Source: Pseudomonadota bacterium (GTDB lineage Bacteria > Campylobacterota > Campylobacteria > Campylobacterales > Campylobacteraceae). From it: 64,000 nucleotides of DNA. The notes under the pieces were generated by a model. That model saw only the letters and a list, made by a program, of their open reading frames with translations, had not been told where the DNA came from and searched no databases. Numbering within the stretch: the stretch's first letter is position 1; every line of letters starts with the position of its first letter. The stretch covers positions 1-64,000 of the forward strand of contig PDPI01000024.1 in the NCBI GenBank assembly GCA_002746565.1. Reading direction: 5' to 3'. The position numbers and the translations under genes were made by a program. Shown one piece after another: positions 1-64,000 of the stretch.

Positions 1-1
1 A

Positions 2-841
2 GGTACATCTGGATATAATACAAAATCAAACACAAATCAATCCACATGGAACAATAACAATATAAACTCCCAAACCATATCATCTGGCAATAAGATAGTA
101 AATGATATGAAGAGTGAGGAGGTTAAGCCGTTTTTGCCATTGGCTGTCGCAGGAGGTGTTGTTGCTGCTGCAAGCTATGCAAATGCTCCAGATGTGGGAG
201 AGGAAGAAAAAACTGGACCTACTGGAAGTGAAATGTTGTTACCACTTGAAGGAGCGGTTGTAATATCTAGTAAAGTTATTGTTAAAGCTAGTCAAGTTCT
301 TACCAAAGGAAAACAACTTACAAAAGTTACAAAAACCAATCCAGTTACAAAACAAAGCATACAAAAACAATTAGATTCTCTCCCAAATGGACAAGGCAAA
401 AACTATATCATTAAACAAAACAAAGATGGATCCTTTAATCTAGCAAGAAAGAAAGGAAATCTAAACACCCAAGAAGCTATAAAAAATGGTGAAGTTCCAC
501 CATTGAAAGTAAGTAAAGAGGGAAATATTTATACGCCTAATGGGGTTAGATCTAAACATGGAAATACTTTAAATGATAGACCTGCTGAATGCTATTCTTT
601 AAATTGCAGAAAAACTGGTGAAGTAGTTAAATACGGAGAAACAACCCGTGGTGAAAGTATGTTTGGAAGAGGTAATCAGAAGAGACATACAAGAACTAAA
701 TTAGAAGAAATGGATGCCAAATATACTAAAATAAGCAATGGAACCAAAAAGCAGATGCATGAAAAGCAACATAAGTTGATAGAAGAGTTTAAAAAGAACA
801 ATGATGGTAAGCGTCCTAAATACAATAAAAATGATTACTAA
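2..841 (+). CDS. C-terminal part of a large CdiA/hemagglutinin-type polymorphic toxin (5' end outside window); C-terminal GIY-YIG/URI-like nuclease toxin domain
   Basis: Frame of the 107..841 ORF is open back to the window edge (GTSGYNTKSNTNQSTWNNNNINSQTISSGNKIVND-MKSEEV), so the listed ATG is probably internal. C-terminus 'CYSLNCRKTGEVVKYGETTRGESMFGRGNQKRHTRTKLEEM...GTKKQMHEKQHKLIEEFKKNNDGKRPKYNKNDY' looks like a Tox-URI/GIY-YIG toxin domain. Confidence 0.65.
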   Translation, partial: GTSGYNTKSNTNQSTWNNNNINSQTISSGNKIVNDMKSEEVKPFLPLAVAGGVVAAASYANAPDVGEEEKTGPTGSEMLLPLEGAVVISSKVIVKASQVLTKGKQLTKVTKTNPVTKQSIQKQLDSLPNGQGKNYIIKQNKDGSFNLARKKGNLNTQEAIKNGEVPPLKVSKEGNIYTPNGVRSKHGNTLNDRPAECYSLNCRKTGEVVKYGETTRGESMFGRGNQKRHTRTKLEEMDAKYTKISNGTKKQMHEKQHKLIEEFKKNNDGKRPKYNKNDY

Positions 842-850
842 GGAGATAAA

Positions 851-1255
851 ATGAAATTATGGATGAGTGCGGAATGTGATATTGATATTGGTGATAAGGA
901 GCTTTTTCCTAGAAACCATGTAGAAGATACAATTAATGCGAAAATTCAAAATAAGTATTATGAACTTGAACTAGTTCAATGGAACTGTATCATTATCTTA
1001 ATGAAAGATGATGATACAAATTTTAATGAGCGTACAATATATTGGAAGAAAAAAAAGGATATGGATTTTCGTTTAAAGATTAACTATAAGGAATTTGATG
1101 AAACAGACGATCTAGGACGTCAAAAACTTATCTACCAAATGTTAGAAAGGAGTTTAGATATTTTGCTCAAAAAAGGATTATCTAAACAAGGAATTGAAGA
1201 TCTAAGAACAGATGTTAGGGAAATAGCTATTGCTAATTCTTGGATTGAACCATAA
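851..1255 (+). CDS. Probable cognate immunity protein (Imm44-like by eye)
   Basis: Starts 9 bp after the toxin stop; small cytosolic protein; 'MKLWMSAE' N-terminus; position typical of CDI immunity genes. Confidence 0.5.
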   Translation: MKLWMSAECDIDIGDKELFPRNHVEDTINAKIQNKYYELELVQWNCIIILMKDDDTNFNERTIYWKKKKDMDFRLKINYKEFDETDDLGRQKLIYQMLERSLDILLKKGLSKQGIEDLRTDVREIAIANSWIEP

Positions 1256-1297
1256 AGAACCAATAAGACAAAATCCAGATTTAATGTATAAGAAAGG

Positions 1298-1846
1298 ATG
1301 GAAAAAATGAGAAGATTTTATAAATTAGAACAAGAATACGATAAAACGTTTTATGCAGAAGTAGATGATAAGTATGAATTTGATTTTTGGGAAGAAAAGA
1401 TGTATAGACTCCCTTTGGAATACTCACATAAATTTAAAATGAAAAATGGGGATACAATGCCAGATTTTACATATACAAATATTTGTAGTTGCATTTATAG
1501 CAAAAAATTTAAAAATCTCATCAATGAATTCGTATCCCAAAATGAGATAGAATGGATACACTTACAAGTAATCAATAAAGATAATTCTATCAGTGACGCT
1601 TATTACCCAAGATTTATTCCTATACCCCATATGTTTGATGTGCTAGATGAAGAACGTACTATTCTAACAGATCATGGAGATATTATGATACCTTATTTGT
1701 CCGCAGAAAAAACAAGAGATAAACATTTTATAATACTCTTAGAAAACCAATTATACGTATATGTATCTGCAGAATTAAAAAAAGCCATACAAAAAGCAAA
1801 GATAACAGGAGTTAGAAAATTTATAAAAGCAAGAATGGATATTTAA
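1298..1846 (+). CDS. Immunity-like protein (Imm43/Imm11, DUF1629-like)
   Basis: Architecture 'FYKLEQ...YIHLQV...PRFIPIPHMFDVLDEERT...' and 'GVRKF' near the end resemble Imm11/Imm43; downstream of the toxin. Confidence 0.45.
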   Translation: MEKMRRFYKLEQEYDKTFYAEVDDKYEFDFWEEKMYRLPLEYSHKFKMKNGDTMPDFTYTNICSCIYSKKFKNLINEFVSQNEIEWIHLQVINKDNSISDAYYPRFIPIPHMFDVLDEERTILTDHGDIMIPYLSAEKTRDKHFIILLENQLYVYVSAELKKAIQKAKITGVRKFIKARMDI

Positions 1847-1953
1847 AAAAGACAAAATCTTGGGAGAAAAAACATTAGTTTTTACTATTTGAACAAATTT
1901 ATTTCAATGACCAATGCCTAAGAATTTTTACAGATGGGATCAAAAGGGTATAG

Positions 1954-2097
1954 GTGAATAAACTAATAGCAACACTATCACAATCCTCTGCAAGTGGGAC
2001 CTGGTGGATATTATTTAATCTAGAATATGTTTTGCTAGTTTCCACTTTTATTGTTCTGTTGATATATTATTTAGATAGAAAAAATAAAAGCAAATGA
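1954..2097 (+). CDS. Small single-TM protein, 47 aa (GTG start)
   Basis: Own translation: VNKLIATLSQSSASGTWWILFNLEYVLLVSTFIVLLIYYLDRKNKSK*. A diverged second copy lies at 4588-4713. Below the ORF-track length cutoff. Confidence 0.5.
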   Translation: MNKLIATLSQSSASGTWWILFNLEYVLLVSTFIVLLIYYLDRKNKSK

Positions 2098-2111
2098 TCT
2101 AGGATTATGGT

Positions 2112-2543
2112 ATGATAAACAATGAAGAAGAAGCATTGGAACTAGCAGTAAGTTACAATTCAAGTTATGGATTTGTATCAGATCTACTAGAATCAGTGTT
2201 GGATAGATTGGGCATGGAAACAACAGGCACATCAAAACAAATAGGCAAAGATACAAAAAAGATAATACAAGCAAGAAAAGGTAAAGGAGAATCTGCTTTG
2301 GATATTTCTGATTTAGGCTATAGATTTAAAGATAGCGTGTTAAATAATGATCTGTCAAATAATTATTATTCTAAGGCTTATGTAGGATTACAAATGGGAT
2401 TATATGATTTAGATATTGATTATTCAACTAAAAAGCATGAGGAAAATTCATTAAGGAGAACTGTTTTTGATTTAGAATATTTAGGAAATAATTCTGTTAA
2501 TAATGTAAACAATGATGATGATTTTGGAAGTTATAATTTTTAA
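2112..2543 (+). CDS. Hypothetical protein; possible orphan polymorphic-toxin fragment
   Basis: ORF 143 aa in the toxin/immunity island; no domain recognised. Confidence 0.4.
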   Translation: MINNEEEALELAVSYNSSYGFVSDLLESVLDRLGMETTGTSKQIGKDTKKIIQARKGKGESALDISDLGYRFKDSVLNNDLSNNYYSKAYVGLQMGLYDLDIDYSTKKHEENSLRRTVFDLEYLGNNSVNNVNNDDDFGSYNF

Positions 2544-2570
2544 AGATGTATTGTATAAAAAAGGTTATTT

Positions 2571-3023
2571 ATGGGTGAAAGGATAATGTATTTTATTTTC
2601 TCCTTGCTATGTATAGCTTCTGGATTTTCTGTATTAGTCGATAAAATGGTTTATATTAAAGGCGAATTTGTTGATTTTGGAGACATGGGCTATTTTTACA
2701 TCATTCCAGGAGTTTCAATCATCTGTCTAGGTTTTGCTTCATTGTACCTTGCCCTAAGAAAAACACCAAAAAACTATCATTCAACTGATTGTGTGATGAA
2801 ATGTAAGCAATGCAGGCGTACATTTAATTATGAAGACACAAACAATGGAAAATGTCCTATATGCGATATAGATATAGAGACATTTTATGAAAATAAACAA
2901 TTTTTTAATATCCATAAAAATTCAAAAAGAAAAAAACGCAAGAAAAAGAAAAAACCAATAAATACAACCAAGTTAAATAAAAAAATGGATATTAATAGTG
3001 TAAAATTATTCAAAAACAGATAG
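2571..3023 (+). CDS. Paralog 1 of tandem family: 2 TM segments + Cys4 zinc ribbon (CKQC-x13-CPIC) + Lys-rich tail
   Basis: 'MGERIMYFIFSLLCIASGF...' aligned by eye with the ORFs at 3631 and 4149. Confidence 0.7.
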   Translation: MGERIMYFIFSLLCIASGFSVLVDKMVYIKGEFVDFGDMGYFYIIPGVSIICLGFASLYLALRKTPKNYHSTDCVMKCKQCRRTFNYEDTNNGKCPICDIDIETFYENKQFFNIHKNSKRKKRKKKKKPINTTKLNKKMDINSVKLFKNR

Positions 3024-3040
3024 TTTAAGCTTTTAAAGAC

Positions 3041-3074
3041 CGGCACGGGCTAAATAGAGATTTAGTCAGTGCTG
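3041..3074 (+). other. Strong inverted repeat (GCACgGGCTAAAT-AGAG-ATTTAGTCaGTGC)
   Basis: About 14-bp stem with one mismatch and G-U pairs; 4-nt loop. Confidence 0.6.
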
Positions 3075-3076
3075 AA

Positions 3077-3161
3077 AACGGATTACAGAAAGCGGAAAAC
3101 AGATAACTAGTAAAGTAAGCATTTTTACAAAATGCCTTTTATTTTTATGTTATTCCGTCAG
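3077..3161 (+). repeat. Dispersed intergenic repeat, copy A
   Basis: GGATTACAGAaaGCGGAAAACAGATAACTAGTAAAGTAAGCATTTTtacAAAATGCCTTTTATTTTTATGT; related copies at 37451-37530 and 37537-37618. Confidence 0.75.
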
Positions 3162-3231
3162 TTCCAAATTGTCAGGCTGATAATTTTTGATAATGCAAAT
3201 TATATTGCATGTAAATTTTGTGAGGTAAATT

Positions 3232-3579
3232 ATGTTTAAGCGAATAGGGTATTTTATATGTTTTTTGTATTCTTTTAATCTTGGCATTTTAACATTATTT
3301 GCAAAGAAAGTTCATATAAGAGAAGTGTTTGTAGATTTTAGCAATATGGGTTATTTTCCTATAATATTGGGTATTTTAGCAGTATTGTTTTTATACCTTG
3401 CCCTAAGACCAAAAAGTCATATAAAACCATATCCAAAGCCACCGAAGCAACACAAAGTATCAAACAAAAAACCAAAATTAAAACCTCTAAAATCAGCAAA
3501 GCAACCAAAAAGATCTAATCCAAATAAAAAAATAGATCTGACAAAAAAGAATATAAAGGACATAAAATTATCAAACTGA
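3232..3579 (+). CDS. Paralog 2 of tandem family: TM region + basic tail, zinc ribbon missing
   Basis: 'MFKRIGYFICFLYSFNLGILTLFAKKVHIREVFVDFSNMGYF' matches the siblings; no CxxC motifs. Confidence 0.6.
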   Translation: MFKRIGYFICFLYSFNLGILTLFAKKVHIREVFVDFSNMGYFPIILGILAVLFLYLALRPKSHIKPYPKPPKQHKVSNKKPKLKPLKSAKQPKRSNPNKKIDLTKKNIKDIKLSN

Positions 3580-3630
3580 TGATTTTTGATAATGCAGATT
3601 ATATTAGGTTTACATTATATGAGGTGAGTT

Positions 3631-4056
3631 ATGGGCGAAAGGATAATGTATTTTATTGCTTTTCTAGGTTGCTTAAAAATTGGATCTGAAACATTGTTAA
3701 CTAAAACAGCTTATGGTGGACATGCAATTATGGATTTTAGCAGTCTTGGTTACTATTATTTATTGCCTGGAACTCTATCAATCTGTTTTGGTTTTGCTTT
3801 ACTATACCTAGCCCTAAGAAAAACACCAAAAAACTATCATTCAACTGATTGTGTGATGAAATGCAAACAATGCAGACGTGCATTTAATTATGAGGATACA
3901 AATAATGGAAAATGTCCTATATGTAATATAGACATGATAGATATAGAGACATTTTATGAAAATAAACAATTTTTCAATATCCATAAAAATTCAAAAAGAA
4001 AAAGACACAAGAAAAAGAAAAAACCAATAAATACAACCAAGTTAAATAAAAAATAG
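3631..4056 (+). CDS. Paralog 3 of tandem family: 2 TM + Cys4 zinc ribbon; C-terminus shortened by an A-tract change
   Basis: Long near-identity at nucleotide level with paralog 1 (e.g. ctaagaaaaacaccaaaaaactatcattcaactgattgtgtgatgaaatg). Confidence 0.7.
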   Translation: MGERIMYFIAFLGCLKIGSETLLTKTAYGGHAIMDFSSLGYYYLLPGTLSICFGFALLYLALRKTPKNYHSTDCVMKCKQCRRAFNYEDTNNGKCPICNIDMIDIETFYENKQFFNIHKNSKRKRHKKKKKPINTTKLNKK

Positions 4057-4154
4057 ATCTTATAAAAAAGGATATGAAGATTATTAAGCGATTAAGACAG
4101 GATTTTTGATAATTATAATTTTGCGAAGTAAATACTACATAATAAGGTTTGTTC

Positions 4155-4595
4155 ATGGGTGAAAGATTAATATACTTTATTTTCTTTTTGTGTTGTATGA
4201 GTCTTGGAATTCAAACACTGGTTAATGAAATGGTTTATATTAGGGGTAAACTTATTGATTTTAGCGATATGGGATATTTTTACATTATCCCAGGTGTTCT
4301 AATCATCTGTCTAGGTTTTGCTTCATTGTACTTTGCCTTTAGAAAACTACCAAAAAATTATCGTCAAAATGAATCTGTTATGAAATGCAAAAAATGTAGA
4401 AAAGTATTTCCATACGAGGATACAAATGATGGTAAATGTCCAAATTGTAATATAGATACCATAGAAATAGTAAAATTCTATGAAGTGGCAAGAAAGATAA
4501 AAGATGAAAGGTTTTTCAATCCAGAACTTAGATATAAAAGAAAGAGGCGATCTAAAAAAACTAATTCAAATAAGAAAAAAGATTTAAATAGATAA
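4155..4595 (+). CDS. Paralog 4 of tandem family: 2 TM + Cys4 zinc ribbon
   Basis: 'MGERLIYFIFFLCCMSLGIQTL...CKKCRKVFPYEDTNDGKCPNC'; ATG at 4155 preferred over the TTG at 4149. Confidence 0.65.
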   Translation: MGERLIYFIFFLCCMSLGIQTLVNEMVYIRGKLIDFSDMGYFYIIPGVLIICLGFASLYFAFRKLPKNYRQNESVMKCKKCRKVFPYEDTNDGKCPNCNIDTIEIVKFYEVARKIKDERFFNPELRYKRKRRSKKTNSNKKKDLNR

Positions 4596-4713
4596 ATTAA
4601 TAGCAATACTATCACAATCTTCTACGAGTAGAATTTGGTTATTGGTTAATCTTGAATATGTTTTGATAGTTTTTGTTTACATCGTGTTCTTATACACCAT
4701 TTTGATAAAATAA
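4588..4713 (+). pseudogene. Diverged second copy of the small TM peptide (cf. 1954-2097), no canonical start
   Basis: Translation IDKLIAILSQSSTSRIWLLVNLEYVLIVFVYIVFLYTILIK*; an in-frame stop lies immediately upstream (4585-4587). Confidence 0.6.
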
Positions 4714-4721
4714 ATCTATTT

Positions 4722-4730
4722 TGCTATAAT
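4722..4730 (+). promoter_or_regulatory. Extended -10 promoter (TGCTATAAT) for the lipoprotein gene
   Basis: TGCTATAAT about 26 bp upstream of the start codon at 4757. Confidence 0.6.
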
Positions 4731-4756
4731 ACGGATTATTTATAAAAGGATTCAAA

Positions 4757-5314
4757 ATGAAAAGGTTGTTTAAGAGTTTTAGTGGTGTGGCACTTGCTTT
4801 ATCGTTGATGGTTTTTACAGGTTGTTCTACTAGTCCGGATGTTCCTTTGGAGCCGATAGGGGATAGTTTTAAGTTTGAAAAGATTGCACTTAATTTCGAA
4901 CAATACCATTTTCCTAAAACAAAAAAATATCAATCCAAGGATGATGTGGAAAGGAAGCTAAACCAATCAATACTAAAGCATCTAAAAACCAATGATATGT
5001 TTGATGGTAATTCTCCTGAAAAATTGGAGATAATAGTGTATTGGAGAAGAATCTTTGCTGGAGAAGATTTGCCTTTTGAAGCTATGAGAAGTGACAAGAT
5101 AGCCTCTCCTAGGTTGGGATATGATATAAAGATTGTTAAAAATGGAAATGTTTTGAGAAGCCTAAAAGAAACGGAATTGTTTCATAAACCAGATTTTGTA
5201 ACAGGTTTAAGATATTTTGCATTTCTAACAGAGGGTGATGAAATAGAAAATAGAGCCATTGAAGCTTTAGGTAAGCATGTTGTAAATAAAATAAAAGATT
5301 TTAAAAAGAAATAG
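4757..5314 (+). CDS. Putative lipoprotein
   Basis: Signal peptide with lipobox (LMVFTGCS). Confidence 0.7.
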   Translation: MKRLFKSFSGVALALSLMVFTGCSTSPDVPLEPIGDSFKFEKIALNFEQYHFPKTKKYQSKDDVERKLNQSILKHLKTNDMFDGNSPEKLEIIVYWRRIFAGEDLPFEAMRSDKIASPRLGYDIKIVKNGNVLRSLKETELFHKPDFVTGLRYFAFLTEGDEIENRAIEALGKHVVNKIKDFKKK

Positions 5315-5436
5315 TTATCCATAATTCCATATGGCAAGACTTTTAGATGGAGAGGTGCAGACAGGCAAGCAATAGCTTGAGATGGCGAAGCAGTATAGTT
5401 AAAAGGGTGTGGATATAGAGAAGATCTAAAAAAATC

Positions 5437-6450
5437 CTACAAATATTCCCAACTTAACTCTTCGCCTGCAAAAAGTGGTACTACTCCATCATAATCTTTC
5501 TTTACTTTGAAAGGTTTTTTCTCCAAAATGATCTGCTTTTTTGGTGGTTTGAAATTGTAAATTTTTTGAGCATTGTCGCTTATGAAAGCTTGTAGGTTTT
5601 CTAGTTTTTGGTATTTTTCAAAAAGTTCGCATAGGGCGGGTAGGGCGATTGGGGAGGTAAAAACTCCTGCTGCACAGCCACAACATTCCTTTTTGTGGAT
5701 AGGATGAGGTGCTGAGTCGCTTCCAAACATTACTTTTTTGTGGGCATTTAATGCTACATGTAAGAGTGCTTCTTTGTCTTCTGGGCGTTTTGGTATGGGT
5801 TTACAAAAATGGTGAGGATTCATCATGCCACCAATGACATCATCTAAAGTTAGGTAAAGATGATGTAAGGTTATGGTTGCGTAAAGATTTTCGTAGCGCT
5901 CTAGTAAATCAACGCTTGTTTTAGTAGTTATGTGTTCCATTATGATTTTTAGTTTTGGAAATGAGGATACTAATTTTTCATAAATATTTGCAAATTCAGC
6001 TTCCCTATCCATCACAAAACCATTGCTTTCTCCATGGACGCATAAGGGTATTTCAAGCTCACCCATTGCATCTAAAGTTTTAGCAAGGAAATAAGAATTT
6101 ATGTTTGAAACTCCGCCACTTGAATTTGTAGTAATTCCCGCTGGATAAAGCTTGATGGCGCTTATATATGGTTTTGCTTTTTCAAGAAATTTTTTATCGT
6201 AATCATCCCTGAAAAAAAGCGTCATGAGTGGTTCAAACTCGTGGTTTTGACAGGCATTTTGGATGCGTTTTTTGTAAGATACAAGTTCACTAATGTCAGT
6301 TATGGGCGGAACCAGGTTTGGCATTATGATTCCAGCACTAAAATACGCAGCACTCAAGGGAGCGACGATATTTAACATATCGCCATCCCTTAAATGTAAG
6401 TGCATGTCTAGGGGATTATTTAAAATAATTTGATTATTTTTCAAGATCAA
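5437..6450 (-). CDS. pyrC: Dihydroorotase
   Basis: '[15 protein letters not shown]', '[10 protein letters not shown]', 'MEHITTK', '[10 protein letters not shown]'. Confidence 0.95.
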
Positions 6451-7504
6451 ACATGCTTTTTAGATAATAATGTTCAGAAATCTTTGTCCAAGCTCTGGCT
6501 TTATTTTGATAATCCCTTTGTGAGTCGATTATCTCTTTTGTGATACCACCTTTTTTCTCTAGCTCAGCTATGATTTGGTCATTTGCTTTTTTCATAGCTT
6601 CTAAGACAGATTTTGGAAATTGCATGATCTTAACGTCTTTAAAATTGGTATTTAATTCATTTAAAGCCTTGATATTCATGTTAAAATGCTCATAGTTAAA
6701 ATCAGCAGACACCGCTTGCATAGCAACTTTTACGATAGCTTGTAAATCTTTTGGAAGCTTGTCATAAGCTTTGCGATTTATCAAAAACTGAGTATCGCTT
6801 GCTGGCTCATGCCACGCTGAATAATAATATTTAGCAACCTTTTGAAAGCCCATTTTCATATCAAGTGCAGGGGCGACCCACTCAACTGCATCTATGGTTC
6901 CTCTCTCAAGTGCGGTGTAAAATTCGCCTGGCTTTATACTTGTAACCACGGCTCCAAGTTTTGAATATATTTCACCTGCATAGCCTGGGATACGGATTTT
7001 CAAGCCTTTTAGATCTGCAACTGATTTGATTTCTTTTCTAAACCATCCGCCCATTTGAACGCCTGTATTTCCTCCAGGAAATGAGTAAACACCTTGTTTT
7101 TTGTAAACTTTTTCCATTAGTTGCTCACCACCGCCATAGTAAAACCAGCTGTTAAATTCAGCATAGTTCATACCAAAGGGCATGGATGTGAAAAATGGAG
7201 TGTTTATATCTTTTCCTTTCCAAAAATAAGATGCCGAATGTCCCATCTCATAGTTTCCAGCCTTAACCATATCTAGTATGCCAAATGGTGCTTTATGTAC
7301 ATTTGAAGCATGAACCTTTACTTTCAAGCGACCATCGCTCATCTGTTCAACTAACTTTGCAAAGTTGTTAGCTGGAGAAGTTAGTGGGCTAAGGGTGGCT
7401 GGCCAAGACATGGCAAGCTTCCACTTGTAAGTTTTTTTGGCAAAAGCACTTGGGCTAAGAGCTAAAAGCAATCCTGCACATATCAATAAAACATTTTTTT
7501 TCAT
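6434..7504 (-). CDS. TRAP transporter solute-binding protein (DctP family)
   Basis: Signal peptide; '[38 protein letters not shown]'; '[19 protein letters not shown]'. Confidence 0.9.
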
Positions 7505-7641
7505 TTTATTCCTTTGTTTGAGTTTTGTTTGAAGGGCTAGTATATAAAAATTTTCCTTAAATCATGGGTTTTTTTGGAAAAATTGTTATTTTATTTTGTA
7601 AAGTTTACTCAAAGTAATAATCAATAAGATGCGGGCGAATT

Positions 7642-7941
7642 TTACTTGCAGATTAAATATCTACTAACAAACCATCTTGCAATTTCATGGGAGCTAAAGG
7701 ATATCTCCCTTTGATCAGGCGGTATGGATAATAATCTTAACTTTGAATGTATAATGCCATTTAGTAAATACCCAAAACATAAAAGGCAAAATCCTATAAA
7801 CAAATCATACTTCACATACCCAATTATCCCAAAAATAAAAGGAAGCCCATAAAGCAAGGCGACAATCAAGTAAGAAATAAGCTTGCAGAGGAAAGTTTTG
7901 GGCTTTGGAGTTGGTTCTAGGGTGTTTTTAAGCTCATCCAT
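7642..7941 (-). CDS. Small membrane protein, unknown function
   Basis: Two or three hydrophobic segments; abuts the yajQ-like gene. Confidence 0.5.
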   Translation of the reverse strand: MDELKNTLEPTPKPKTFLCKLISYLIVALLYGLPFIFGIIGYVKYDLFIGFCLLCFGYLLNGIIHSKLRLLSIPPDQREISFSSHEIARWFVSRYLICK

Positions 7942-8438
7942 TATGTTAGATTTGTAAAACTTAAAGGTGCTTCAAGCCCAAGGGATTTAACGAGACTCAT
8001 GCAAGTTTGCAAATCATCTATGCTTTTCCCGCTAACCCTAACTTCTTCACCTCTAATGGAGGCTGTTACTTTTAGTTTTTTAGCCTTTATCTCTTTGACT
8101 ATTTTTTTTGCATCTTCACTTGAGATGGTATCGATCACTTGCATGGTTATTTTTGTGTTTCTGCCACCCACACTTTCACGTTTTAACTCTTTTATGGCAT
8201 TTGCTGGGATGGAACGCTTGATGAGTTTTGATATGACTATATCTTTCATGGCTTCAGCCTTGTTATCGGATGAGCTAAGAAGTGTTATGGTTTTAGCGTT
8301 TTCGTTATGATCTATTTCGGCTACTAGTCCTTTAAAATCATATCTATTTGCCACTTCTTTTTTGGCTTGTTCTAGGGCATTTTTAAGTTCCCCTCCATCT
8401 AACTTTGCACTTATATCAAAACTATGTTCTTTTGCCAT
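7941..8438 (-). CDS. YajQ family nucleotide-binding protein
   Basis: '[33 protein letters not shown]'. Confidence 0.93.
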
Positions 8439-9373
8439 TATTTATCCTTTAGAAATGTTTTTATATTTTCAACTATTCCCTTGATTAGTCTTTTTCTAGC
8501 CTCAACACTAGCCCAAGCTATGTGGGGTGAAAAAAGAATCCTTTCTTTGTTTTTTACATTAAGATAAGGACTATTCTTTTCCATCGGTTCACGGGTTAAT
8601 ACATCTATACAAGCGTAAATTTTATTATTATTTACAGCTTCAACCAAGGCTTTTTCATTTACTATCCCTCCGCGGGCAACATTTATCAAGATGGCATCTT
8701 GTTTCATTTTTGCTAACTCTTTTGCATCTAACAGGTTGTTAGTTTGTTCATTTAGTGGTGCGTGAATGGAGATAATATCGCATGAGCTTAGCATTTCATC
8801 GAGGCTAACTTGTTTGTAAGTTTGGTTAGTGTTTTTACCACTAGTCGAATAATAGCAAACATCCGCATCAAAGGCGCTAGCTAGTTTTGCAACCTTTTTT
8901 CCTATGCTTCCAAGTCCTATGATTCCCCATTTTTTACCCTCTATATCATGAAATGGGTGACCTAGATGCACAAAAATTTCACTTTTTGCCCACTGGCCAC
9001 TTTTTACATAATCATCATAATAGGCATTTTTCCCAAGCAAACTTAAAGCTTGCATGAGAGTGTATTGGGCAACGCCTTGTGTGGAATATCCTGCTACATT
9101 TTTTACACTTACATTTTTTTTCTTTGCGTATTCTAGATCTACATTATTCATCCCCGTAGCTGCTATGCAGATAAGCTTTAAATTTGTGGCATGATCTAGT
9201 ATGTTTTTATCTATAACAACCTTGTTAGTTATAATGATCTTGGCTTCCTTTATCCTTTCTAAGGTTTGTTGGGCTGATGTTTTAGGATAACTTACAAACT
9301 CTCCAAACTCACTAAAGACATCTAAGCTAACATCATCCCCTAAAGTATCCTTGTCGAGTAAAACTATTTTCAT
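8438..9373 (-). CDS. D-2-hydroxyacid dehydrogenase
   Basis: '[19 protein letters not shown]', '[16 protein letters not shown]', 'FSPHIAWAS'. Confidence 0.92.
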
Positions 9374-10032
9374 GATTTTTTCCTTATGATTTGTTTGATC
9401 TTAACCCCTCTTTTGATAAATAAAAACCCATCCTCTTCTTTTACATTTTTGTTAGATCCAAGTTTAGATGTGAGTTGCTTTCTTACATTTTTTTTCTTTT
9501 TATCAGAATAACCCTTTTTTTCCATGTATTCTTCCACATTTATCCATCTATCCACTTCAGTTTTAAGAACCAAACCCCTCTCATAAGGGCTTAACTCCTC
9601 AAGTCTGGCATCTATAATTTCGTTTTTATTTTTCATGTAAGTCATCAGTGGTCTAGTAACAAGGGCTACTATTTGTTTTAACTGCTTATCCCTTTGGGTA
9701 TAAATCCTCTCCACCTCATTTTTAGACTCTATAAGCAAATCCTCTTTTTCTTTTATGAGAGTTTTTTTATCATTTTCTAGGGAGCTTAGGTTTTCTTTTA
9801 ATTCTTGTATTTGTTCAAGTAGTAGATCTATATATTTGTCATTATCTGGGCTTTGTTTGGGCTTTGTTTGGGCTTTTTGTGGTTTTTTCTTTTGCATTTG
9901 GTCATCTAGCACCACATATTTGACCCCATTTTCAAGCACTGAATTTAGGGTATTTCTTCGTATTCTATTGTAAACTGCCTCTTTGGAAATTCCAAGAATA
10001 TCCGCCGCTTGTGCCACTGAATATTTATCCAC
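9370..10032 (-). CDS. HTH DNA-binding/coiled-coil protein
   Basis: N-terminal HTH 'YSVAQAADILGISKEAVYNRIRR' plus coiled coil. Confidence 0.65.
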   Translation of the reverse strand: MDKYSVAQAADILGISKEAVYNRIRRNTLNSVLENGVKYVVLDDQMQKKKPQKAQTKPKQSPDNDKYIDLLLEQIQELKENLSSLENDKKTLIKEKEDLLIESKNEVERIYTQRDKQLKQIVALVTRPLMTYMKNKNEIIDARLEELSPYERGLVLKTEVDRWINVEEYMEKKGYSDKKKKNVRKQLTSKLGSNKNVKEEDGFLFIKRGVKIKQIIRKKS

Positions 10033-10118
10033 AACTAACTCCTTTTTGAACTAACTAACGTGTTACGTGATGTTATTATGGCAAAATAAGTATAAAATTA
10101 AGGTAAAATTAAAAAAAT

Positions 10119-10140
10119 AGGTAGCCATTTTTGGCTACCT
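10119..10140 (-). terminator. Rho-independent terminator downstream of rpsU
   Basis: Perfect 9-bp stem AGGTAGCCA/TGGCTACCT followed on the minus strand by ATTTTTTT. Confidence 0.85.
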
Positions 10141-10146
10141 TGTGGT

Positions 10147-10359
10147 TTAGAGTCTTGATTCGTAACGACGCAGCATGTAAAGACGCTTGAGCATTTTCTT
10201 TCTAGCACTAATCTTTTGCTTCTTGCGAATCTCAGTCATAGGCTCGAAATATTTTCTAGCCCTAGCTTCTGTTACAACCAGGTTTCTGTCAGTTTGTTTC
10301 TTAAACTTCCTATAACCCTCGTCAAACGATTCATTTGGATACATCCTAATTCCAGGCAT
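10147..10359 (-). CDS. rpsU: 30S ribosomal protein S21
   Basis: '[61 protein letters not shown]'. Confidence 0.95.
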
Positions 10360-10474
10360 CCACTCTCACCGCCTTTCTTGTCAAAATAGGCTGTGAGTAT
10401 AGCTAAATTTTAAAATTTTAGCAAGGTTTATAAAGTAATGAAATTTTATGTTATAATTTCAAGAAGGATAAGTA

Positions 10475-11803
10475 ATGAAAATAGCAATAATCGGTGGCGG
10501 AATAAGTGGATTAACGACGGCTTTTTATATTAAATGGCAAAATCCAAGTTTGCATGTGGATGTTTATGAGGAAGGTTCATTTCTTGGTGGCAAAATGAGA
10601 ACCGAGGAAGTGGATGGATTTTATTTTGAAAATGGTACAAATGGTTTTTTGTCCAATAAACCTGACACTCTTGATCTTGTAAAAGATTGTAAAGCCCAAC
10701 ATTTACTTTTGAAAAGCAATGATCTAGCTCGCATAAGATTTATTTACAAAGATACCTTACATCAGCTTCCTGAGAGTCCAAAGGCTTTTTTGAAGACTAA
10801 ACTTTTGAGTTTTAAGGGTAAAGTTAGGGTTTTGCTTGAACCTTTTGTTAGGGCAAAAAAGGATGATAGCGATGAGACTTTGCAAGATTTTGGTTATAGG
10901 CGAGTTGGGCGGGAAATGACAGATGTTTTTTTGGATGCTATGGTGGCTGGGATATACGGCTCGACCCCATCTAAAATCTCTGTAAATGCTGCTTTTCCGC
11001 TGGTTGTGAACTTAGAAAGAGAATATGGTGGATTGTTTACTGGGATGATAAAAAAACGAAAAAAAAGTGCTGGTCCTGGTGGAATTTTGATGAGTTTTAA
11101 AAAAGGTGTTAGTTCATTTATAGATCATTTAGCTTCAAATTGCGGGGCAAATATATTTTTAAGCTCACCCGTAGAAAATATCCAAAAAGACGGCTTAAAA
11201 TATACCCTTACATGCAAAAATGAAAAAAAGGTTTACGACAAGGTTATACTTTCTACCCCATCTTTTGTTAGTGCAAAGTTAGTTAGTAGTTTTGACGAAA
11301 AATTGGCAAAAAAATTAGATGCTATCGCTTATACTCCCATAAGTGTGGTTGGTTTTGGTTTTGATGAGTTAGATCATGATTTGAAAGGTTTTGGACTGCT
11401 TACAACAAGTTCGGCAAAATTGGGAATCTTAGGCATTTTATGGGATAGCTCCATCTTTGAAGATAGGGCAAAGCAGGGCAAAAAATCTTTGCGTATCATG
11501 ATAGGTGGACAAAGAAATAAAGATCTAGCCCTAAAAAGTGATGATGAACTGATACAAATCGCAAAACAAGGTATCAAAGACACCATGAATATAAATGCAA
11601 ATCCAAGTGCGGTTTTTGTAAAACGCTATGAAAAAGGCATTCCTAGTTATGAGCTTGGACATCAAAAAAGGGTTAAAGAGATATTTGAGGAGTTGAAAAA
11701 GCATGAAGGATTGCATCTAAATTCTAATGCCTACAATGGGGTAGCCTTGAATGATTGTGTAAAAAATTCGCGCCAATGTGCTTTTGAGGTTTTGGATTTT
11801 TAA
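10475..11803 (+). CDS. FAD-dependent protoporphyrinogen oxidase-like protein (HemY/HemG-type)
   Basis: 'IAIIGGGISGLTTAFYI', 'EEGSFLGGKMRTEEVDGFYFENGTNGFL'. Confidence 0.8.
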   Translation: MKIAIIGGGISGLTTAFYIKWQNPSLHVDVYEEGSFLGGKMRTEEVDGFYFENGTNGFLSNKPDTLDLVKDCKAQHLLLKSNDLARIRFIYKDTLHQLPESPKAFLKTKLLSFKGKVRVLLEPFVRAKKDDSDETLQDFGYRRVGREMTDVFLDAMVAGIYGSTPSKISVNAAFPLVVNLEREYGGLFTGMIKKRKKSAGPGGILMSFKKGVSSFIDHLASNCGANIFLSSPVENIQKDGLKYTLTCKNEKKVYDKVILSTPSFVSAKLVSSFDEKLAKKLDAIAYTPISVVGFGFDELDHDLKGFGLLTTSSAKLGILGILWDSSIFEDRAKQGKKSLRIMIGGQRNKDLALKSDDELIQIAKQGIKDTMNINANPSAVFVKRYEKGIPSYELGHQKRVKEIFEELKKHEGLHLNSNAYNGVALNDCVKNSRQCAFEVLDF

Positions 11804-11867
11804 GTTTTTTTTATTTGTAACTCTGGTATAACAAGGGGGTTTTAAAATTTAAATTTAGGAGATTCGT

Positions 11868-12296
11868 ATGAATAAAGATACGTTTATTAAGGGTTCAAAA
11901 GTTGCATTAATTTGTGCTTCTTCTTTGTTGCTTGGTTTAAGCCTTACAGCTTGTGGTGGAAATAGTTCTTCAGATGAAGATAAAACGAAGGTAGAAAACA
12001 CAGGAAAGAAGCCAAGTCAAGAGCAAAATAAGGATCAAAATAAAGATCAAGAAAAAGAGCAGAATAAAGATAAAGACAAAGCGCAAGACAAGGATAAGGG
12101 ATCTAACAATGGACCTGGAGATTGTGTTGCTGAGGGTTCAACTGTTTATGTTACAGCAGAGGGTTGCACTTATTCTTTACCTAGGTTCAATGGCGGACAA
12201 AAAATGAGATATGTTTGTGAAAACGGACAAGTAAGCAATGGTATTATGTTTGCTCCTGCTATTAGTTTAAACGGTGTAACATTTAAATGTAAATAA
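11868..12296 (+). CDS. Lipoprotein with K/D/Q/N low-complexity linker
   Basis: Lipobox 'LSLTACGG'; 'QEQNKDQNKDQEKEQNKDKDKAQDKDKG'. Confidence 0.7.
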   Translation: MNKDTFIKGSKVALICASSLLLGLSLTACGGNSSSDEDKTKVENTGKKPSQEQNKDQNKDQEKEQNKDKDKAQDKDKGSNNGPGDCVAEGSTVYVTAEGCTYSLPRFNGGQKMRYVCENGQVSNGIMFAPAISLNGVTFKCK

Positions 12297-12369
12297 AAAC
12301 TAAAATAGGGGGGGGCGTAATCATTCTTAACTTCATAAATCTTTCAAACTAATTTGCTAAAATACTCCC

Positions 12370-14451
12370 ATGAGTAAAAAATACAAAATCTTAAAAGATG
12401 TCTTTGGTCATAGTCAATTTAGGGAATTTCAAGAGGAAATTATTGATGCCATTTTAGAAAAAAATGACTTGCTTGCCATCTTGCCAACGGGTGGAGGAAA
12501 ATCCCTTTGTTACCAACTTCCTGCACTTTTGTGCGATGGTTTAGTTGTGGTAATCTCGCCTTTAATTGCCCTAATGCAAGATCAAATCAAGGCCTTAAAT
12601 GAGCTTGGCCTTGGGGCTAATATGATAAATTCTATGCAAAGCAATGAAGAAAATGCTGAGGTTTTTAGGGCTCTGAAAAAGGGGGAAGTAAAATTTTTAT
12701 ATCTTGCTCCCGAAAGGCTTGTTTTGGGGGATTTTGTTCAGTTTTTAAGGGGGTTTGATATAGCCTATTTTGTTATAGATGAAGCCCACTGTGTTTCTGG
12801 TTGGGGACATGAGTTTAGGGCTGATTATAGAAATTTGGGGCAATTGAAAACTAATTTTCCACATGTGCCAATTGTAGCTTTTACAGCAACGGCAACAAGG
12901 AGGGTTGGCGAAGATATAATAAGCAGTTTAAATCTTGTAAAACCAAAACTATTTCGTGCGAAAACAAAAAGAGACAATCTTATCATAAGCGTACAAAAAC
13001 GCATCTCAAATGGAGCAAAACAAGCTCTCAACATAGTAAAAAAACATCCCAATCAATGTGGTATTATCTATACTTTTACCAGAAAAGAGTCCGAGAGATT
13101 GGCAGAATTTTTAAACAAAAATGGCTTGAGTACATTAAGCTATCACGCAGGACTTAGCAGTGAGCAAAGAAAAAAAGTTTATGGGCAATTTGCCTTTGAA
13201 AATGTCCAAATTGTAGTGGCAACCGTGGCCTTTGGTATGGGCATAGATAAGTCGAATATCAGGTTTATCATCCATACTAGTTTACCAAAAACCTTGGAAA
13301 ATTATTATCAAGAAATCGGCAGGGCTGGACGAGATGGGGAGATGTCTTATGTTTATCTTTTGTATTCAAAGTCCGATGAAATGGGAAGATTAAGGCAGAT
13401 TGAAGATAGCTTGGATGAGGGTTATAAGCAGATAAGTAAAGACAAATTAAGACAAATGTATAGATTTTGCATTTCTTCTAAGTGTCGCCATGAGTTGATA
13501 GCTAATTATTTTGAAGATGATATTTTGCCATGTGAGAGCTTATGTGATAATTGTACTAAGGGCGATGTGGAGCTGGTTGATATTAGCATTGATGCAAAAA
13601 AACTTTTATCTGCCATCTATCGCACAAACCAAACCTTTGGAGCTGGACATATAGTGGATATTTTACGAGGTTCAAAGGGTAAGAGGATACTAGAATTAGC
13701 CCATGATAGGTTGAGCGTTTATGGGATAGGCGGCAATCTTAGTAAAAATCAGTGGCACAATATAATTGATGTGCTTTTTGATAATGATATACTCATAAGC
13801 AATGAATTTAAAAGTTTAAAAATAACTCCCCAAGGTTTTGAAGTTTTAAAGGGCAAGCTTGAGGTATGGATGCCAAAAGATTTGTTAGAGATTGCCAAAG
13901 AGGAGAGCAAAAAAGAGGTTCCTTTTGGGGTAAATGAGGAAATTTTTGAAGAATTTAGACAGCTTAGATCTAAGATCTCAAACCAAACCCAAGTACCAGC
14001 TTACATAGTTTTTGATGATAAGGCTCTTAGGGAAATTTCCCAAAACCTACCCCAAAATGAAGAGGAATTTTTAAAAATAAACGGGGTTGGAAATATAAAA
14101 TTAGAAAAATACGGCAAGGACTTTATCTCTTTAGCTAAAAAAATAAAATTAAAATACAAAATCCCAGACACAAAACTAGGCAAAACCCATCTAGAAACCT
14201 ATAAACTTTTAGGCCAATGTCAAAATATAGAAGAGTTAGTAAAAATAAGAGATCTAAGCGAAAACACCATAATCTCCCATCTAAATCTACTCCACCAACA
14301 CCATAAAATAAACGATGAAAACAAAGAAAAACTTCTAAGCCAGATCAAAATCCCCGAAAATATATCATCATGGATAAAAGAGGGAACTAAGATGGGAGAT
14401 CTAAAAAAATTAAGGGAATACCTTTACAAATTTGAGTTGCTGGAGGGTTAA
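12370..14451 (+). CDS. recQ: ATP-dependent DNA helicase RecQ
   Basis: 'LPTGGGKSLCYQLPALL', 'IDEAHCVSGWGHEFRADYR', 'QEIGRAGRDG'. Confidence 0.95.
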   Translation: MSKKYKILKDVFGHSQFREFQEEIIDAILEKNDLLAILPTGGGKSLCYQLPALLCDGLVVVISPLIALMQDQIKALNELGLGANMINSMQSNEENAEVFRALKKGEVKFLYLAPERLVLGDFVQFLRGFDIAYFVIDEAHCVSGWGHEFRADYRNLGQLKTNFPHVPIVAFTATATRRVGEDIISSLNLVKPKLFRAKTKRDNLIISVQKRISNGAKQALNIVKKHPNQCGIIYTFTRKESERLAEFLNKNGLSTLSYHAGLSSEQRKKVYGQFAFENVQIVVATVAFGMGIDKSNIRFIIHTSLPKTLENYYQEIGRAGRDGEMSYVYLLYSKSDEMGRLRQIEDSLDEGYKQISKDKLRQMYRFCISSKCRHELIANYFEDDILPCESLCDNCTKGDVELVDISIDAKKLLSAIYRTNQTFGAGHIVDILRGSKGKRILELAHDRLSVYGIGGNLSKNQWHNIIDVLFDNDILISNEFKSLKITPQGFEVLKGKLEVWMPKDLLEIAKEESKKEVPFGVNEEIFEEFRQLRSKISNQTQVPAYIVFDDKALREISQNLPQNEEEFLKINGVGNIKLEKYGKDFISLAKKIKLKYKIPDTKLGKTHLETYKLLGQCQNIEELVKIRDLSENTIISHLNLLHQHHKINDENKEKLLSQIKIPENISSWIKEGTKMGDLKKLREYLYKFELLEG

Positions 14452-14493
14452 AATAAATCTGCCACAACAGCTACTATTTTAAAATATATTTTG

Positions 14494-15510
14494 TTAGACT
14501 ATAACAGCTTTCTTATTCCCTTTTTCCACCTCTCCTATCACATATCCATCTGTTTTTGATAGGATCTCATGTGTATTTTCTTGGCTTACACACAATACCA
14601 AACCAACTCCCATGTTGAAAGTTCTTAGCATTTCATCTTTGCTAATATATTTTGCCATAAAGTCAAAAATTGGTAGGATTTTTAATTTGGATTTATCTAT
14701 TTTTGCTTGCAAACCATTTGGCAACATACGAGGTGTGTTTTCCACCAAACCTCCGCCAGTTATGTGGGCTAGGGCGTTGATTTTATCCTTTAGGGCTAAA
14801 AATTCTTTTACATAAATCCTAGTTGGCTCAAGTAAAACATCTATGAGTTTTTTACCCTCAAAGTTGCTTTCAAAATCCATTTTCAACTTTTCAAAAAAGA
14901 GTTTTCTGACTAAAGAATAACCATTTGAGTGAATACCTGAACTTGGCAGTGCAACCAAAATGTCGCCTTTTTTTACATGCAAACTTCTATCTAGTTCATC
15001 TTTTTCACCAATTCCCACGGCAAAACCAGCCAAATCAAAATCATCTTTCAAATACATACCAGGCATCTCGGCACTTTCTCCACCGATTAGGGAACATTTT
15101 GCTCTTTTGCAGCCCTCAGTTATGCCCTTTACGATCTGGACAGATTTTTCCACATCCAACTTTGAAGTTGCATAATAATCAAGAAAAAAAGCAGGAGTTG
15201 CAAAGTTGCAGATTAGATCATTAACACACATGGCAACGAGGTCTATACCCACACTATCTAACTTTCCACTCTCAATGGCAAGTTTTAACTTTGTTCCAAC
15301 TCCATCAGTTGCCCCTAAAAGAACAGGCTTTTTGTAGCCGCTTGGAAGCTCATACGCTCCAGCAAATGAGCCAATGCCACCTAAGACATTGCTATCAAAG
15401 GTGGACTTAACTAAGGGTTTAATTTGCTCAACAAATTCATTTCCAGCATCTATATCAACGCCAGAATCTTTGTAGCTTATTTTGCTCACTCTTTTTTCCC
15501 AAATTTGCAA
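14494..15510 (-). CDS. purM: Phosphoribosylformylglycinamidine cyclo-ligase
   Basis: 'SYKDSGVDIDAGNEFVEQIKPLV', 'GATDGVGTKLKLA', 'GGESAEMPGMY'. Confidence 0.95.
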   Translation of the reverse strand: MQIWEKRVSKISYKDSGVDIDAGNEFVEQIKPLVKSTFDSNVLGGIGSFAGAYELPSGYKKPVLLGATDGVGTKLKLAIESGKLDSVGIDLVAMCVNDLICNFATPAFFLDYYATSKLDVEKSVQIVKGITEGCKRAKCSLIGGESAEMPGMYLKDDFDLAGFAVGIGEKDELDRSLHVKKGDILVALPSSGIHSNGYSLVRKLFFEKLKMDFESNFEGKKLIDVLLEPTRIYVKEFLALKDKINALAHITGGGLVENTPRMLPNGLQAKIDKSKLKILPIFDFMAKYISKDEMLRTFNMGVGLVLCVSQENTHEILSKTDGYVIGEVEKGNKKAVIV

Positions 15511-15698
15511 GTAGGTATAAGCTTTTTAAGTATAAAAACACCTGGGCAAAAATTTGTTAAAGCCCAAATTAGCAGCATAACCGCCATAAAAACAAGCATA
15601 TATGTTCCTATAAAAAAGTCATATCCATGCATAACACCTATGGAAGCGATAATGAAAATCGCCATTATAATTCTATGTATTCTTTCAACACAAATCAT
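15486..15698 (-). CDS. DUF2892-like small membrane protein
   Basis: 'ERIHRIIMAIFII...LLIWALTNFCPGVFIL'. Confidence 0.65.
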   Translation of the reverse strand: MICVERIHRIIMAIFIIASIGVMHGYDFFIGTYMLVFMAVMLLIWALTNFCPGVFILKKLIPTCKFGKKE

Positions 15699-15768
15699 AT
15701 TATCTCCTTGTAAATTTTTATGAAATTTTAACTAAAAGATGTTAAGATTAGCTTTAAAGGAATTGAAA

Positions 15769-16374
15769 ATGGATTTTATTTATGCCTTTGCCCTAAGCGG
15801 GGGAATTGCAACTGGAAAAAGCACGGTAGCAGACAAGCTTAAAAGCTTGGGATTTGATTTGATAGATCTAGATTTGATTGCCCATGAGCTTTTGGATTTA
15901 CATGCAGAAAGCATAGGTGTGATTTTTGGAAAAGAGTTTATAAAAAAACAAAGGGTTGATAGAAAGGCTCTTGGACTGCTTGTTTTTAGTAACAAAAAAG
16001 CTAGAAAAAAATTGGAAAATTTTTTACATCCGCTAATCAAGCAAGAAGCTATCAAGCTTTCACGAAAATTTGAAGAGAAAAAAGAGCCTTATTTTATCGA
16101 TATTCCTTTGTTTTTTGAGGGTAGATCTTATGATATAAAGCATAGTATTTTAGTTTATGCACCTAAGAATTTGCAACTTTTAAGGCTCATGAAACGCTCA
16201 CATCTAAGCAAAAAAGAAGCCCTAGCGAGGATAGAAGCTCAAATGAATATAGAAAAAAAGAAGAAAATGGCCAATTTTATTATCGACAATAGTAAGGATT
16301 TAAAGCATTTAGAAAAAGAGATAAAAAGATTGCAAATTTGGATAAAGGATATCAATGAAAGTATCAAAATATAG
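15769..16374 (+). CDS. coaE: Dephospho-CoA kinase
   Basis: 'ALSGGIATGKSTVADKLKSLGFDLIDLDLIAHELL'; start moved to the internal ATG. Confidence 0.92.
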   Translation: MDFIYAFALSGGIATGKSTVADKLKSLGFDLIDLDLIAHELLDLHAESIGVIFGKEFIKKQRVDRKALGLLVFSNKKARKKLENFLHPLIKQEAIKLSRKFEEKKEPYFIDIPLFFEGRSYDIKHSILVYAPKNLQLLRLMKRSHLSKKEALARIEAQMNIEKKKKMANFIIDNSKDLKHLEKEIKRLQIWIKDINESIKI

Positions 16375-17098
16375 TGCAAGTGGAAATGATTTTGTGATTT
16401 TTCATAGTTTCGTAAAAAAAGATAGGAGCGATCTAGCTATCAAGCTTTGCGATCGACATGAAGGGGTTGGGGCTGATGGACTTATAGTATTACTTCCCCA
16501 TGAAAAATACGATTTTCAATGGCAATTTTACAACTCCGATGGCAGTGAAGCTTCCATGTGTGGAAATGGAACAAGAGCTTGTGCCTTATATGCTTACCAA
16601 AATGATTTAGCTGACGAGAAAATGAACTTTTTAACTGGTGCAGGGGCGATAAGTGCTAGTATTTGTGGCTTTGAGGTAGAAAGTGCTTTAACTAAGCCGA
16701 TTACCCTAAAAGAACCCTTTGAAGAAGAGGGTAGGCAGTGGCATTTTTACGATACGGGCGTTCCCCATTTGGTTACATATTGCGATGATTTACAAAAAGA
16801 GTGGGATATGGATCTTGCTAAAAAAATGCGTCAAAAATACAATGCAAATGTAAATTTCGCAAATCTAAACCAGTCTTTACATGTAAGAACCTATGAAAGA
16901 GGAGTTGAAGACGAAACCAAAGCGTGTGGTACTGGAATGGTTGCTTGTTTTTTGGGTTTAAATCTAAGCAAAAAAATAGGCAATAAAATCCAAGTCATAC
17001 CAAAAAGTGGCGAGTTGCTTGAGGTTAGAAAAGATGGAGAAAATTTATATTTTAAGGGCAAGGTTAGGCATACTTTTGATGGGATTGTGAAGGTTTGA
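16355..17098 (+). CDS. dapF: Diaminopimelate epimerase
   Basis: 'KYSASGNDFVIFH', 'MCGNGTRACALYAY', 'ETKACGTGMVACF'. Confidence 0.95.
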   Translation: MKVSKYSASGNDFVIFHSFVKKDRSDLAIKLCDRHEGVGADGLIVLLPHEKYDFQWQFYNSDGSEASMCGNGTRACALYAYQNDLADEKMNFLTGAGAISASICGFEVESALTKPITLKEPFEEEGRQWHFYDTGVPHLVTYCDDLQKEWDMDLAKKMRQKYNANVNFANLNQSLHVRTYERGVEDETKACGTGMVACFLGLNLSKKIGNKIQVIPKSGELLEVRKDGENLYFKGKVRHTFDGIVKV

Positions 17099-17186
17099 GA
17101 AGTTGAGTTTTTGAGATCGGGTAAGATTATTTGTATTTTTACATGTTTTAGGTTAAAATACGGCTAGATAATTTTAAGGATTTGTT

Positions 17187-17480
17187 ATGATAGTTTTAGA
17201 GGTAGATACTAATGATAAAAGCAAGATTGATGAATTTATATCTTTTGCCATTGAAAAATTCAATTTTAAAATAAAAGTATCGGATGAGCAAAAAGTCCAC
17301 AAGAAGTCCTTAGGTATTTCACTAGATGAAAAAATTAAGAGTTCTAGATCTATAAATTCCAAACAAGCTTACAAAGTTAAAACGGCGATAAATGGCATAA
17401 ATAGCCTAATGGATCCCAATAAAATAAATTTATCACTTGCTCAAGTTAAGGAGCAATATTTTGCAAAAAAGAATAGCTGA
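17187..17480 (+). CDS. Putative antitoxin of a PIN-toxin module
   Basis: 97-aa ORF directly upstream of and adjoining the PIN ORF. Confidence 0.55.
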   Translation: MIVLEVDTNDKSKIDEFISFAIEKFNFKIKVSDEQKVHKKSLGISLDEKIKSSRSINSKQAYKVKTAINGINSLMDPNKINLSLAQVKEQYFAKKNS

Positions 17481-17899
17481 TGGGTCTAAAAATATATGTG
17501 GATACAAATATTTTTTTAGATTCTATTTTAAAAAGAGATGATAGAATATCCAATGAAGTTTTGTATTTTTTGCAAGATAGGGGATTTGAAATAGTTTTAA
17601 ATGATATTTCTATTGTAAATATTCATTATTTTGCTAAAAAGGGCTTAAAGGCAAAAGAGTTAAAGAAATACATTAATATACTTTTGGATAATTTTACCAT
17701 CGTTTCGGTCGATGAGGTCTTGTTAAAAAAAGCAATAAATTCTAATTTTAGCGATTTTGAAGATGGAGTTCAGTATTTTTGTGCCTTTAGTATAGATGCA
17801 GATTTGATAATAACCAACGATAAAAAAGGTTTTAGAAATTCCCATATAGAGACAATAACTTCAAAAGAGTTTTATGTTAAATATGTAAAAAATACTTAG
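17480..17899 (+). CDS. PIN-domain toxin (VapC-like)
   Basis: 'IYVDTNIFLDSIL' and 'FSDFEDGVQYFCAFSIDADLIITNDKKGF' carry the PIN acidic residues. Confidence 0.8.
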   Translation: MGLKIYVDTNIFLDSILKRDDRISNEVLYFLQDRGFEIVLNDISIVNIHYFAKKGLKAKELKKYINILLDNFTIVSVDEVLLKKAINSNFSDFEDGVQYFCAFSIDADLIITNDKKGFRNSHIETITSKEFYVKYVKNT

Positions 17900-17901
17900 A
17901 A

Positions 17902-18969
17902 TTACAACCCAGCTTCTTTAATGGCTTCGGCTTGATAGTAGGTGATGATTGGATCTATGATCTCATCGAAAAGTCCGCCCTCTAAGATGGCATCTAGGCG
18001 ATAGAGGGTTAGGTTTATTCTGTGGTCGCTGATACGATTTTGGGGGTAGTTGTAGGTTCTTATCCTTGCACTTCTATCGCCACTGCCAACTTGGGATTTT
18101 CTTTTTTCACTTTGGGAAGCCATTTTTTCTTGCTCTTGTAAGTCATAAAGTCTAGCTTTTAAAACCTTCATGGCGGCTTCTTTGTTTTTGTGTTGGCTTT
18201 TGCCATCTTGATTTGTTACTACAAGTCCTGATGGTTTGTGGGTAATTCTCACGGCACTATCGGTAGTGTTTACACTTTGACCGCCATTTCCACTAGATCT
18301 CATTACGTCTATCTCTAAGTCATTTGGATTGATTTCGATTTCCACATCATCAACTTCTGGCATGATGGCAACCGTGATGGCTGAGGTGTGAACTCTTCCT
18401 TGGGATTCCGTGGCTGGAACCCTTTGAACCCTATGAACTCCACCCTCATATTTTAACCTACTATAAGCTCCCTCGCCCTTAACAAGCAAGATAACTTCCT
18501 TTAGACCTCCCATTATCCCATCGCTTTGGCTAACAACTTCTATCTTCCAACCTTTAAGCTCAGCATATCTAAGATAGGAGCGAAATAGATCAGCCACAAA
18601 CAAAGCAGCCTCATCTCCGCCCGTTCCTGCACGAAGTTCTAGGAAAATGTTTTTATTATCATTTGGGTCTTTTGGAAGTAGTAAAAGTTTTATATCCTCT
18701 TCTAAGGAAATTTTTAAAGGCTCTAACTCTTTTAACTCTTCTTTTGCAAGCTCACTAAGTTCACTATCTTCTAGCAATTCTTTATTTTCCAAAATGCCCT
18801 CACATGTTTGGATGTATTCTTGTGCTTTGTTTTTAATGTCTTCAAGATCTGAGCGTTCCTTTGAAAGTTCAGTCATCTTTTTTATGTCATTGGCAATTTC
18901 TGGGGAACTAAGAAGTTTGGTTAACTCCTCATAGCGTTCCAAAAATGGTTGAAGTTTTTGTATGAGCAT
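17902..18969 (-). CDS. prfA: Peptide chain release factor 1
   Basis: '[20 protein letters not shown]', '[21 protein letters not shown]'. Confidence 0.95.
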
Positions 18970-18990
18970 AGGGGGAGACGCCGCCTTAGA

Positions 18991-19266
18991 TTAGGCAGCT
19001 TTTTCGTTTAATGAATTTACAAGTTTTGCTAAACGACTAACTTTTCTAGCCGCTGAGTTTTTCTTTAAAAATCCCCTGCTTACGTAAGAGTGCAAGGCTT
19101 TATTTGCAACTTTGAAAGCCTCATCCGCTTTTGTTTTATCCTTTGTTTCTACTGCCTCACGTACGGCTTTAACTATATTTTTCATTCTTGTTCTATAAAA
19201 ACGATTTCTCTCAGTTCTAACTTTTGTTTGACGAGTACGCTTTTGGGCTGATTTGTGGTTTGCCAT
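18991..19266 (-). CDS. rpsT: 30S ribosomal protein S20
   Basis: '[30 protein letters not shown]'. Confidence 0.95.
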
Positions 19267-19354
19267 TGTGGTTTTCCCTTTTTATTATAATTTTAAGCTT
19301 GTGATTATAGTAAATTTTACTTTAAACTTTGCTTATTTTAAGTAATTTTTAAAT

Positions 19355-20320
19355 TTATCCCCCAGTTTCATAAAAAGCCCTAGATGAGGTTTCACTCTCC
19401 TCCTCTTTCCAACGATTTTTTTCGGGCTTATTTCTCAAAACCTCTCTTAAAACTTCAGATGCACCCTCTATATCCCCTTTTCTCACATGTTCTTTTATAC
19501 TCAGTGCCTCATCAAAGTACAAACAGGGTATAAGTAAGCCCTCAGCATTTAGTCTTATGCGGTTACAAGTTTCGCAAAAATCGTGCTTATGGGGGTTTAT
19601 TATGCCAAACTTGTATCCATTTTCTAACTCATAAAGTTCAGATGGAGAAGAACCCTTTCTTCCTAGGCTTTTAAAGGGGTATTTTTTTCTTATAATTTCT
19701 TGAATTTGATCTGATTTTAAACCTTTTAAATTTTGGTTCGCATGGGAATTTTCCATGTATTCTATGAATCTCACATGACAATTTTTTGCCATGGAGTATT
19801 CTAGGATATCTAAAATTTCATCCTCATTTATCCCAAGCATGGGAACACAATTTAGTTTTACATATAAACCCTCTTTTAGTGCTGCGTCAATGCCTTTTAA
19901 AACTTTACCCAACATATCCTTTTGAGTTATCAGTTTTGCTCTAAGAGGTTTTAGGGTATCAAGGGAAATGTTTACTCTTTTTAGCCCTGCATTTTTTAAT
20001 TTTTTCGCCACTTTTTCAAGCAGATAAGCATTTGTGGTTAGGGCTAGATCTATATCATTTTTATGCTCATGTATCATTTTTATAAAAGTGTCTAGATCTT
20101 GTCTTAAAAGCGGTTCGCCGCCAGTTATGCGTATTTTATTTATTCCCTCATCGATTGCCACTTTGACAAATGAAAAAAGCTCTTCAAAGCTGAGTAAATT
20201 TTCCTTTGGTTGCCAAGAGAAAGGTTTTTCAGGCATGCAGTATTGGCATCTAAAATTACACCTTTGGGTTACTGAAATTCTTAGATAATTTACCTCTCTC
20301 CCGTGTCCGTCTGTTAGCAA
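19355..20320 (-). CDS. moaA: GTP 3',8-cyclase MoaA
   Basis: Radical SAM '[11 protein letters not shown]', '[10 protein letters not shown]', C-terminal 'CETCNRIRL...C'. Confidence 0.95.
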
Positions 20321-21030
20321 AATGTATCCTTTCCCATGAGGTTTAGTTTGGAAAAATACTTTAGATTTTTTTCATCAGTTATAAAGCTTATGTTGTAGGG
20401 ATGTTGGGTTTTAAAAAGTTTAAAATTATGATTTTTTGGCAAAAGTTTTTCTATGCTTTTAGCCTCATTTCCAAATAAAATCAAATCTATCCTATCCTTG
20501 CAAATCTGCCTTAAAAAAGTTTCCATAAGAGGCTTAAAAGCTTTTACGTGTAGCTTTGTTTGCTCTTTGCTTGTAAAAACTAAAGCCCTATTTAAAAGTA
20601 AAATGCCTTCTTTTTCAAAATTGTTTTTTAGATCCATGATGGAGCTTATAAGCTTTTGTTTTGGGATTTTTGCTATTGCATTTTGATTGGTATTTTGTTG
20701 TAAAAAACCTTGAGATCTAAGTTGCATCTTTAAAAAGTTTCTCAAACTTACCGCTTTATTCACTTCTTTGCAAAAGCCATTTTGGCCAAAGATTTCTTCA
20801 ACCATTCCATCTATAAAGGCATAACCAATGGCGCTTTTTTTTCTAGGATATGGATCTTGCCCAAATAAAATAGCCTTTGTTTTTTCCCTTGGAAGGGTTT
20901 TAAAAGCATTTAAAAAATTATCAAAATCTGGAAAATAATCTTCATTTTTGTATAAAAAGTCCAAATACTTCCCATCCAATGAATTTAGGGATAAGTTGAT
21001 AATTTCTTGCCAACTTTTGTGGACATTCAT
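20314..21030 (-). CDS. Uracil-DNA glycosylase family protein (divergent)
   Basis: '[20 protein letters not shown]', 'LLLNRALVF', '[15 protein letters not shown]', 'QHPYN'. Confidence 0.75.
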
Positions 21031-21488
21031 AGTAAATTGTGCATTTTTAATGTGGATTCTACCTCTTCAATGCCTATTTGAAATTCCCTTGCAATTTCAT
21101 CAATCCTTCTTCCATTTTGATATAGATAGATTATGCCTTGTGCGTTTGAACTTAAAGGGCTAGAAATGAATGTGGCATTTTTGATTTTTTCTTCTAATCT
21201 TAATACTTGTTGATCTTGATGGTTTGCTATTTTTGCTATGGTGGTTTCCATGTTTTTTACTGAGTCAAATAAGGGTAGGATTTTTTCTTTTAGTTGGGCT
21301 TCAATATTTACCCCACCTTTTTCTTCCAAGTCTTGTTTTAGTTGGTGATTTTGATGGTTTAAATCCTCTATGGCCCTTTCAAAACGTTGAAATTTTTTAC
21401 TACTTTCTAGATCTTTAAAGTAAATTATAATAAACATTAAAACTATAAAAACACCAAAACCAATGAGCAACAATAAATCAAGCCCCAT
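21027..21488 (-). CDS. DUF6115-like membrane-anchored coiled-coil protein
   Basis: N-terminal TM, coiled coil, C-terminal HTH-like 'GRRIDEIAREFQIGIEEVESTLKMHNL'. Confidence 0.6.
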   Translation of the reverse strand: MGLDLLLLIGFGVFIVLMFIIIYFKDLESSKKFQRFERAIEDLNHQNHQLKQDLEEKGGVNIEAQLKEKILPLFDSVKNMETTIAKIANHQDQQVLRLEEKIKNATFISSPLSSNAQGIIYLYQNGRRIDEIAREFQIGIEEVESTLKMHNLL

Positions 21489-21558
21489 TTTTATTTCCTT
21501 TTTTTAAAGTACAAAACTAACAAATTTACTCTTAAAACCTGCTTTTTTGAGTATAATT

Positions 21559-22425
21559 TTACAAATCAAGCCAGATCAATATAAAAAATATGATACCCAA
21601 ATACCCATTTAAGGTAAAAAATGCCCTATCTATCTTGCTAAAATCCTTATTTACTATCTCATGTTCTTTCCATAAGATAATCCCACTTACAAAAATCCCC
21701 ATCCAAGCCCAGCATCCAAGCCCAGCAAGTCCCACAAAAAGCGACCAAAAGAGAATACTTAGGGCATGGAAGATTTGCGAAACAAAGAAAGTGCATTTTT
21801 GTCCAAAGTGGGACGGAATGGAATGGAGTTTATGGTTTTTATCAAATTCAATATCTTGCAAAGAGTACAATAAATCAAATCCAGCCACCCAAAACATAAC
21901 CCCAATACTAAGTATAAAAGCCCAAAGTGGAATATCATTTGTAACCGCTATGGCACCAGCTATGGGAGCAAGTCCTAAAGACATGCCTAAAACCAAGTGG
22001 GCTAGTGGACTTATGCGTTTTATGTAAGAGTAGATCCCTAGTATAAAAAGAATGGGAAGTGAGAGCAAAAAGGCTAAATCATTGATAAAATAAGCCACCA
22101 AAACAAAAATAAAAGCGTTTATCCCAATAAATATCAAAAGATTTTTCGCCCCAATCCTTCCATCAACACTAGGTCTAGATGCGGTTCTTGGGTTAAGGGC
22201 GTCTATATCCTTATCCAAGTAGCGATTTAATCCCATGGCAAAATTTCTAGCACTAATAGTACACAAAAGCCCCAAAATCAAAAGTTTCCACCCAAACCAA
22301 GCAGATCCGCTTTGTATATATGAGCCAACTATCATAGCAACAAAAATAAAAGGCAAAGAAAATATAGAATGCTTAGCCACTATAAGTTCGCCTATATCTT
22401 TTAATTTTTCTAAAAAAGTGTTCAT
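21559..22425 (-). CDS. UbiA-family prenyltransferase (menaquinone biosynthesis, MqnP-like)
   Basis: 'NFAMGLNRYLDKDIDALNPRTASRP', 'DLLYSLQDIEFDKNHKLHSIPSHFG'. Confidence 0.88.
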   Translation of the reverse strand: MNTFLEKLKDIGELIVAKHSIFSLPFIFVAMIVGSYIQSGSAWFGWKLLILGLLCTISARNFAMGLNRYLDKDIDALNPRTASRPSVDGRIGAKNLLIFIGINAFIFVLVAYFINDLAFLLSLPILFILGIYSYIKRISPLAHLVLGMSLGLAPIAGAIAVTNDIPLWAFILSIGVMFWVAGFDLLYSLQDIEFDKNHKLHSIPSHFGQKCTFFVSQIFHALSILFWSLFVGLAGLGCWAWMGIFVSGIILWKEHEIVNKDFSKIDRAFFTLNGYLGIIFFILIWLDL

Positions 22426-22503
22426 GGAAAATCCTTTTGTTTAAGTGGCTAATTATACAATATTTTGATATAATTTTATTTTAAAATATTTCAAGGATAA
22501 AAA

Positions 22504-23748
22504 ATGGCTCAAGATGTGCTTATAGTTGGTGGTGGCATTGCTGGGGTGATGGCAGCTTATAATTTGAATAAATTAGGGGAGAATGTAACCATTGTAGATA
22601 AGGGGGATTTGAGTGATAATACTTCTTTTGGAAATGCAGGATTGCTTTCAGCTTGGGAGAAGCCGCCTTTGTCCCATCCAGGAGTCATAGGTGATACTTT
22701 AAAATTGATGGTGCAAGGGAAAAGTCCTTTGATAATAAATCCTACTTTGGATTTGAATGTTTATAAGTGGTTGCTTAAATTTGTGGCAAGCTCATCTAGA
22801 TCTAGGCTTAAAAAGAGTTTGATTTTATTTGAAAAATATGGGGATTTAAATCTCAGAGAATATCTTAATATAATAAAAAAAGAAAATGCGGATTTTGATT
22901 TGCACCAAGATGGGGTTTATCTGGTTTTTACTAACAAACAAAATTATCTAACAAAACTAACACAAGCAAAAGATACCCAAAAATATGAAGTTTTAAGCTA
23001 TGAAGAAGCAAGGGATAATATGGGCTTTGTTAAGGATAACATAGAGGGCGTTATAAATCTAAAACGAAATGTAAGACTAGATCCTAAATGTGTAATGGAG
23101 AGTATGTATGAGATTTTGCGCAAAAGGGGTGTAAAATTTATTTTAAATGAGGAAATAGTCGATTGGGAATTAGAAAATGGTAAGATAAAAAAAGCAGTTG
23201 GCAAAAATCAAAGCTATAAAAGTGATACCTTTATCCTAGCAAGCGGAATTGATACAAAACTTGCTAGCAAGGTTGGAACTAACTTAATGCTAACACCAGC
23301 TAAGGGGTATAACATAACCTTCCAGATGGATGAGAGCATAAAGCCGAAGCAATGCGTTATGTTTGGGGATTTATTTATCATTTGTACCCCAAGAAAAAAT
23401 GATGTGAGACTAACAAGTAAGCTTGAACTTGCCACTAAAGATAAAGAAGTTATGCAAAAAAGAATAAGAAGTATTGTAAATACCTTGAAAAATTATACCA
23501 TAGATTTTGAGATGAAAAATCCCTCAACCTGGGCAGGTTTTCGTCCATTAACTCCAAACGATATGCCACTAATTGGCAGGGATGAAAACTATAAAAACCT
23601 AGTTTATGCCATGGGTTATGGTTGGCTTGGTATGACTTTTGGTGGTGCATTAGGGCGCATTATAGCCGATCTAATTCATAGGGATTTAGACAATAAACAA
23701 AGTGATGATATTATGCTTTTTTCTGGTTTTTATCAGGGTTGTTTATGA
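22504..23748 (+). CDS. FAD-dependent D-amino-acid dehydrogenase-like (DadA family)
   Basis: 'DVLIVGGGIAGVMAAYNLNKLGENVTIVDKG', 'WAGFRPLTPNDMPLIGR'. Confidence 0.85.
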   Translation: MAQDVLIVGGGIAGVMAAYNLNKLGENVTIVDKGDLSDNTSFGNAGLLSAWEKPPLSHPGVIGDTLKLMVQGKSPLIINPTLDLNVYKWLLKFVASSSRSRLKKSLILFEKYGDLNLREYLNIIKKENADFDLHQDGVYLVFTNKQNYLTKLTQAKDTQKYEVLSYEEARDNMGFVKDNIEGVINLKRNVRLDPKCVMESMYEILRKRGVKFILNEEIVDWELENGKIKKAVGKNQSYKSDTFILASGIDTKLASKVGTNLMLTPAKGYNITFQMDESIKPKQCVMFGDLFIICTPRKNDVRLTSKLELATKDKEVMQKRIRSIVNTLKNYTIDFEMKNPSTWAGFRPLTPNDMPLIGRDENYKNLVYAMGYGWLGMTFGGALGRIIADLIHRDLDNKQSDDIMLFSGFYQGCL

Positions 23749-24641
23749 GAGAGTTAGCCATCCTAGGTCCAACTGCTAGTGGTAAAACTAGTCTTGGGAT
23801 TAGTTTAGCAAAAAAACTAGATGGGGTTGTTTTATCCTTGGATTCACTTAGTATCTACAAAGGTATAGATATAGCCTCGGCAAAGCCAAGCTTGGAAGAA
23901 AGGGATGGCATAAAACATTTTGGTATAGATCTCATTAGCCCAGATGAAATCTTTAATGTGGTTTTATTTTTTGACTTGTACAAACAAGCGCGCAAATGGG
24001 CGTTAGCAAATGGTAAAACCCTTATAATCGTTGGGGGAACGAGCTTTTATCTTAAATCAATGCTAACAGGTTTGTCCGATAAGCCCTTTGTTAGTGAACA
24101 GACTAAAGAAAAAGTTGCAAGAAAGTTGAAAGACTTGAACTCAAGTTACGCTTATATGCAAAGTATAGATGCTGATTATGCAAAAAATATATCTTCAAAT
24201 GATACATATCGTATAGAAAAATGGCTTGAAATCCACTACGAAACGGGTCTAATTCCTAGCTCTTATCTAAAGCAAACCCAAAAAGAGCCCATCATAAAAG
24301 ATATTCCCATCTATAATCTTCAAATTGATAGGGATATTTTGCGTGGGAGGATAGAAAAAAGAACTGATATTATGATAAATAGTGGTCTTGTGGATGAGGT
24401 TGTAGGCTTGGAAAAAAAGTATGGCAGACTTCCTAGATGCATGGGGGCGATAGGTTTAAAGGAAGTTCTAGAATACCTAGATGGATATTTAGATCTTGAA
24501 CAAATGCGAGAAAAGATCATAACAAACACTGCTAGACTTGCAAAAAGACAAAGAACTTTCAATAAAACTCAATTTGTGGATTTTAATATTTTACATGCAA
24601 GCATGGAAGAAGTGGAAGAAAGAATTATTTTAAATTCTTGA
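23745..24641 (+). CDS. miaA: tRNA dimethylallyltransferase
   Basis: 'LGPTASGKTSLGISLAKKLDGVVLSLDSLSIYKGIDIASAKPS'; ATG at 23745 overlaps the upstream stop. Confidence 0.93.
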   Translation: MRELAILGPTASGKTSLGISLAKKLDGVVLSLDSLSIYKGIDIASAKPSLEERDGIKHFGIDLISPDEIFNVVLFFDLYKQARKWALANGKTLIIVGGTSFYLKSMLTGLSDKPFVSEQTKEKVARKLKDLNSSYAYMQSIDADYAKNISSNDTYRIEKWLEIHYETGLIPSSYLKQTQKEPIIKDIPIYNLQIDRDILRGRIEKRTDIMINSGLVDEVVGLEKKYGRLPRCMGAIGLKEVLEYLDGYLDLEQMREKIITNTARLAKRQRTFNKTQFVDFNILHASMEEVEERIILNS

Positions 24642-24762
24642 TAATAAATATCAATAGATGCTACAAAAAGTTACATAATTGTAAAGTAAATTGATCAAAA
24701 TCATAAAAATATATAAGACTAATAAAGTAATTTGATAATATAAATTTTAGAAGGAGAAAGAT

Positions 24763-25767
24763 ATGAGAGTATTAGAAATACAAGACATAAAAGCTCTGAT
24801 TGATAAGGTTGGACACGAGGAATTTACAAGAAAACTTGTGAAAACTTTGGAAGAGGATTATGGAAATTGGGAGAGTTTTGATAAAACCCCAAGGGTTGCA
24901 AATCACGTTGATGGCGGAGTGATTGAACTCATGCCAATTAGCGATGAGAAGCTTTATACTTTCAAATATGTAAACGGACATCCAAAAAATCCTGCACAAA
25001 ATAAATTTACTGTTATGGCAACGGGACAATTGAGCGAAGTTAGTACGGGTGAGCCTTTAATGTTTAGCGAAATGACCTTGCTAACTGCCCTTAGGACGGC
25101 GGCAAATTCTGTCATGGCGGCAAAGTACTTGGCTAAGAAAGATTCAAAAGTTTTAACCCTTATAGGTACTGGTGCTCAGAGTGAATTTCAGTTTTTAGCT
25201 TTTTCTTACTTTTTTGATCTAGAAGAGGTTAGATTTTTTGATGTTGATCCAAAAGCTATGGAAAAATTTGCCAAAAATGTTGAGAAATTTGACATCAAGC
25301 TAAGTCCATGCAAAGATACCAAAGATGCTATCAAGGGAGCTGATATCATAACCACATGCACGGCTGATAAAAGATACCAAACTATTTTAACAAAAGATAT
25401 GATTCAAAAAGATGTCTATATAAACGCCATCGGAGGAGATTGTCCTGGAAAAACGGAGATAGAAAAAGAATTGGTTGAAAGCTCAACCGTTGTTTGCGAA
25501 TTTTTAGACCAATGTAAGATAGAAGGCGAAATCCAACAACTCCCAAAAGACTACACTTGTGCTGAATTTTACGAGATAGTAAGGGGCGAAAAAAAGTTAA
25601 ACGTAGCAATAAATGGAACCATAGTTTTCGACTCAGTTGGCTTTGCCATAGAGGATTATTCGACCTTGAGACTGGTTTATGAATTGGCTAAAAAATACGA
25701 CATTGGCAAAGATATGTATCTTATTCCCCAAATCAAAGATGTTAAGGATTTGTATTCTCTGCTTTAG
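24763..25767 (+). CDS. Ornithine cyclodeaminase/mu-crystallin family protein
   Basis: 'MTLLTALRTAANSVMAAKYLAKKDSKVLTLIGTGAQSEFQ', 'NAIGGDCPGKTEIE'. Confidence 0.88.
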   Translation: MRVLEIQDIKALIDKVGHEEFTRKLVKTLEEDYGNWESFDKTPRVANHVDGGVIELMPISDEKLYTFKYVNGHPKNPAQNKFTVMATGQLSEVSTGEPLMFSEMTLLTALRTAANSVMAAKYLAKKDSKVLTLIGTGAQSEFQFLAFSYFFDLEEVRFFDVDPKAMEKFAKNVEKFDIKLSPCKDTKDAIKGADIITTCTADKRYQTILTKDMIQKDVYINAIGGDCPGKTEIEKELVESSTVVCEFLDQCKIEGEIQQLPKDYTCAEFYEIVRGEKKLNVAINGTIVFDSVGFAIEDYSTLRLVYELAKKYDIGKDMYLIPQIKDVKDLYSLL

Positions 25768-25860
25768 GTATTTATGATTTTAGTATTAACCCCCTATACA
25801 ATAAATTAGCTTTATTTACAATAAAAATAAGCCACATATTATTTTACATTAGATAGAATG

Positions 25861-25876
25861 TACTACCGGTGTAGTA
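25861..25876. promoter_or_regulatory. Inverted repeat TACTACCGGTGTAGTA, possible operator
   Basis: 6-bp perfect arms around CGGT, 31 bp upstream of the 25908 start. Confidence 0.35.
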
Positions 25877-25907
25877 GAACACCAATCCAAAAAGTAAGGA
25901 GGAAGCA

Positions 25908-26840
25908 ATGAAACAAGGTGCTGTAAAAAGTTATAGGTGGCGAGTATTAAGTCTTTTCCTAGTGGTGGGTGTAGTTTCTGTATTCACTTCTTGCGGTGGT
26001 GGAGGTTCTTCTGATGATGTAGGAGAAAGTGTCAGCAAGGTTCCGTTGACCCCCGAGTCTGTGGATAATGTGGCCAGAAGCGTTGAAAAGCTGGTTCCAT
26101 GGTGCGGATACACAAATAAAGACGGGGTTCGTGTGGCAAGAGATGCAAACCTTATGAGAGGCTATGTGTTGGTTGCCGATAGCGTAAAAAACATAGGGAA
26201 GGAAATTAAATTTCGTGAACGTACTATTGATCGAACCTTAAATGGTACATGTGGAGGGACTGTTCGCATTAAGGGAAGCCACGATAATGGAGATGATGAT
26301 CTTGTATACACATATAACAACTTTTGTAAAGTGAGTAAGGACGGCGTTAAAAGTTATCTAAATGGTACAGCAAGTGTATTTAAGGATGGAACTCCTGGTC
26401 CATTTGGTCCTATATTGAACTCTGTATCTTTTTCAACAAAAGAGATGAGATCAAGGATGGTTAAGCCTTCAGGGGAAGAGAAGACTTATACTGTTAGTAT
26501 TGCGAAAGGTTTGGACACGGTTAAAGCAGGAGGGCGAAATAATCTAAAGATTGAGAAAGCTGCGCTTGTCGATGGTGGCAAAACCTACAAAGCTTCCAAT
26601 ATTGACATAGACAGGATAGGAAAAAGCAGCATAAAGATAAATGATGCTACATACGTTGATCCAGTTGAAGGAGCTATTAGTGTGAAAACTGACGGTTTTA
26701 TGTCGCTAGATTCTACAACATCAACAAATATTACCATAACCAGAGGAGGAAAATCCACTGTTTTCAAATCATCCAGTACCAATCCCACGATATTTATATC
26801 TGAAGAGGGAGGTGGATTTGATTGTGGTAGGTTCTTGTAG
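25908..26840 (+). CDS. Putative lipoprotein of unknown family
   Basis: Signal peptide + lipobox 'VFTSCGGGG'; strong SD AAGGAGG. Confidence 0.65.
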   Translation: MKQGAVKSYRWRVLSLFLVVGVVSVFTSCGGGGSSDDVGESVSKVPLTPESVDNVARSVEKLVPWCGYTNKDGVRVARDANLMRGYVLVADSVKNIGKEIKFRERTIDRTLNGTCGGTVRIKGSHDNGDDDLVYTYNNFCKVSKDGVKSYLNGTASVFKDGTPGPFGPILNSVSFSTKEMRSRMVKPSGEEKTYTVSIAKGLDTVKAGGRNNLKIEKAALVDGGKTYKASNIDIDRIGKSSIKINDATYVDPVEGAISVKTDGFMSLDSTTSTNITITRGGKSTVFKSSSTNPTIFISEEGGGFDCGRFL

Positions 26841-26854
26841 GTCTAAAGGAAACA

Positions 26855-28042
26855 ATGTATAAGGGTACCATATTGCCCGCGGGGGACATCTTCTCCCGTG
26901 GGTTTAGTTTTCTATATATGTTGGGAGTTGGATTCTCCTACTCTTTAAGAAATATCATTCGTTCCCGTGCCAGGTCTTTTTTTACTATATTTAGTGTATC
27001 ATTGATTGTGTGCTTGTATACTATTTCGAATGGAATAGGAAACTCCTTGATTGGGCAGATAAATAAACTTATGAACCAAGATGGTGTTGATGTTATTATT
27101 CAATCAAAATATTCCATCAACCCTACAAACTCCACCATCTCACAAAAAACCATTGAGAAGATATTAAAAAAAAGCAATATAAAAGCAAGTGAAGATTTGA
27201 TCATAAGGAGCAGGAGACTTAAAGGGGAGTATTTAGCTTACATGATCGGGGCCACAAATTTTCAACAAATTGTTGATAAAATGAGTCTATCTTTAGTGCA
27301 AGGTCGATTTCATGAGAAAAAAAATGAGATACTAATAGCAGAACAATTACTAAAAGTGCTAGGTTTAAATATTGGAGATACCATAAAACTAGCCGAAGAT
27401 AAGTATTATAAAATTGTAGGGACCTACGAGACTTGGATTAATTTTTTTAATGCAAGCATATTTATTGATCAAGGGGAGATTCAGGATATATTAGGCATAA
27501 ACAACCAAAAAAATTTACTTTTCATATCGTTAAAGGATCCCAATGATATCCAAAATTTTATAAAAGAGGTAAACCATGAATTCTCTTCCCTAAAAGCAAT
27601 AGGTAGTAAAAATTTTTCTAATTCCCTAGGAAATGCAAAATCTATTTTTTATCTTATGAGTGTTTTGTCAACTGCTACTCTCGTATTAACGCTAGCTGTA
27701 ATGTGCAATACCTTCATCATAGCTATAAATGAGAGGAAAAAAGAGATAGGAATACTTAGGGCAATAGGATGGACAAAAAAAATGATTTATATGCTATTTA
27801 TGGTTGAATCTACTATTTTATCGCTGGCTGGAGGAATTGCAGGTTTTTTACTTTCTTTCCCAATATCATATATAGTGAAAAAAAATATTATCATGAGTAT
27901 TTACTTACCAACAAACACCATGAACTTTGAAGTGATATATGAAATCTTTTTTATATCTATTATTGTTGGTATGTTTAGTGTTATTTTGCCAATTTTTAGC
28001 GCTACTAAAAAACAGATAATAAAAGTTTTAAAAGATGAGTAG
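26855..28042 (+). CDS. FtsX-like/MacB-type ABC transporter permease (alternative start 26918)
   Basis: 'YSLRNIIRSRARSFFTIFSVSLIVCLYTIS', 'ERKKEIGILRAIGWTKKMI'. Confidence 0.88.
   Translation: MYKGTILPAGDIFSRGFSFLYMLGVGFSYSLRNIIRSRARSFFTIFSVSLIVCLYTISNGIGNSLIGQINKLMNQDGVDVIIQSKYSINPTNSTISQKTIEKILKKSNIKASEDLIIRSRRLKGEYLAYMIGATNFQQIVDKMSLSLVQGRFHEKKNEILIAEQLLKVLGLNIGDTIKLAEDKYYKIVGTYETWINFFNASIFIDQGEIQDILGINNQKNLLFISLKDPNDIQNFIKEVNHEFSSLKAIGSKNFSNSLGNAKSIFYLMSVLSTATLVLTLAVMCNTFIIAINERKKEIGILRAIGWTKKMIYMLFMVESTILSLAGGIAGFLLSFPISYIVKKNIIMSIYLPTNTMNFEVIYEIFFISIIVGMFSVILPIFSATKKQIIKVLKDE
26876..26902 (+). terminator. GC-rich hairpin + T-rich tail, terminator/attenuator-like, inside the predicted 5' end of the permease ORF
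   Basis: CCCGCGGGGGA-CATCT-TCTCCCGTGGG (11 bp, 2 G-U) followed by TTTAGTTTT. Confidence 0.55.
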
Positions 28043-28715
28043 CATATTAGAAGTAAGCAATATAAGTAAATCCTATGATAATGGAAAAACTTTAGCCCTT
28101 AAAGACATATCTATAAACTTTAAAGAGGGTAGGTTTTATACTATTATGGGAAAATCAGGATGTGGCAAAAGTACTCTTTTAAACATCTTAGGTACTATCG
28201 ATAAGCCCACAAGCGGAGAAGTTTTGTATGGAGGCAAGAGTTTAGAGGATATATCTCGCCTGAGTGATTTTAGGCGAAAATTTATCGGATTTATCTTTCA
28301 ATTTCACCATCTAATACCAGTTTTGACATTAAAGGAAAATGTAGAGGTTGCTCTTTTTTCCAACCTAAACTATTCAAAAAAGTTTATTAATGAAAAATCC
28401 ATCAAGTTACTTACTGAATTGGGATTAAAAAACAAAATAAACTCTTTAGCAAATGAGGTTTCAGGAGGAGAGAAACAAAGGTGTGCCATAGCAAGAGCTT
28501 TGGCAAATAATCCAAAAATCATCCTAGCTGACGAGCCAACAGGAAATGTTGATACAACAAATACAAAAGTGATTTTAGATCAGCTTAAAAAGTATCAAGA
28601 ACAACAAAATTGCACTATTATCATGGCAACCCATGACCTCTCAATTGCCCAGTCATCAGACGTGATTATCCGCTTACAAGATGGCAAAATAATTTCATCA
28701 AAGGAGAATGTGTGA
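28035..28715 (+). CDS. ABC transporter ATP-binding protein (LolD/MacB type)
   Basis: Walker A 'GKSGCGKSTLLN', signature 'VSGGEKQR', 'ILADEPTGNVD'. Confidence 0.95.
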   Translation: MSSILEVSNISKSYDNGKTLALKDISINFKEGRFYTIMGKSGCGKSTLLNILGTIDKPTSGEVLYGGKSLEDISRLSDFRRKFIGFIFQFHHLIPVLTLKENVEVALFSNLNYSKKFINEKSIKLLTELGLKNKINSLANEVSGGEKQRCAIARALANNPKIILADEPTGNVDTTNTKVILDQLKKYQEQQNCTIIMATHDLSIAQSSDVIIRLQDGKIISSKENV

Positions 28716-29329
28716 GCTATATTTTTAAAAATAAGAAAATCTACAACACTGATATTTTTGCCTTTTCAAATACTCTTCTATTTTTATTCATGTGTATAGT
28801 TGTCTATTTTGATAGATTTGTTAAGTATAGGGGAGCAGCTAATATACATGAGTTTTTTTTCTATGCCTTTGTTATATTTCTTGTTATTTTTTTATCTTGG
28901 GTAAAATTTAGAACATTTAGGGTGAAATCCTATATCTTAGTAGCAATTCAAATAACAATTCTTATTCACTTTGCAGGTGCATTTATACAACTTGATGACC
29001 ATAGGCTCTATGATTTAAGATTTTTTGATATAAGATATGACAAATTTGTTCACTATACAAATAGCCTACTGGGCGCTTTTATAATCCACTATCTATTTAA
29101 AAAAAAGAATATCGATATAGGCAGAATAACTCTTGCTTTCGTAGGTTTTATAGTGCTTGGCATAGGTGCTTTAATAGAGATTTTGGAGTTTATTGTTGTA
29201 TTAAGTATTCCCCATAATGGAGTGGGAGATTATATAAACAACATGTCCGATCTTATTTCAAATCTTTTGGGAGTAAGCACTTACGCTCTAATAAACTACA
29301 AAAAACAAGCTAAGCATGAAAAACAATAA
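28712..29329 (+). CDS. DUF2238/YjdF-like membrane protein
   Basis: 'DIRYDKFVHYTNSLLGAFIIHYLF', 'GALIEILEF', 'GDYINNMSDLISNLLG'; GTG start overlapping the ATPase stop. Confidence 0.6.
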   Translation: MSYIFKNKKIYNTDIFAFSNTLLFLFMCIVVYFDRFVKYRGAANIHEFFFYAFVIFLVIFLSWVKFRTFRVKSYILVAIQITILIHFAGAFIQLDDHRLYDLRFFDIRYDKFVHYTNSLLGAFIIHYLFKKKNIDIGRITLAFVGFIVLGIGALIEILEFIVVLSIPHNGVGDYINNMSDLISNLLGVSTYALINYKKQAKHEKQ

Positions 29330-30083
29330 AAGCTTTTATATATCCATATTGGAGATGATAGCTTTAGTAACATCTTTTTTAGTATTGGTTTACAAAGGTC
29401 CAAATATACTTGATTTTATCAAAACTGGAAAACAATTACCAGTTGTTCCCATTTATATTTTTATCTTTGTATCATTGGCATATATAATTATTACACCCTT
29501 GTATTTCCATAAAGAGACTTTTGAAAAGAGGGGACTTTGTATTTCAAAGATAAAAAATGGATGGAAAGAGTATCTTTTCTCTTTTATGTTTGGCTTGACT
29601 ATTCTCTCATCTATGATTTATTATAAAAGTCTGCATGAAGAGATTGTTGTGGATTATTATGGTGTTTTTTTAAAGTTTTCAGTATATCTTGTAAGTGCGT
29701 TTGCACAAGCGGTCATATTTTTCTCTTTCATATTTTTCAGAATAAAAAATATAGTAAATTGTAGCAATAAATTCAAAAATTATTATTCCAAAAAAATTAT
29801 AACAATCACTATTCTCTCAATACTATTTGCGGTTTTCCACTATCCAAACTGGACCTTAGCATTTCTATGTTTCTGTTTTGCTATGGTCATAGGCTGGGTT
29901 TATTACTCAAAACCAAATATTTTTTTAATCACCATCATACATGCAACACTAGGAACACTTCTTCATAGGGTTTACCAATTGCATATGAAAATACTTTTTA
30001 CATATGGACACCAAGAGCCACACTACTCTTTTTTTAGAAAACTAACTCCTTGGATAGAACAGTTAATAGATAACAGATGGTAA
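29316..30083 (+). CDS. CPBP (CAAX protease/bacteriocin-processing)-like membrane protein
   Basis: 'ILFAVFHYPN' and 'ITIIHATLGT' resemble CPBP motifs 2 and 3; motif 1 not conserved. Confidence 0.6.
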   Translation: MKNNKSFYISILEMIALVTSFLVLVYKGPNILDFIKTGKQLPVVPIYIFIFVSLAYIIITPLYFHKETFEKRGLCISKIKNGWKEYLFSFMFGLTILSSMIYYKSLHEEIVVDYYGVFLKFSVYLVSAFAQAVIFFSFIFFRIKNIVNCSNKFKNYYSKKIITITILSILFAVFHYPNWTLAFLCFCFAMVIGWVYYSKPNIFLITIIHATLGTLLHRVYQLHMKILFTYGHQEPHYSFFRKLTPWIEQLIDNRW

Positions 30084-30173
30084 AGCATTGCACTTTTAAG
30101 TTCTTGGGTGCCATATATTTGCCACTTTTTAAGAGATAAAATCAATCAAAGAAGCAATAATAATTGATATAAG

Positions 30174-31070
30174 TTAGATGTTTTGAGATACAATATCCAA
30201 GGTTATCATGCTATCTTCAATGCTACTAAGTCCATGTAAATCGCCTGTTTGTAAAAATTTTCCAAAGGCTTCTAACTCTTTTTTTAGGGGTTCGGCTTTT
30301 TGAACGGGGCATTTTCTAACTACATAGGAAAAATTTTCTCTGTATGAGGAATATTCATTTAAGCTTTGCTCCATTAGATCAGCCTCGAAATAACCCTTTT
30401 TTGTGGCAACTTCTATGGTTCGTTTGCGAAAGGGGGTTAGCCAATTTGTGGTTATGTTTGCAACGATTTCATTGCCTAGCTCAAAGGATAAGATGGCGTT
30501 ATCTTCATGGTGATTGTGGATTTTTTTGGATTTGTAGATAGAGCTTTTTTGGATTTGCTCACCACTTATAAAACGAAGTAGATCTATATCATGCACAGCC
30601 AAATCCGTTAAAACTCCCACATCGGCAATTCTAGGTGGAAATGGTCCAACTCTGGTTATATTTATGCTATAAATTTCCCTATTTTCCAATTCTCTTTTTA
30701 AAGCTCCAATGACTGGGTTAAACCTTTCCACATAGCCAACGCAAACCTTGGCTTTAGTCTCTTTTGAAGCTTTTAAAATCTCATTGGCATCTTGTAGATT
30801 TGATGCAACTGGCTTTTCTATAAAAAGATTTTTTTTCTTTGCTAAGCACTTTAGGGCAAGTTCTTTGTGCATGAAAGTTGGAACTGCTATGATGGCTGCG
30901 TCAAATTCTTCTTTTTCAAGCAACTCATCCACATCAAAATAAAATGTTTCATCAAATTCTTCATTTTTTTCCACATCACAAAGGGCGACTATTTCAAATT
31001 CATTCATGGAATTTAAAACCCTATAATGGTTTTTTCCCATGGCTCCAAGACCTATGATAGCAATTTTCAT
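30174..31070 (-). CDS. Gfo/Idh/MocA family oxidoreductase
   Basis: 'KIAIIGLGAMGKNHYRVL', 'IEKPVASNLQDANEIL', 'DLAVHDIDLLR'. Confidence 0.9.
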   Translation of the reverse strand: MKIAIIGLGAMGKNHYRVLNSMNEFEIVALCDVEKNEEFDETFYFDVDELLEKEEFDAAIIAVPTFMHKELALKCLAKKKNLFIEKPVASNLQDANEILKASKETKAKVCVGYVERFNPVIGALKRELENREIYSINITRVGPFPPRIADVGVLTDLAVHDIDLLRFISGEQIQKSSIYKSKKIHNHHEDNAILSFELGNEIVANITTNWLTPFRKRTIEVATKKGYFEADLMEQSLNEYSSYRENFSYVVRKCPVQKAEPLKKELEAFGKFLQTGDLHGLSSIEDSMITLDIVSQNI

Positions 31071-32164
31071 GAAAGAGCCTTTTTGATGGCATTTACAACT
31101 AGATCTTGCTGATCTAGGCTTAAAAAAGGGCTCATGGGAAGACTTAAAACTTCCTTTGATACCCTTTCGCTGATGGGAAAATCACCCTCTTTGTAGCCTA
31201 GATATTCAAAGGCTTTTTGTAGATGTAGAGGGATTGGATAATGAACCGCCGTTGGAATTCCTTTTTCATTTAAGCTTTTGGCAAAGGTTTTTCTATTTTT
31301 AATCCTTATGGTGTATTGGGCGTACACATGGGTGTTTTGGGGCGATGTTTGTGGGGTTTGGACGAGATTTTCTAAAAGATGATTGTATCTTTGCCCTATC
31401 TCTTGTCTTTTTTTAACTTCTGAGTCAAAATGCTTTAATTTCACCTTTAAAACAGCTGCTTGGATGGCATCTAATCTTCCATTTATGCCTATGATGTCAT
31501 GTTGGTATCTCTTATCTTGCCCATGATTTAATAGCATTCTTATTTTTGCATTTAGCTTTTCATCCTCGCAAAATAAAGCCCCTCCATCCCCATAACATCC
31601 AAGGGGTTTCGAGGGAAAAAAGCTGGTGCATCCTATGGTTGAAAGGGAGCAACTTTTTTTATTTTTATATTCTGCCCCAAAGCTCTGGGCCCCATCTTCT
31701 ATGACGCTGATATTGTGCTTTTTGGCTATGGCATTGATAGCATCCATGTTTGAACATTGTCCATATAGGGAAACGGGCATGATAGCCTTTGTTTTTGGGC
31801 TTATGGTATTCTCTATTTGCCTAGCATCTATATTAAAACTTTCTTCATCAATATCCACAAAAACTGGCTTTGCCCTCAAAAGCGCTATCACTTCAGCGGT
31901 TGCTATGAAGGTAAAAGGAGTAGTGATGATTTCATCCCCTGCTTTTACATCAAGGGCCAAAAGAGCTAATAAAAGCGCATCTGTTCCGCTTGAGCATGTG
32001 ATGGCATGGGGAGAATTAACATAATTTGCCAAATCTTCTTCTAGGGTCGTAACTTTTTTGCCCATTATAAATTGAGTACTTTCAAGTACATCATCTATTT
32101 CTTTTTTGATCTCTTTTTTATATAAATTGTATTGGGATTTTAGATCTATAAATGGTATTTGCAT
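31067..32164 (-). CDS. DegT/DnrJ/EryC1/StrS family aminotransferase
   Basis: 'IPFIDLKSQYNLYKKEI', 'CSSGTDALLLALLALDVKAGDEIITTPFTF', 'SFFPSKPLGCYGDGGA'. Confidence 0.93.
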   Translation of the reverse strand: MQIPFIDLKSQYNLYKKEIKKEIDDVLESTQFIMGKKVTTLEEDLANYVNSPHAITCSSGTDALLLALLALDVKAGDEIITTPFTFIATAEVIALLRAKPVFVDIDEESFNIDARQIENTISPKTKAIMPVSLYGQCSNMDAINAIAKKHNISVIEDGAQSFGAEYKNKKSCSLSTIGCTSFFPSKPLGCYGDGGALFCEDEKLNAKIRMLLNHGQDKRYQHDIIGINGRLDAIQAAVLKVKLKHFDSEVKKRQEIGQRYNHLLENLVQTPQTSPQNTHVYAQYTIRIKNRKTFAKSLNEKGIPTAVHYPIPLHLQKAFEYLGYKEGDFPISERVSKEVLSLPMSPFLSLDQQDLVVNAIKKALS

Positions 32165-32506
32165 GAAAAGCCTTTTTGTAATTTTTTGCCATTATAGCAG
32201 TTTTAGGGTTTCAAAAGGCTAAAAATATTGGTAAATACACCCAAAAAATTTAATTGAAAAAATTTGCTTTCTAAAGTAATGTGACCGTGCTAAAAAGTGT
32301 ACGCTAAATTGCAAACGAGCTTGATTTGAATTATCACTACTAGGGCAAAAAGTAGGAGCACTATGATTTTAATTATAATAGATAGTGATCTTAGCATAAT
32401 GGAATAGATTTGTTTGCTCTAGTTGCAAAAGAACATGATAGGCAGAATGCGCCTGCTAACACACTCTTCCTTCATGGCGATTTTTCCGCCACTACATACA
32501 AAAAGC

Positions 32507-32535
32507 TAGTTCCTTAGATGAATTTTAAGGAACTA
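32507..32535 (-). terminator. Rho-independent terminator for the DUF1566 gene
   Basis: TAGTTCCTTA/TAAGGAACTA perfect 10-bp arms, minus-strand GCTTTTTG tail. Confidence 0.75.
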
Positions 32536-32548
32536 ATAAATTGAAGAA

Positions 32549-33619
32549 CTATCTAACACAACGAATATATCTATGATAGTCATGGTCTTTGTGCTTTTTA
32601 AAACTACTGCCCTTGAGAAAACCAACAGTCCAAGCATATTGAGGCATAGGCAAATATGTAGTGGAAGACCAAAAACTTCCACTTATTCTTTTTACAAATC
32701 CATCTTTTAAGCTAGGGTCAAATTTATCTGCTTTATTGGTTATACTTAAAAGTTCTATTATATTTGGGAGTCTCCAGTCAGCATATCCCCCTAAAGTTAA
32801 AGATTCACAATACTCTATAGCCTCTTTCCATTTTTTCTCCACAACTCCTACATCACCATTGTCTTGCCACATAAGCCCTGAATCATTATCGGTCGCCATA
32901 CCGTTATTGCTTGTAACAGGATTTTTAGCAAATGGTTCAAATGGATCACCTTTAACACATCGTACTACGTGGTTATAATGGCTAGAGTCAGTATTAGTTT
33001 GTTCTAATTCGCCACCATAGAAAAATTCCGTAGTCCAAGACTTATTAGGATCATATAAGCTAACAGTAGAAGACCAAAAATAAAAAAGCGCAGGACTCTT
33101 GCTGGAAGTATTAGAACCATATTTAAAAATAGGGTTTATTGCTCCCGATGAATTTTTATCGTCTCCTTCATATCTCCCATAATCAATTATGGTTCCAAGT
33201 TCATCAATGCTAGGAAGTCTCCAATTGCCACCATCTACATTTAAATTCCAACAATACTGCTTTGCTTGTGACCATTTTTTCCTAATAAACTCTGCACTCC
33301 AAATAGTTCCATCTGTCCAAGTTAATCCCGTGGCCCTATCCTCAACCATAGCACTAAACAATGGAACAAAATAATTCCTCCCAATCCCTTTTTGATAGTA
33401 CCCATCCTGACCCTTGTGCCCTTGGGTACAAACCTCCTCATTGTTGGTTACAAAATTATAACACTTAGTCTGCCCTGTTTTTAAAAGCTTTGAAGTGGAT
33501 GCATTACCGCTTAAAAGATAAGAAATGATGGCTGGCATTGCATTTGAGGCATCTGCCTTTACTTCATAAGCGCCTATGGTTAGAAATACGGAACAAACGA
33601 CTAAAACAACCCTTCCCAT
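32549..33619 (-). CDS. DUF1566 (Lcl-type) domain-containing secreted protein
   Basis: Two repeats of 'DRATGLTWTDG...WRLPSIDEL...FWSST' and 'DNDSGLMWQDNG...WRLPNIIEL...FWSST'. Confidence 0.85.
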   Translation of the reverse strand: MGRVVLVVCSVFLTIGAYEVKADASNAMPAIISYLLSGNASTSKLLKTGQTKCYNFVTNNEEVCTQGHKGQDGYYQKGIGRNYFVPLFSAMVEDRATGLTWTDGTIWSAEFIRKKWSQAKQYCWNLNVDGGNWRLPSIDELGTIIDYGRYEGDDKNSSGAINPIFKYGSNTSSKSPALFYFWSSTVSLYDPNKSWTTEFFYGGELEQTNTDSSHYNHVVRCVKGDPFEPFAKNPVTSNNGMATDNDSGLMWQDNGDVGVVEKKWKEAIEYCESLTLGGYADWRLPNIIELLSITNKADKFDPSLKDGFVKRISGSFWSSTTYLPMPQYAWTVGFLKGSSFKKHKDHDYHRYIRCVR

Positions 33620-34508
33620 CTTGACTCCTTTGCGATTTGACTTTGTTCGACCCTAGCACAATTTGACTTAAGTTTTGGTAAAAAATATATAGCCTATGAT
33701 CCTTATAAAAGCTTGAAAGGTAAATTCCAATACCTATTAAACCCATTCCTATTCCATGGTATAATTTTATTTTTTCATCCAAGAAAATGTATGCTAAAAA
33801 TGAGCCGAAAATTGGCATGAGATGGGTAAATTGCCCAGCCTTGTTTGCTCCCACCTTTGGGGTTGATATATTCCATAAATAAAATGAAATAATCGATGCG
33901 AATACTACCATATATGATATGGAGTATAAAATCTTTGTATTTTCTATAAAATCAAGGGAAAAAGAATATCCAAAAAGCTTAAAAGTTATACATAATATGA
34001 ATGTTCCAATAAGGGTAATAATGACGAAAAAATCCAATGAATTTAAATTTTTTGGTTTAAATTTTAAAAATATCGAATAAAAAGCCCAGATAATACAAGC
34101 TGAAAGTACCCATAAATCCCCGCTTGTAAAGTTTAGATTTATTAAATCTTCAAAGGAGCCTTTCGATATGAGGTATAATACTCCCAAGTTTGATAATCCC
34201 ACTCCTAGAAGCTGCATTTTTGTAATGGGTGTTTTTAGGATAAGGGTTGAGAGGGTTATGATCAAGATAGGGGTGCTTGTGTTTATGAGAAGAGCATTTG
34301 TCGCAGGGCTTGTTTGTAAGCCAAAATATAAAAAAGTGTTAAACCCTGCTATACCCAAAGCCCCAAAAAGTATGAGAAAAAAGTAATTTTTCCTAAAAGC
34401 TTTTAATAACTTTTTATGATTTATTAATACGTAAGGCATAAACAATACCGATACAAAAAACCACCTATAAAAAGATAATTCAATGGGGCTTATCTGGGTT
34501 GAAATCAT
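33564..34508 (-). CDS. EamA/DMT family transporter; coding similarity extends upstream to about 34562 without a canonical start
   Basis: 'FLYFGLQTSPATNALLINTSTPILIITLST', 'GANKAGQFTHLMPIFGSFLAYIFLDEKI'. Confidence 0.8.
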   Translation of the reverse strand: MISTQISPIELSFYRWFFVSVLFMPYVLINHKKLLKAFRKNYFFLILFGALGIAGFNTFLYFGLQTSPATNALLINTSTPILIITLSTLILKTPITKMQLLGVGLSNLGVLYLISKGSFEDLINLNFTSGDLWVLSACIIWAFYSIFLKFKPKNLNSLDFFVIITLIGTFILCITFKLFGYSFSLDFIENTKILYSISYMVVFASIISFYLWNISTPKVGANKAGQFTHLMPIFGSFLAYIFLDEKIKLYHGIGMGLIGIGIYLSSFYKDHRLYIFYQNLSQIVLGSNKVKSQRSQDGKGCFSRLFRISNHRRL

Positions 34509-34569
34509 CCTTCCAAAGATAAAATTTCCAGACCAAAAAAATACTGCTAAGGATAATAAAATATAATAT

Positions 34570-34848
34570 TTACTTAAATATTTCAGAATGAGAGCCTATC
34601 TTGATAGCGGTTAAAATGAGGGCGTTTTGATCCTTTTGATATATCAAAGCCACATCAGGTCTTATGTGGCAATCTCTTAAACCTTTTAAATTTCCTTTTA
34701 AGCTATGGTCTTTATACTTTAGATCTAAAGCCCTATTGTCTGCTAATAGTTGTATAAGGTTTTCTATCTCGTCGCTCAATTTTCTATCATGAATAAATTT
34801 TTTCATTCCCTTTTTAAAAAGGGAAGTTTTAACTATCTTGTAACTCAT
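34570..34848 (-). CDS. YafQ/RelE-superfamily toxin
   Basis: 'KDHSLKGNLKGLRDCHIRPDVALIYQKDQNALILTAIKIGSHSEIF'. Confidence 0.88.
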   Translation of the reverse strand: MSYKIVKTSLFKKGMKKFIHDRKLSDEIENLIQLLADNRALDLKYKDHSLKGNLKGLRDCHIRPDVALIYQKDQNALILTAIKIGSHSEIFK

Positions 34849-35071
34849 AACGCAAATCGTCCATCATCTCTTTGGCACTAGTATAACCCTTTATCTCACC
34901 CCTTTTATAAGCCTCTTTAGTTTCTTTTAATTCTCTTAAAATATCGGCTTCAAAATCGCTCATTTTTTCTTTTTTGATTTTTACACCTATGTCTGGTCTA
35001 ACTTTAAAAAAGCTTTTTAGGGCTTTTAGGAAAATATCATCCACATTGGTTAAATTTATAGATACATTCAT
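34829..35071 (-). CDS. RelB/DinJ-like antitoxin
   Basis: 80-aa ORF overlapping the YafQ-type toxin. Confidence 0.65.
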   Translation of the reverse strand: MNVSINLTNVDDIFLKALKSFFKVRPDIGVKIKKEKMSDFEADILRELKETKEAYKRGEIKGYTSAKEMMDDLRYELQDS

Positions 35072-35137
35072 GTTAGCTCCTTTTTTTAAAAAGCATTATA
35101 GCAAATTTGTGGCACTAAGCATATAAAAATATTCGAT

Positions 35138-35169
35138 AACACCAACTAAATAGGTATTTAGCTGGTGTT
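35138..35169 (-). terminator. Hairpin immediately after the NifU-like CDS
   Basis: AACACCAaCTAAATA/TATTTAGcTGGTGTT. Confidence 0.55.
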
Positions 35170-36138
35170 TTAAATAGGTAAAACCCTTATTTTTTCGCTT
35201 AGTTTACTTTTGAGTACATCTTCTATGGCATAAAGTGTTCCAGTCGAACCACTCGCACATCCGCTGCATGCTCCTAAATATCTTATGTAAATATCTATAT
35301 GTTCATCGCCCTTTTGGATGTCGATAATTTCCATATTTCCCCCATCCATCATGAGCATTGGGCGAATGTCTGCATCTATTATCTCTTCGACTGCTTTTAA
35401 TTGCCCAACCACTGTCATGTGTTCAAAATCGCTTACACCATCTGCTTGTTTTTCCATATTTTCCATCTCCATTTCAGCTCTTGTTTCATCTAGGATGTCT
35501 TTTAGGTAATATTCCCTATCCTCATGACCTCCTGGCTTTATACAGGAACCACAAAAAGCTCCAGCTTTTGTGTAGTTTGTTATATCTTCGATGTTTTTAA
35601 GATCGTTTAGCTTTATCACTTCTTTGATGGTGCCCAAACTTACCCTTGCACATTCACACACCATTATCTCATCTTCAAAATCCTCTGGATTTACACCTTT
35701 ATATTTGGCAGCTGCGGCTTTTATAACATCATAAGCCATTACTGAACAGTGCATTTTTTGGGGTGGAACTGCTGGAGTTTGAGGGTTATCACGCATGGCA
35801 AATTCAACATCCAAATTTGTTATCTTAACTGCCTCATCAACGCTTTTTCCCTTGCAAAGCTCAGCCATGGTATCACTGCTTGCTATGGCGGTTCCGCATC
35901 CAAAACTTTTAAATTTACTATCTAAGATAATGTCATTTTTTTCATCCACTAACCAATAGAGCCTAACCGCATCCCCACAACTTTCAGCTCCGAAGTCAGC
36001 AACTATCAATTTTCCGCCTCTTTTTTCGGCTTCCTCTTCTGTTATTTCACCCATGTTTTGTGGGTTATTCATCAAATCTTGTACCTTTTGGCTATATTCT
36101 TCCCAAATAGAGCCACCAATTAAATCATTTTTTGCCAT
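35170..36138 (-). CDS. nifU: NifU-type Fe-S scaffold (IscU-BFD-NFU fusion)
   Basis: N-terminal IscU domain, 'CECARVSLGTIKEVI...CGSCIKPG', C-terminal NFU 'CSGCASGSTGTLYAIEDVLK'. Confidence 0.92.
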   Translation of the reverse strand: MAKNDLIGGSIWEEYSQKVQDLMNNPQNMGEITEEEAEKRGGKLIVADFGAESCGDAVRLYWLVDEKNDIILDSKFKSFGCGTAIASSDTMAELCKGKSVDEAVKITNLDVEFAMRDNPQTPAVPPQKMHCSVMAYDVIKAAAAKYKGVNPEDFEDEIMVCECARVSLGTIKEVIKLNDLKNIEDITNYTKAGAFCGSCIKPGGHEDREYYLKDILDETRAEMEMENMEKQADGVSDFEHMTVVGQLKAVEEIIDADIRPMLMMDGGNMEIIDIQKGDEHIDIYIRYLGACSGCASGSTGTLYAIEDVLKSKLSEKIRVLPI

Positions 36139-36150
36139 TTTTTTATCCTT

Positions 36151-37353
<1,203 letters not shown>

Positions 37354-37450
37354 TTATCAAAGTAAAATGATAAGCATAATTAAATAGGATAAGATATATC
37401 CGAAATACGTTTTGGATAATATAACAAATTAGATTAAAAACAATTTAAGG

Positions 37451-37530
37451 GGTTCGGAAAACAGAAAACAGATAACTAGTAAAGTAAGCATTTTTGCAAA
37501 ATGCCTTTTATTTTTATGTCATTTCGTCAG
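37451..37530 (+). repeat. Dispersed intergenic repeat, copy B
   Basis: GGAAAACAGATAACTAGTAAAGTAAGCATTTTtgcAAAATGCCTTTTATTTTTATGTCATTTCGTCAG, near-identical to copy A. Confidence 0.75.
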
Positions 37531-37536
37531 TGTTGA

Positions 37537-37618
37537 TTCGGAAAAGGGATTACAGATTGCGGAAAACTGATAACTAGTAGGGTAAGCATTGCAGGGCAAT
37601 GCTATTTATTTTAATGTT
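37537..37618 (+). repeat. Dispersed intergenic repeat, copy C (adjacent to B)
   Basis: GGGATTACAGATTGCGGAAAACTGATAACTAGTAGGGTAAGCATTGCaggGCAATGCTATTTATTTTAATG. Confidence 0.75.
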
Positions 37619-37734
37619 TTGCAAAATTGCAAAATTGTATTAAATTGGTGGAATTTTAAAATTATTTGCGTTTATTTTGCAAAGTTATTGGAAATTTAAG
37701 AAAAGTTTTGTTATTATTTCACTCCCCCCCTATT

Positions 37735-37763
37735 GTGGCGGACGGTTTTGTTCGCCACTTTTC
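37735..37763 (+). terminator. Terminator-like hairpin upstream of rpmE
   Basis: GTGGCGGAC-GGTTTT-GTTCGCCAC + TTTTC. Confidence 0.5.
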
Positions 37764-37818
37764 ATAATATTTTATGAATTAATACGGAGTGTTATTTAAA
37801 ATTATTAAGGATATTTTA

Positions 37819-38019
37819 ATGAAAAAAGATATTCATCCAGAATACGTAAAATGCACCGTAACTTGTGCGTGCGGAAATAGCTTTGAGACTATGTCAAACA
37901 AGGCTGAGATGAAAATAGATATTTGCAATTCTTGTCATCCATTTTTTACAGGGAGTGAGAAGATTGTGGATTCTGCTGGTCGGGTTGAAAAATTTAAGAA
38001 AAAATACAACCTAAAATAA
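37819..38019 (+). CDS. rpmE: 50S ribosomal protein L31
   Basis: '[45 protein letters not shown]'; start moved from 37789. Confidence 0.95.
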
Positions 38020-38034
38020 AAAAATGGGCGAGGT

Positions 38035-38874
38035 ATGGTTTATTTTATCCCCACGCCCATAGGAAACTTAGAAGATATCTCGCATCGAAGTTTAAAGCTT
38101 TTGATGCGAGTGTCTAAGATATTTTGCGAGGATACTCGTCTTACAAAAAAACTTCTCCATCTTCTGGAAGAGAAATTTCAAATACAAAATCACGAAAAAA
38201 CCTACATTTCTTTTCATTCCCACAATGAGGATGAGGTTTTAAAGAAAATTGATATAGATCAGCTAAAAACTCAAGACTGGGCTTTTGTGAGTGATGCGGG
38301 GATGCCTTGCATTAGCGACCCAGGGGCGAAATTGGTGCAATTTTGCCAAAAAAATCAAATTCCTTATGAGGTTTATCCGGGTGCAAATGCTGCACTTTTA
38401 GCCTTTGTGGCAAGTGGATTTTTGGAAGCTAGCTTTACCTTTTTTGGCTTTTTGCCCCACAAAGGCAAGGAAAGACAAAGAAGATTAGAAGAAATTCTAA
38501 ATCATCCCCACACGAGCATAATTTACGAAAGTCCCCACAGGATAGAACTTTTAGCAAAGGAGTTAAGCTTGCATGAGGGGCAAAGAAAGGTTTTTTTCCT
38601 AAAAGAAGCCACAAAAAAACATGAAAAATTTTTCAAGTGCGATCTAGGTGAGATTTACGAACTTATCAAAAATACCAACCAAAAGGGCGAATGGGTGGTG
38701 GTGCTAGAGAAAAATCCAAACCCAAATCCCCAAACTCTTTTAAATGTAAATGATGTTTTAGATCTTGATATAAAACCTAAACAAAAGGCAAAACTACTTT
38801 CAAAAATTACAAATAAAAGTTCCCAAGAATGGTATCAAAAACTAAGTTTTGATAAAAAATCCCAATTAAATTGA
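38035..38874 (+). CDS. rsmI: 16S rRNA (cytidine-2'-O)-methyltransferase RsmI
   Basis: 'VYFIPTPIGNLEDISHRSL', 'EDTRLTKKLL', 'SDAGMPCISDPGAKLV'. Confidence 0.94.
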   Translation: MVYFIPTPIGNLEDISHRSLKLLMRVSKIFCEDTRLTKKLLHLLEEKFQIQNHEKTYISFHSHNEDEVLKKIDIDQLKTQDWAFVSDAGMPCISDPGAKLVQFCQKNQIPYEVYPGANAALLAFVASGFLEASFTFFGFLPHKGKERQRRLEEILNHPHTSIIYESPHRIELLAKELSLHEGQRKVFFLKEATKKHEKFFKCDLGEIYELIKNTNQKGEWVVVLEKNPNPNPQTLLNVNDVLDLDIKPKQKAKLLSKITNKSSQEWYQKLSFDKKSQLN

Positions 38875-38906
38875 AAATTTAAGTCTATTTAGCTAATATA
38901 TCCCCT

Positions 38907-39590
38907 ATGATTGTGTACGGAAAACAGCTTTTTTTGCATGTTTTGGAAAAAATGCCCCAAATAATAGAAAAGATTTATCTTGCAAAAGAGTGCGATAAGA
39001 AGTTGTTCAATAAAATTAAATCTTTAAATAAAGAGATTTTAAGACCAGATTTTAAAAAAGCACAAGCCCTGGCAAAGGGTGGAAATCATCAAGGTTTTTT
39101 ACTTGAGATTAAGCCTTTGGAATTTGCTAGATTGGATGATGTGAAAAGTGAAGATTTCTTACTTGTTCTTTATGGTTTAAGTGATGTGGGAAATATAGGG
39201 GCAATCTGCAGAAGTGCCTATGCTTTTGGGGTTGGAGCTGTTATAATTGCAGGCGTTAAAAGCATAAATCTTGAAGGGATTTTGCGAACTTCAAGTGGGG
39301 CTATTTTTGATTTGCCCATAGTTTTGAAAAAAGATGGATTGAGTTTACTAAACGAATTAAAACAAAGTGGTTTTTATATATATGCAAGCCATATGGATGG
39401 TTTGGATATAAGAAAAGCCAAGATAAAAGACAAAAAAGTTCTCATCATGGGAAGCGAGGGTTTTGGGATACCAAAGAAAGTTCTTGCAAAAAGTGATGAG
39501 GTGGTTAAGATAAAAATGGTAAGGGAATTTGATTCTTTAAATGTGAGTGTTGCGACAGCTATAATGTGTGATAGGATGGTAAATGGATAA
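38907..39590 (+). CDS. rlmB: 23S rRNA 2'-O-methyltransferase (TrmH/RlmB, SpoU family)
   Basis: 'LYGLSDVGNIGAICRSAYAFG', 'LIMGSEGFGIPKKVL', 'FDSLNVSVATAIMCDRM'. Confidence 0.9.
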   Translation: MIVYGKQLFLHVLEKMPQIIEKIYLAKECDKKLFNKIKSLNKEILRPDFKKAQALAKGGNHQGFLLEIKPLEFARLDDVKSEDFLLVLYGLSDVGNIGAICRSAYAFGVGAVIIAGVKSINLEGILRTSSGAIFDLPIVLKKDGLSLLNELKQSGFYIYASHMDGLDIRKAKIKDKKVLIMGSEGFGIPKKVLAKSDEVVKIKMVREFDSLNVSVATAIMCDRMVNG

Positions 39591-40572
39591 TATAAATGTT
39601 TTAGAAGAGTTAGGTCTTGGGGAAGTTTCTAGAAAAACCCATATAGAGGTTAAGTTTTTAGAATACATGTTAAATAAGGATTTTGGCAAACTACATCGTA
39701 CAAATACTTTGGGATTTGTGAAAATTTTGCAAAGGGAATATGATATAGATCTATCAGAGTGGGTTGATGAGTTTGAAATATTTTGCATAGAAAATAAAAC
39801 TAAAGACGATAAGACTTATAGCAATGCTTTATTTGGAAGTGATAAAAAAGAATCCAGGGGTTTTGGAAAGTTTTTGTTATTTTTGTTATTGCTTTGTTTG
39901 TTAGCTGGCGCATTTTATGTGTTAAATAATCTAGGCTATATCAAAATGCTTCAAGATAAATTTACACAAAATGAGAGCAATAATACCCCTTATGTTAAAG
40001 CCAATATCGTGGATCAAACCCAAAAGCAACTAAATGATTTGCAAAAAAAAGATATAGAAGATAACGTTGAAGTTGAAGTGGTTGTGGATGAGAATGAAAC
40101 TAACCAATTAGATGCAATGACTAATCTAGAAGATAATCAAAGTAATGAAAATCCCACTCCCATAATCGAAAAAGATGATAACAAAACCATTATCACATCT
40201 GAGATTGAATCTTCTGATCCTGCCTCTTTTGAAGAAAATAATGAAACGACAAAGCCCAAACAAGAGCCAACGGAAAACAATTTAGGTCCCCAAAAGGTTT
40301 TTTTAACACCTCCTAATAGGATTTGGGTTGGTTTGATAAATCTAGAAAATAAAAAAAGAAGACAATACCTAACAGGCAAACCCATTGAGATTGATCTAAG
40401 TATGCCACAGATCATCATAACAGGTCATGGGCATTTTAATTTTGAGTATGACAATGGAAAGGTTGAAAGTTTTAATTCGAACGGTAAACAATATTATTAT
40501 GTGGATGATGGTAACATTAAAAAGATTAGTAAAAAAGAATTTATATCGTATAATGGGGGTAAATATTGGTAA
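39583..40572 (+). CDS. Membrane protein with N-terminal HTH-like region (position of C. jejuni Cj0152c)
   Basis: Cytoplasmic helical domain, one TM (FLLFLLLLCLLAGAFYVL), acidic periplasmic region. Confidence 0.6.
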   Translation: MDNINVLEELGLGEVSRKTHIEVKFLEYMLNKDFGKLHRTNTLGFVKILQREYDIDLSEWVDEFEIFCIENKTKDDKTYSNALFGSDKKESRGFGKFLLFLLLLCLLAGAFYVLNNLGYIKMLQDKFTQNESNNTPYVKANIVDQTQKQLNDLQKKDIEDNVEVEVVVDENETNQLDAMTNLEDNQSNENPTPIIEKDDNKTIITSEIESSDPASFEENNETTKPKQEPTENNLGPQKVFLTPPNRIWVGLINLENKKRRQYLTGKPIEIDLSMPQIIITGHGHFNFEYDNGKVESFNSNGKQYYYVDDGNIKKISKKEFISYNGGKYW

Positions 40573-41378
40573 GGATATTTTTAGCTCTAATCCTATGTTT
40601 TAGCTTTAGTTTTGGGGACATTTTAGGCAATGTAAGATCATTTTTAGATGCTCGTACTTACGGCTCCCAAAGAAATATGATAAATGTGCTTTTTGCTAAA
40701 AAAAGTAAATACATAGATGGGCAAACAGGAGAGGTAAATTCCCTTGCCATACTAAGAACCCTAAAAGATAATGGTCTTTTAAACTTTTCTTTCAAATCAG
40801 CAGAGCAATTAAAAATATCCTTTGACATAGCTCACAGCCCCCTATTAGCAATGAAGATAATCAATAATACCCTAGATCGATTAGGATATACCTACTATCT
40901 AACAGATTATATCAGCAGACAAGATAAGATGCTTTCATGGTCGATCTTGATAAATACCCAAAGCTTACTTGATCCGGTTGTATTTTCAGATATGCTTATT
41001 GCCCAAGGGGTTTTTGTTTTGGATATAAGAAAAGAAAATAAATTTAGTTGGAAATACAGCATGGATTTTCAAGATGCAAAGCTTAAAACCATGGATATTG
41101 CAAGAAATAGGCAACAAAATTTGCCAAAACCAAATAGACCCTATTGGATAAATGCCCATGGGGCAAAGAATATTTATATAAATGCTCATCATAAGGATAA
41201 TTGGTTTCCCCTTGTGACATTTTACGATAGGGATCTAAATGTTTTAAAAGAGATAAATTTATCCCAAGATAAGAAACGATTACACGCAAAAATAGATAAA
41301 GATGTTACCTATGTAAAAATCGATGATAAATACTTGCTTGATAATATAAAGCGAGGCTTAGTGGTTAGATTAGATTAA
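40566..41378 (+). CDS. Periplasmic protein of unknown function
   Basis: Signal peptide 'VRIFLALILCFSFSFG'; coupled to the upstream gene. Confidence 0.6.
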   Translation: MVRIFLALILCFSFSFGDILGNVRSFLDARTYGSQRNMINVLFAKKSKYIDGQTGEVNSLAILRTLKDNGLLNFSFKSAEQLKISFDIAHSPLLAMKIINNTLDRLGYTYYLTDYISRQDKMLSWSILINTQSLLDPVVFSDMLIAQGVFVLDIRKENKFSWKYSMDFQDAKLKTMDIARNRQQNLPKPNRPYWINAHGAKNIYINAHHKDNWFPLVTFYDRDLNVLKEINLSQDKKRLHAKIDKDVTYVKIDDKYLLDNIKRGLVVRLD

Positions 41379-41387
41379 AGGAAAAAA

Positions 41388-42599
41388 ATGTTTGATGAAA
41401 TAAGATTTAACACCATAGACAGATTGCCAAATTATGTATTTGCAGAGATTAATGCCATTAAACTAAACGCACGTCGTGCAGGGGAGGATATTATAGATTT
41501 TTCCATGGGAAATCCCGATGGCAAAACCCCTCAACATATAGTAGATAAGCTTTGTGAATCGGCAAATAAAGAAAAAACCCACGGCTATTCTGCAAGTGCT
41601 GGCATATACAAACTTCGCCTTGCCATTTGCAATTGGTATGCTAAAAAATACGGCATTACCCTAGATCCAGACACTGAAGCCATAGTTACCATGGGAAGCA
41701 AAGAGGGCTTTGTGCATCTAATAACTGCCATCATAAACCCAGGAGACGTTGCAGTTGTGCCTGAGCCTGCTTATCCTATCCACACCCAAGCTTTCATCAT
41801 AGCTGGGGGAAATGTACATCAGATCAAGCTTGATTTTGATGAAGAGTTTAAACTAAAAGAAGATGAATTTTTTGCCCAACTTAGAAAGGCTTTTAAAGAT
41901 TCTATTCCTAGACCAAAGTATGTTTTGGTAAATTTTCCCCACAATCCCACAACAACAACCGTTGAAAAAGATTTTTATGAAAAGCTTGTAGCCCTTGCAA
42001 AAAAGGAAAGATTTTATATCATCAGCGACATTGCTTATGCAGAACTTACCTATAATGACTATAAAACCCCTTCAATTTTTGAAGTAGAAGGCGCAAAAGA
42101 TGTGGCGATTGAGGGATATACCCTATCAAAATCTTACAATATGGCAGGCTGGAGAGTTGGCTTTTTGGTGGGAAATAAAAAGTTAATAGCTGCGGTTAAA
42201 AAGATAAAATCCTGGTTTGATTATGGGCTTTTTACTCCCATACAAGTCGCATCGACCATAGCTTTAAATGAAGATCAATCTTGCGTTGAGGACATAAAAC
42301 AAACTTATTACAAACGCATGGAAGTTTTGGCTGAAAGCTTTGGAAATGCAGGCTGGGAGATAAAAAAGGTAAATTCAACCATGTTTATATGGGCAAAAAT
42401 CCCAAAATGTGCCGAGCATCTAGGAAGCATGGAGTTTTCCAAACAACTTTTACGAGAAGCAAAGGTGGCTGTTAGCCCAGGAGTTGGCTTTGGCGAACAC
42501 GGGGATGGCTATGTAAGAATTGCATTGATCGAAAACGAAAACCGCATCCGACAAGCGGCAAGAAACATAAAAAAATATTTGAAAAAATTTGAAAGTTAG
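41388..42599 (+). CDS. PLP aminotransferase (AlaC/LL-DAP-AT-like, class I/II)
   Basis: 'FSMGNPDGKTPQHIVDKL', 'EPAYPIHTQAFI', 'YTLSKSYNMAGWRVGFLVG'. Confidence 0.92.
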   Translation: MFDEIRFNTIDRLPNYVFAEINAIKLNARRAGEDIIDFSMGNPDGKTPQHIVDKLCESANKEKTHGYSASAGIYKLRLAICNWYAKKYGITLDPDTEAIVTMGSKEGFVHLITAIINPGDVAVVPEPAYPIHTQAFIIAGGNVHQIKLDFDEEFKLKEDEFFAQLRKAFKDSIPRPKYVLVNFPHNPTTTTVEKDFYEKLVALAKKERFYIISDIAYAELTYNDYKTPSIFEVEGAKDVAIEGYTLSKSYNMAGWRVGFLVGNKKLIAAVKKIKSWFDYGLFTPIQVASTIALNEDQSCVEDIKQTYYKRMEVLAESFGNAGWEIKKVNSTMFIWAKIPKCAEHLGSMEFSKQLLREAKVAVSPGVGFGEHGDGYVRIALIENENRIRQAARNIKKYLKKFES

Positions 42600-42602
42600 A
42601 AC

Positions 42603-43871
42603 ATGATAAAAGTAGCAATTTTAGGCGTTGGAACCGTTGGAAGTAGTGTTGTAAAAATACTAGAAGAAAATAAACAAATCATAAAAGCAAGAAGCGGAAA
42701 AGATATCATAGCATCTGTTGGGGTTGTAAAGAATCTAAACAAAAAAAGAGATCTTAGCATAGAAATAACAGATGATATAAAAAGTGTTTTAGATCGGGAT
42801 GATATAGATATTTATGTTGAGCTTATGGGTGGTGTTGAGGAAAGTTATGAAGTGGCTAAAAAAGTCCTCAAAAAAGGAAAATCCCTAGTTACGGCAAATA
42901 AAGCAATGTTAGCCTACCATAGGTTTGAGCTTCAAAGGCTCTCAGGTGAAGTAAATATAGGTTTTGAGGCAAGTGTGGCTGGGGGAATACCTATCATAAA
43001 AGCCTTACGTGAGGGGCTTAGTGCAAATAAAATAGTTTCTATTTTTGGCATTATGAATGGAACTTGTAATTATATTTTAACCAAAATGATGAATGAAAGT
43101 GTGGATTTTAAAGAGGTTTTAGCAAAGGCTCAAGAGTTAGGGTACGCCGAAGCAGATCCGAGTTTTGATGTGGGTGGATTTGATGCGGCTCACAAGCTTT
43201 TAATCCTCTCATCCATTGCCTATGGGGTTCATGGTGATCCTGAAGATATTTTGATAGAAGGTATTGAAAATATTGACCAAGATGACATTGCTTTTGCTAA
43301 AGAGTTTGACTATAAAATTAAACTACTTTGTATAGCTAAAAAGAGTGGCGATTTTGTAGAACTTCGTGTTCATCCAGCCTTAGTTTCAAATGAAAAAATG
43401 ATAGCCAAGGTTGATGGGGTTATGAATGGGGTTAGTGTTATTGGCGATGCGGTTGGTGAGACTATGTATTACGGAGCTGGAGCTGGCGGAGATGCTACTG
43501 CGAGTGCGGTTATATCGGATATTATCGACATAGCAAGGGATGGAAAGAGCTCTCCCATGCTAGGCTTTAAAAAACCCCTTGAGAAGTTAGAATGCAAACT
43601 CTTGCCCATCGATCAAATCCAAACAAAATATTATATAAGATTGCATGTAAAAGATGAAAAGGGAGTTTTAGCAAACATCACAAATATAATGAGTAAGCAT
43701 AATATCTCCATAGAAAGATTTTTACAAAAACCAAGTCTAAATCAAAATGAGGCTACCTTGCTATTTTCAACCCACACATGCAAAGAAAAGGACATCAAGC
43801 AAACCCTAAAAGCCATACAAGATACAAAGTTTTTGACAGCTAAGGTAAATATGATACGCATAGAAGATTGA
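42603..43871 (+). CDS. hom: Homoserine dehydrogenase
   Basis: 'VAILGVGTVGSSVVKILEEN', 'GIMNGTCNYILTKM'; C-terminal ACT domain. Confidence 0.95.
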   Translation: MIKVAILGVGTVGSSVVKILEENKQIIKARSGKDIIASVGVVKNLNKKRDLSIEITDDIKSVLDRDDIDIYVELMGGVEESYEVAKKVLKKGKSLVTANKAMLAYHRFELQRLSGEVNIGFEASVAGGIPIIKALREGLSANKIVSIFGIMNGTCNYILTKMMNESVDFKEVLAKAQELGYAEADPSFDVGGFDAAHKLLILSSIAYGVHGDPEDILIEGIENIDQDDIAFAKEFDYKIKLLCIAKKSGDFVELRVHPALVSNEKMIAKVDGVMNGVSVIGDAVGETMYYGAGAGGDATASAVISDIIDIARDGKSSPMLGFKKPLEKLECKLLPIDQIQTKYYIRLHVKDEKGVLANITNIMSKHNISIERFLQKPSLNQNEATLLFSTHTCKEKDIKQTLKAIQDTKFLTAKVNMIRIED

Positions 43872-44194
43872 TGTTAAGTTTTGGTAAAAAGGGTGAAAGA
43901 AGGGCGATAAAATTTTTAAAAAAGCAAAAACTAAAAATTTTAAAAACCAATTTTCATTCCCGCTTTGGTGAGATAGACATCATAGCCAAAGATAAAACTA
44001 CCCTGCATTTTATTGAGGTAAAAGCATCTAAAGATTATGATCCAATCGAACGCATAACCCCACAAAAATATCAAAAAATACTAAAAACTATAGATTATTA
44101 TATGTATCAAAATCCCAATGATTTAAATTTTCAAATAGATGCGATTTTGGTTAAAGATAAACAAATTGAATGGCTTGAAAATATTAGTTTTTAA
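43868..44194 (+). CDS. YraN family (UPF0102) endonuclease-like protein
   Basis: 'GEIDIIAKDKTTLHFIEVKA'. Confidence 0.9.
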   Translation: MMLSFGKKGERRAIKFLKKQKLKILKTNFHSRFGEIDIIAKDKTTLHFIEVKASKDYDPIERITPQKYQKILKTIDYYMYQNPNDLNFQIDAILVKDKQIEWLENISF

Positions 44195-44255
44195 TTTGCG
44201 TTAAATATATATTTAAATTTATCCTATACAATGCCAAAGCTTAAAAGGAGGGAAG

Positions 44256-44858
44256 ATGAATGACGTCATCATAATAGGCGGAGGCGTTGCTGGTTTGGGT
44301 GCTGGCATAACCTTGGGTTCTAGCGAGCGAAGCAAGATAGGAAGCTTAAAAACTTTGATAATCGATAATGGCAAGTCAGATCTAAAAAGTGCTGCACTTT
44401 ATAATGTGCCTTTTATACCCAAAGGAATGAAGGGTAAAGATGCCCTAAAAAAGCTAAAAGAGGATGCCTTATTTTTCAAAAGTGTAAGCTTTGTGGAGGA
44501 TACTGCAAAATCAATAGATACAAATGGGGATAGTTTTTTGGTAAAAACCCTCAAGGGTGAATATAAGGCAAAATATATCATTTTAGCCACAGGGGCTAGT
44601 AGCTTTGATATAAAAATAAATGGAAAACAAGTTCCAACAAAAGAGCACACCCTTATGCCAAAACCTGGCAAGATAAAACTTGAATTATCAGGCAGACAAG
44701 AATTGCATGAGGGCATTTACGTGGCCGGTCTTTTAAGCGGTGTTACTACCATGTATGCTACTGCACTAGGCTCAGGAGTTGAAGCAGCTTGTGCCATCTT
44801 GAGCAAGATAGCAAATAAATGTGCCATCATCCATGATTTTGATGGCATCAAGGGTTAA
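44256..44858 (+). CDS. FAD-dependent oxidoreductase (short thioredoxin-reductase-like)
   Basis: 'VIIIGGGVAGLGAGITLG', 'GIYVAGLLSGVTTMYATALGSGVEAA'. Confidence 0.8.
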   Translation: MNDVIIIGGGVAGLGAGITLGSSERSKIGSLKTLIIDNGKSDLKSAALYNVPFIPKGMKGKDALKKLKEDALFFKSVSFVEDTAKSIDTNGDSFLVKTLKGEYKAKYIILATGASSFDIKINGKQVPTKEHTLMPKPGKIKLELSGRQELHEGIYVAGLLSGVTTMYATALGSGVEAACAILSKIANKCAIIHDFDGIKG

Positions 44859-44992
44859 GTTGTAGATTAGAACATAATTAAAGATAAAAATTGGCACCGA
44901 CTTTTCATTTGAGTTGGCACTAAAATCACATAATATCTTGTTTTAATCTTTTAATTGTATAATGATACGTATATTTTAAGAAGGAGAAACTT

Positions 44993-45307
44993 ATGGGAAA
45001 ATACATAGAGTTAAGTAAATCAAATTTTGATGTGGCTAAGGAAGGGGTTGCCCTAGTGGACTTTTGGGCTCCATGGTGCGGACCTTGCCGTATGCTTTCA
45101 CCAGTTATCGAAGAATTGGCTGAGGATTTTGAGGGAAAGGCTAAGATTTGTAAGGTAAATACTGAAGAAGAGCAAGATTTAGCCATCGAGCATGGAATTA
45201 GATCTATACCAACCTTGCTTTTTTACAAAGATGGGCAGATAGTTGACCAGATGGTCGGAGCTGCTTCCAAGCAAGTTATAGCTGATAAAATAAACTCATT
45301 ATTATAA
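44993..45307 (+). CDS. trxA: Thioredoxin
   Basis: 'VDFWAPWCGPCRMLSPVIEELA'. Confidence 0.97.
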   Translation: MGKYIELSKSNFDVAKEGVALVDFWAPWCGPCRMLSPVIEELAEDFEGKAKICKVNTEEEQDLAIEHGIRSIPTLLFYKDGQIVDQMVGAASKQVIADKINSLL

Positions 45308-45426
45308 ACTAAAGGGAGATTTATTCTCCCTTAAACACCCACTTTGATTTTTCCTTACTTTAACCATAACTAAAGCATTTGACTACTACAATTACACATA
45401 AAACAAAAAGACCAAAGGATATAATT

Positions 45427-46353
45427 ATGTTAGATTTAGCGATTATCGGTGGTGGACCTGCTGGGTTAACTGCTGGGCTTTATGCCACAAGAGGCGGACT
45501 TAAAAATGTTGTCATGTACGAAAAGGGAATGCCAGGTGGGCAGATCACACTAAGTAGTGAGATAGAAAATTACCCAGGACAAAGCGAGGTTGTAAGCGGA
45601 ATTGACATGATGGCTTCATGGCCAGAGCAGTGCATGAGATTTGGTTTAAAGCACGAAATGGCAGAAGTTTTAAATGTAAAAAAAGTTGGCGATAAATTTA
45701 TCCTAAATGTAAACGGCGAAGAAGTTGAAGCCAAAAGCGTAATCGTTTGCACAGGAAGCAACCCACGTCGTTCAGGCGTAAAGGGCGAAGATGAATTTTT
45801 TGGCAAAGGCATTAGCACATGTGCAACCTGCGATGGATTTTTCTACAAAGGCAAAGAAGTTGTAGTCTTGGGTGGCGGAGATACAGCCCTTGAAGAAGCA
45901 CATTATTTATCAAAAATTTGCTCTAAAGTTTATTTGGTTCATAGGCGTGATACCTTCAGAGCCTCGCCAGTTATGGTTGAGAAAGTTAAAAAAACTGAAA
46001 ATATCGAACTAGTTTTAAATTCAACCATAAAAGAAATCTATGGGGATAATATGGGCGTAAATGGCGTAATCGCAGTGGATAAAGAAGGAAATCAAAGAGA
46101 CATAAAAGTTCCAGGCGTTTTTGTTTTTGTGGGCATGATAGCTAACAACGAAATCCTAAAACAAGAGGACGGAAGCTATCTTTGTGAACTAAATGAGCAA
46201 GGTCAGGCCGTAGTTGATTTGAAGATGAGAACTTCTACAAAGGGGCTTTTTGTGGCTGGGGATTTGAGGATTGATGCAGCAAGACAAGTTGTTTGTGCAG
46301 CAGGAGATGGTGCAACAGCGGCACTAAGTGCTATGAGCTATCTTGAGAGTTAA
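45427..46353 (+). CDS. trxB: Thioredoxin-disulfide reductase
   Basis: '[23 protein letters not shown]', '[27 protein letters not shown]'; start moved to 45427. Confidence 0.96.
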
Positions 46354-46355
46354 AA

Positions 46356-47123
46356 ATGTTAAAAGTTGGAATACACGGGTCCACGGGCAGAATGGGGCAA
46401 ATGATAGTTGAGAATTTACAAAACGATAGTGATGCAAAAGTTGAAATCCTACATGCAATAGAGGATTTTCCTTATCCGTTGAGGGAGGATTTTGCGGTTA
46501 CGAGTGATACAGAAGAATTGCTTAAAAAAAGTGATGTTGTGATTGATTTTACCATAGCAAAAGGAACTGAAGCCTTACTTGAAGTGGCTTTGGAAAATCC
46601 AAAACCGCTAGTTATCGGCACAACAGGACTAAGCCCTCATCAACAAAACTTGCTAAAAGAAGCGGCGAAAAATATGCCTATTTTGTATTCGACAAATATG
46701 TCTTTAGGCGTTGCGGTTTTAAACAAACTCGTCGCCCTAGCATCTAAAAGCCTAAGGGATTTTGACATCGAAATAGTCGAGCAGCATCACAGATATAAAA
46801 AAGACGCACCAAGCGGAACCGCCATGACACTTGGCGAATACGCTGCAAATGCTAGAGGTTTGGATCTTGAAAAGGTTAGAGTTAGCGGACGAAATGGTTT
46901 AATAGGAGAAAGAAGCAAGGACGAGATAGCCATCATGGCAATTCGTGGTGGAGACGTAGTTGGGCGACATACGGCTGGGTTTTACAACGATGGGGAATTT
47001 ATCGAACTAAACCACACCGCCACAAGCCGAGCAACCTTCGCAAAAGGTGCCATAAAAGCAGCAAAATGGGTAGCAAATCAAGAAAGCGGACTCTACCACA
47101 TAAGCGACTGCTTGGGGTTGTAG
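46356..47123 (+). CDS. dapB: 4-hydroxy-tetrahydrodipicolinate reductase
   Basis: '[14 protein letters not shown]', '[20 protein letters not shown]'. Confidence 0.95.
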
Positions 47124-47125
47124 GT

Positions 47126-47344
47126 TTTGGTGATTGGGGATTAGTGGTTGGGGATTAGTGGTTGGTTTGTTGAAATTTGTTGAAAGTTTAGCGTAGCAAC
47201 GGGCTTCTTACGACAAAGCCGTTTGTTCCGTTGGTTGTCTGCTATAAGAAACAGAAGTATAGTCTTATGGTTGGTGCCAAGGCACATGAGTTTGGTCAAG
47301 TCTAAAAACGATTTTTAGTGTTTAGTATTTGGTGATTGGTGATT
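47126..47344 (+). repeat. Structured non-coding block flanked by 12-bp direct repeats TTTGGTGATTGG
   Basis: Direct repeats at 47126-47137 and 47328-47339; 14-bp tandem TTGGGGATTAGTGG x2 at 47134-47161; internal hairpins. Confidence 0.55.
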
Positions 47345-47421
47345 TTGATTTTTCATTCAAAAAAACATTAAAGCCGTAAGGCGGTTACAAAAGAACGTAA
47401 AAATAAAAACAAAGGAAGATT

Positions 47422-48759
47422 ATGTGTGCAGTTGTGGGAGTTTTTGGGGATGAAGAGAGTGCTAAGATAGCTTATTATTCTCTTTTTGCCATGCAACATC
47501 GTGGACAAGAGGCATCTGGGATTAGCGTAAGTGATGGGGAGCATATAAAAACTATCAAGAAAAAAGGGCTTGTAACTGATGTGTTTAATTCTGAAAATCT
47601 TACTAGCTTAAAAGGAACTATGGCAGTTGGACACAATCGTTATTCAACGGCTGGAAAATCTTCTGCTGAAGATGCCCAACCAGTTAGTGCAAGCTATATG
47701 CTAGGCGATATCGCCATAGTTCACAATGGAAATCTTATAAATAAAAATGAAATTAGATCTAAACTTATAGAAAAAGGTGCCATTTTCCAATCAAACATGG
47801 ACACTGAAAATCTCATCCACCTAATTGCCAAAAATTTAAACGGCAAACTTCAAGATAGGATAATCGAAGCCCTAAATATCGTAAAAGGGGCTTATTGTTT
47901 TTTGATCCAAAGTAGAAAAAAGATGTTTGCTATCCGTGATAAATACGGTGTTAGACCCCTAAGCATAGGAAAGCTTGAAAGTGGCGGATATATCGTTGCT
48001 AGCGAGACATGTGCTTTTGATTTGGTTGGGGCAAAATTTATAAAAGATGTAAAGCCTGGGGAAATGATTATTTTTGAGGATGGAAGTGAGGAATTTAAAA
48101 GTATCCAGCTTTTTGAGCCAGAACCTAGGATTTGTGCTTTTGAGTACATTTATTTTGCCAGACCAGATAGTTTGATAGATGGTAAAAATGTTCATCAAAT
48201 TCGCCAAAAAATGGGCGAGGAATTAGCCAAAGAAAACCCAGTTGAAGCAGATCTAGTCATCCCTGTTCCAGATAGCGGAATAGGAGCGGCTTTGGGCTAC
48301 GCAAAGCAAAGTGGCATCCCTTTTGAAATGGCAATAGTAAGAAACCACTATGTGGGTAGGACTTTCATCGAACCAACCCAGCAAATGCGAGATTTAAAAG
48401 TAAAACTAAAACTTTCTCCCATGAAAGAAATACTAAAAGGTAAAAGGGTTGTGGTGATTGACGATAGTATAGTGAGAGGCACAACAAGCAAAAAAATCGT
48501 CCAGCTTATCAAAAACGCAGGTGCTTCACAGGTTCATCTTCGCATCGCATCACCTGCCATCAAACACCCTTGCAGATACGGCATTGACACTCCAAGCTAC
48601 GAAGAGCTAATTTGTGCAAATTACAGCCAAGAGGAAGTAAGAGACTATGTTGGGGCAACTAGTTTAGAGTTTTTATCCATAGAGGCACTAAGACGAAGTT
48701 TAGGGGATGATAGAGAGTATTCTTTGGTTAGCTTTGATGGGGATTATTTTATAAAGTAA
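47422..48759 (+). CDS. purF: Amidophosphoribosyltransferase
   Basis: 'MCAVVGVFGDEESAKIAYYSLFAMQHRGQEASGIS', 'VVVIDDSIVRGTTSKKIV'. Confidence 0.96.
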   Translation: MCAVVGVFGDEESAKIAYYSLFAMQHRGQEASGISVSDGEHIKTIKKKGLVTDVFNSENLTSLKGTMAVGHNRYSTAGKSSAEDAQPVSASYMLGDIAIVHNGNLINKNEIRSKLIEKGAIFQSNMDTENLIHLIAKNLNGKLQDRIIEALNIVKGAYCFLIQSRKKMFAIRDKYGVRPLSIGKLESGGYIVASETCAFDLVGAKFIKDVKPGEMIIFEDGSEEFKSIQLFEPEPRICAFEYIYFARPDSLIDGKNVHQIRQKMGEELAKENPVEADLVIPVPDSGIGAALGYAKQSGIPFEMAIVRNHYVGRTFIEPTQQMRDLKVKLKLSPMKEILKGKRVVVIDDSIVRGTTSKKIVQLIKNAGASQVHLRIASPAIKHPCRYGIDTPSYEELICANYSQEEVRDYVGATSLEFLSIEALRRSLGDDREYSLVSFDGDYFIK

Positions 48760-48764
48760 GTTTG

Positions 48765-49439
48765 TTATTTTCTTTGTTTTTTTTCTTCAATCCCACTAAG
48801 TCCAAATCTTCTTTTTAATTCGGTTTTTACTCTGTCTGGATGTATATTTTGAGCTTCAAGGGCAACTAACATGTGAAAAACCAAATCCGCACATTCATAA
48901 ACGACTTCTTTTTCATCTTTATCTTTACATGCAAAACAAAATTCTCCAGCTTCTTCTACTATCTTTTTGAGTAAAGAATTTTCTTTGCCATTTAGTAGTT
49001 TTGAAACATAGGATTTTTCTGGATCGGCGTTTTTTCTTTCTTTTATAACATGATATAAAGTGTCTATAATGCTGTAGGTTTCATCTAGATCTACTTGTGG
49101 ATTTTGGGGTTTTTCTTCTATATCTAATCTTTGGAAAAAGCAAGATTTTCTGCCTGTATGACAAGCCACTTCTCCAATTTGTTTTACTTGTAAAAGTAAA
49201 GTGTCGTTGTCGCAGTCTAAAAACATGGCTTTGATCTCTTGCACATTTCCACTACTTTCGCCTTTTTTCCAGATCCTTTGCTTTGTGCGTGAGAAATAGT
49301 GGGCGTAGGAAGTTTTACATGTAAGCTCATAAGCTTCTTTGTTCATGAAGGCTAACATCAAAACTTCCTTGCTTGTTTCATCTTGAACGATGACGGGAAG
49401 AAGTCCTGCGACTTTTTCCCAATCTATATTAATGTCCAT
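48765..49439 (-). CDS. hisIE: Bifunctional phosphoribosyl-AMP cyclohydrolase/phosphoribosyl-ATP pyrophosphatase
   Basis: 'LMLAFMNKEAYELT', 'VACHTGRKSCFFQRL' plus HisE domain. Confidence 0.95.
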   Translation of the reverse strand: MDINIDWEKVAGLLPVIVQDETSKEVLMLAFMNKEAYELTCKTSYAHYFSRTKQRIWKKGESSGNVQEIKAMFLDCDNDTLLLQVKQIGEVACHTGRKSCFFQRLDIEEKPQNPQVDLDETYSIIDTLYHVIKERKNADPEKSYVSKLLNGKENSLLKKIVEEAGEFCFACKDKDEKEVVYECADLVFHMLVALEAQNIHPDRVKTELKRRFGLSGIEEKKQRK

Positions 49440-50491
49440 TATTGTAAGGCACTTGATGTGGCTTTGTGGCTCTTAGTATCAACCCAAATATTTGGCGTTG
49501 AGCCACCAGGAGTTAAGAAAATTTGAGTATTTCTATTTTGCTTTAAGGCTTCGTTAAATTTGCCTTGAACTTCGATTTGTCGTAATTCAAGCAAGTTTTG
49601 ACTCAAACTATCAGAGATCAATTTGTTCGCATTTGCCTTTCCAATAGCTTCGATTTTAAGTGCATCTGCTATACCCTTTGCTTGTTTTATCTTAGCCTCC
49701 GCTTGACCTTGAGCTACCGTTACGGCTATCTTTGCTTCAAGTTTTGCCTTTTCTTCTTCTTGCTTTTTGGCTTGAACTTCTTCGATTCTATCTTTTATAC
49801 GAGGTGGCAAGATGATATCGCGAAGTTGGACAGACTCAAGATTTACAGGGCTTTCTTTTAGGCTTTTTATCTTAGCTTCTATGCCCCTATCGATTTCAGA
49901 TGCGATTTTATTTCTATTTGTTGGAAGCTCTTCAGCTGGGTAATTTCCAACCACACTTCTAACAACCTCACGAACAACTGGGTTGATTATCTTATCTTCC
50001 CACGCTAAGCCCCAAACTGCGACCGTGTCAGAAGCTCTTTGGGGATTTAGTTTGTATTGGACTGTTAAATCTATCAAAACCGTAAGACCACGTGCATCAA
50101 GAACAGAAATGGAATTTTTCTGTATGATTCCAGCCCCTTGTCTTAGTGCATCTGATGAATCTTCATTGGATGAATAATTTACAATCCTAACCTTAGTATC
50201 AACTAAAATTACCTTTTGTATAACAGGCACAAAAAAGTGAATCCCCGCACCCAAAGGTTTTGGGTCAAATTTTCCCGCTGTTACCATGATACCCATCTGA
50301 CCCGAATTTACTATAACAAATGGTTTGGCTAAAAATAAAATTACAACTATGGCGATTACAACATAAATAAGCCCCATGAATTTTCCACCACCACCTTTGA
50401 AAAACTGCGGTGGCTCAAATGAGCTTTGGTTTGAATTATTGTTTGAATTATTTCCCTTTTTATTGAAATAATCATTTAAATCTGCTGGCAT
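49439..50491 (-). CDS. SPFH/prohibitin-like membrane protein (HflK-like)
   Basis: N-terminal TM, band-7 domain, 'VTVAQGQAEAKIKQAKGIADALKIEAIGKANA'. Confidence 0.9.
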   Translation of the reverse strand: MPADLNDYFNKKGNNSNNNSNQSSFEPPQFFKGGGGKFMGLIYVVIAIVVILFLAKPFVIVNSGQMGIMVTAGKFDPKPLGAGIHFFVPVIQKVILVDTKVRIVNYSSNEDSSDALRQGAGIIQKNSISVLDARGLTVLIDLTVQYKLNPQRASDTVAVWGLAWEDKIINPVVREVVRSVVGNYPAEELPTNRNKIASEIDRGIEAKIKSLKESPVNLESVQLRDIILPPRIKDRIEEVQAKKQEEEKAKLEAKIAVTVAQGQAEAKIKQAKGIADALKIEAIGKANANKLISDSLSQNLLELRQIEVQGKFNEALKQNRNTQIFLTPGGSTPNIWVDTKSHKATSSALQ

Positions 50492-50500
50492 TTTTTTCCT

Positions 50501-51415
50501 TTAAATATAAGTTAGCATGTATTCATACTTTGGGTTTCTTCCGTAAACCACATCAAAATAGGCATCTTGAAGCTTTTTGGTGATCTCACCTCTAGCTCCA
50601 TTTCCGATAATCCTTCCATCCACATTATTTACAGGCGTAACCTCAGCAGCAGTTCCTGTAAAAAACGCTTCATCGGCTATATAAACTTCATCCCTTGTTA
50701 TTCTTTGTCTTAGAACTTCTAGATCTAGATCTTTAGCAAGTTTAATAATCGTATCTTGGGTTATACTCTCAAGGGAATTATCATTTGGTGGGGTTATGAT
50801 TTTTCCATCTCTAACGATAAAAAAGCACTCTCCGCTGCCTTCAGCGATGAAGCCATCATCATCTAAAAGTAAGGCTTCTTCATATCCAGCATCAATTGCT
50901 TCAAATTTTGCCATCTGGGAGTTTAGATAGTTTGCTGCTGCTTTTACCTTTCCCATGTTGGATTTTACTGGGTTTCTAACAAAGGATGAGATTTTTACCT
51001 TAATGCCCTTTGCCAAACCTTCTTCGCCCAAATATGCACCCCATTCCCAAGATGCTATGGTTGTGTTTACGGGAGCTTTTATATGGTAAATACCCATAAC
51101 TCCATAGCCAAGATAGATTAATGGGCGTAAATAAACATTTCCCTTAAATTCATTTTTTCTAAGCAGTTCGATTTGAGCATTTTCAAGTTGTTCAAGACTA
51201 AACTTGGGAGTTATTAAAACACATTTTGCAGAATTTAAAAGTCTTTTTGTGTGGTCTCTTAGCCTAAAAATTGCCAAACCCTTATCGGTTTGATAAGCTC
51301 TAGTTCCCTCAAATACACCATTTCCATAATGTAAGGTATGGGATAATACATGGGTTTTTGCCTCATCCCAAGATACAAATTCCCCATCCATCCAGATATA
51401 TTTTGCTTTATTCAT
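50501..51415 (-). CDS. ilvE: Branched-chain amino acid aminotransferase
   Basis: 'IWMDGEFVSWDEAKTHVLSHTLHYGNGVFEGTRAY', 'EVYIADEAFFTGTAAEVTPV'. Confidence 0.95.
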   Translation of the reverse strand: MNKAKYIWMDGEFVSWDEAKTHVLSHTLHYGNGVFEGTRAYQTDKGLAIFRLRDHTKRLLNSAKCVLITPKFSLEQLENAQIELLRKNEFKGNVYLRPLIYLGYGVMGIYHIKAPVNTTIASWEWGAYLGEEGLAKGIKVKISSFVRNPVKSNMGKVKAAANYLNSQMAKFEAIDAGYEEALLLDDDGFIAEGSGECFFIVRDGKIITPPNDNSLESITQDTIIKLAKDLDLEVLRQRITRDEVYIADEAFFTGTAAEVTPVNNVDGRIIGNGARGEITKKLQDAYFDVVYGRNPKYEYMLTYI

Positions 51416-51516
51416 ATAAAAACCTTTCGATTAAATAAGATGGTATGATACCAAAAAAATGGTTAAAATATAGTTTATCGAAGAAAAAAATTTATAATTT
51501 GAAAAGTTTTTTTCGC

Positions 51517-51522
51517 TAAAAT
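51517..51522 (+). promoter_or_regulatory. Putative sense -10 (gcTAAAAT) of the small-peptide locus
   Basis: T-rich upstream (TTTTTTTCGC) then TAAAAT; Campylobacter sigma70-like. Confidence 0.45.
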
Positions 51523-51533
51523 GCCAAAAGAGG

Positions 51534-51563
51534 TTACGCCAGAGGGAGCAACCTCTGGCGTAA
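51534..51563. promoter_or_regulatory. Perfect 12-bp inverted repeat with hexaloop in the 5' UTR of the small-peptide ORF
   Basis: TTACGCCAGAGG-GAGCAA-CCTCTGGCGTAA. Confidence 0.85.
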
Positions 51564-51592
51564 ATATTGCCTCTGTTAGGAGGTGATATATT

Positions 51593-51658
51593 ATGTCGCT
51601 CAAAACACTAATAGTCGTAATTATAGCATTAATGTTGATAATTACAAAGGCTAACTAG
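51593..51658 (+). CDS. 21-aa hydrophobic peptide, candidate type I toxin
   Basis: MSLKTLIVVIIALMLIITKAN*; strong SD TTAGGAGGTGAT, with 8 nt between GGAGG and ATG; own hairpin, terminator and antisense -10. Confidence 0.7.
   Translation: MSLKTLIVVIIALMLIITKAN
51617..51628 (-). promoter_or_regulatory. Extended -10 (TGCTATAAT) on the minus strand inside the 21-aa ORF; candidate antisense-antitoxin promoter
   Basis: Minus strand reads ...aaTGCTATAATtac...; transcription would run over the start codon, SD and 5' hairpin. Confidence 0.5.
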
Positions 51659-51662
51659 CCTT

Positions 51663-51684
51663 AGCCCCCATTATATGGGGGTTT
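51663..51684 (+). terminator. Rho-independent terminator of the small-peptide transcript
   Basis: AGCCCCCAT-TAT-ATGGGGGTTTTT. Confidence 0.85.
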
Positions 51685-51740
51685 TTAGTGTTTTGCCCTC
51701 TGGTAAAAAAGTGATTATTTTTTAAAATTAAGGAAAAAAC

Positions 51741-52205
51741 ATGTTAAAAGAAGGAACAAAAGCACCCGAATTTTGCTTACCAAATCAAGACGAAGTTGAA
51801 GTTTGCCTAAGGGATTTTAAAGGAAAATGGGTAGTTTTATATTTTTACCCAAAAGACAACACCCCAGGTTGCACTACCCAAGCTTGCGATTTTACCGCTT
51901 CTTTTCCAGAGTTTAACTCTCTTAACGCAGTCATACTAGGGGTTAGCCCAGATAGCCCTAAAAAGCACAGAAATTTCATTGAGAAAAAAGATTTAACCAT
52001 AACTCTACTAGCCGACGAAGAAAAAGAAGTAGCAAAACTCTACAATGTTTGGCAACTAAAAAAGTTTATGAGCAAAGAATACATGGGTATAGTCCGCTCA
52101 ACTTTTCTCATAGATCCAGAGGGCAAAGTCGTGAAAATTTGGGATAAAGTTAGGGTTAAGGGTCATGTTGGGGCAGTAAGGGAAGAGTTGGAAAAACTTA
52201 ACTAA
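51741..52205 (+). CDS. bcp: Thioredoxin-dependent thiol peroxidase (Bcp/PrxQ)
   Basis: 'VVLYFYPKDNTPGCTTQACDF'. Confidence 0.95.
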   Translation: MLKEGTKAPEFCLPNQDEVEVCLRDFKGKWVVLYFYPKDNTPGCTTQACDFTASFPEFNSLNAVILGVSPDSPKKHRNFIEKKDLTITLLADEEKEVAKLYNVWQLKKFMSKEYMGIVRSTFLIDPEGKVVKIWDKVRVKGHVGAVREELEKLN

Positions 52206-52530
52206 TAATACTATTAACTATCCCCAAAGCTTGCTCTAAAACATCTTTTGGGGAACGTTCTACAAATTTTATTTTTCGTGAATTATAGTCGATGAATTTT
52301 AACTGCTCGCACATAATAAAGCCTTCTATTTTTTCATGCTTTATTTTCACATGAAAAGTAAAATCACGCTTTATGCTTGTTATTGGACAAACATAGGCTA
52401 AACCTAAATGGGAATTAAAAGTTTTATTACTAACAACCAAGGCTGGTCGTCTTCCCTTTTGCTCATGCCCGCTTTGTGGGTCAAAACTCAAAACCACCAA
52501 ATCCCCTTGTATTGGAATATATTTTACCAA
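52198..52530 (-). CDS. mazF: MazF-type endoribonuclease toxin
   Basis: 'IPIQGDLVVLSFDPQSGHEQKGRRPALVVSNKTFN', 'VCPITS'. Confidence 0.92.
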   Translation of the reverse strand: MVKYIPIQGDLVVLSFDPQSGHEQKGRRPALVVSNKTFNSHLGLAYVCPITSIKRDFTFHVKIKHEKIEGFIMCEQLKFIDYNSRKIKFVERSPKDVLEQALGIVNSIIS

Positions 52531-52769
52531 ACTTCTAACCCCATTTTATCTGAAATTTCCTCATGAGGCTTATAATCTTTTGGAACTTTTTTTACCAATT
52601 CTTTTATATTGTATTTTTTTCTTTGTAACTTCTGAGGCTCAAGTATGATTTTTTTATCTACCACACTCATCTTGACCCTATCTCCAACAGATAAATCCAA
52701 TTCATTTAATATATCTTTTGGAACCCTCAGAGCTAGAGAATTTCCCCATGATGAAATAGTTGCTAACAT
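52524..52769 (-). CDS. mazE: MazE-type antitoxin (AbrB/SpoVT fold)
   Basis: 'ISSWGNSLALRVPKDILNELDLSVGDRVKMSV'. Confidence 0.92.
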   Translation of the reverse strand: MLATISSWGNSLALRVPKDILNELDLSVGDRVKMSVVDKKIILEPQKLQRKKYNIKELVKKVPKDYKPHEEISDKMGLEVW

Positions 52770-52784
52770 AAAATATCCTTTTTT

Positions 52785-52806
52785 GTATATCCTAAGTATA
52801 TCTTAA
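52785..52806 (-). promoter_or_regulatory. 11-bp tandem repeat upstream of mazE, possible autoregulatory operator
   Basis: GTATATCCTAA GTATATCTTAA, 16 bp upstream of the mazE start. Confidence 0.45.
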
Positions 52807-53028
52807 AATCTAGAAAGTGTTAATATTGTTTTAATTTGTATAAAAGCGTGTTAAAATTTGTGCTTGCAAATTAGTAAATATGATAAATATATAAAAAAAT
52901 ATAAAAAATGTCTTTAAATATTATTTAGAAGTTTCACTCAAAAATCAATCCCAATCCTAAAACCTTTTTTTGCAAGAGAAAACAATGGTAAATTTTAATA
53001 CTTGAGCTAGAAAAAAATTTGATTTTTC

Positions 53029-54084
53029 CTAATAGCATCTTGGTAATGTTTTTTTATTTATCAAGCTAGCTGCAAACATTCTAAGCCAACGATTACTACC
53101 ATTACAAGAAAAACAAGCGTCTATAACTTTTTGTGAATATTTTAAAGATGCACAACCATTTTTGCCCATTTTGCAAACAATTGCTAAACCACTACTATCA
53201 CTTCCTGCAACATAATCGCATTTATTTTGCGATACGTAAGAAGCTATGAGAGCATATTTATTATTACCATAGCTACTCAAAGCATATGTATTTTTCATAC
53301 AAGCATAATAAACAATCAAATCGTTCATGAATTTTTTACATATAAAATTATTTTGTTTTGCTTTGAGTTTTTCAATTTTTCTTTGTATTTCAGCATTTTT
53401 TTCATCATAATATTGCTCATACTCTTTATGCGTCTGTCTTGCATAATAAGCATCTTCAACATTATTTTCATTAAAATCTACAAAAAAGTAGAAAGGAAAT
53501 TGAAAATTATTTATGAAATTTTTATATCTTTTACTCAAAGATTTATCTTCATTAAATACTTTATCATGAAAATATCCTATTTTTAGATTTTTAAATATGT
53601 TTATCAGTGGATAAGGTAAAGAATAATTACCGTTCCTACTACTCTCTGCCATTTTAAGCAATTTCTTATCTTCTCTTCCAAAATCTCTATTTTTAATTTT
53701 TTTCAAACTTTCATTTGAAAGAAAAAAAATATATTTTGGATAAGTATCGTTTTTTATTGTAGTAGTGTAACAAATGTTGTTTTTTGTTGTAATATTATAA
53801 CTTGATATTAACTTTGAAATAGAAAAAGTTCCAAGAAAAAATATTTGTTCATCTTTGCTCTTGCATGACTTTAACTCTTCTCTAAGATATTTATGTTTGA
53901 TGTCGGTATCCATGTTGCCTGATAAAGCAATTGTTTCGAACACTTCACAATTTTTATATGTATTTGGAAGATAATTGATATATTCAAATAATAATTTATT
54001 TTTATTGTATTCTGATAATATTAATTCTTCTCTAGCCAATAAATTTATATTTAAAAGAAAAAATATCAATAAAATTTTATTCAT
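53029..54084 (-). CDS. Secreted/periplasmic orphan protein, cysteine-containing
   Basis: Signal peptide 'MNKILLIFFLLNINLLA'; no recognised domain. Confidence 0.55.
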   Translation of the reverse strand: MNKILLIFFLLNINLLAREELILSEYNKNKLLFEYINYLPNTYKNCEVFETIALSGNMDTDIKHKYLREELKSCKSKDEQIFFLGTFSISKLISSYNITTKNNICYTTTIKNDTYPKYIFFLSNESLKKIKNRDFGREDKKLLKMAESSRNGNYSLPYPLINIFKNLKIGYFHDKVFNEDKSLSKRYKNFINNFQFPFYFFVDFNENNVEDAYYARQTHKEYEQYYDEKNAEIQRKIEKLKAKQNNFICKKFMNDLIVYYACMKNTYALSSYGNNKYALIASYVSQNKCDYVAGSDSSGLAIVCKMGKNGCASLKYSQKVIDACFSCNGSNRWLRMFAASLINKKTLPRCY

Positions 54085-54090
54085 TTATTA

Positions 54091-54588
54091 TTACCAAGTT
54101 TTACCGTTACTAAAGGTTAAGAGTGGCATGGCTTTTTTGACCTTACCATTAACATATGGACGTGAAATCCATAATTTCTTTTTTGATAAAATTTTACTCA
54201 TTTTTTCATCTTCCTTTAATAGCTTTCCTATTTTTTTTCCGTTTATACTAATAATTGATACAAGAGCATTGTGAACTAAAATTTTATCTCTATTTCCTTT
54301 AAGAGTGACCCAATCTTTTGTTTTTTTGAAAACATTAAATTTAATATTTTCATTAAACATAAAGAAGCATTTTTTATCGCTAGAATTTACTTCTTTTTCA
54401 AGCGATTTTATAAGATCCTCATTTACACCGCTTTGAATTTTTCGCATAAGATATATGTTTGAATGCTTTGCAAGTTCTCTATTTTCACAAAAAATTCCAA
54501 TAAACCATTTTGACTTTCCTATTTCAACTGAAAAACTATTTACGCATAATCCTAAAACCATAATTACACCAAGAATAACCTTTTTCAT
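54091..54588 (-). CDS. Secreted/periplasmic orphan protein
   Basis: Signal peptide 'MKKVILGVIMVLGLCVNSFS'; 7 bp from the next gene. Confidence 0.55.
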   Translation of the reverse strand: MKKVILGVIMVLGLCVNSFSVEIGKSKWFIGIFCENRELAKHSNIYLMRKIQSGVNEDLIKSLEKEVNSSDKKCFFMFNENIKFNVFKKTKDWVTLKGNRDKILVHNALVSIISINGKKIGKLLKEDEKMSKILSKKKLWISRPYVNGKVKKAMPLLTFSNGKTW

Positions 54589-54700
54589 CTCATCTCCTTA
54601 AAATTAAATTACTAGCTATAGTCGAACCTCTTATGGCTAGTTGTAATGAAATTATTACATATATATACTTATGGTAAGTTTAACCATAGGTAGTTTTTTT

Positions 54701-54952
54701 ATGAAAGAATGTTCGATTGATAATGCGAAAATGTTAGAAATTTACAAAATAATAGGTCAAAATGTTAAAAATATAAGAATAGATAAAAAAGTATCTCAAC
54801 TAAAATTGGCATTAGAAATTGGTCATAATTCAGTTGGCACGATTTCTACATGTGAGCTTTGTCTAAACAACAAACACTTCAATATCGAACATCTCGTAAA
54901 AATCGCCGATGTTTTAGAAGTGGATATAAAAGATTTTTTTGAGGGGATTTAA
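54701..54952 (+). CDS. XRE-family HTH regulator
   Basis: 'IGQNVKNIRIDKKVSQLKLALEIGHNSVGTISTCE...HLVKIADVLEVDIKDFF'. Confidence 0.8.
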   Translation: MKECSIDNAKMLEIYKIIGQNVKNIRIDKKVSQLKLALEIGHNSVGTISTCELCLNNKHFNIEHLVKIADVLEVDIKDFFEGI

Positions 54953-57738
54953 TTTTTAATCCCCATCTCACATCCTATCCACTCTTTATCTTTTGAGTTT
55001 ATTTCTTTTGGTTTTTGGATGATTATATTTTTTTCTGTCAAACCTTTTGCTAGCAAGGCTTCTTTGATGGCATTTGCCCTTAGGGTTGCTAGTTTTACTA
55101 GATCTGTGTCTTCGTCTTCTTTGGCATCTAGTTTTTTATCATAGGTTCCTTGGACGCTTAGTTTTAGTTTGGGGTATTTTTGGATGATTTTTACATAACT
55201 ATCCATTTTGGCATTTTCGGATACTTCTAAAATGGCACTTGAGGCTTGAAAATCGACACTTTTTAACTTGTCCGCATCTACTCCTAAAACATTTCCTATG
55301 ATGTTAAATGGGGCTGAGACTATGCTTGTGAAAAATTGGATTATGGTTTTTACTATCACACTGCCATAGCTAAAGTCTGGACTATTCATGTCCCCTGAAA
55401 ATGGAATATTTAGGTTTATGTCTCCATTGCTATCTTTTAATAAGCTTAAGGCTAATTCAAGGGGTACATTTAGAGCATCTTTGCTTTTGACTTTTTTACC
55501 AAGGTTAAAATTTTGGATCTTGGTTTCGCTTTTGCCTTGCAGTTGTCCTTTTTTGATATTTTGGCTTATCTGTGAACTTATGGTACCTTTTTTGGTGTCG
55601 TATCCTAGGTATTTTTGGGTGTAGGCGTTTATGCTTTTTATGCTTAGATTTCTTATATTTGTGTCAATTTTGCTATTTATTTTTATGTCTTTTGGTATAA
55701 AATTTCCGCTTATGCTTAATAATCCTGTTTCGTTTATATTGGCATTTAATTTTAGTTTTGTATTCTTGGGTTTATTTAGGTAAAAATCATCCAAATCTAA
55801 CTTTATTTTATTTACTAGAGTGTTAGATGGGCTTGGTAAATTTTGATTTTTTAGGTTTAATTCCCCATCTTTTAGACTAAGTTTTTTCAAAGCAGAGTCA
55901 AACTTTTTGCCGCTTTTTTCTTTGTTTTTGTTTTCATGTTCTATAAAAATATTATCAAAATTATTTTTACCATTTTTTTGCAAATCAATATCTATACTTG
56001 GATTTTCTAGGGATAAATTTTCTATTTCTAGCTCATTTTTTTCTTGGTTAAAATTAATATTTTTTGCATCTAGATCGCCCAAGGATATTAGCTTTTTTTC
56101 CTTTTTATCAAGCAAGTTGATTTCTTTAAGTTTTGCGTTTGAGGTTAAAATAAGATTTTCATTTTTGTATTTTATATCTCCCTGTGAGCCTAATTTTCCC
56201 TTTGTTAGTTTTGCTTTTATAAATTTTTGGATGTAAGGATTTAACTTTTCTAAACTATTATATTCTAAATTATATTTTGCATCTAAACTAAAAGGATTTG
56301 CTAAAATATCTGTTTTTAGTGATAGCTTTAATTGATCTTTTTCGCTTGCGTTTAGATCTAAAAAGATACTCTTATTTTGGTCGCTTGAAATGTTTTTAAT
56401 GTGGGCGTTTATGGATGAAATTGTTTGGTTAAATTCATTTTTATCACTAAAATCTAGTTTGGAATTATTTATATTTATATTATCAACTAAGTATTTAAAT
56501 GAAACATTACCCTTACTTGCATTTTGTTCGATTTGCCCATCTTGTTTGGATTGATTTTTATCTTCAAAAAGATTTATTTTAAGATCGGCTTGGTTGAGAT
56601 CTATATTTTTTATCCTCGCTTCAAACTTGTTTGCAAGGTCATATTTTATATTTATGTTTGAGATTTTTGCCTCTTTTGTTTTTGCTTTTATGGGTAAAAA
56701 ATCATTTTCAAATAAGCTTACCCCATTTGCTATCACATGACCCTTACTAATCTCAAGTGCCTTTTTTGAACTGCTTAAAAAGAGGTAAAAATCCTTAAAA
56801 TCCAAGCTTTTTAAACTAGCAATCTTATCTTCATTTTTGAAAATCTCCATATTCTTAAAATTAATATCTTTTATGTCCCCATCTAACTTTATGCCATTTT
56901 TATTTATACTCATCTCATAAGAAAAATCCATATCAACCCTTGTATTTTTGGGGTAAAGTTCCTTTTTGCTTAAGCCATAGGCGACTAGGGAGTTTAGGTT
57001 CATATCCTTTATATTAAATCGTCCTTTTATATTGAGCGGATTTAGGCTAATGGTTCCTTTGTAGGATAGATCTTTTGCGTTTGAAATCTTTGTATCTAGG
57101 GTTTGGGAGCTTATAAAATCTTTTTTACTGCTTAGGTTTTTGAGTTTAAGATTTAATGGGCTAAAGGAAAGTTTTATAGGTTTTTTTGCATTTTTTGCAT
57201 CTAGATTTATATTTGCTTTTTTAATTTCTAGATTTTTTATTTCAAAATTCCAAGGGGATTTACTTTGTGTTTTTGTGGTATTTTTATCATTAATTTCCAT
57301 GTATTGTAAAAGGTTTGTTTTCCCTTCTTTGTCAATTTTGATGGATAAAGAGGGTAGATCTAAACCAATATCTTCAAAGGAAATCAGCTTGCTAAATAAG
57401 GGAAAGATGTCTAGGTTTGCGTGCAGATTTTTTGACTCAAAAAAGCTGAATCCATCCTTATCGCTTATCTTGGTATTTTCTAAATTTAGATAAAAACTAA
57501 AAGGATTAAAATATATTTTCTCAATCCTTACATGCAGGTGGGTTTTTTGGGCTAATTTTTCTGGTAGGAAATTTTTCATAATGTAAGGAATGCCAAAAAA
57601 TCCAAGTAAGGTGTAAAATATAAATATAAAAATCGCCATAAAAGAAAATATTTTCAATGCCCTCATATATAAAATCCTTTTTTGGTATAATTTTCTTATT
57701 ATATCAAAGTTTTGTGAATAAAATGTGATATAATCCAT
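54949..57738 (-). CDS. DUF748/AsmA-like envelope protein with OmpA-like C-terminus
   Basis: N-terminal TM, repetitive AsmA-type region; 'LKLSVQGTYDKKLDAKEDEDTDLVKLATLRANAIKEALLAKGL'. Confidence 0.8.
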   Translation of the reverse strand: MDYITFYSQNFDIIRKLYQKRILYMRALKIFSFMAIFIFIFYTLLGFFGIPYIMKNFLPEKLAQKTHLHVRIEKIYFNPFSFYLNLENTKISDKDGFSFFESKNLHANLDIFPLFSKLISFEDIGLDLPSLSIKIDKEGKTNLLQYMEINDKNTTKTQSKSPWNFEIKNLEIKKANINLDAKNAKKPIKLSFSPLNLKLKNLSSKKDFISSQTLDTKISNAKDLSYKGTISLNPLNIKGRFNIKDMNLNSLVAYGLSKKELYPKNTRVDMDFSYEMSINKNGIKLDGDIKDINFKNMEIFKNEDKIASLKSLDFKDFYLFLSSSKKALEISKGHVIANGVSLFENDFLPIKAKTKEAKISNINIKYDLANKFEARIKNIDLNQADLKINLFEDKNQSKQDGQIEQNASKGNVSFKYLVDNININNSKLDFSDKNEFNQTISSINAHIKNISSDQNKSIFLDLNASEKDQLKLSLKTDILANPFSLDAKYNLEYNSLEKLNPYIQKFIKAKLTKGKLGSQGDIKYKNENLILTSNAKLKEINLLDKKEKKLISLGDLDAKNINFNQEKNELEIENLSLENPSIDIDLQKNGKNNFDNIFIEHENKNKEKSGKKFDSALKKLSLKDGELNLKNQNLPSPSNTLVNKIKLDLDDFYLNKPKNTKLKLNANINETGLLSISGNFIPKDIKINSKIDTNIRNLSIKSINAYTQKYLGYDTKKGTISSQISQNIKKGQLQGKSETKIQNFNLGKKVKSKDALNVPLELALSLLKDSNGDINLNIPFSGDMNSPDFSYGSVIVKTIIQFFTSIVSAPFNIIGNVLGVDADKLKSVDFQASSAILEVSENAKMDSYVKIIQKYPKLKLSVQGTYDKKLDAKEDEDTDLVKLATLRANAIKEALLAKGLTEKNIIIQKPKEINSKDKEWIGCEMGIKN

Positions 57739-57753
57739 AAAAAAAGGTTTTAG

Positions 57754-58836
57754 ATGCTAGTTCACATTTGTTGTTCCGTTGATAGTCATTTTTTCTTGCA
57801 AGAGCTTAAAAAACTTTATCCCAAAGAAGACTTAGTGGGCTTTTTTTATGATCCGAATATCCATCCTTATAGTGAATATTGCCTACGTTTACTAGATGTT
57901 AAAAGAAGTTGTAAAAAGCTTGGAATTAGACTGATTGAGGGGGAATATGATTATGAAAATTGGCTTGAGGCGGTGCGTGGGTTTGAAAATGAGCCCGAAA
58001 GAGGAAAAAGGTGTAATCTTTGTTTTGATAATCGCCTTGAAAATACAGCCATAAAAGCTAAAGAACTTGGGCAAAAAACCATAACAACAACCCTTTTGAC
58101 TAGCCCGAAAAAATCTATGGAGGATCTTGGCAACTCTTTAAAACAAATTTGTGCTAAACATGAACTAAATTTCATCACCCCAGATTTTCGCAAAAATTCA
58201 GGCACATCAAGGCAGTTTGAATTAGCCAAAAAAGATATGCTTTACCACCAAAATTATTGCGGATGCCTCTTTGCCCTAAATGACCAAAGGCAAAGCCAAA
58301 AAAGGTTAAGTGATGAGCTAATGAGCCCGATTTCAGCTCAGATCTTGCCATCAAGCATAGATGAGAGAATAAAGCTTTATGAAAAGGTAAGAAAATGGGA
58401 GAAAAAAGGGAAAGATTTTTGGCTTAAAAGGGAGAGTTTTTTAAATTATCGATTATTAGATGCAAAGATTAAGGCCCAAGGCGAGGTTTTGCCATCTTAT
58501 ATTTTGTTTTATTCTCACATGAAAAGGACTTTTACTAGGGGGAAGATTGCCAAAGAGGAAGATGGAATAGGATATTTCAATAGGGAAAATATAATATTTT
58601 TAAGCCTAGAAAAATACAATAATCTAAGTAAGAAAAATTATAAAAGTGTAAAAGAGTTGATTTTTGCTCCACCAAAGCTCAAAGTTGATTTGGATGTGAG
58701 GAAAAAATTGCAAGATAACTTTTTTTCCCTTTCGCCAATTATCATTTTAGATGCCCTAACTTTCCATAGGCTAGAAATTACCTTAAATTCACATATATAC
58801 CAAGATGTTAGGGAAATTTTAGCAATAAAAAGATAA
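57754..58836 (+). CDS. queH: Epoxyqueuosine reductase QueH (DUF208)
   Basis: 'MLVHICCSVDSHFFLQEL', 'FFYDPNIHPYSEYCLRL', 'RGKRCNLCFDNRLENTA', 'YCGC'. Confidence 0.9.
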   Translation: MLVHICCSVDSHFFLQELKKLYPKEDLVGFFYDPNIHPYSEYCLRLLDVKRSCKKLGIRLIEGEYDYENWLEAVRGFENEPERGKRCNLCFDNRLENTAIKAKELGQKTITTTLLTSPKKSMEDLGNSLKQICAKHELNFITPDFRKNSGTSRQFELAKKDMLYHQNYCGCLFALNDQRQSQKRLSDELMSPISAQILPSSIDERIKLYEKVRKWEKKGKDFWLKRESFLNYRLLDAKIKAQGEVLPSYILFYSHMKRTFTRGKIAKEEDGIGYFNRENIIFLSLEKYNNLSKKNYKSVKELIFAPPKLKVDLDVRKKLQDNFFSLSPIIILDALTFHRLEITLNSHIYQDVREILAIKR

Positions 58837-58874
58837 AATACCTAAATTAAAATTAAAACTAACTAGGGAATAGT

Positions 58875-59321
58875 ATGATAGATGTAACAAAAATTCAAAA
58901 AATATTGCCCCATAGGTATCCTTTTTTACTTATAGATAGGGTGATAGAGCTTAAAAAAAACACACAAATAGAAGCTTACAAAAACGTAAGCATAAGTGAG
59001 CAAATCTTCCAAGGACATTTTCCAGATCATCCCATTTACCCAGGTGTTATGATCATAGAAGGAATGGCACAAGCGGGTGGAGTTTTGGCATTTGAAAGTA
59101 TGAGTGGAGATGCTCAAAATGATGCTAGAGATAAGGTTGTTTATTTTATGAGCATAGATAAAGCGAAGTTTAGAAAGCCCGTGGTTCCAGGGGATAAACT
59201 TGTTTATAAACTAGATGTTTTAAAACATAGGGGAAATATTTGGGTACTGCAAGGAAGGGCTTTGGTCGATGAGAAAGTGGTGGCCGAAGCTGAACTTAAA
59301 GCTATGATAGTGGATAAATAA
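58875..59321 (+). CDS. fabZ: 3-hydroxyacyl-ACP dehydratase FabZ
   Basis: '[17 protein letters not shown]', '[23 protein letters not shown]'. Confidence 0.96.
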
Positions 59322-59322
59322 G

Positions 59323-60108
59323 ATGCCTTCTATTCATAAGAGTGCCATCGTTGAAGATGGAGCGGTGATAAAAAAGGGCGCTAAAATTGGGGCTTATACG
59401 TTTATTTCAAGCAAGGCGACCATAGGAGAGAATGTTCAGGTAATGCAAGGAGCTCAAGTTTGCAATAAAACCACCATAGGCAAAAATACAAAAGTTTTTC
59501 CCTATGCCATGGTTGGGGCAAATCCCCAAGATCTAAAGTATAAAGATGGACAAGACACTGCCCTAGAAGTTGGTGAAAATTCTATCATAAGAGAATTTGT
59601 AACCATAAACACAGGCACCATAGGGGGTGGCGGGCTTACAAGGGTTGGAAGTAATGTTCTTATCATGAACTACTGCCACATAGCCCACGATTGCATTTTG
59701 GGAGATAATGCCATTTTAGCAAACAATGCCACCCTAGCAGGACATGTGGAAGTTGGGGATTTTGTGGTAATTGGCGGTCTTACTCCTATACATCAATTTG
59801 TCAAAATAGGCGAAGGCTGTATGGTTGCGGGTGCTAGTGCTCTAAATCAAGATCTGCCACCCTTTTGTTTAGCAGAGGGCAACAGAGCCATGATAAAAAG
59901 CCTAAATCTAACAGGACTAAGAAGAAGGTTTGATAAAGAAGATATAAATGAGCTTAAAACCGCATTCAATAGTCTATTTAGATCTAAAAAGCCCCTAAGG
60001 GAAAATGCCCAAAATATTTTCGAAACAAGTCAAAATGAAAAAGTAAAAAAAATGTGTGAATTTATCTTAAATACAAAACGTGGAATACCCTATGAGAGAA
60101 AGGTATAG
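59323..60108 (+). CDS. lpxA: UDP-N-acetylglucosamine acyltransferase
   Basis: Hexapeptide repeats; 'NYCHIAHDCILGDN'; 'LNLTGLRRRF'. Confidence 0.96.
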   Translation: MPSIHKSAIVEDGAVIKKGAKIGAYTFISSKATIGENVQVMQGAQVCNKTTIGKNTKVFPYAMVGANPQDLKYKDGQDTALEVGENSIIREFVTINTGTIGGGGLTRVGSNVLIMNYCHIAHDCILGDNAILANNATLAGHVEVGDFVVIGGLTPIHQFVKIGEGCMVAGASALNQDLPPFCLAEGNRAMIKSLNLTGLRRRFDKEDINELKTAFNSLFRSKKPLRENAQNIFETSQNEKVKKMCEFILNTKRGIPYERKV

Positions 60109-60136
60109 CAATTGTGAGATGGAAAGGCAAATGTAA

Positions 60137-61360
60137 ATGAGTAAAAAACAAAAAGAATGTAGTTTTTGTGGTGTTAAAGAAAGCGAAAAGCTAAGATTGA
60201 TAGCTGGGTTTAATGCCTATATATGTGAAAATTGTGTGATCTCAGCACACAAAATAATGCATCCAGACGAAAATAAAAGTCCAAAGATTGCAGATAAAGA
60301 ACTATTGACACCCAAAGAGTTAAAGGCTGTTTTGGATGAATTTGTTATAGGGCAGGAAAGGGCAAAAAAGGTTTTCTCAGTGGGTGTTTATAACCACTAT
60401 AAGAGGATTTTTAAACAGCACAACATAAAAGATGGTGATACGGAGATCTTAAAATCAAATATCTTACTAGTTGGACCAACTGGAAGTGGAAAAACCCTCA
60501 TGGCACAAACCCTAGCTAGGTTTTTGGATGTGCCAATAGCCATCAGCGATGCAACAAGCCTAACGGAGGCTGGTTATGTGGGAGAGGATGTGGAAAATAT
60601 CCTAACTAGGCTCCTCCAAGCGGCCGATGGGAATGTTAAAAAGGCTGAACAAGGTATAGTTTTTATAGATGAAATGGACAAAGTTGCTAGAATGGGCGAG
60701 AACCGTTCTATAACTAGGGATGTTTCTGGTGAAGGGGTTCAGCAGGCCCTTTTGAAGATCATAGAAGGAAGTGTGGTAAATATTTCTTCAAAGGGTGGAC
60801 GTAAGCATCCAAATCAAGATTTTATCCAGATTGACACTTCAAATATACTTTTTGTTTGTGGTGGGGCCTTTGATGGCCTAGAAGAGATCATCCAAAGAAG
60901 AATTGGAAAAAATGTTTTAGGTTTTGGGCAAAAGTCTAGTGCGAGTGAGAAAAAGGATGTTTTAAGGTTCTTAGAGCCCGATGATTTGGTTCACTTTGGT
61001 CTAATCCCAGAGCTCATAGGTCGTTTACATGTTATAACAACCCTAGAAGAATTAAGGGTAGAGGATATGGTTAGAATTTTAAGCGAGCCAAAAAATGCCA
61101 TTTTAAAACAATACAAAAAACTCTTTTCAATCGATGAGGTTGAGCTTACTTTTGAAAAAGATGCCTTAAAAGAGGTTGCAAATTTGGCATTGAAGAGAAA
61201 AACGGGGGCAAGGGGTCTTAGAACCATCATGGAAGAGACCATGGTAGATGTTATGTATGAACTTCCAGAACTCGGTGGTTTTGAGGTCATTATAACTAAA
61301 GAAGTTATAACAAAGGGCGAAAAACCTTTGTATGTTAAAAAAAATATAAAAAGCGCATAA
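60137..61360 (+). CDS. clpX: ATP-dependent Clp protease ATP-binding subunit ClpX
   Basis: Zinc finger '[14 protein letters not shown]', '[24 protein letters not shown]'. Confidence 0.97.
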
Positions 61361-61369
61361 GGAATAAAA

Positions 61370-62404
61370 ATGATATTAAGTCAGTTGATTGGATTTTTTT
61401 CAAGGGATATGGGTATAGATCTAGGAACAGCAAATACTCTAGTTCTTGTTAAGGGCAAGGGAATTATAATAGATGAACCCTCAGTTGTTGCGGTTCAGTA
61501 TGATAAACATGGGAAGCAAAATATCTTAGCTGTTGGTCACGAGGCAAAGGAAATGGTTGGTAAAACCCCAGGCTCCATCGAGGCGATTCGTCCTATGAGA
61601 GATGGGGTTATAGCTGATTTTGATATGACTGAAAGAATGATAAGGTATTTTATAGAAAAGGCCCATGGCAGAAAAAGTCTTATCCGTCCTCGTATTATCA
61701 TTTCAATTCCTTATGGATTAACCCAGGTTGAAAGAAAGGCCGTTAGAGAGTCTGCTATGAATGCTGGTGCTAGGGAAGTGTTTTTGGTTGAAGAGCCAAT
61801 GGCAGCTGCTATCGGGGCTAATCTTCCTGTAAGGGAGCCTAAGGGGAGTTTGATAGTTGATATTGGCGGTGGAACCACAGAAATTGGTGTGGCATCTTTG
61901 GGTGGGCTTGTTATTAGCAAATCCATTCGTACCGCTGGGGATAAGATAGACATGGCAATAGTTGATTATGTTAAGAAAAAATACAACTTGTTAATAGGTG
62001 AAAGAACTGGCGAAGATATAAAAATATGTGCAGGAACGGCTATCCAATTAGACGAAGAGTTAAAGACCATCGTTAAGGGAAGGGATCAGGTTAGCGGTCT
62101 TTTAAGCAGGATTGAGTTAACAAGCGAAGATGTGAGAGAAGCCATGAAAGAGCCTTTAAAGGAAATAGTTGACGCCCTTAAAGATGTGCTTGAGATCATG
62201 CCTCCAGATCTAGCTGGGGACATTGTAGAAAATGGGATAGTTCTATCGGGTGGAGGAGCTTTAATAAGGGGCTTTGATAAATATCTAGCCGACATAGTAA
62301 AACTTCCTGTCTTTGTTGCCGATGAGCCGCTTTTGGCTGTGGCAAAGGGTACGGGTAGAGTTTTAGAGGAGATACAGCTTTTGCAGCACCTCTCAAATGA
62401 GTAA
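61370..62404 (+). CDS. mreB: Rod shape-determining protein MreB
   Basis: 'MGIDLGTANTLVLVKGKGIIIDEPSVVAV', 'DIGGGTTEIGVASLGG'. Confidence 0.97.
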   Translation: MILSQLIGFFSRDMGIDLGTANTLVLVKGKGIIIDEPSVVAVQYDKHGKQNILAVGHEAKEMVGKTPGSIEAIRPMRDGVIADFDMTERMIRYFIEKAHGRKSLIRPRIIISIPYGLTQVERKAVRESAMNAGAREVFLVEEPMAAAIGANLPVREPKGSLIVDIGGGTTEIGVASLGGLVISKSIRTAGDKIDMAIVDYVKKKYNLLIGERTGEDIKICAGTAIQLDEELKTIVKGRDQVSGLLSRIELTSEDVREAMKEPLKEIVDALKDVLEIMPPDLAGDIVENGIVLSGGGALIRGFDKYLADIVKLPVFVADEPLLAVAKGTGRVLEEIQLLQHLSNE

Positions 62405-63140
62405 TAGATTAAAATTTGTAATTTTTATACTTTTAGCTTCTTTTTTATCCTTTCAGTATAGCTCTTTTGTTAGGGCTAGGGTTGTGGGTGTTGGAAATAT
62501 TTTTATTGAAAACTATCTTGCCTTGCAAAGATATATCAAAGAGGGTATTTCAAATCACTTTAATCAAAAAGAAACCATAGTTAAACTAAAGGAAGAAAAT
62601 AAGAAACTAGAGCAATCAAGCCTACTTTTGGTTGCCTTTGCTGGAAAATTAAATCAAATATTACAAGATAATCATAGGGGTAAATTTGAACCAAAGCTTC
62701 AGCTAGTCCAAGCCCTATCCTATGAACAAATAAGCAATTATAACCGCATCTGGATAGGCATGAATGATTTTAATAGCTCAAAAATATATGGGCTCATCTC
62801 TAAGGGAAATACAGCAGGCATAGTAATATCCAAAAACAAAAAACCCCTTGGACTTTTGCAGGGGGATTATAAGTGTGTTTTTTCGGTGATAGTGGGAAAG
62901 GATAAGTTTCCAGGAGTTGCCACTGGAAGGGGTAAATTTATACATGTAAGGTATATCCCCTCTTGGATGAATCCAAAGGTTGGAGATGAGGTTATAACAA
63001 GTGGACTTGACAATATCTTTCCCCTTGGTTTTCCAGTGGGAAAGGTTGTTGAAATCAAAAAAGAAGAATCCTACCAAACAGCCATAGTTGAACCAAATAT
63101 AAAGATAAATTCATCATCGTTTTTTTATGTGATAAAATAA
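62397..63140 (+). CDS. mreC: Rod shape-determining protein MreC
   Basis: Overlaps mreB; TM + coiled coil + C-terminal beta domain. Confidence 0.9.
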   Translation: MSNRLKFVIFILLASFLSFQYSSFVRARVVGVGNIFIENYLALQRYIKEGISNHFNQKETIVKLKEENKKLEQSSLLLVAFAGKLNQILQDNHRGKFEPKLQLVQALSYEQISNYNRIWIGMNDFNSSKIYGLISKGNTAGIVISKNKKPLGLLQGDYKCVFSVIVGKDKFPGVATGRGKFIHVRYIPSWMNPKVGDEVITSGLDNIFPLGFPVGKVVEIKKEESYQTAIVEPNIKINSSSFFYVIK

Positions 63141-63149
63141 AGGAAAAAA

Positions 63150-64000
63150 ATGCCAAAACGAGAAGATTTTAAAACCATTTTACTCATAGGCTCAGGTCCA
63201 ATAGTCATAGGTCAAGCATGTGAATTTGACTATTCTGGAACACAGGCTGCAAAGACCCTAAAAGAGTTAGGTTATAGGGTTGTTTTGATAAATTCAAACC
63301 CAGCAACCATCATGACAGACCCAGAGTTTGCCCACAGAACCTACATAGAACCCATCACAAAAGAAGTCATAGAAAAAATCATAAAAATAGAAAAAGTCGA
63401 TGCCATACTTCCAACCATGGGTGGACAAACTGCCCTAAATGCTGCCATGGAATTATATGAGGCTGGAAGTTTGGATGGGGTAAAATTTTTGGGAGCAAAT
63501 CCAGATGCAATTAAAAAGGGCGAAGATAGGTCAGCCTTTAAAGAAGCTATGATAAAAATCGGTATGGATTTGCCAAAAAGTAGCTATGCTTATAATCTTG
63601 AAGAGGCATTAAAGGCGGCTGAAGATATAGGTTTTCCGCTTATTATCCGAGCTTCTTATACCCTTGCAGGTGGTGGAAGCGGAGTTGCTTACAATATGGA
63701 TGAGTTTAAAACCCTTGCCCAAGGAGGACTAGATGCAAGCCCTATAAATGAGATCTTAATAGAAGAGAGTTTGCTTGGATGGAAAGAATATGAAATGGAA
63801 GTTATTCGCGATAAAAACGATAACTGCATCATAGTTTGCTCCATCGAAAACCTAGATCCCATGGGAGTTCACACGGGAGATAGTATAACCATTGCCCCAG
63901 CACTTACTTTAACCGATAAAGAATATCAGCTCATGAGGGATAATTCTTTTAAAATCTTGCGGGAAATTGGCGTGGATACGGGCGGAAGTAATGTGCAATT
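63150..64000 (+). CDS. carB: Carbamoyl-phosphate synthase large subunit (3' end outside window)
   Basis: Own translation [42 protein letters not shown]; missing from the ORF track because it has no stop in the window. Confidence 0.96.

Follow-up and report, generated by a model that had tools for sequence, protein, structure and literature searches.

Among the described systems that come closest to the locus presented here, hok/Sok is characterised by an inactive full-length mRNA with 5'-3' pairing, by 3' processing, by an antisense antitoxin and by carriage on plasmids, while its toxin Hok comprises about 50 residues and is overlapped by the mok frame. In work by Arnion et al. dating from 2017, mRNA structures similar or homologous to those of AapA reportedly allowed comparable systems to be recognised in numerous genomes of Helicobacter and Campylobacter. 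For aapA/IsoA, it was established experimentally that the full-length mRNA is closed by a 5'-3' interaction and that 3' truncation activates it; in addition, hairpins mask the Shine-Dalgarno (SD) sequence of aapA during transcription, and lethality ensues without IsoA (PMC6733600). Moreover, the folding of aapA is conserved at loci of related species, and a parallel to hok/Sok has been drawn for it (PMC6733600). In the Ibs/Sib system of Escherichia coli, IbsC requires both its centre and its C-terminus (PMC8309996).

The locus to be compared with these systems lies in the window, i.e. the whole stretch of 64,000 nucleotides that was analysed, where an unannotated gene for a hydrophobic peptide of 21 residues (GRAVY 1.9) is situated between ilvE and bcp. 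An earlier note on this DNA had read it as a candidate type I toxin-antitoxin (TA) locus with AapA/IsoA as the closest comparison, a reading that is supported by the conserved open reading frame (ORF), the antisense promoter, the covariation and the long-distance helices LDI-1 and LDI-2. The ORF, the SD, the TAAAAT and the 12-bp hairpin are all present where that note had placed them, and it had the elements of the locus apart from the LDI tail, the SD hairpin and a second genomic copy. The features are the following.

51517-51522, plus strand: sense -10 element TAAAAT, read in the sequence; most family loci have TATAAT here.
51534-51563, plus strand: 5' hairpin of 12 perfect bp, TTACGCCAGAGG/CCTCTGGCGTAA, also on the antisense RNA.
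51539-51546, plus strand: leader strand of LDI-1, CCAGAGGG, complementary to 51697-51704.
51564-51589, plus strand: SD-sequestering hairpin, in which an upstream anti-SD CCTC pairs with GGAGG.
51578-51587, plus strand: Shine-Dalgarno sequence AGGAGGTGAT, read in the sequence.
51593-51658, plus strand: candidate toxin ORF of 21 aa, MSLKTLIVVIIALMLIITKAN, from translation and family conservation.
51601-51611, plus strand: ORF strand of LDI-2, CAAAACACTAA, 11-bp perfect pairing with 51685-51695.
51620-51625, minus strand: antisense (candidate antitoxin) -10 element TATAAT inside the ORF, preceded by TGC; the plus strand reads ATTATA.
51526-51613, minus strand: predicted antisense RNA of about 85-90 nt, deduced from the -10 element, its 3' end being uncertain.
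51647-51662, plus strand: hairpin containing the stop codon, from the predicted fold and family covariation.
51663-51683, plus strand: terminator-like hairpin CCCCC..GGGGGTTTTT, read as internal or leaky.
51685-51695, plus strand: tail strand of LDI-2, TTAGTGTTTTG, identical in sequence to the 5' part of the predicted antisense RNA.
51697-51704, plus strand: tail strand of LDI-1, CCCTCTGG, which covaries in relatives.

Sense transcription is expected to start near 51528-51530, and in a set of 60 non-redundant family loci, whose members are at most 80% identical, 46 have a perfect TATAAT at the site equivalent to the sense -10 element. The RNA 51526-51690 folds at -68.2 kcal/mol compared with -36.8 +/- 3.9 kcal/mol for dinucleotide shuffles (z = -8.1; reached by 0 of n=200). 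In the family, the helices matching the 5' hairpin exhibit compensatory changes at every pair, with 88-99% of cells paired, and the helix of the SD hairpin likewise features both-side changes at every pair. In the predicted fold of the window, the latter joins 51564-51574 with 51579-51589; the SD, near-perfect as the earlier note held, is hence not free but paired within this second hairpin. Of the terminator that was proposed at 51663-51684, the hairpin stands, but it probably does not mark the transcript end because conserved tail pairing continues beyond it at 51685-51704. The retention of the same elements in homologues argues that those of the locus are not due to chance, and the window copy, which is chromosomal, appears intact.

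A protein search of 60 relatives with the 21-aa peptide returned the query itself and nothing else, so that DNA and covariance searches were needed. At the DNA level, elements with 67-78% identity turned up in regions devoid of annotated genes on the cryptic plasmids pAJ3, pTJ3 and pADS1 of Campylobacter concisus and on such plasmids of Aliarcobacter butzleri, as well as on the chromosome of another member of the family, G103. In the covariance search, which the earlier note had proposed, model R1, built from nine loci (the one in the window plus eight relatives), recorded hits in 88 of the 398 Campylobacteria genomes searched (E <= 0.01 each, the E-values of such home-made models being rough). 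These genomes belong to 15 of 69 genera and to five families, and they often contain several copies, sometimes in tandem. One further R1 match, on the minus strand at 51442-51569 of the window, was disregarded; it overlaps the 5' hairpin, which is nearly palindromic. In Campylobacter coli (G130, C1:977310-978470, L174), three tandem copies occupy about 850 bp, and two of them carry the variant end IILLMLCYVKAY. Pfam and NCBIfam, for which short queries are insensitive, held nothing usable for the peptide, and a literature search for the peptide strings, with Arnion 2017 and Fozo 2010 outside its coverage, found no paper.

The contexts in which the modules occur comprise small and conjugative plasmids, tandem arrays and variable chromosomal sites. 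This bears on the idea that the element is a regulatory leader peptide or cis-regulatory RNA for downstream bcp, which its position directly upstream of that gene on the same strand and its SD-sequestering and terminator-like hairpins would suit. Yet the relatives sit in many other contexts, plasmids of both kinds included, and other Campylobacterota have no such element at bcp. Furthermore, the locus matches no Rfam family above threshold, and a leader would need neither a conserved antisense promoter nor a covarying tail, all of which makes a bcp leader extremely improbable. Just past bcp, the minus strand of the window holds at 52198-52769 what looks by eye like a type II toxin-antitoxin pair resembling MazE/MazF (ORFs 52524-52769 and 52198-52530).

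With respect to the coding capacity of the family, a simple rule finds the ORF in the right place in 103 of 104 inspected matches, and nearly all inspected peptides contain the core (I/V)I(I/V)IILLCII(V/I)VKAY behind variable N-termini. The family peptides, 19-25 aa in length, share this core, which ends in ..IILLCIIVVKAY. RNA structure is the strongest signal of the family and its copies move and duplicate, features that would also befit a structured mobile or non-coding RNA element with an incidental ORF; this is nevertheless highly improbable, given that all 60 non-redundant loci keep the aligned ORF with a stop at the same end point and a conserved IILLCIIVVKAY-type sequence, and that third bases vary while residues hold in the codons outside the antisense promoter.

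The window peptide, although it is devoid of the usual VKAY end, is by its sequence a divergent but clear family member. A look for other copies in the genome, again an idea of the earlier note, revealed a second one at G000:C30:80191-80347 (L117:1692-1848, L122), which encodes the peptide (L)RLIILVPIVLLFVIVSKLY, has a damaged SD, CGAGACGA, and TACAAT instead of TATAAT as its antisense -10 element, and is probably decaying; further copies may be missing because the source genome is 58% complete. The state of this second copy, together with the absent VKAY end and the sense -10 TAAAAT of the window, would suit the alternative that, within a real family, the window copy has become a non-functional remnant in decay. 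That is unlikely, however, for a copy that keeps a perfect SD, the ORF, the antisense TATAAT with its TGC, the 12-bp hairpin, an 11-bp LDI-2 and an 8-bp LDI-1.

The extended -10 element that the earlier note had spotted within the ORF on the minus strand, TATAAT with TGC, was confirmed, and TATAAT recurs in 57 of the 60 non-redundant loci at one fixed codon position. The codons over this element specify two Ile residues, the first being ATT in 58/60 and the second ATA in 59/60 loci (the remaining one is GTA), and their third-base entropies amount to 0.21 and 0.00 bits as opposed to 1.28-1.86 bits at the four preceding codons. Ascertainment by the model adds some bias but cannot fully explain this constancy, since most matches score far above threshold. 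The predicted antisense RNA would cover codons 1-7, the start codon, the SD and the 5' hairpin; read on its antisense strand, the leader also folds well (z = -4.8). The U-run that had been taken as a possible antisense terminator turned out not to be a family feature, as no strong U-run terminator for the antisense RNA was found across the family.

Covariation was assessed in 107 aligned matches, where 36 of 43 pairs change on both sides and double-change cells number 447 versus 127 in shuffles, none of 500 of which reaches the observed count. The covariation score is 0.359 compared with 0.05-0.08 for slid controls; although fitting the alignment to the model tilts this analysis towards structure, both kinds of control, slid and shuffled, fall far short of the observed values. 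For LDI-1, the mean energy of the 60 loci with their own tails is -22.6 versus -20.5 in the best of 10,000 permutations, and it is this permutation of means that is decisive, the own-tail rank test being just moderately sharp because related loci have tails in common. Relatives replace both strands of LDI-1 in concert (CCTGTGG/CCACAGG, CCTCTAGC/GCTAGAGG, CTCTTGGGG/CCCCAAGAG). In LDI-2, codons 3-7 of the ORF form base pairs with the segment just 3' of the terminator-like hairpin; the family mean of -15.1 exceeds all 10,000 permutations (-9.96, sd 0.36, minimum -11.4). Used as a control, the remaining half of the ORF gave no tail-pairing signal in the same test. Since the antisense RNA is complementary to the same segments, the mRNA tail is identical in sequence to parts of the predicted antitoxin.

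In the predicted folds of 47 out of 60 loci, codons 3-8 are paired to a greater extent when the RNA is full-length than when it is trimmed. The SD, on the other hand, is mostly paired in both forms, with an unpaired probability of 0.25 in the trimmed versus 0.22 in the full-length RNA; as it stays so after trimming, minimum-energy folding alone does not explain the activation step, and this constitutes the main gap in the mechanism as modelled. In the minimum-energy fold of the full-length window RNA, both the 5' hairpin and LDI-2 are retained, and AGAGG (51529-51533) is joined with CCTCT (51697-51701). Forcing the 8-bp LDI-1 in the window yields -61.0 versus -80.2 unforced, a cost which suggests that LDI-1 would compete rather than coexist with the 5' hairpin.

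What can be read from the sequences themselves is a hydrophobic peptide of 19-25 aa, an SD hairpin, two covarying long-distance helices and a promoter on the opposite strand. The combination of a conserved hydrophobic ORF, a near-invariant internal antisense promoter, a covarying mRNA structure and mobile contexts is the pattern of type I systems, and the locus very probably represents a type I TA module with a mode of action like that of AapA/IsoA and hok/Sok. Counting against this reading are the sense -10 of the window, which deviates from TATAAT, and the lack of a strong U-run terminator for the antisense RNA in the family. The full-length mRNA of about 180-200 nt would be stable and untranslatable, because its tail, which has the same sequences as the antitoxin RNA, would occupy the antitoxin target as well as the early coding region. 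Trimming at the 3' end would strip the tail and render the shortened mRNA translatable, unless the antisense RNA of about 85-90 nt pairs with it and directs it to decay by RNase III. Loss of the antisense RNA, be it through plasmid loss or through stress that silences its promoter, would allow the peptide to enter the inner membrane and growth to stop.

Carriage on plasmids is extensive: a blastn query derived from G130:C2 matched 301 plasmid records, 300 of them from Campylobacter and 260 typed as conjugative, pTet of C. jejuni 81-176 included, while a second query matched 262 Campylobacter plasmid records, mostly partially. The pTet module (L246:2501-2753; NC_008790 26369-26621) is encoded opposite an annotated type IV secretion gene, whose start region it overlaps, as it does the end of an adjacent hypothetical gene; the secretion gene may have been annotated with the wrong start. 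The plasmid copies are predicted to act as a stability module, and modules on pTet-type conjugative plasmids could account for their stable upkeep without selection. It is conceivable, though put forward with considerable doubt, that the ..IILLCIIVVKAY peptides form a toxin class not described so far, with the mRNA architecture of AapA, that the helix between codons 3-7 and the tail turns the mRNA tail into a built-in copy of the antitoxin, and that the class provides the unrecognised stability module of pTet-type conjugative plasmids of C. jejuni and C. coli. In view of the aapA studies (PMC6733600) and of the survey cited at the outset, the locus is best regarded as an addition to an already known type of system; with it, numerous modules that are probably type I TA systems and that are invisible to annotation are added in Campylobacter, Aliarcobacter and Helicobacter, and the covarying tail affords base-level predictions of how such mRNAs stay silent.

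In comparison with AapA/IsoA, the locus has a small hydrophobic ORF, an internal antisense promoter element, a 5'-3' LDI and a local anti-SD hairpin. The likeness to aapA of H. pylori extends to the -10 element, the 5' hairpin, the short ORF with TATAAT opposite to it, the terminator-like hairpin, a tail complementary to a strand of the 5' hairpin, and the occurrence of multiple chromosomal as well as tandem copies. On the contrary, the AapA toxin (30 aa, KR end, MATKHGKNSWKTLY...) is unrelated to the ..VKAY peptides of 19-25 aa: no recognisable sequence is common to the family peptides and AapA1, whose sequence was taken from PMC10537873. Neither of the covariance models R1 and R2 recognises the H. 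pylori aapA modules, and the tails differ in their target, the third anti-SD of the AapA3 tail covering the SD itself and the tail of the window family the leader and codons 3-7. Judged by its architecture, the locus thus belongs with AapA/IsoA and is expected to work like it, whereas by toxin sequence it does not belong there.

A module of Helicobacter sp. G336 (L242:1129-1275, minus strand) encodes 20 aa, MLKIVFIIALICVILLKPLY, in the layout of the window family with a post-hairpin LDI-2. It lies 0.4-0.7 kb from classical aapA copies, scores 17-24 bits with the covariance models and may connect the two toxin classes in evolutionary terms.

With hok/Sok of plasmid R1, the family has in common the inactive full-length mRNA with 5'-3' pairing, the 3' processing and the antisense antitoxin, as predicted for it, and carriage on plasmids; its window ORF of 21 aa differs from a Hok-type peptide of about 50 aa. 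Ibs of E. coli, a purely hydrophobic toxin of 19 aa, is similar in composition, and neither the Ibs peptide models of Pfam and NCBIfam nor Sib in Rfam gave a match, a comparison of low power for 21 aa. Unlike Ibs/Sib, the window family features an mRNA sealed between its 5' and 3' ends, and in this respect it resembles hok and AapA.
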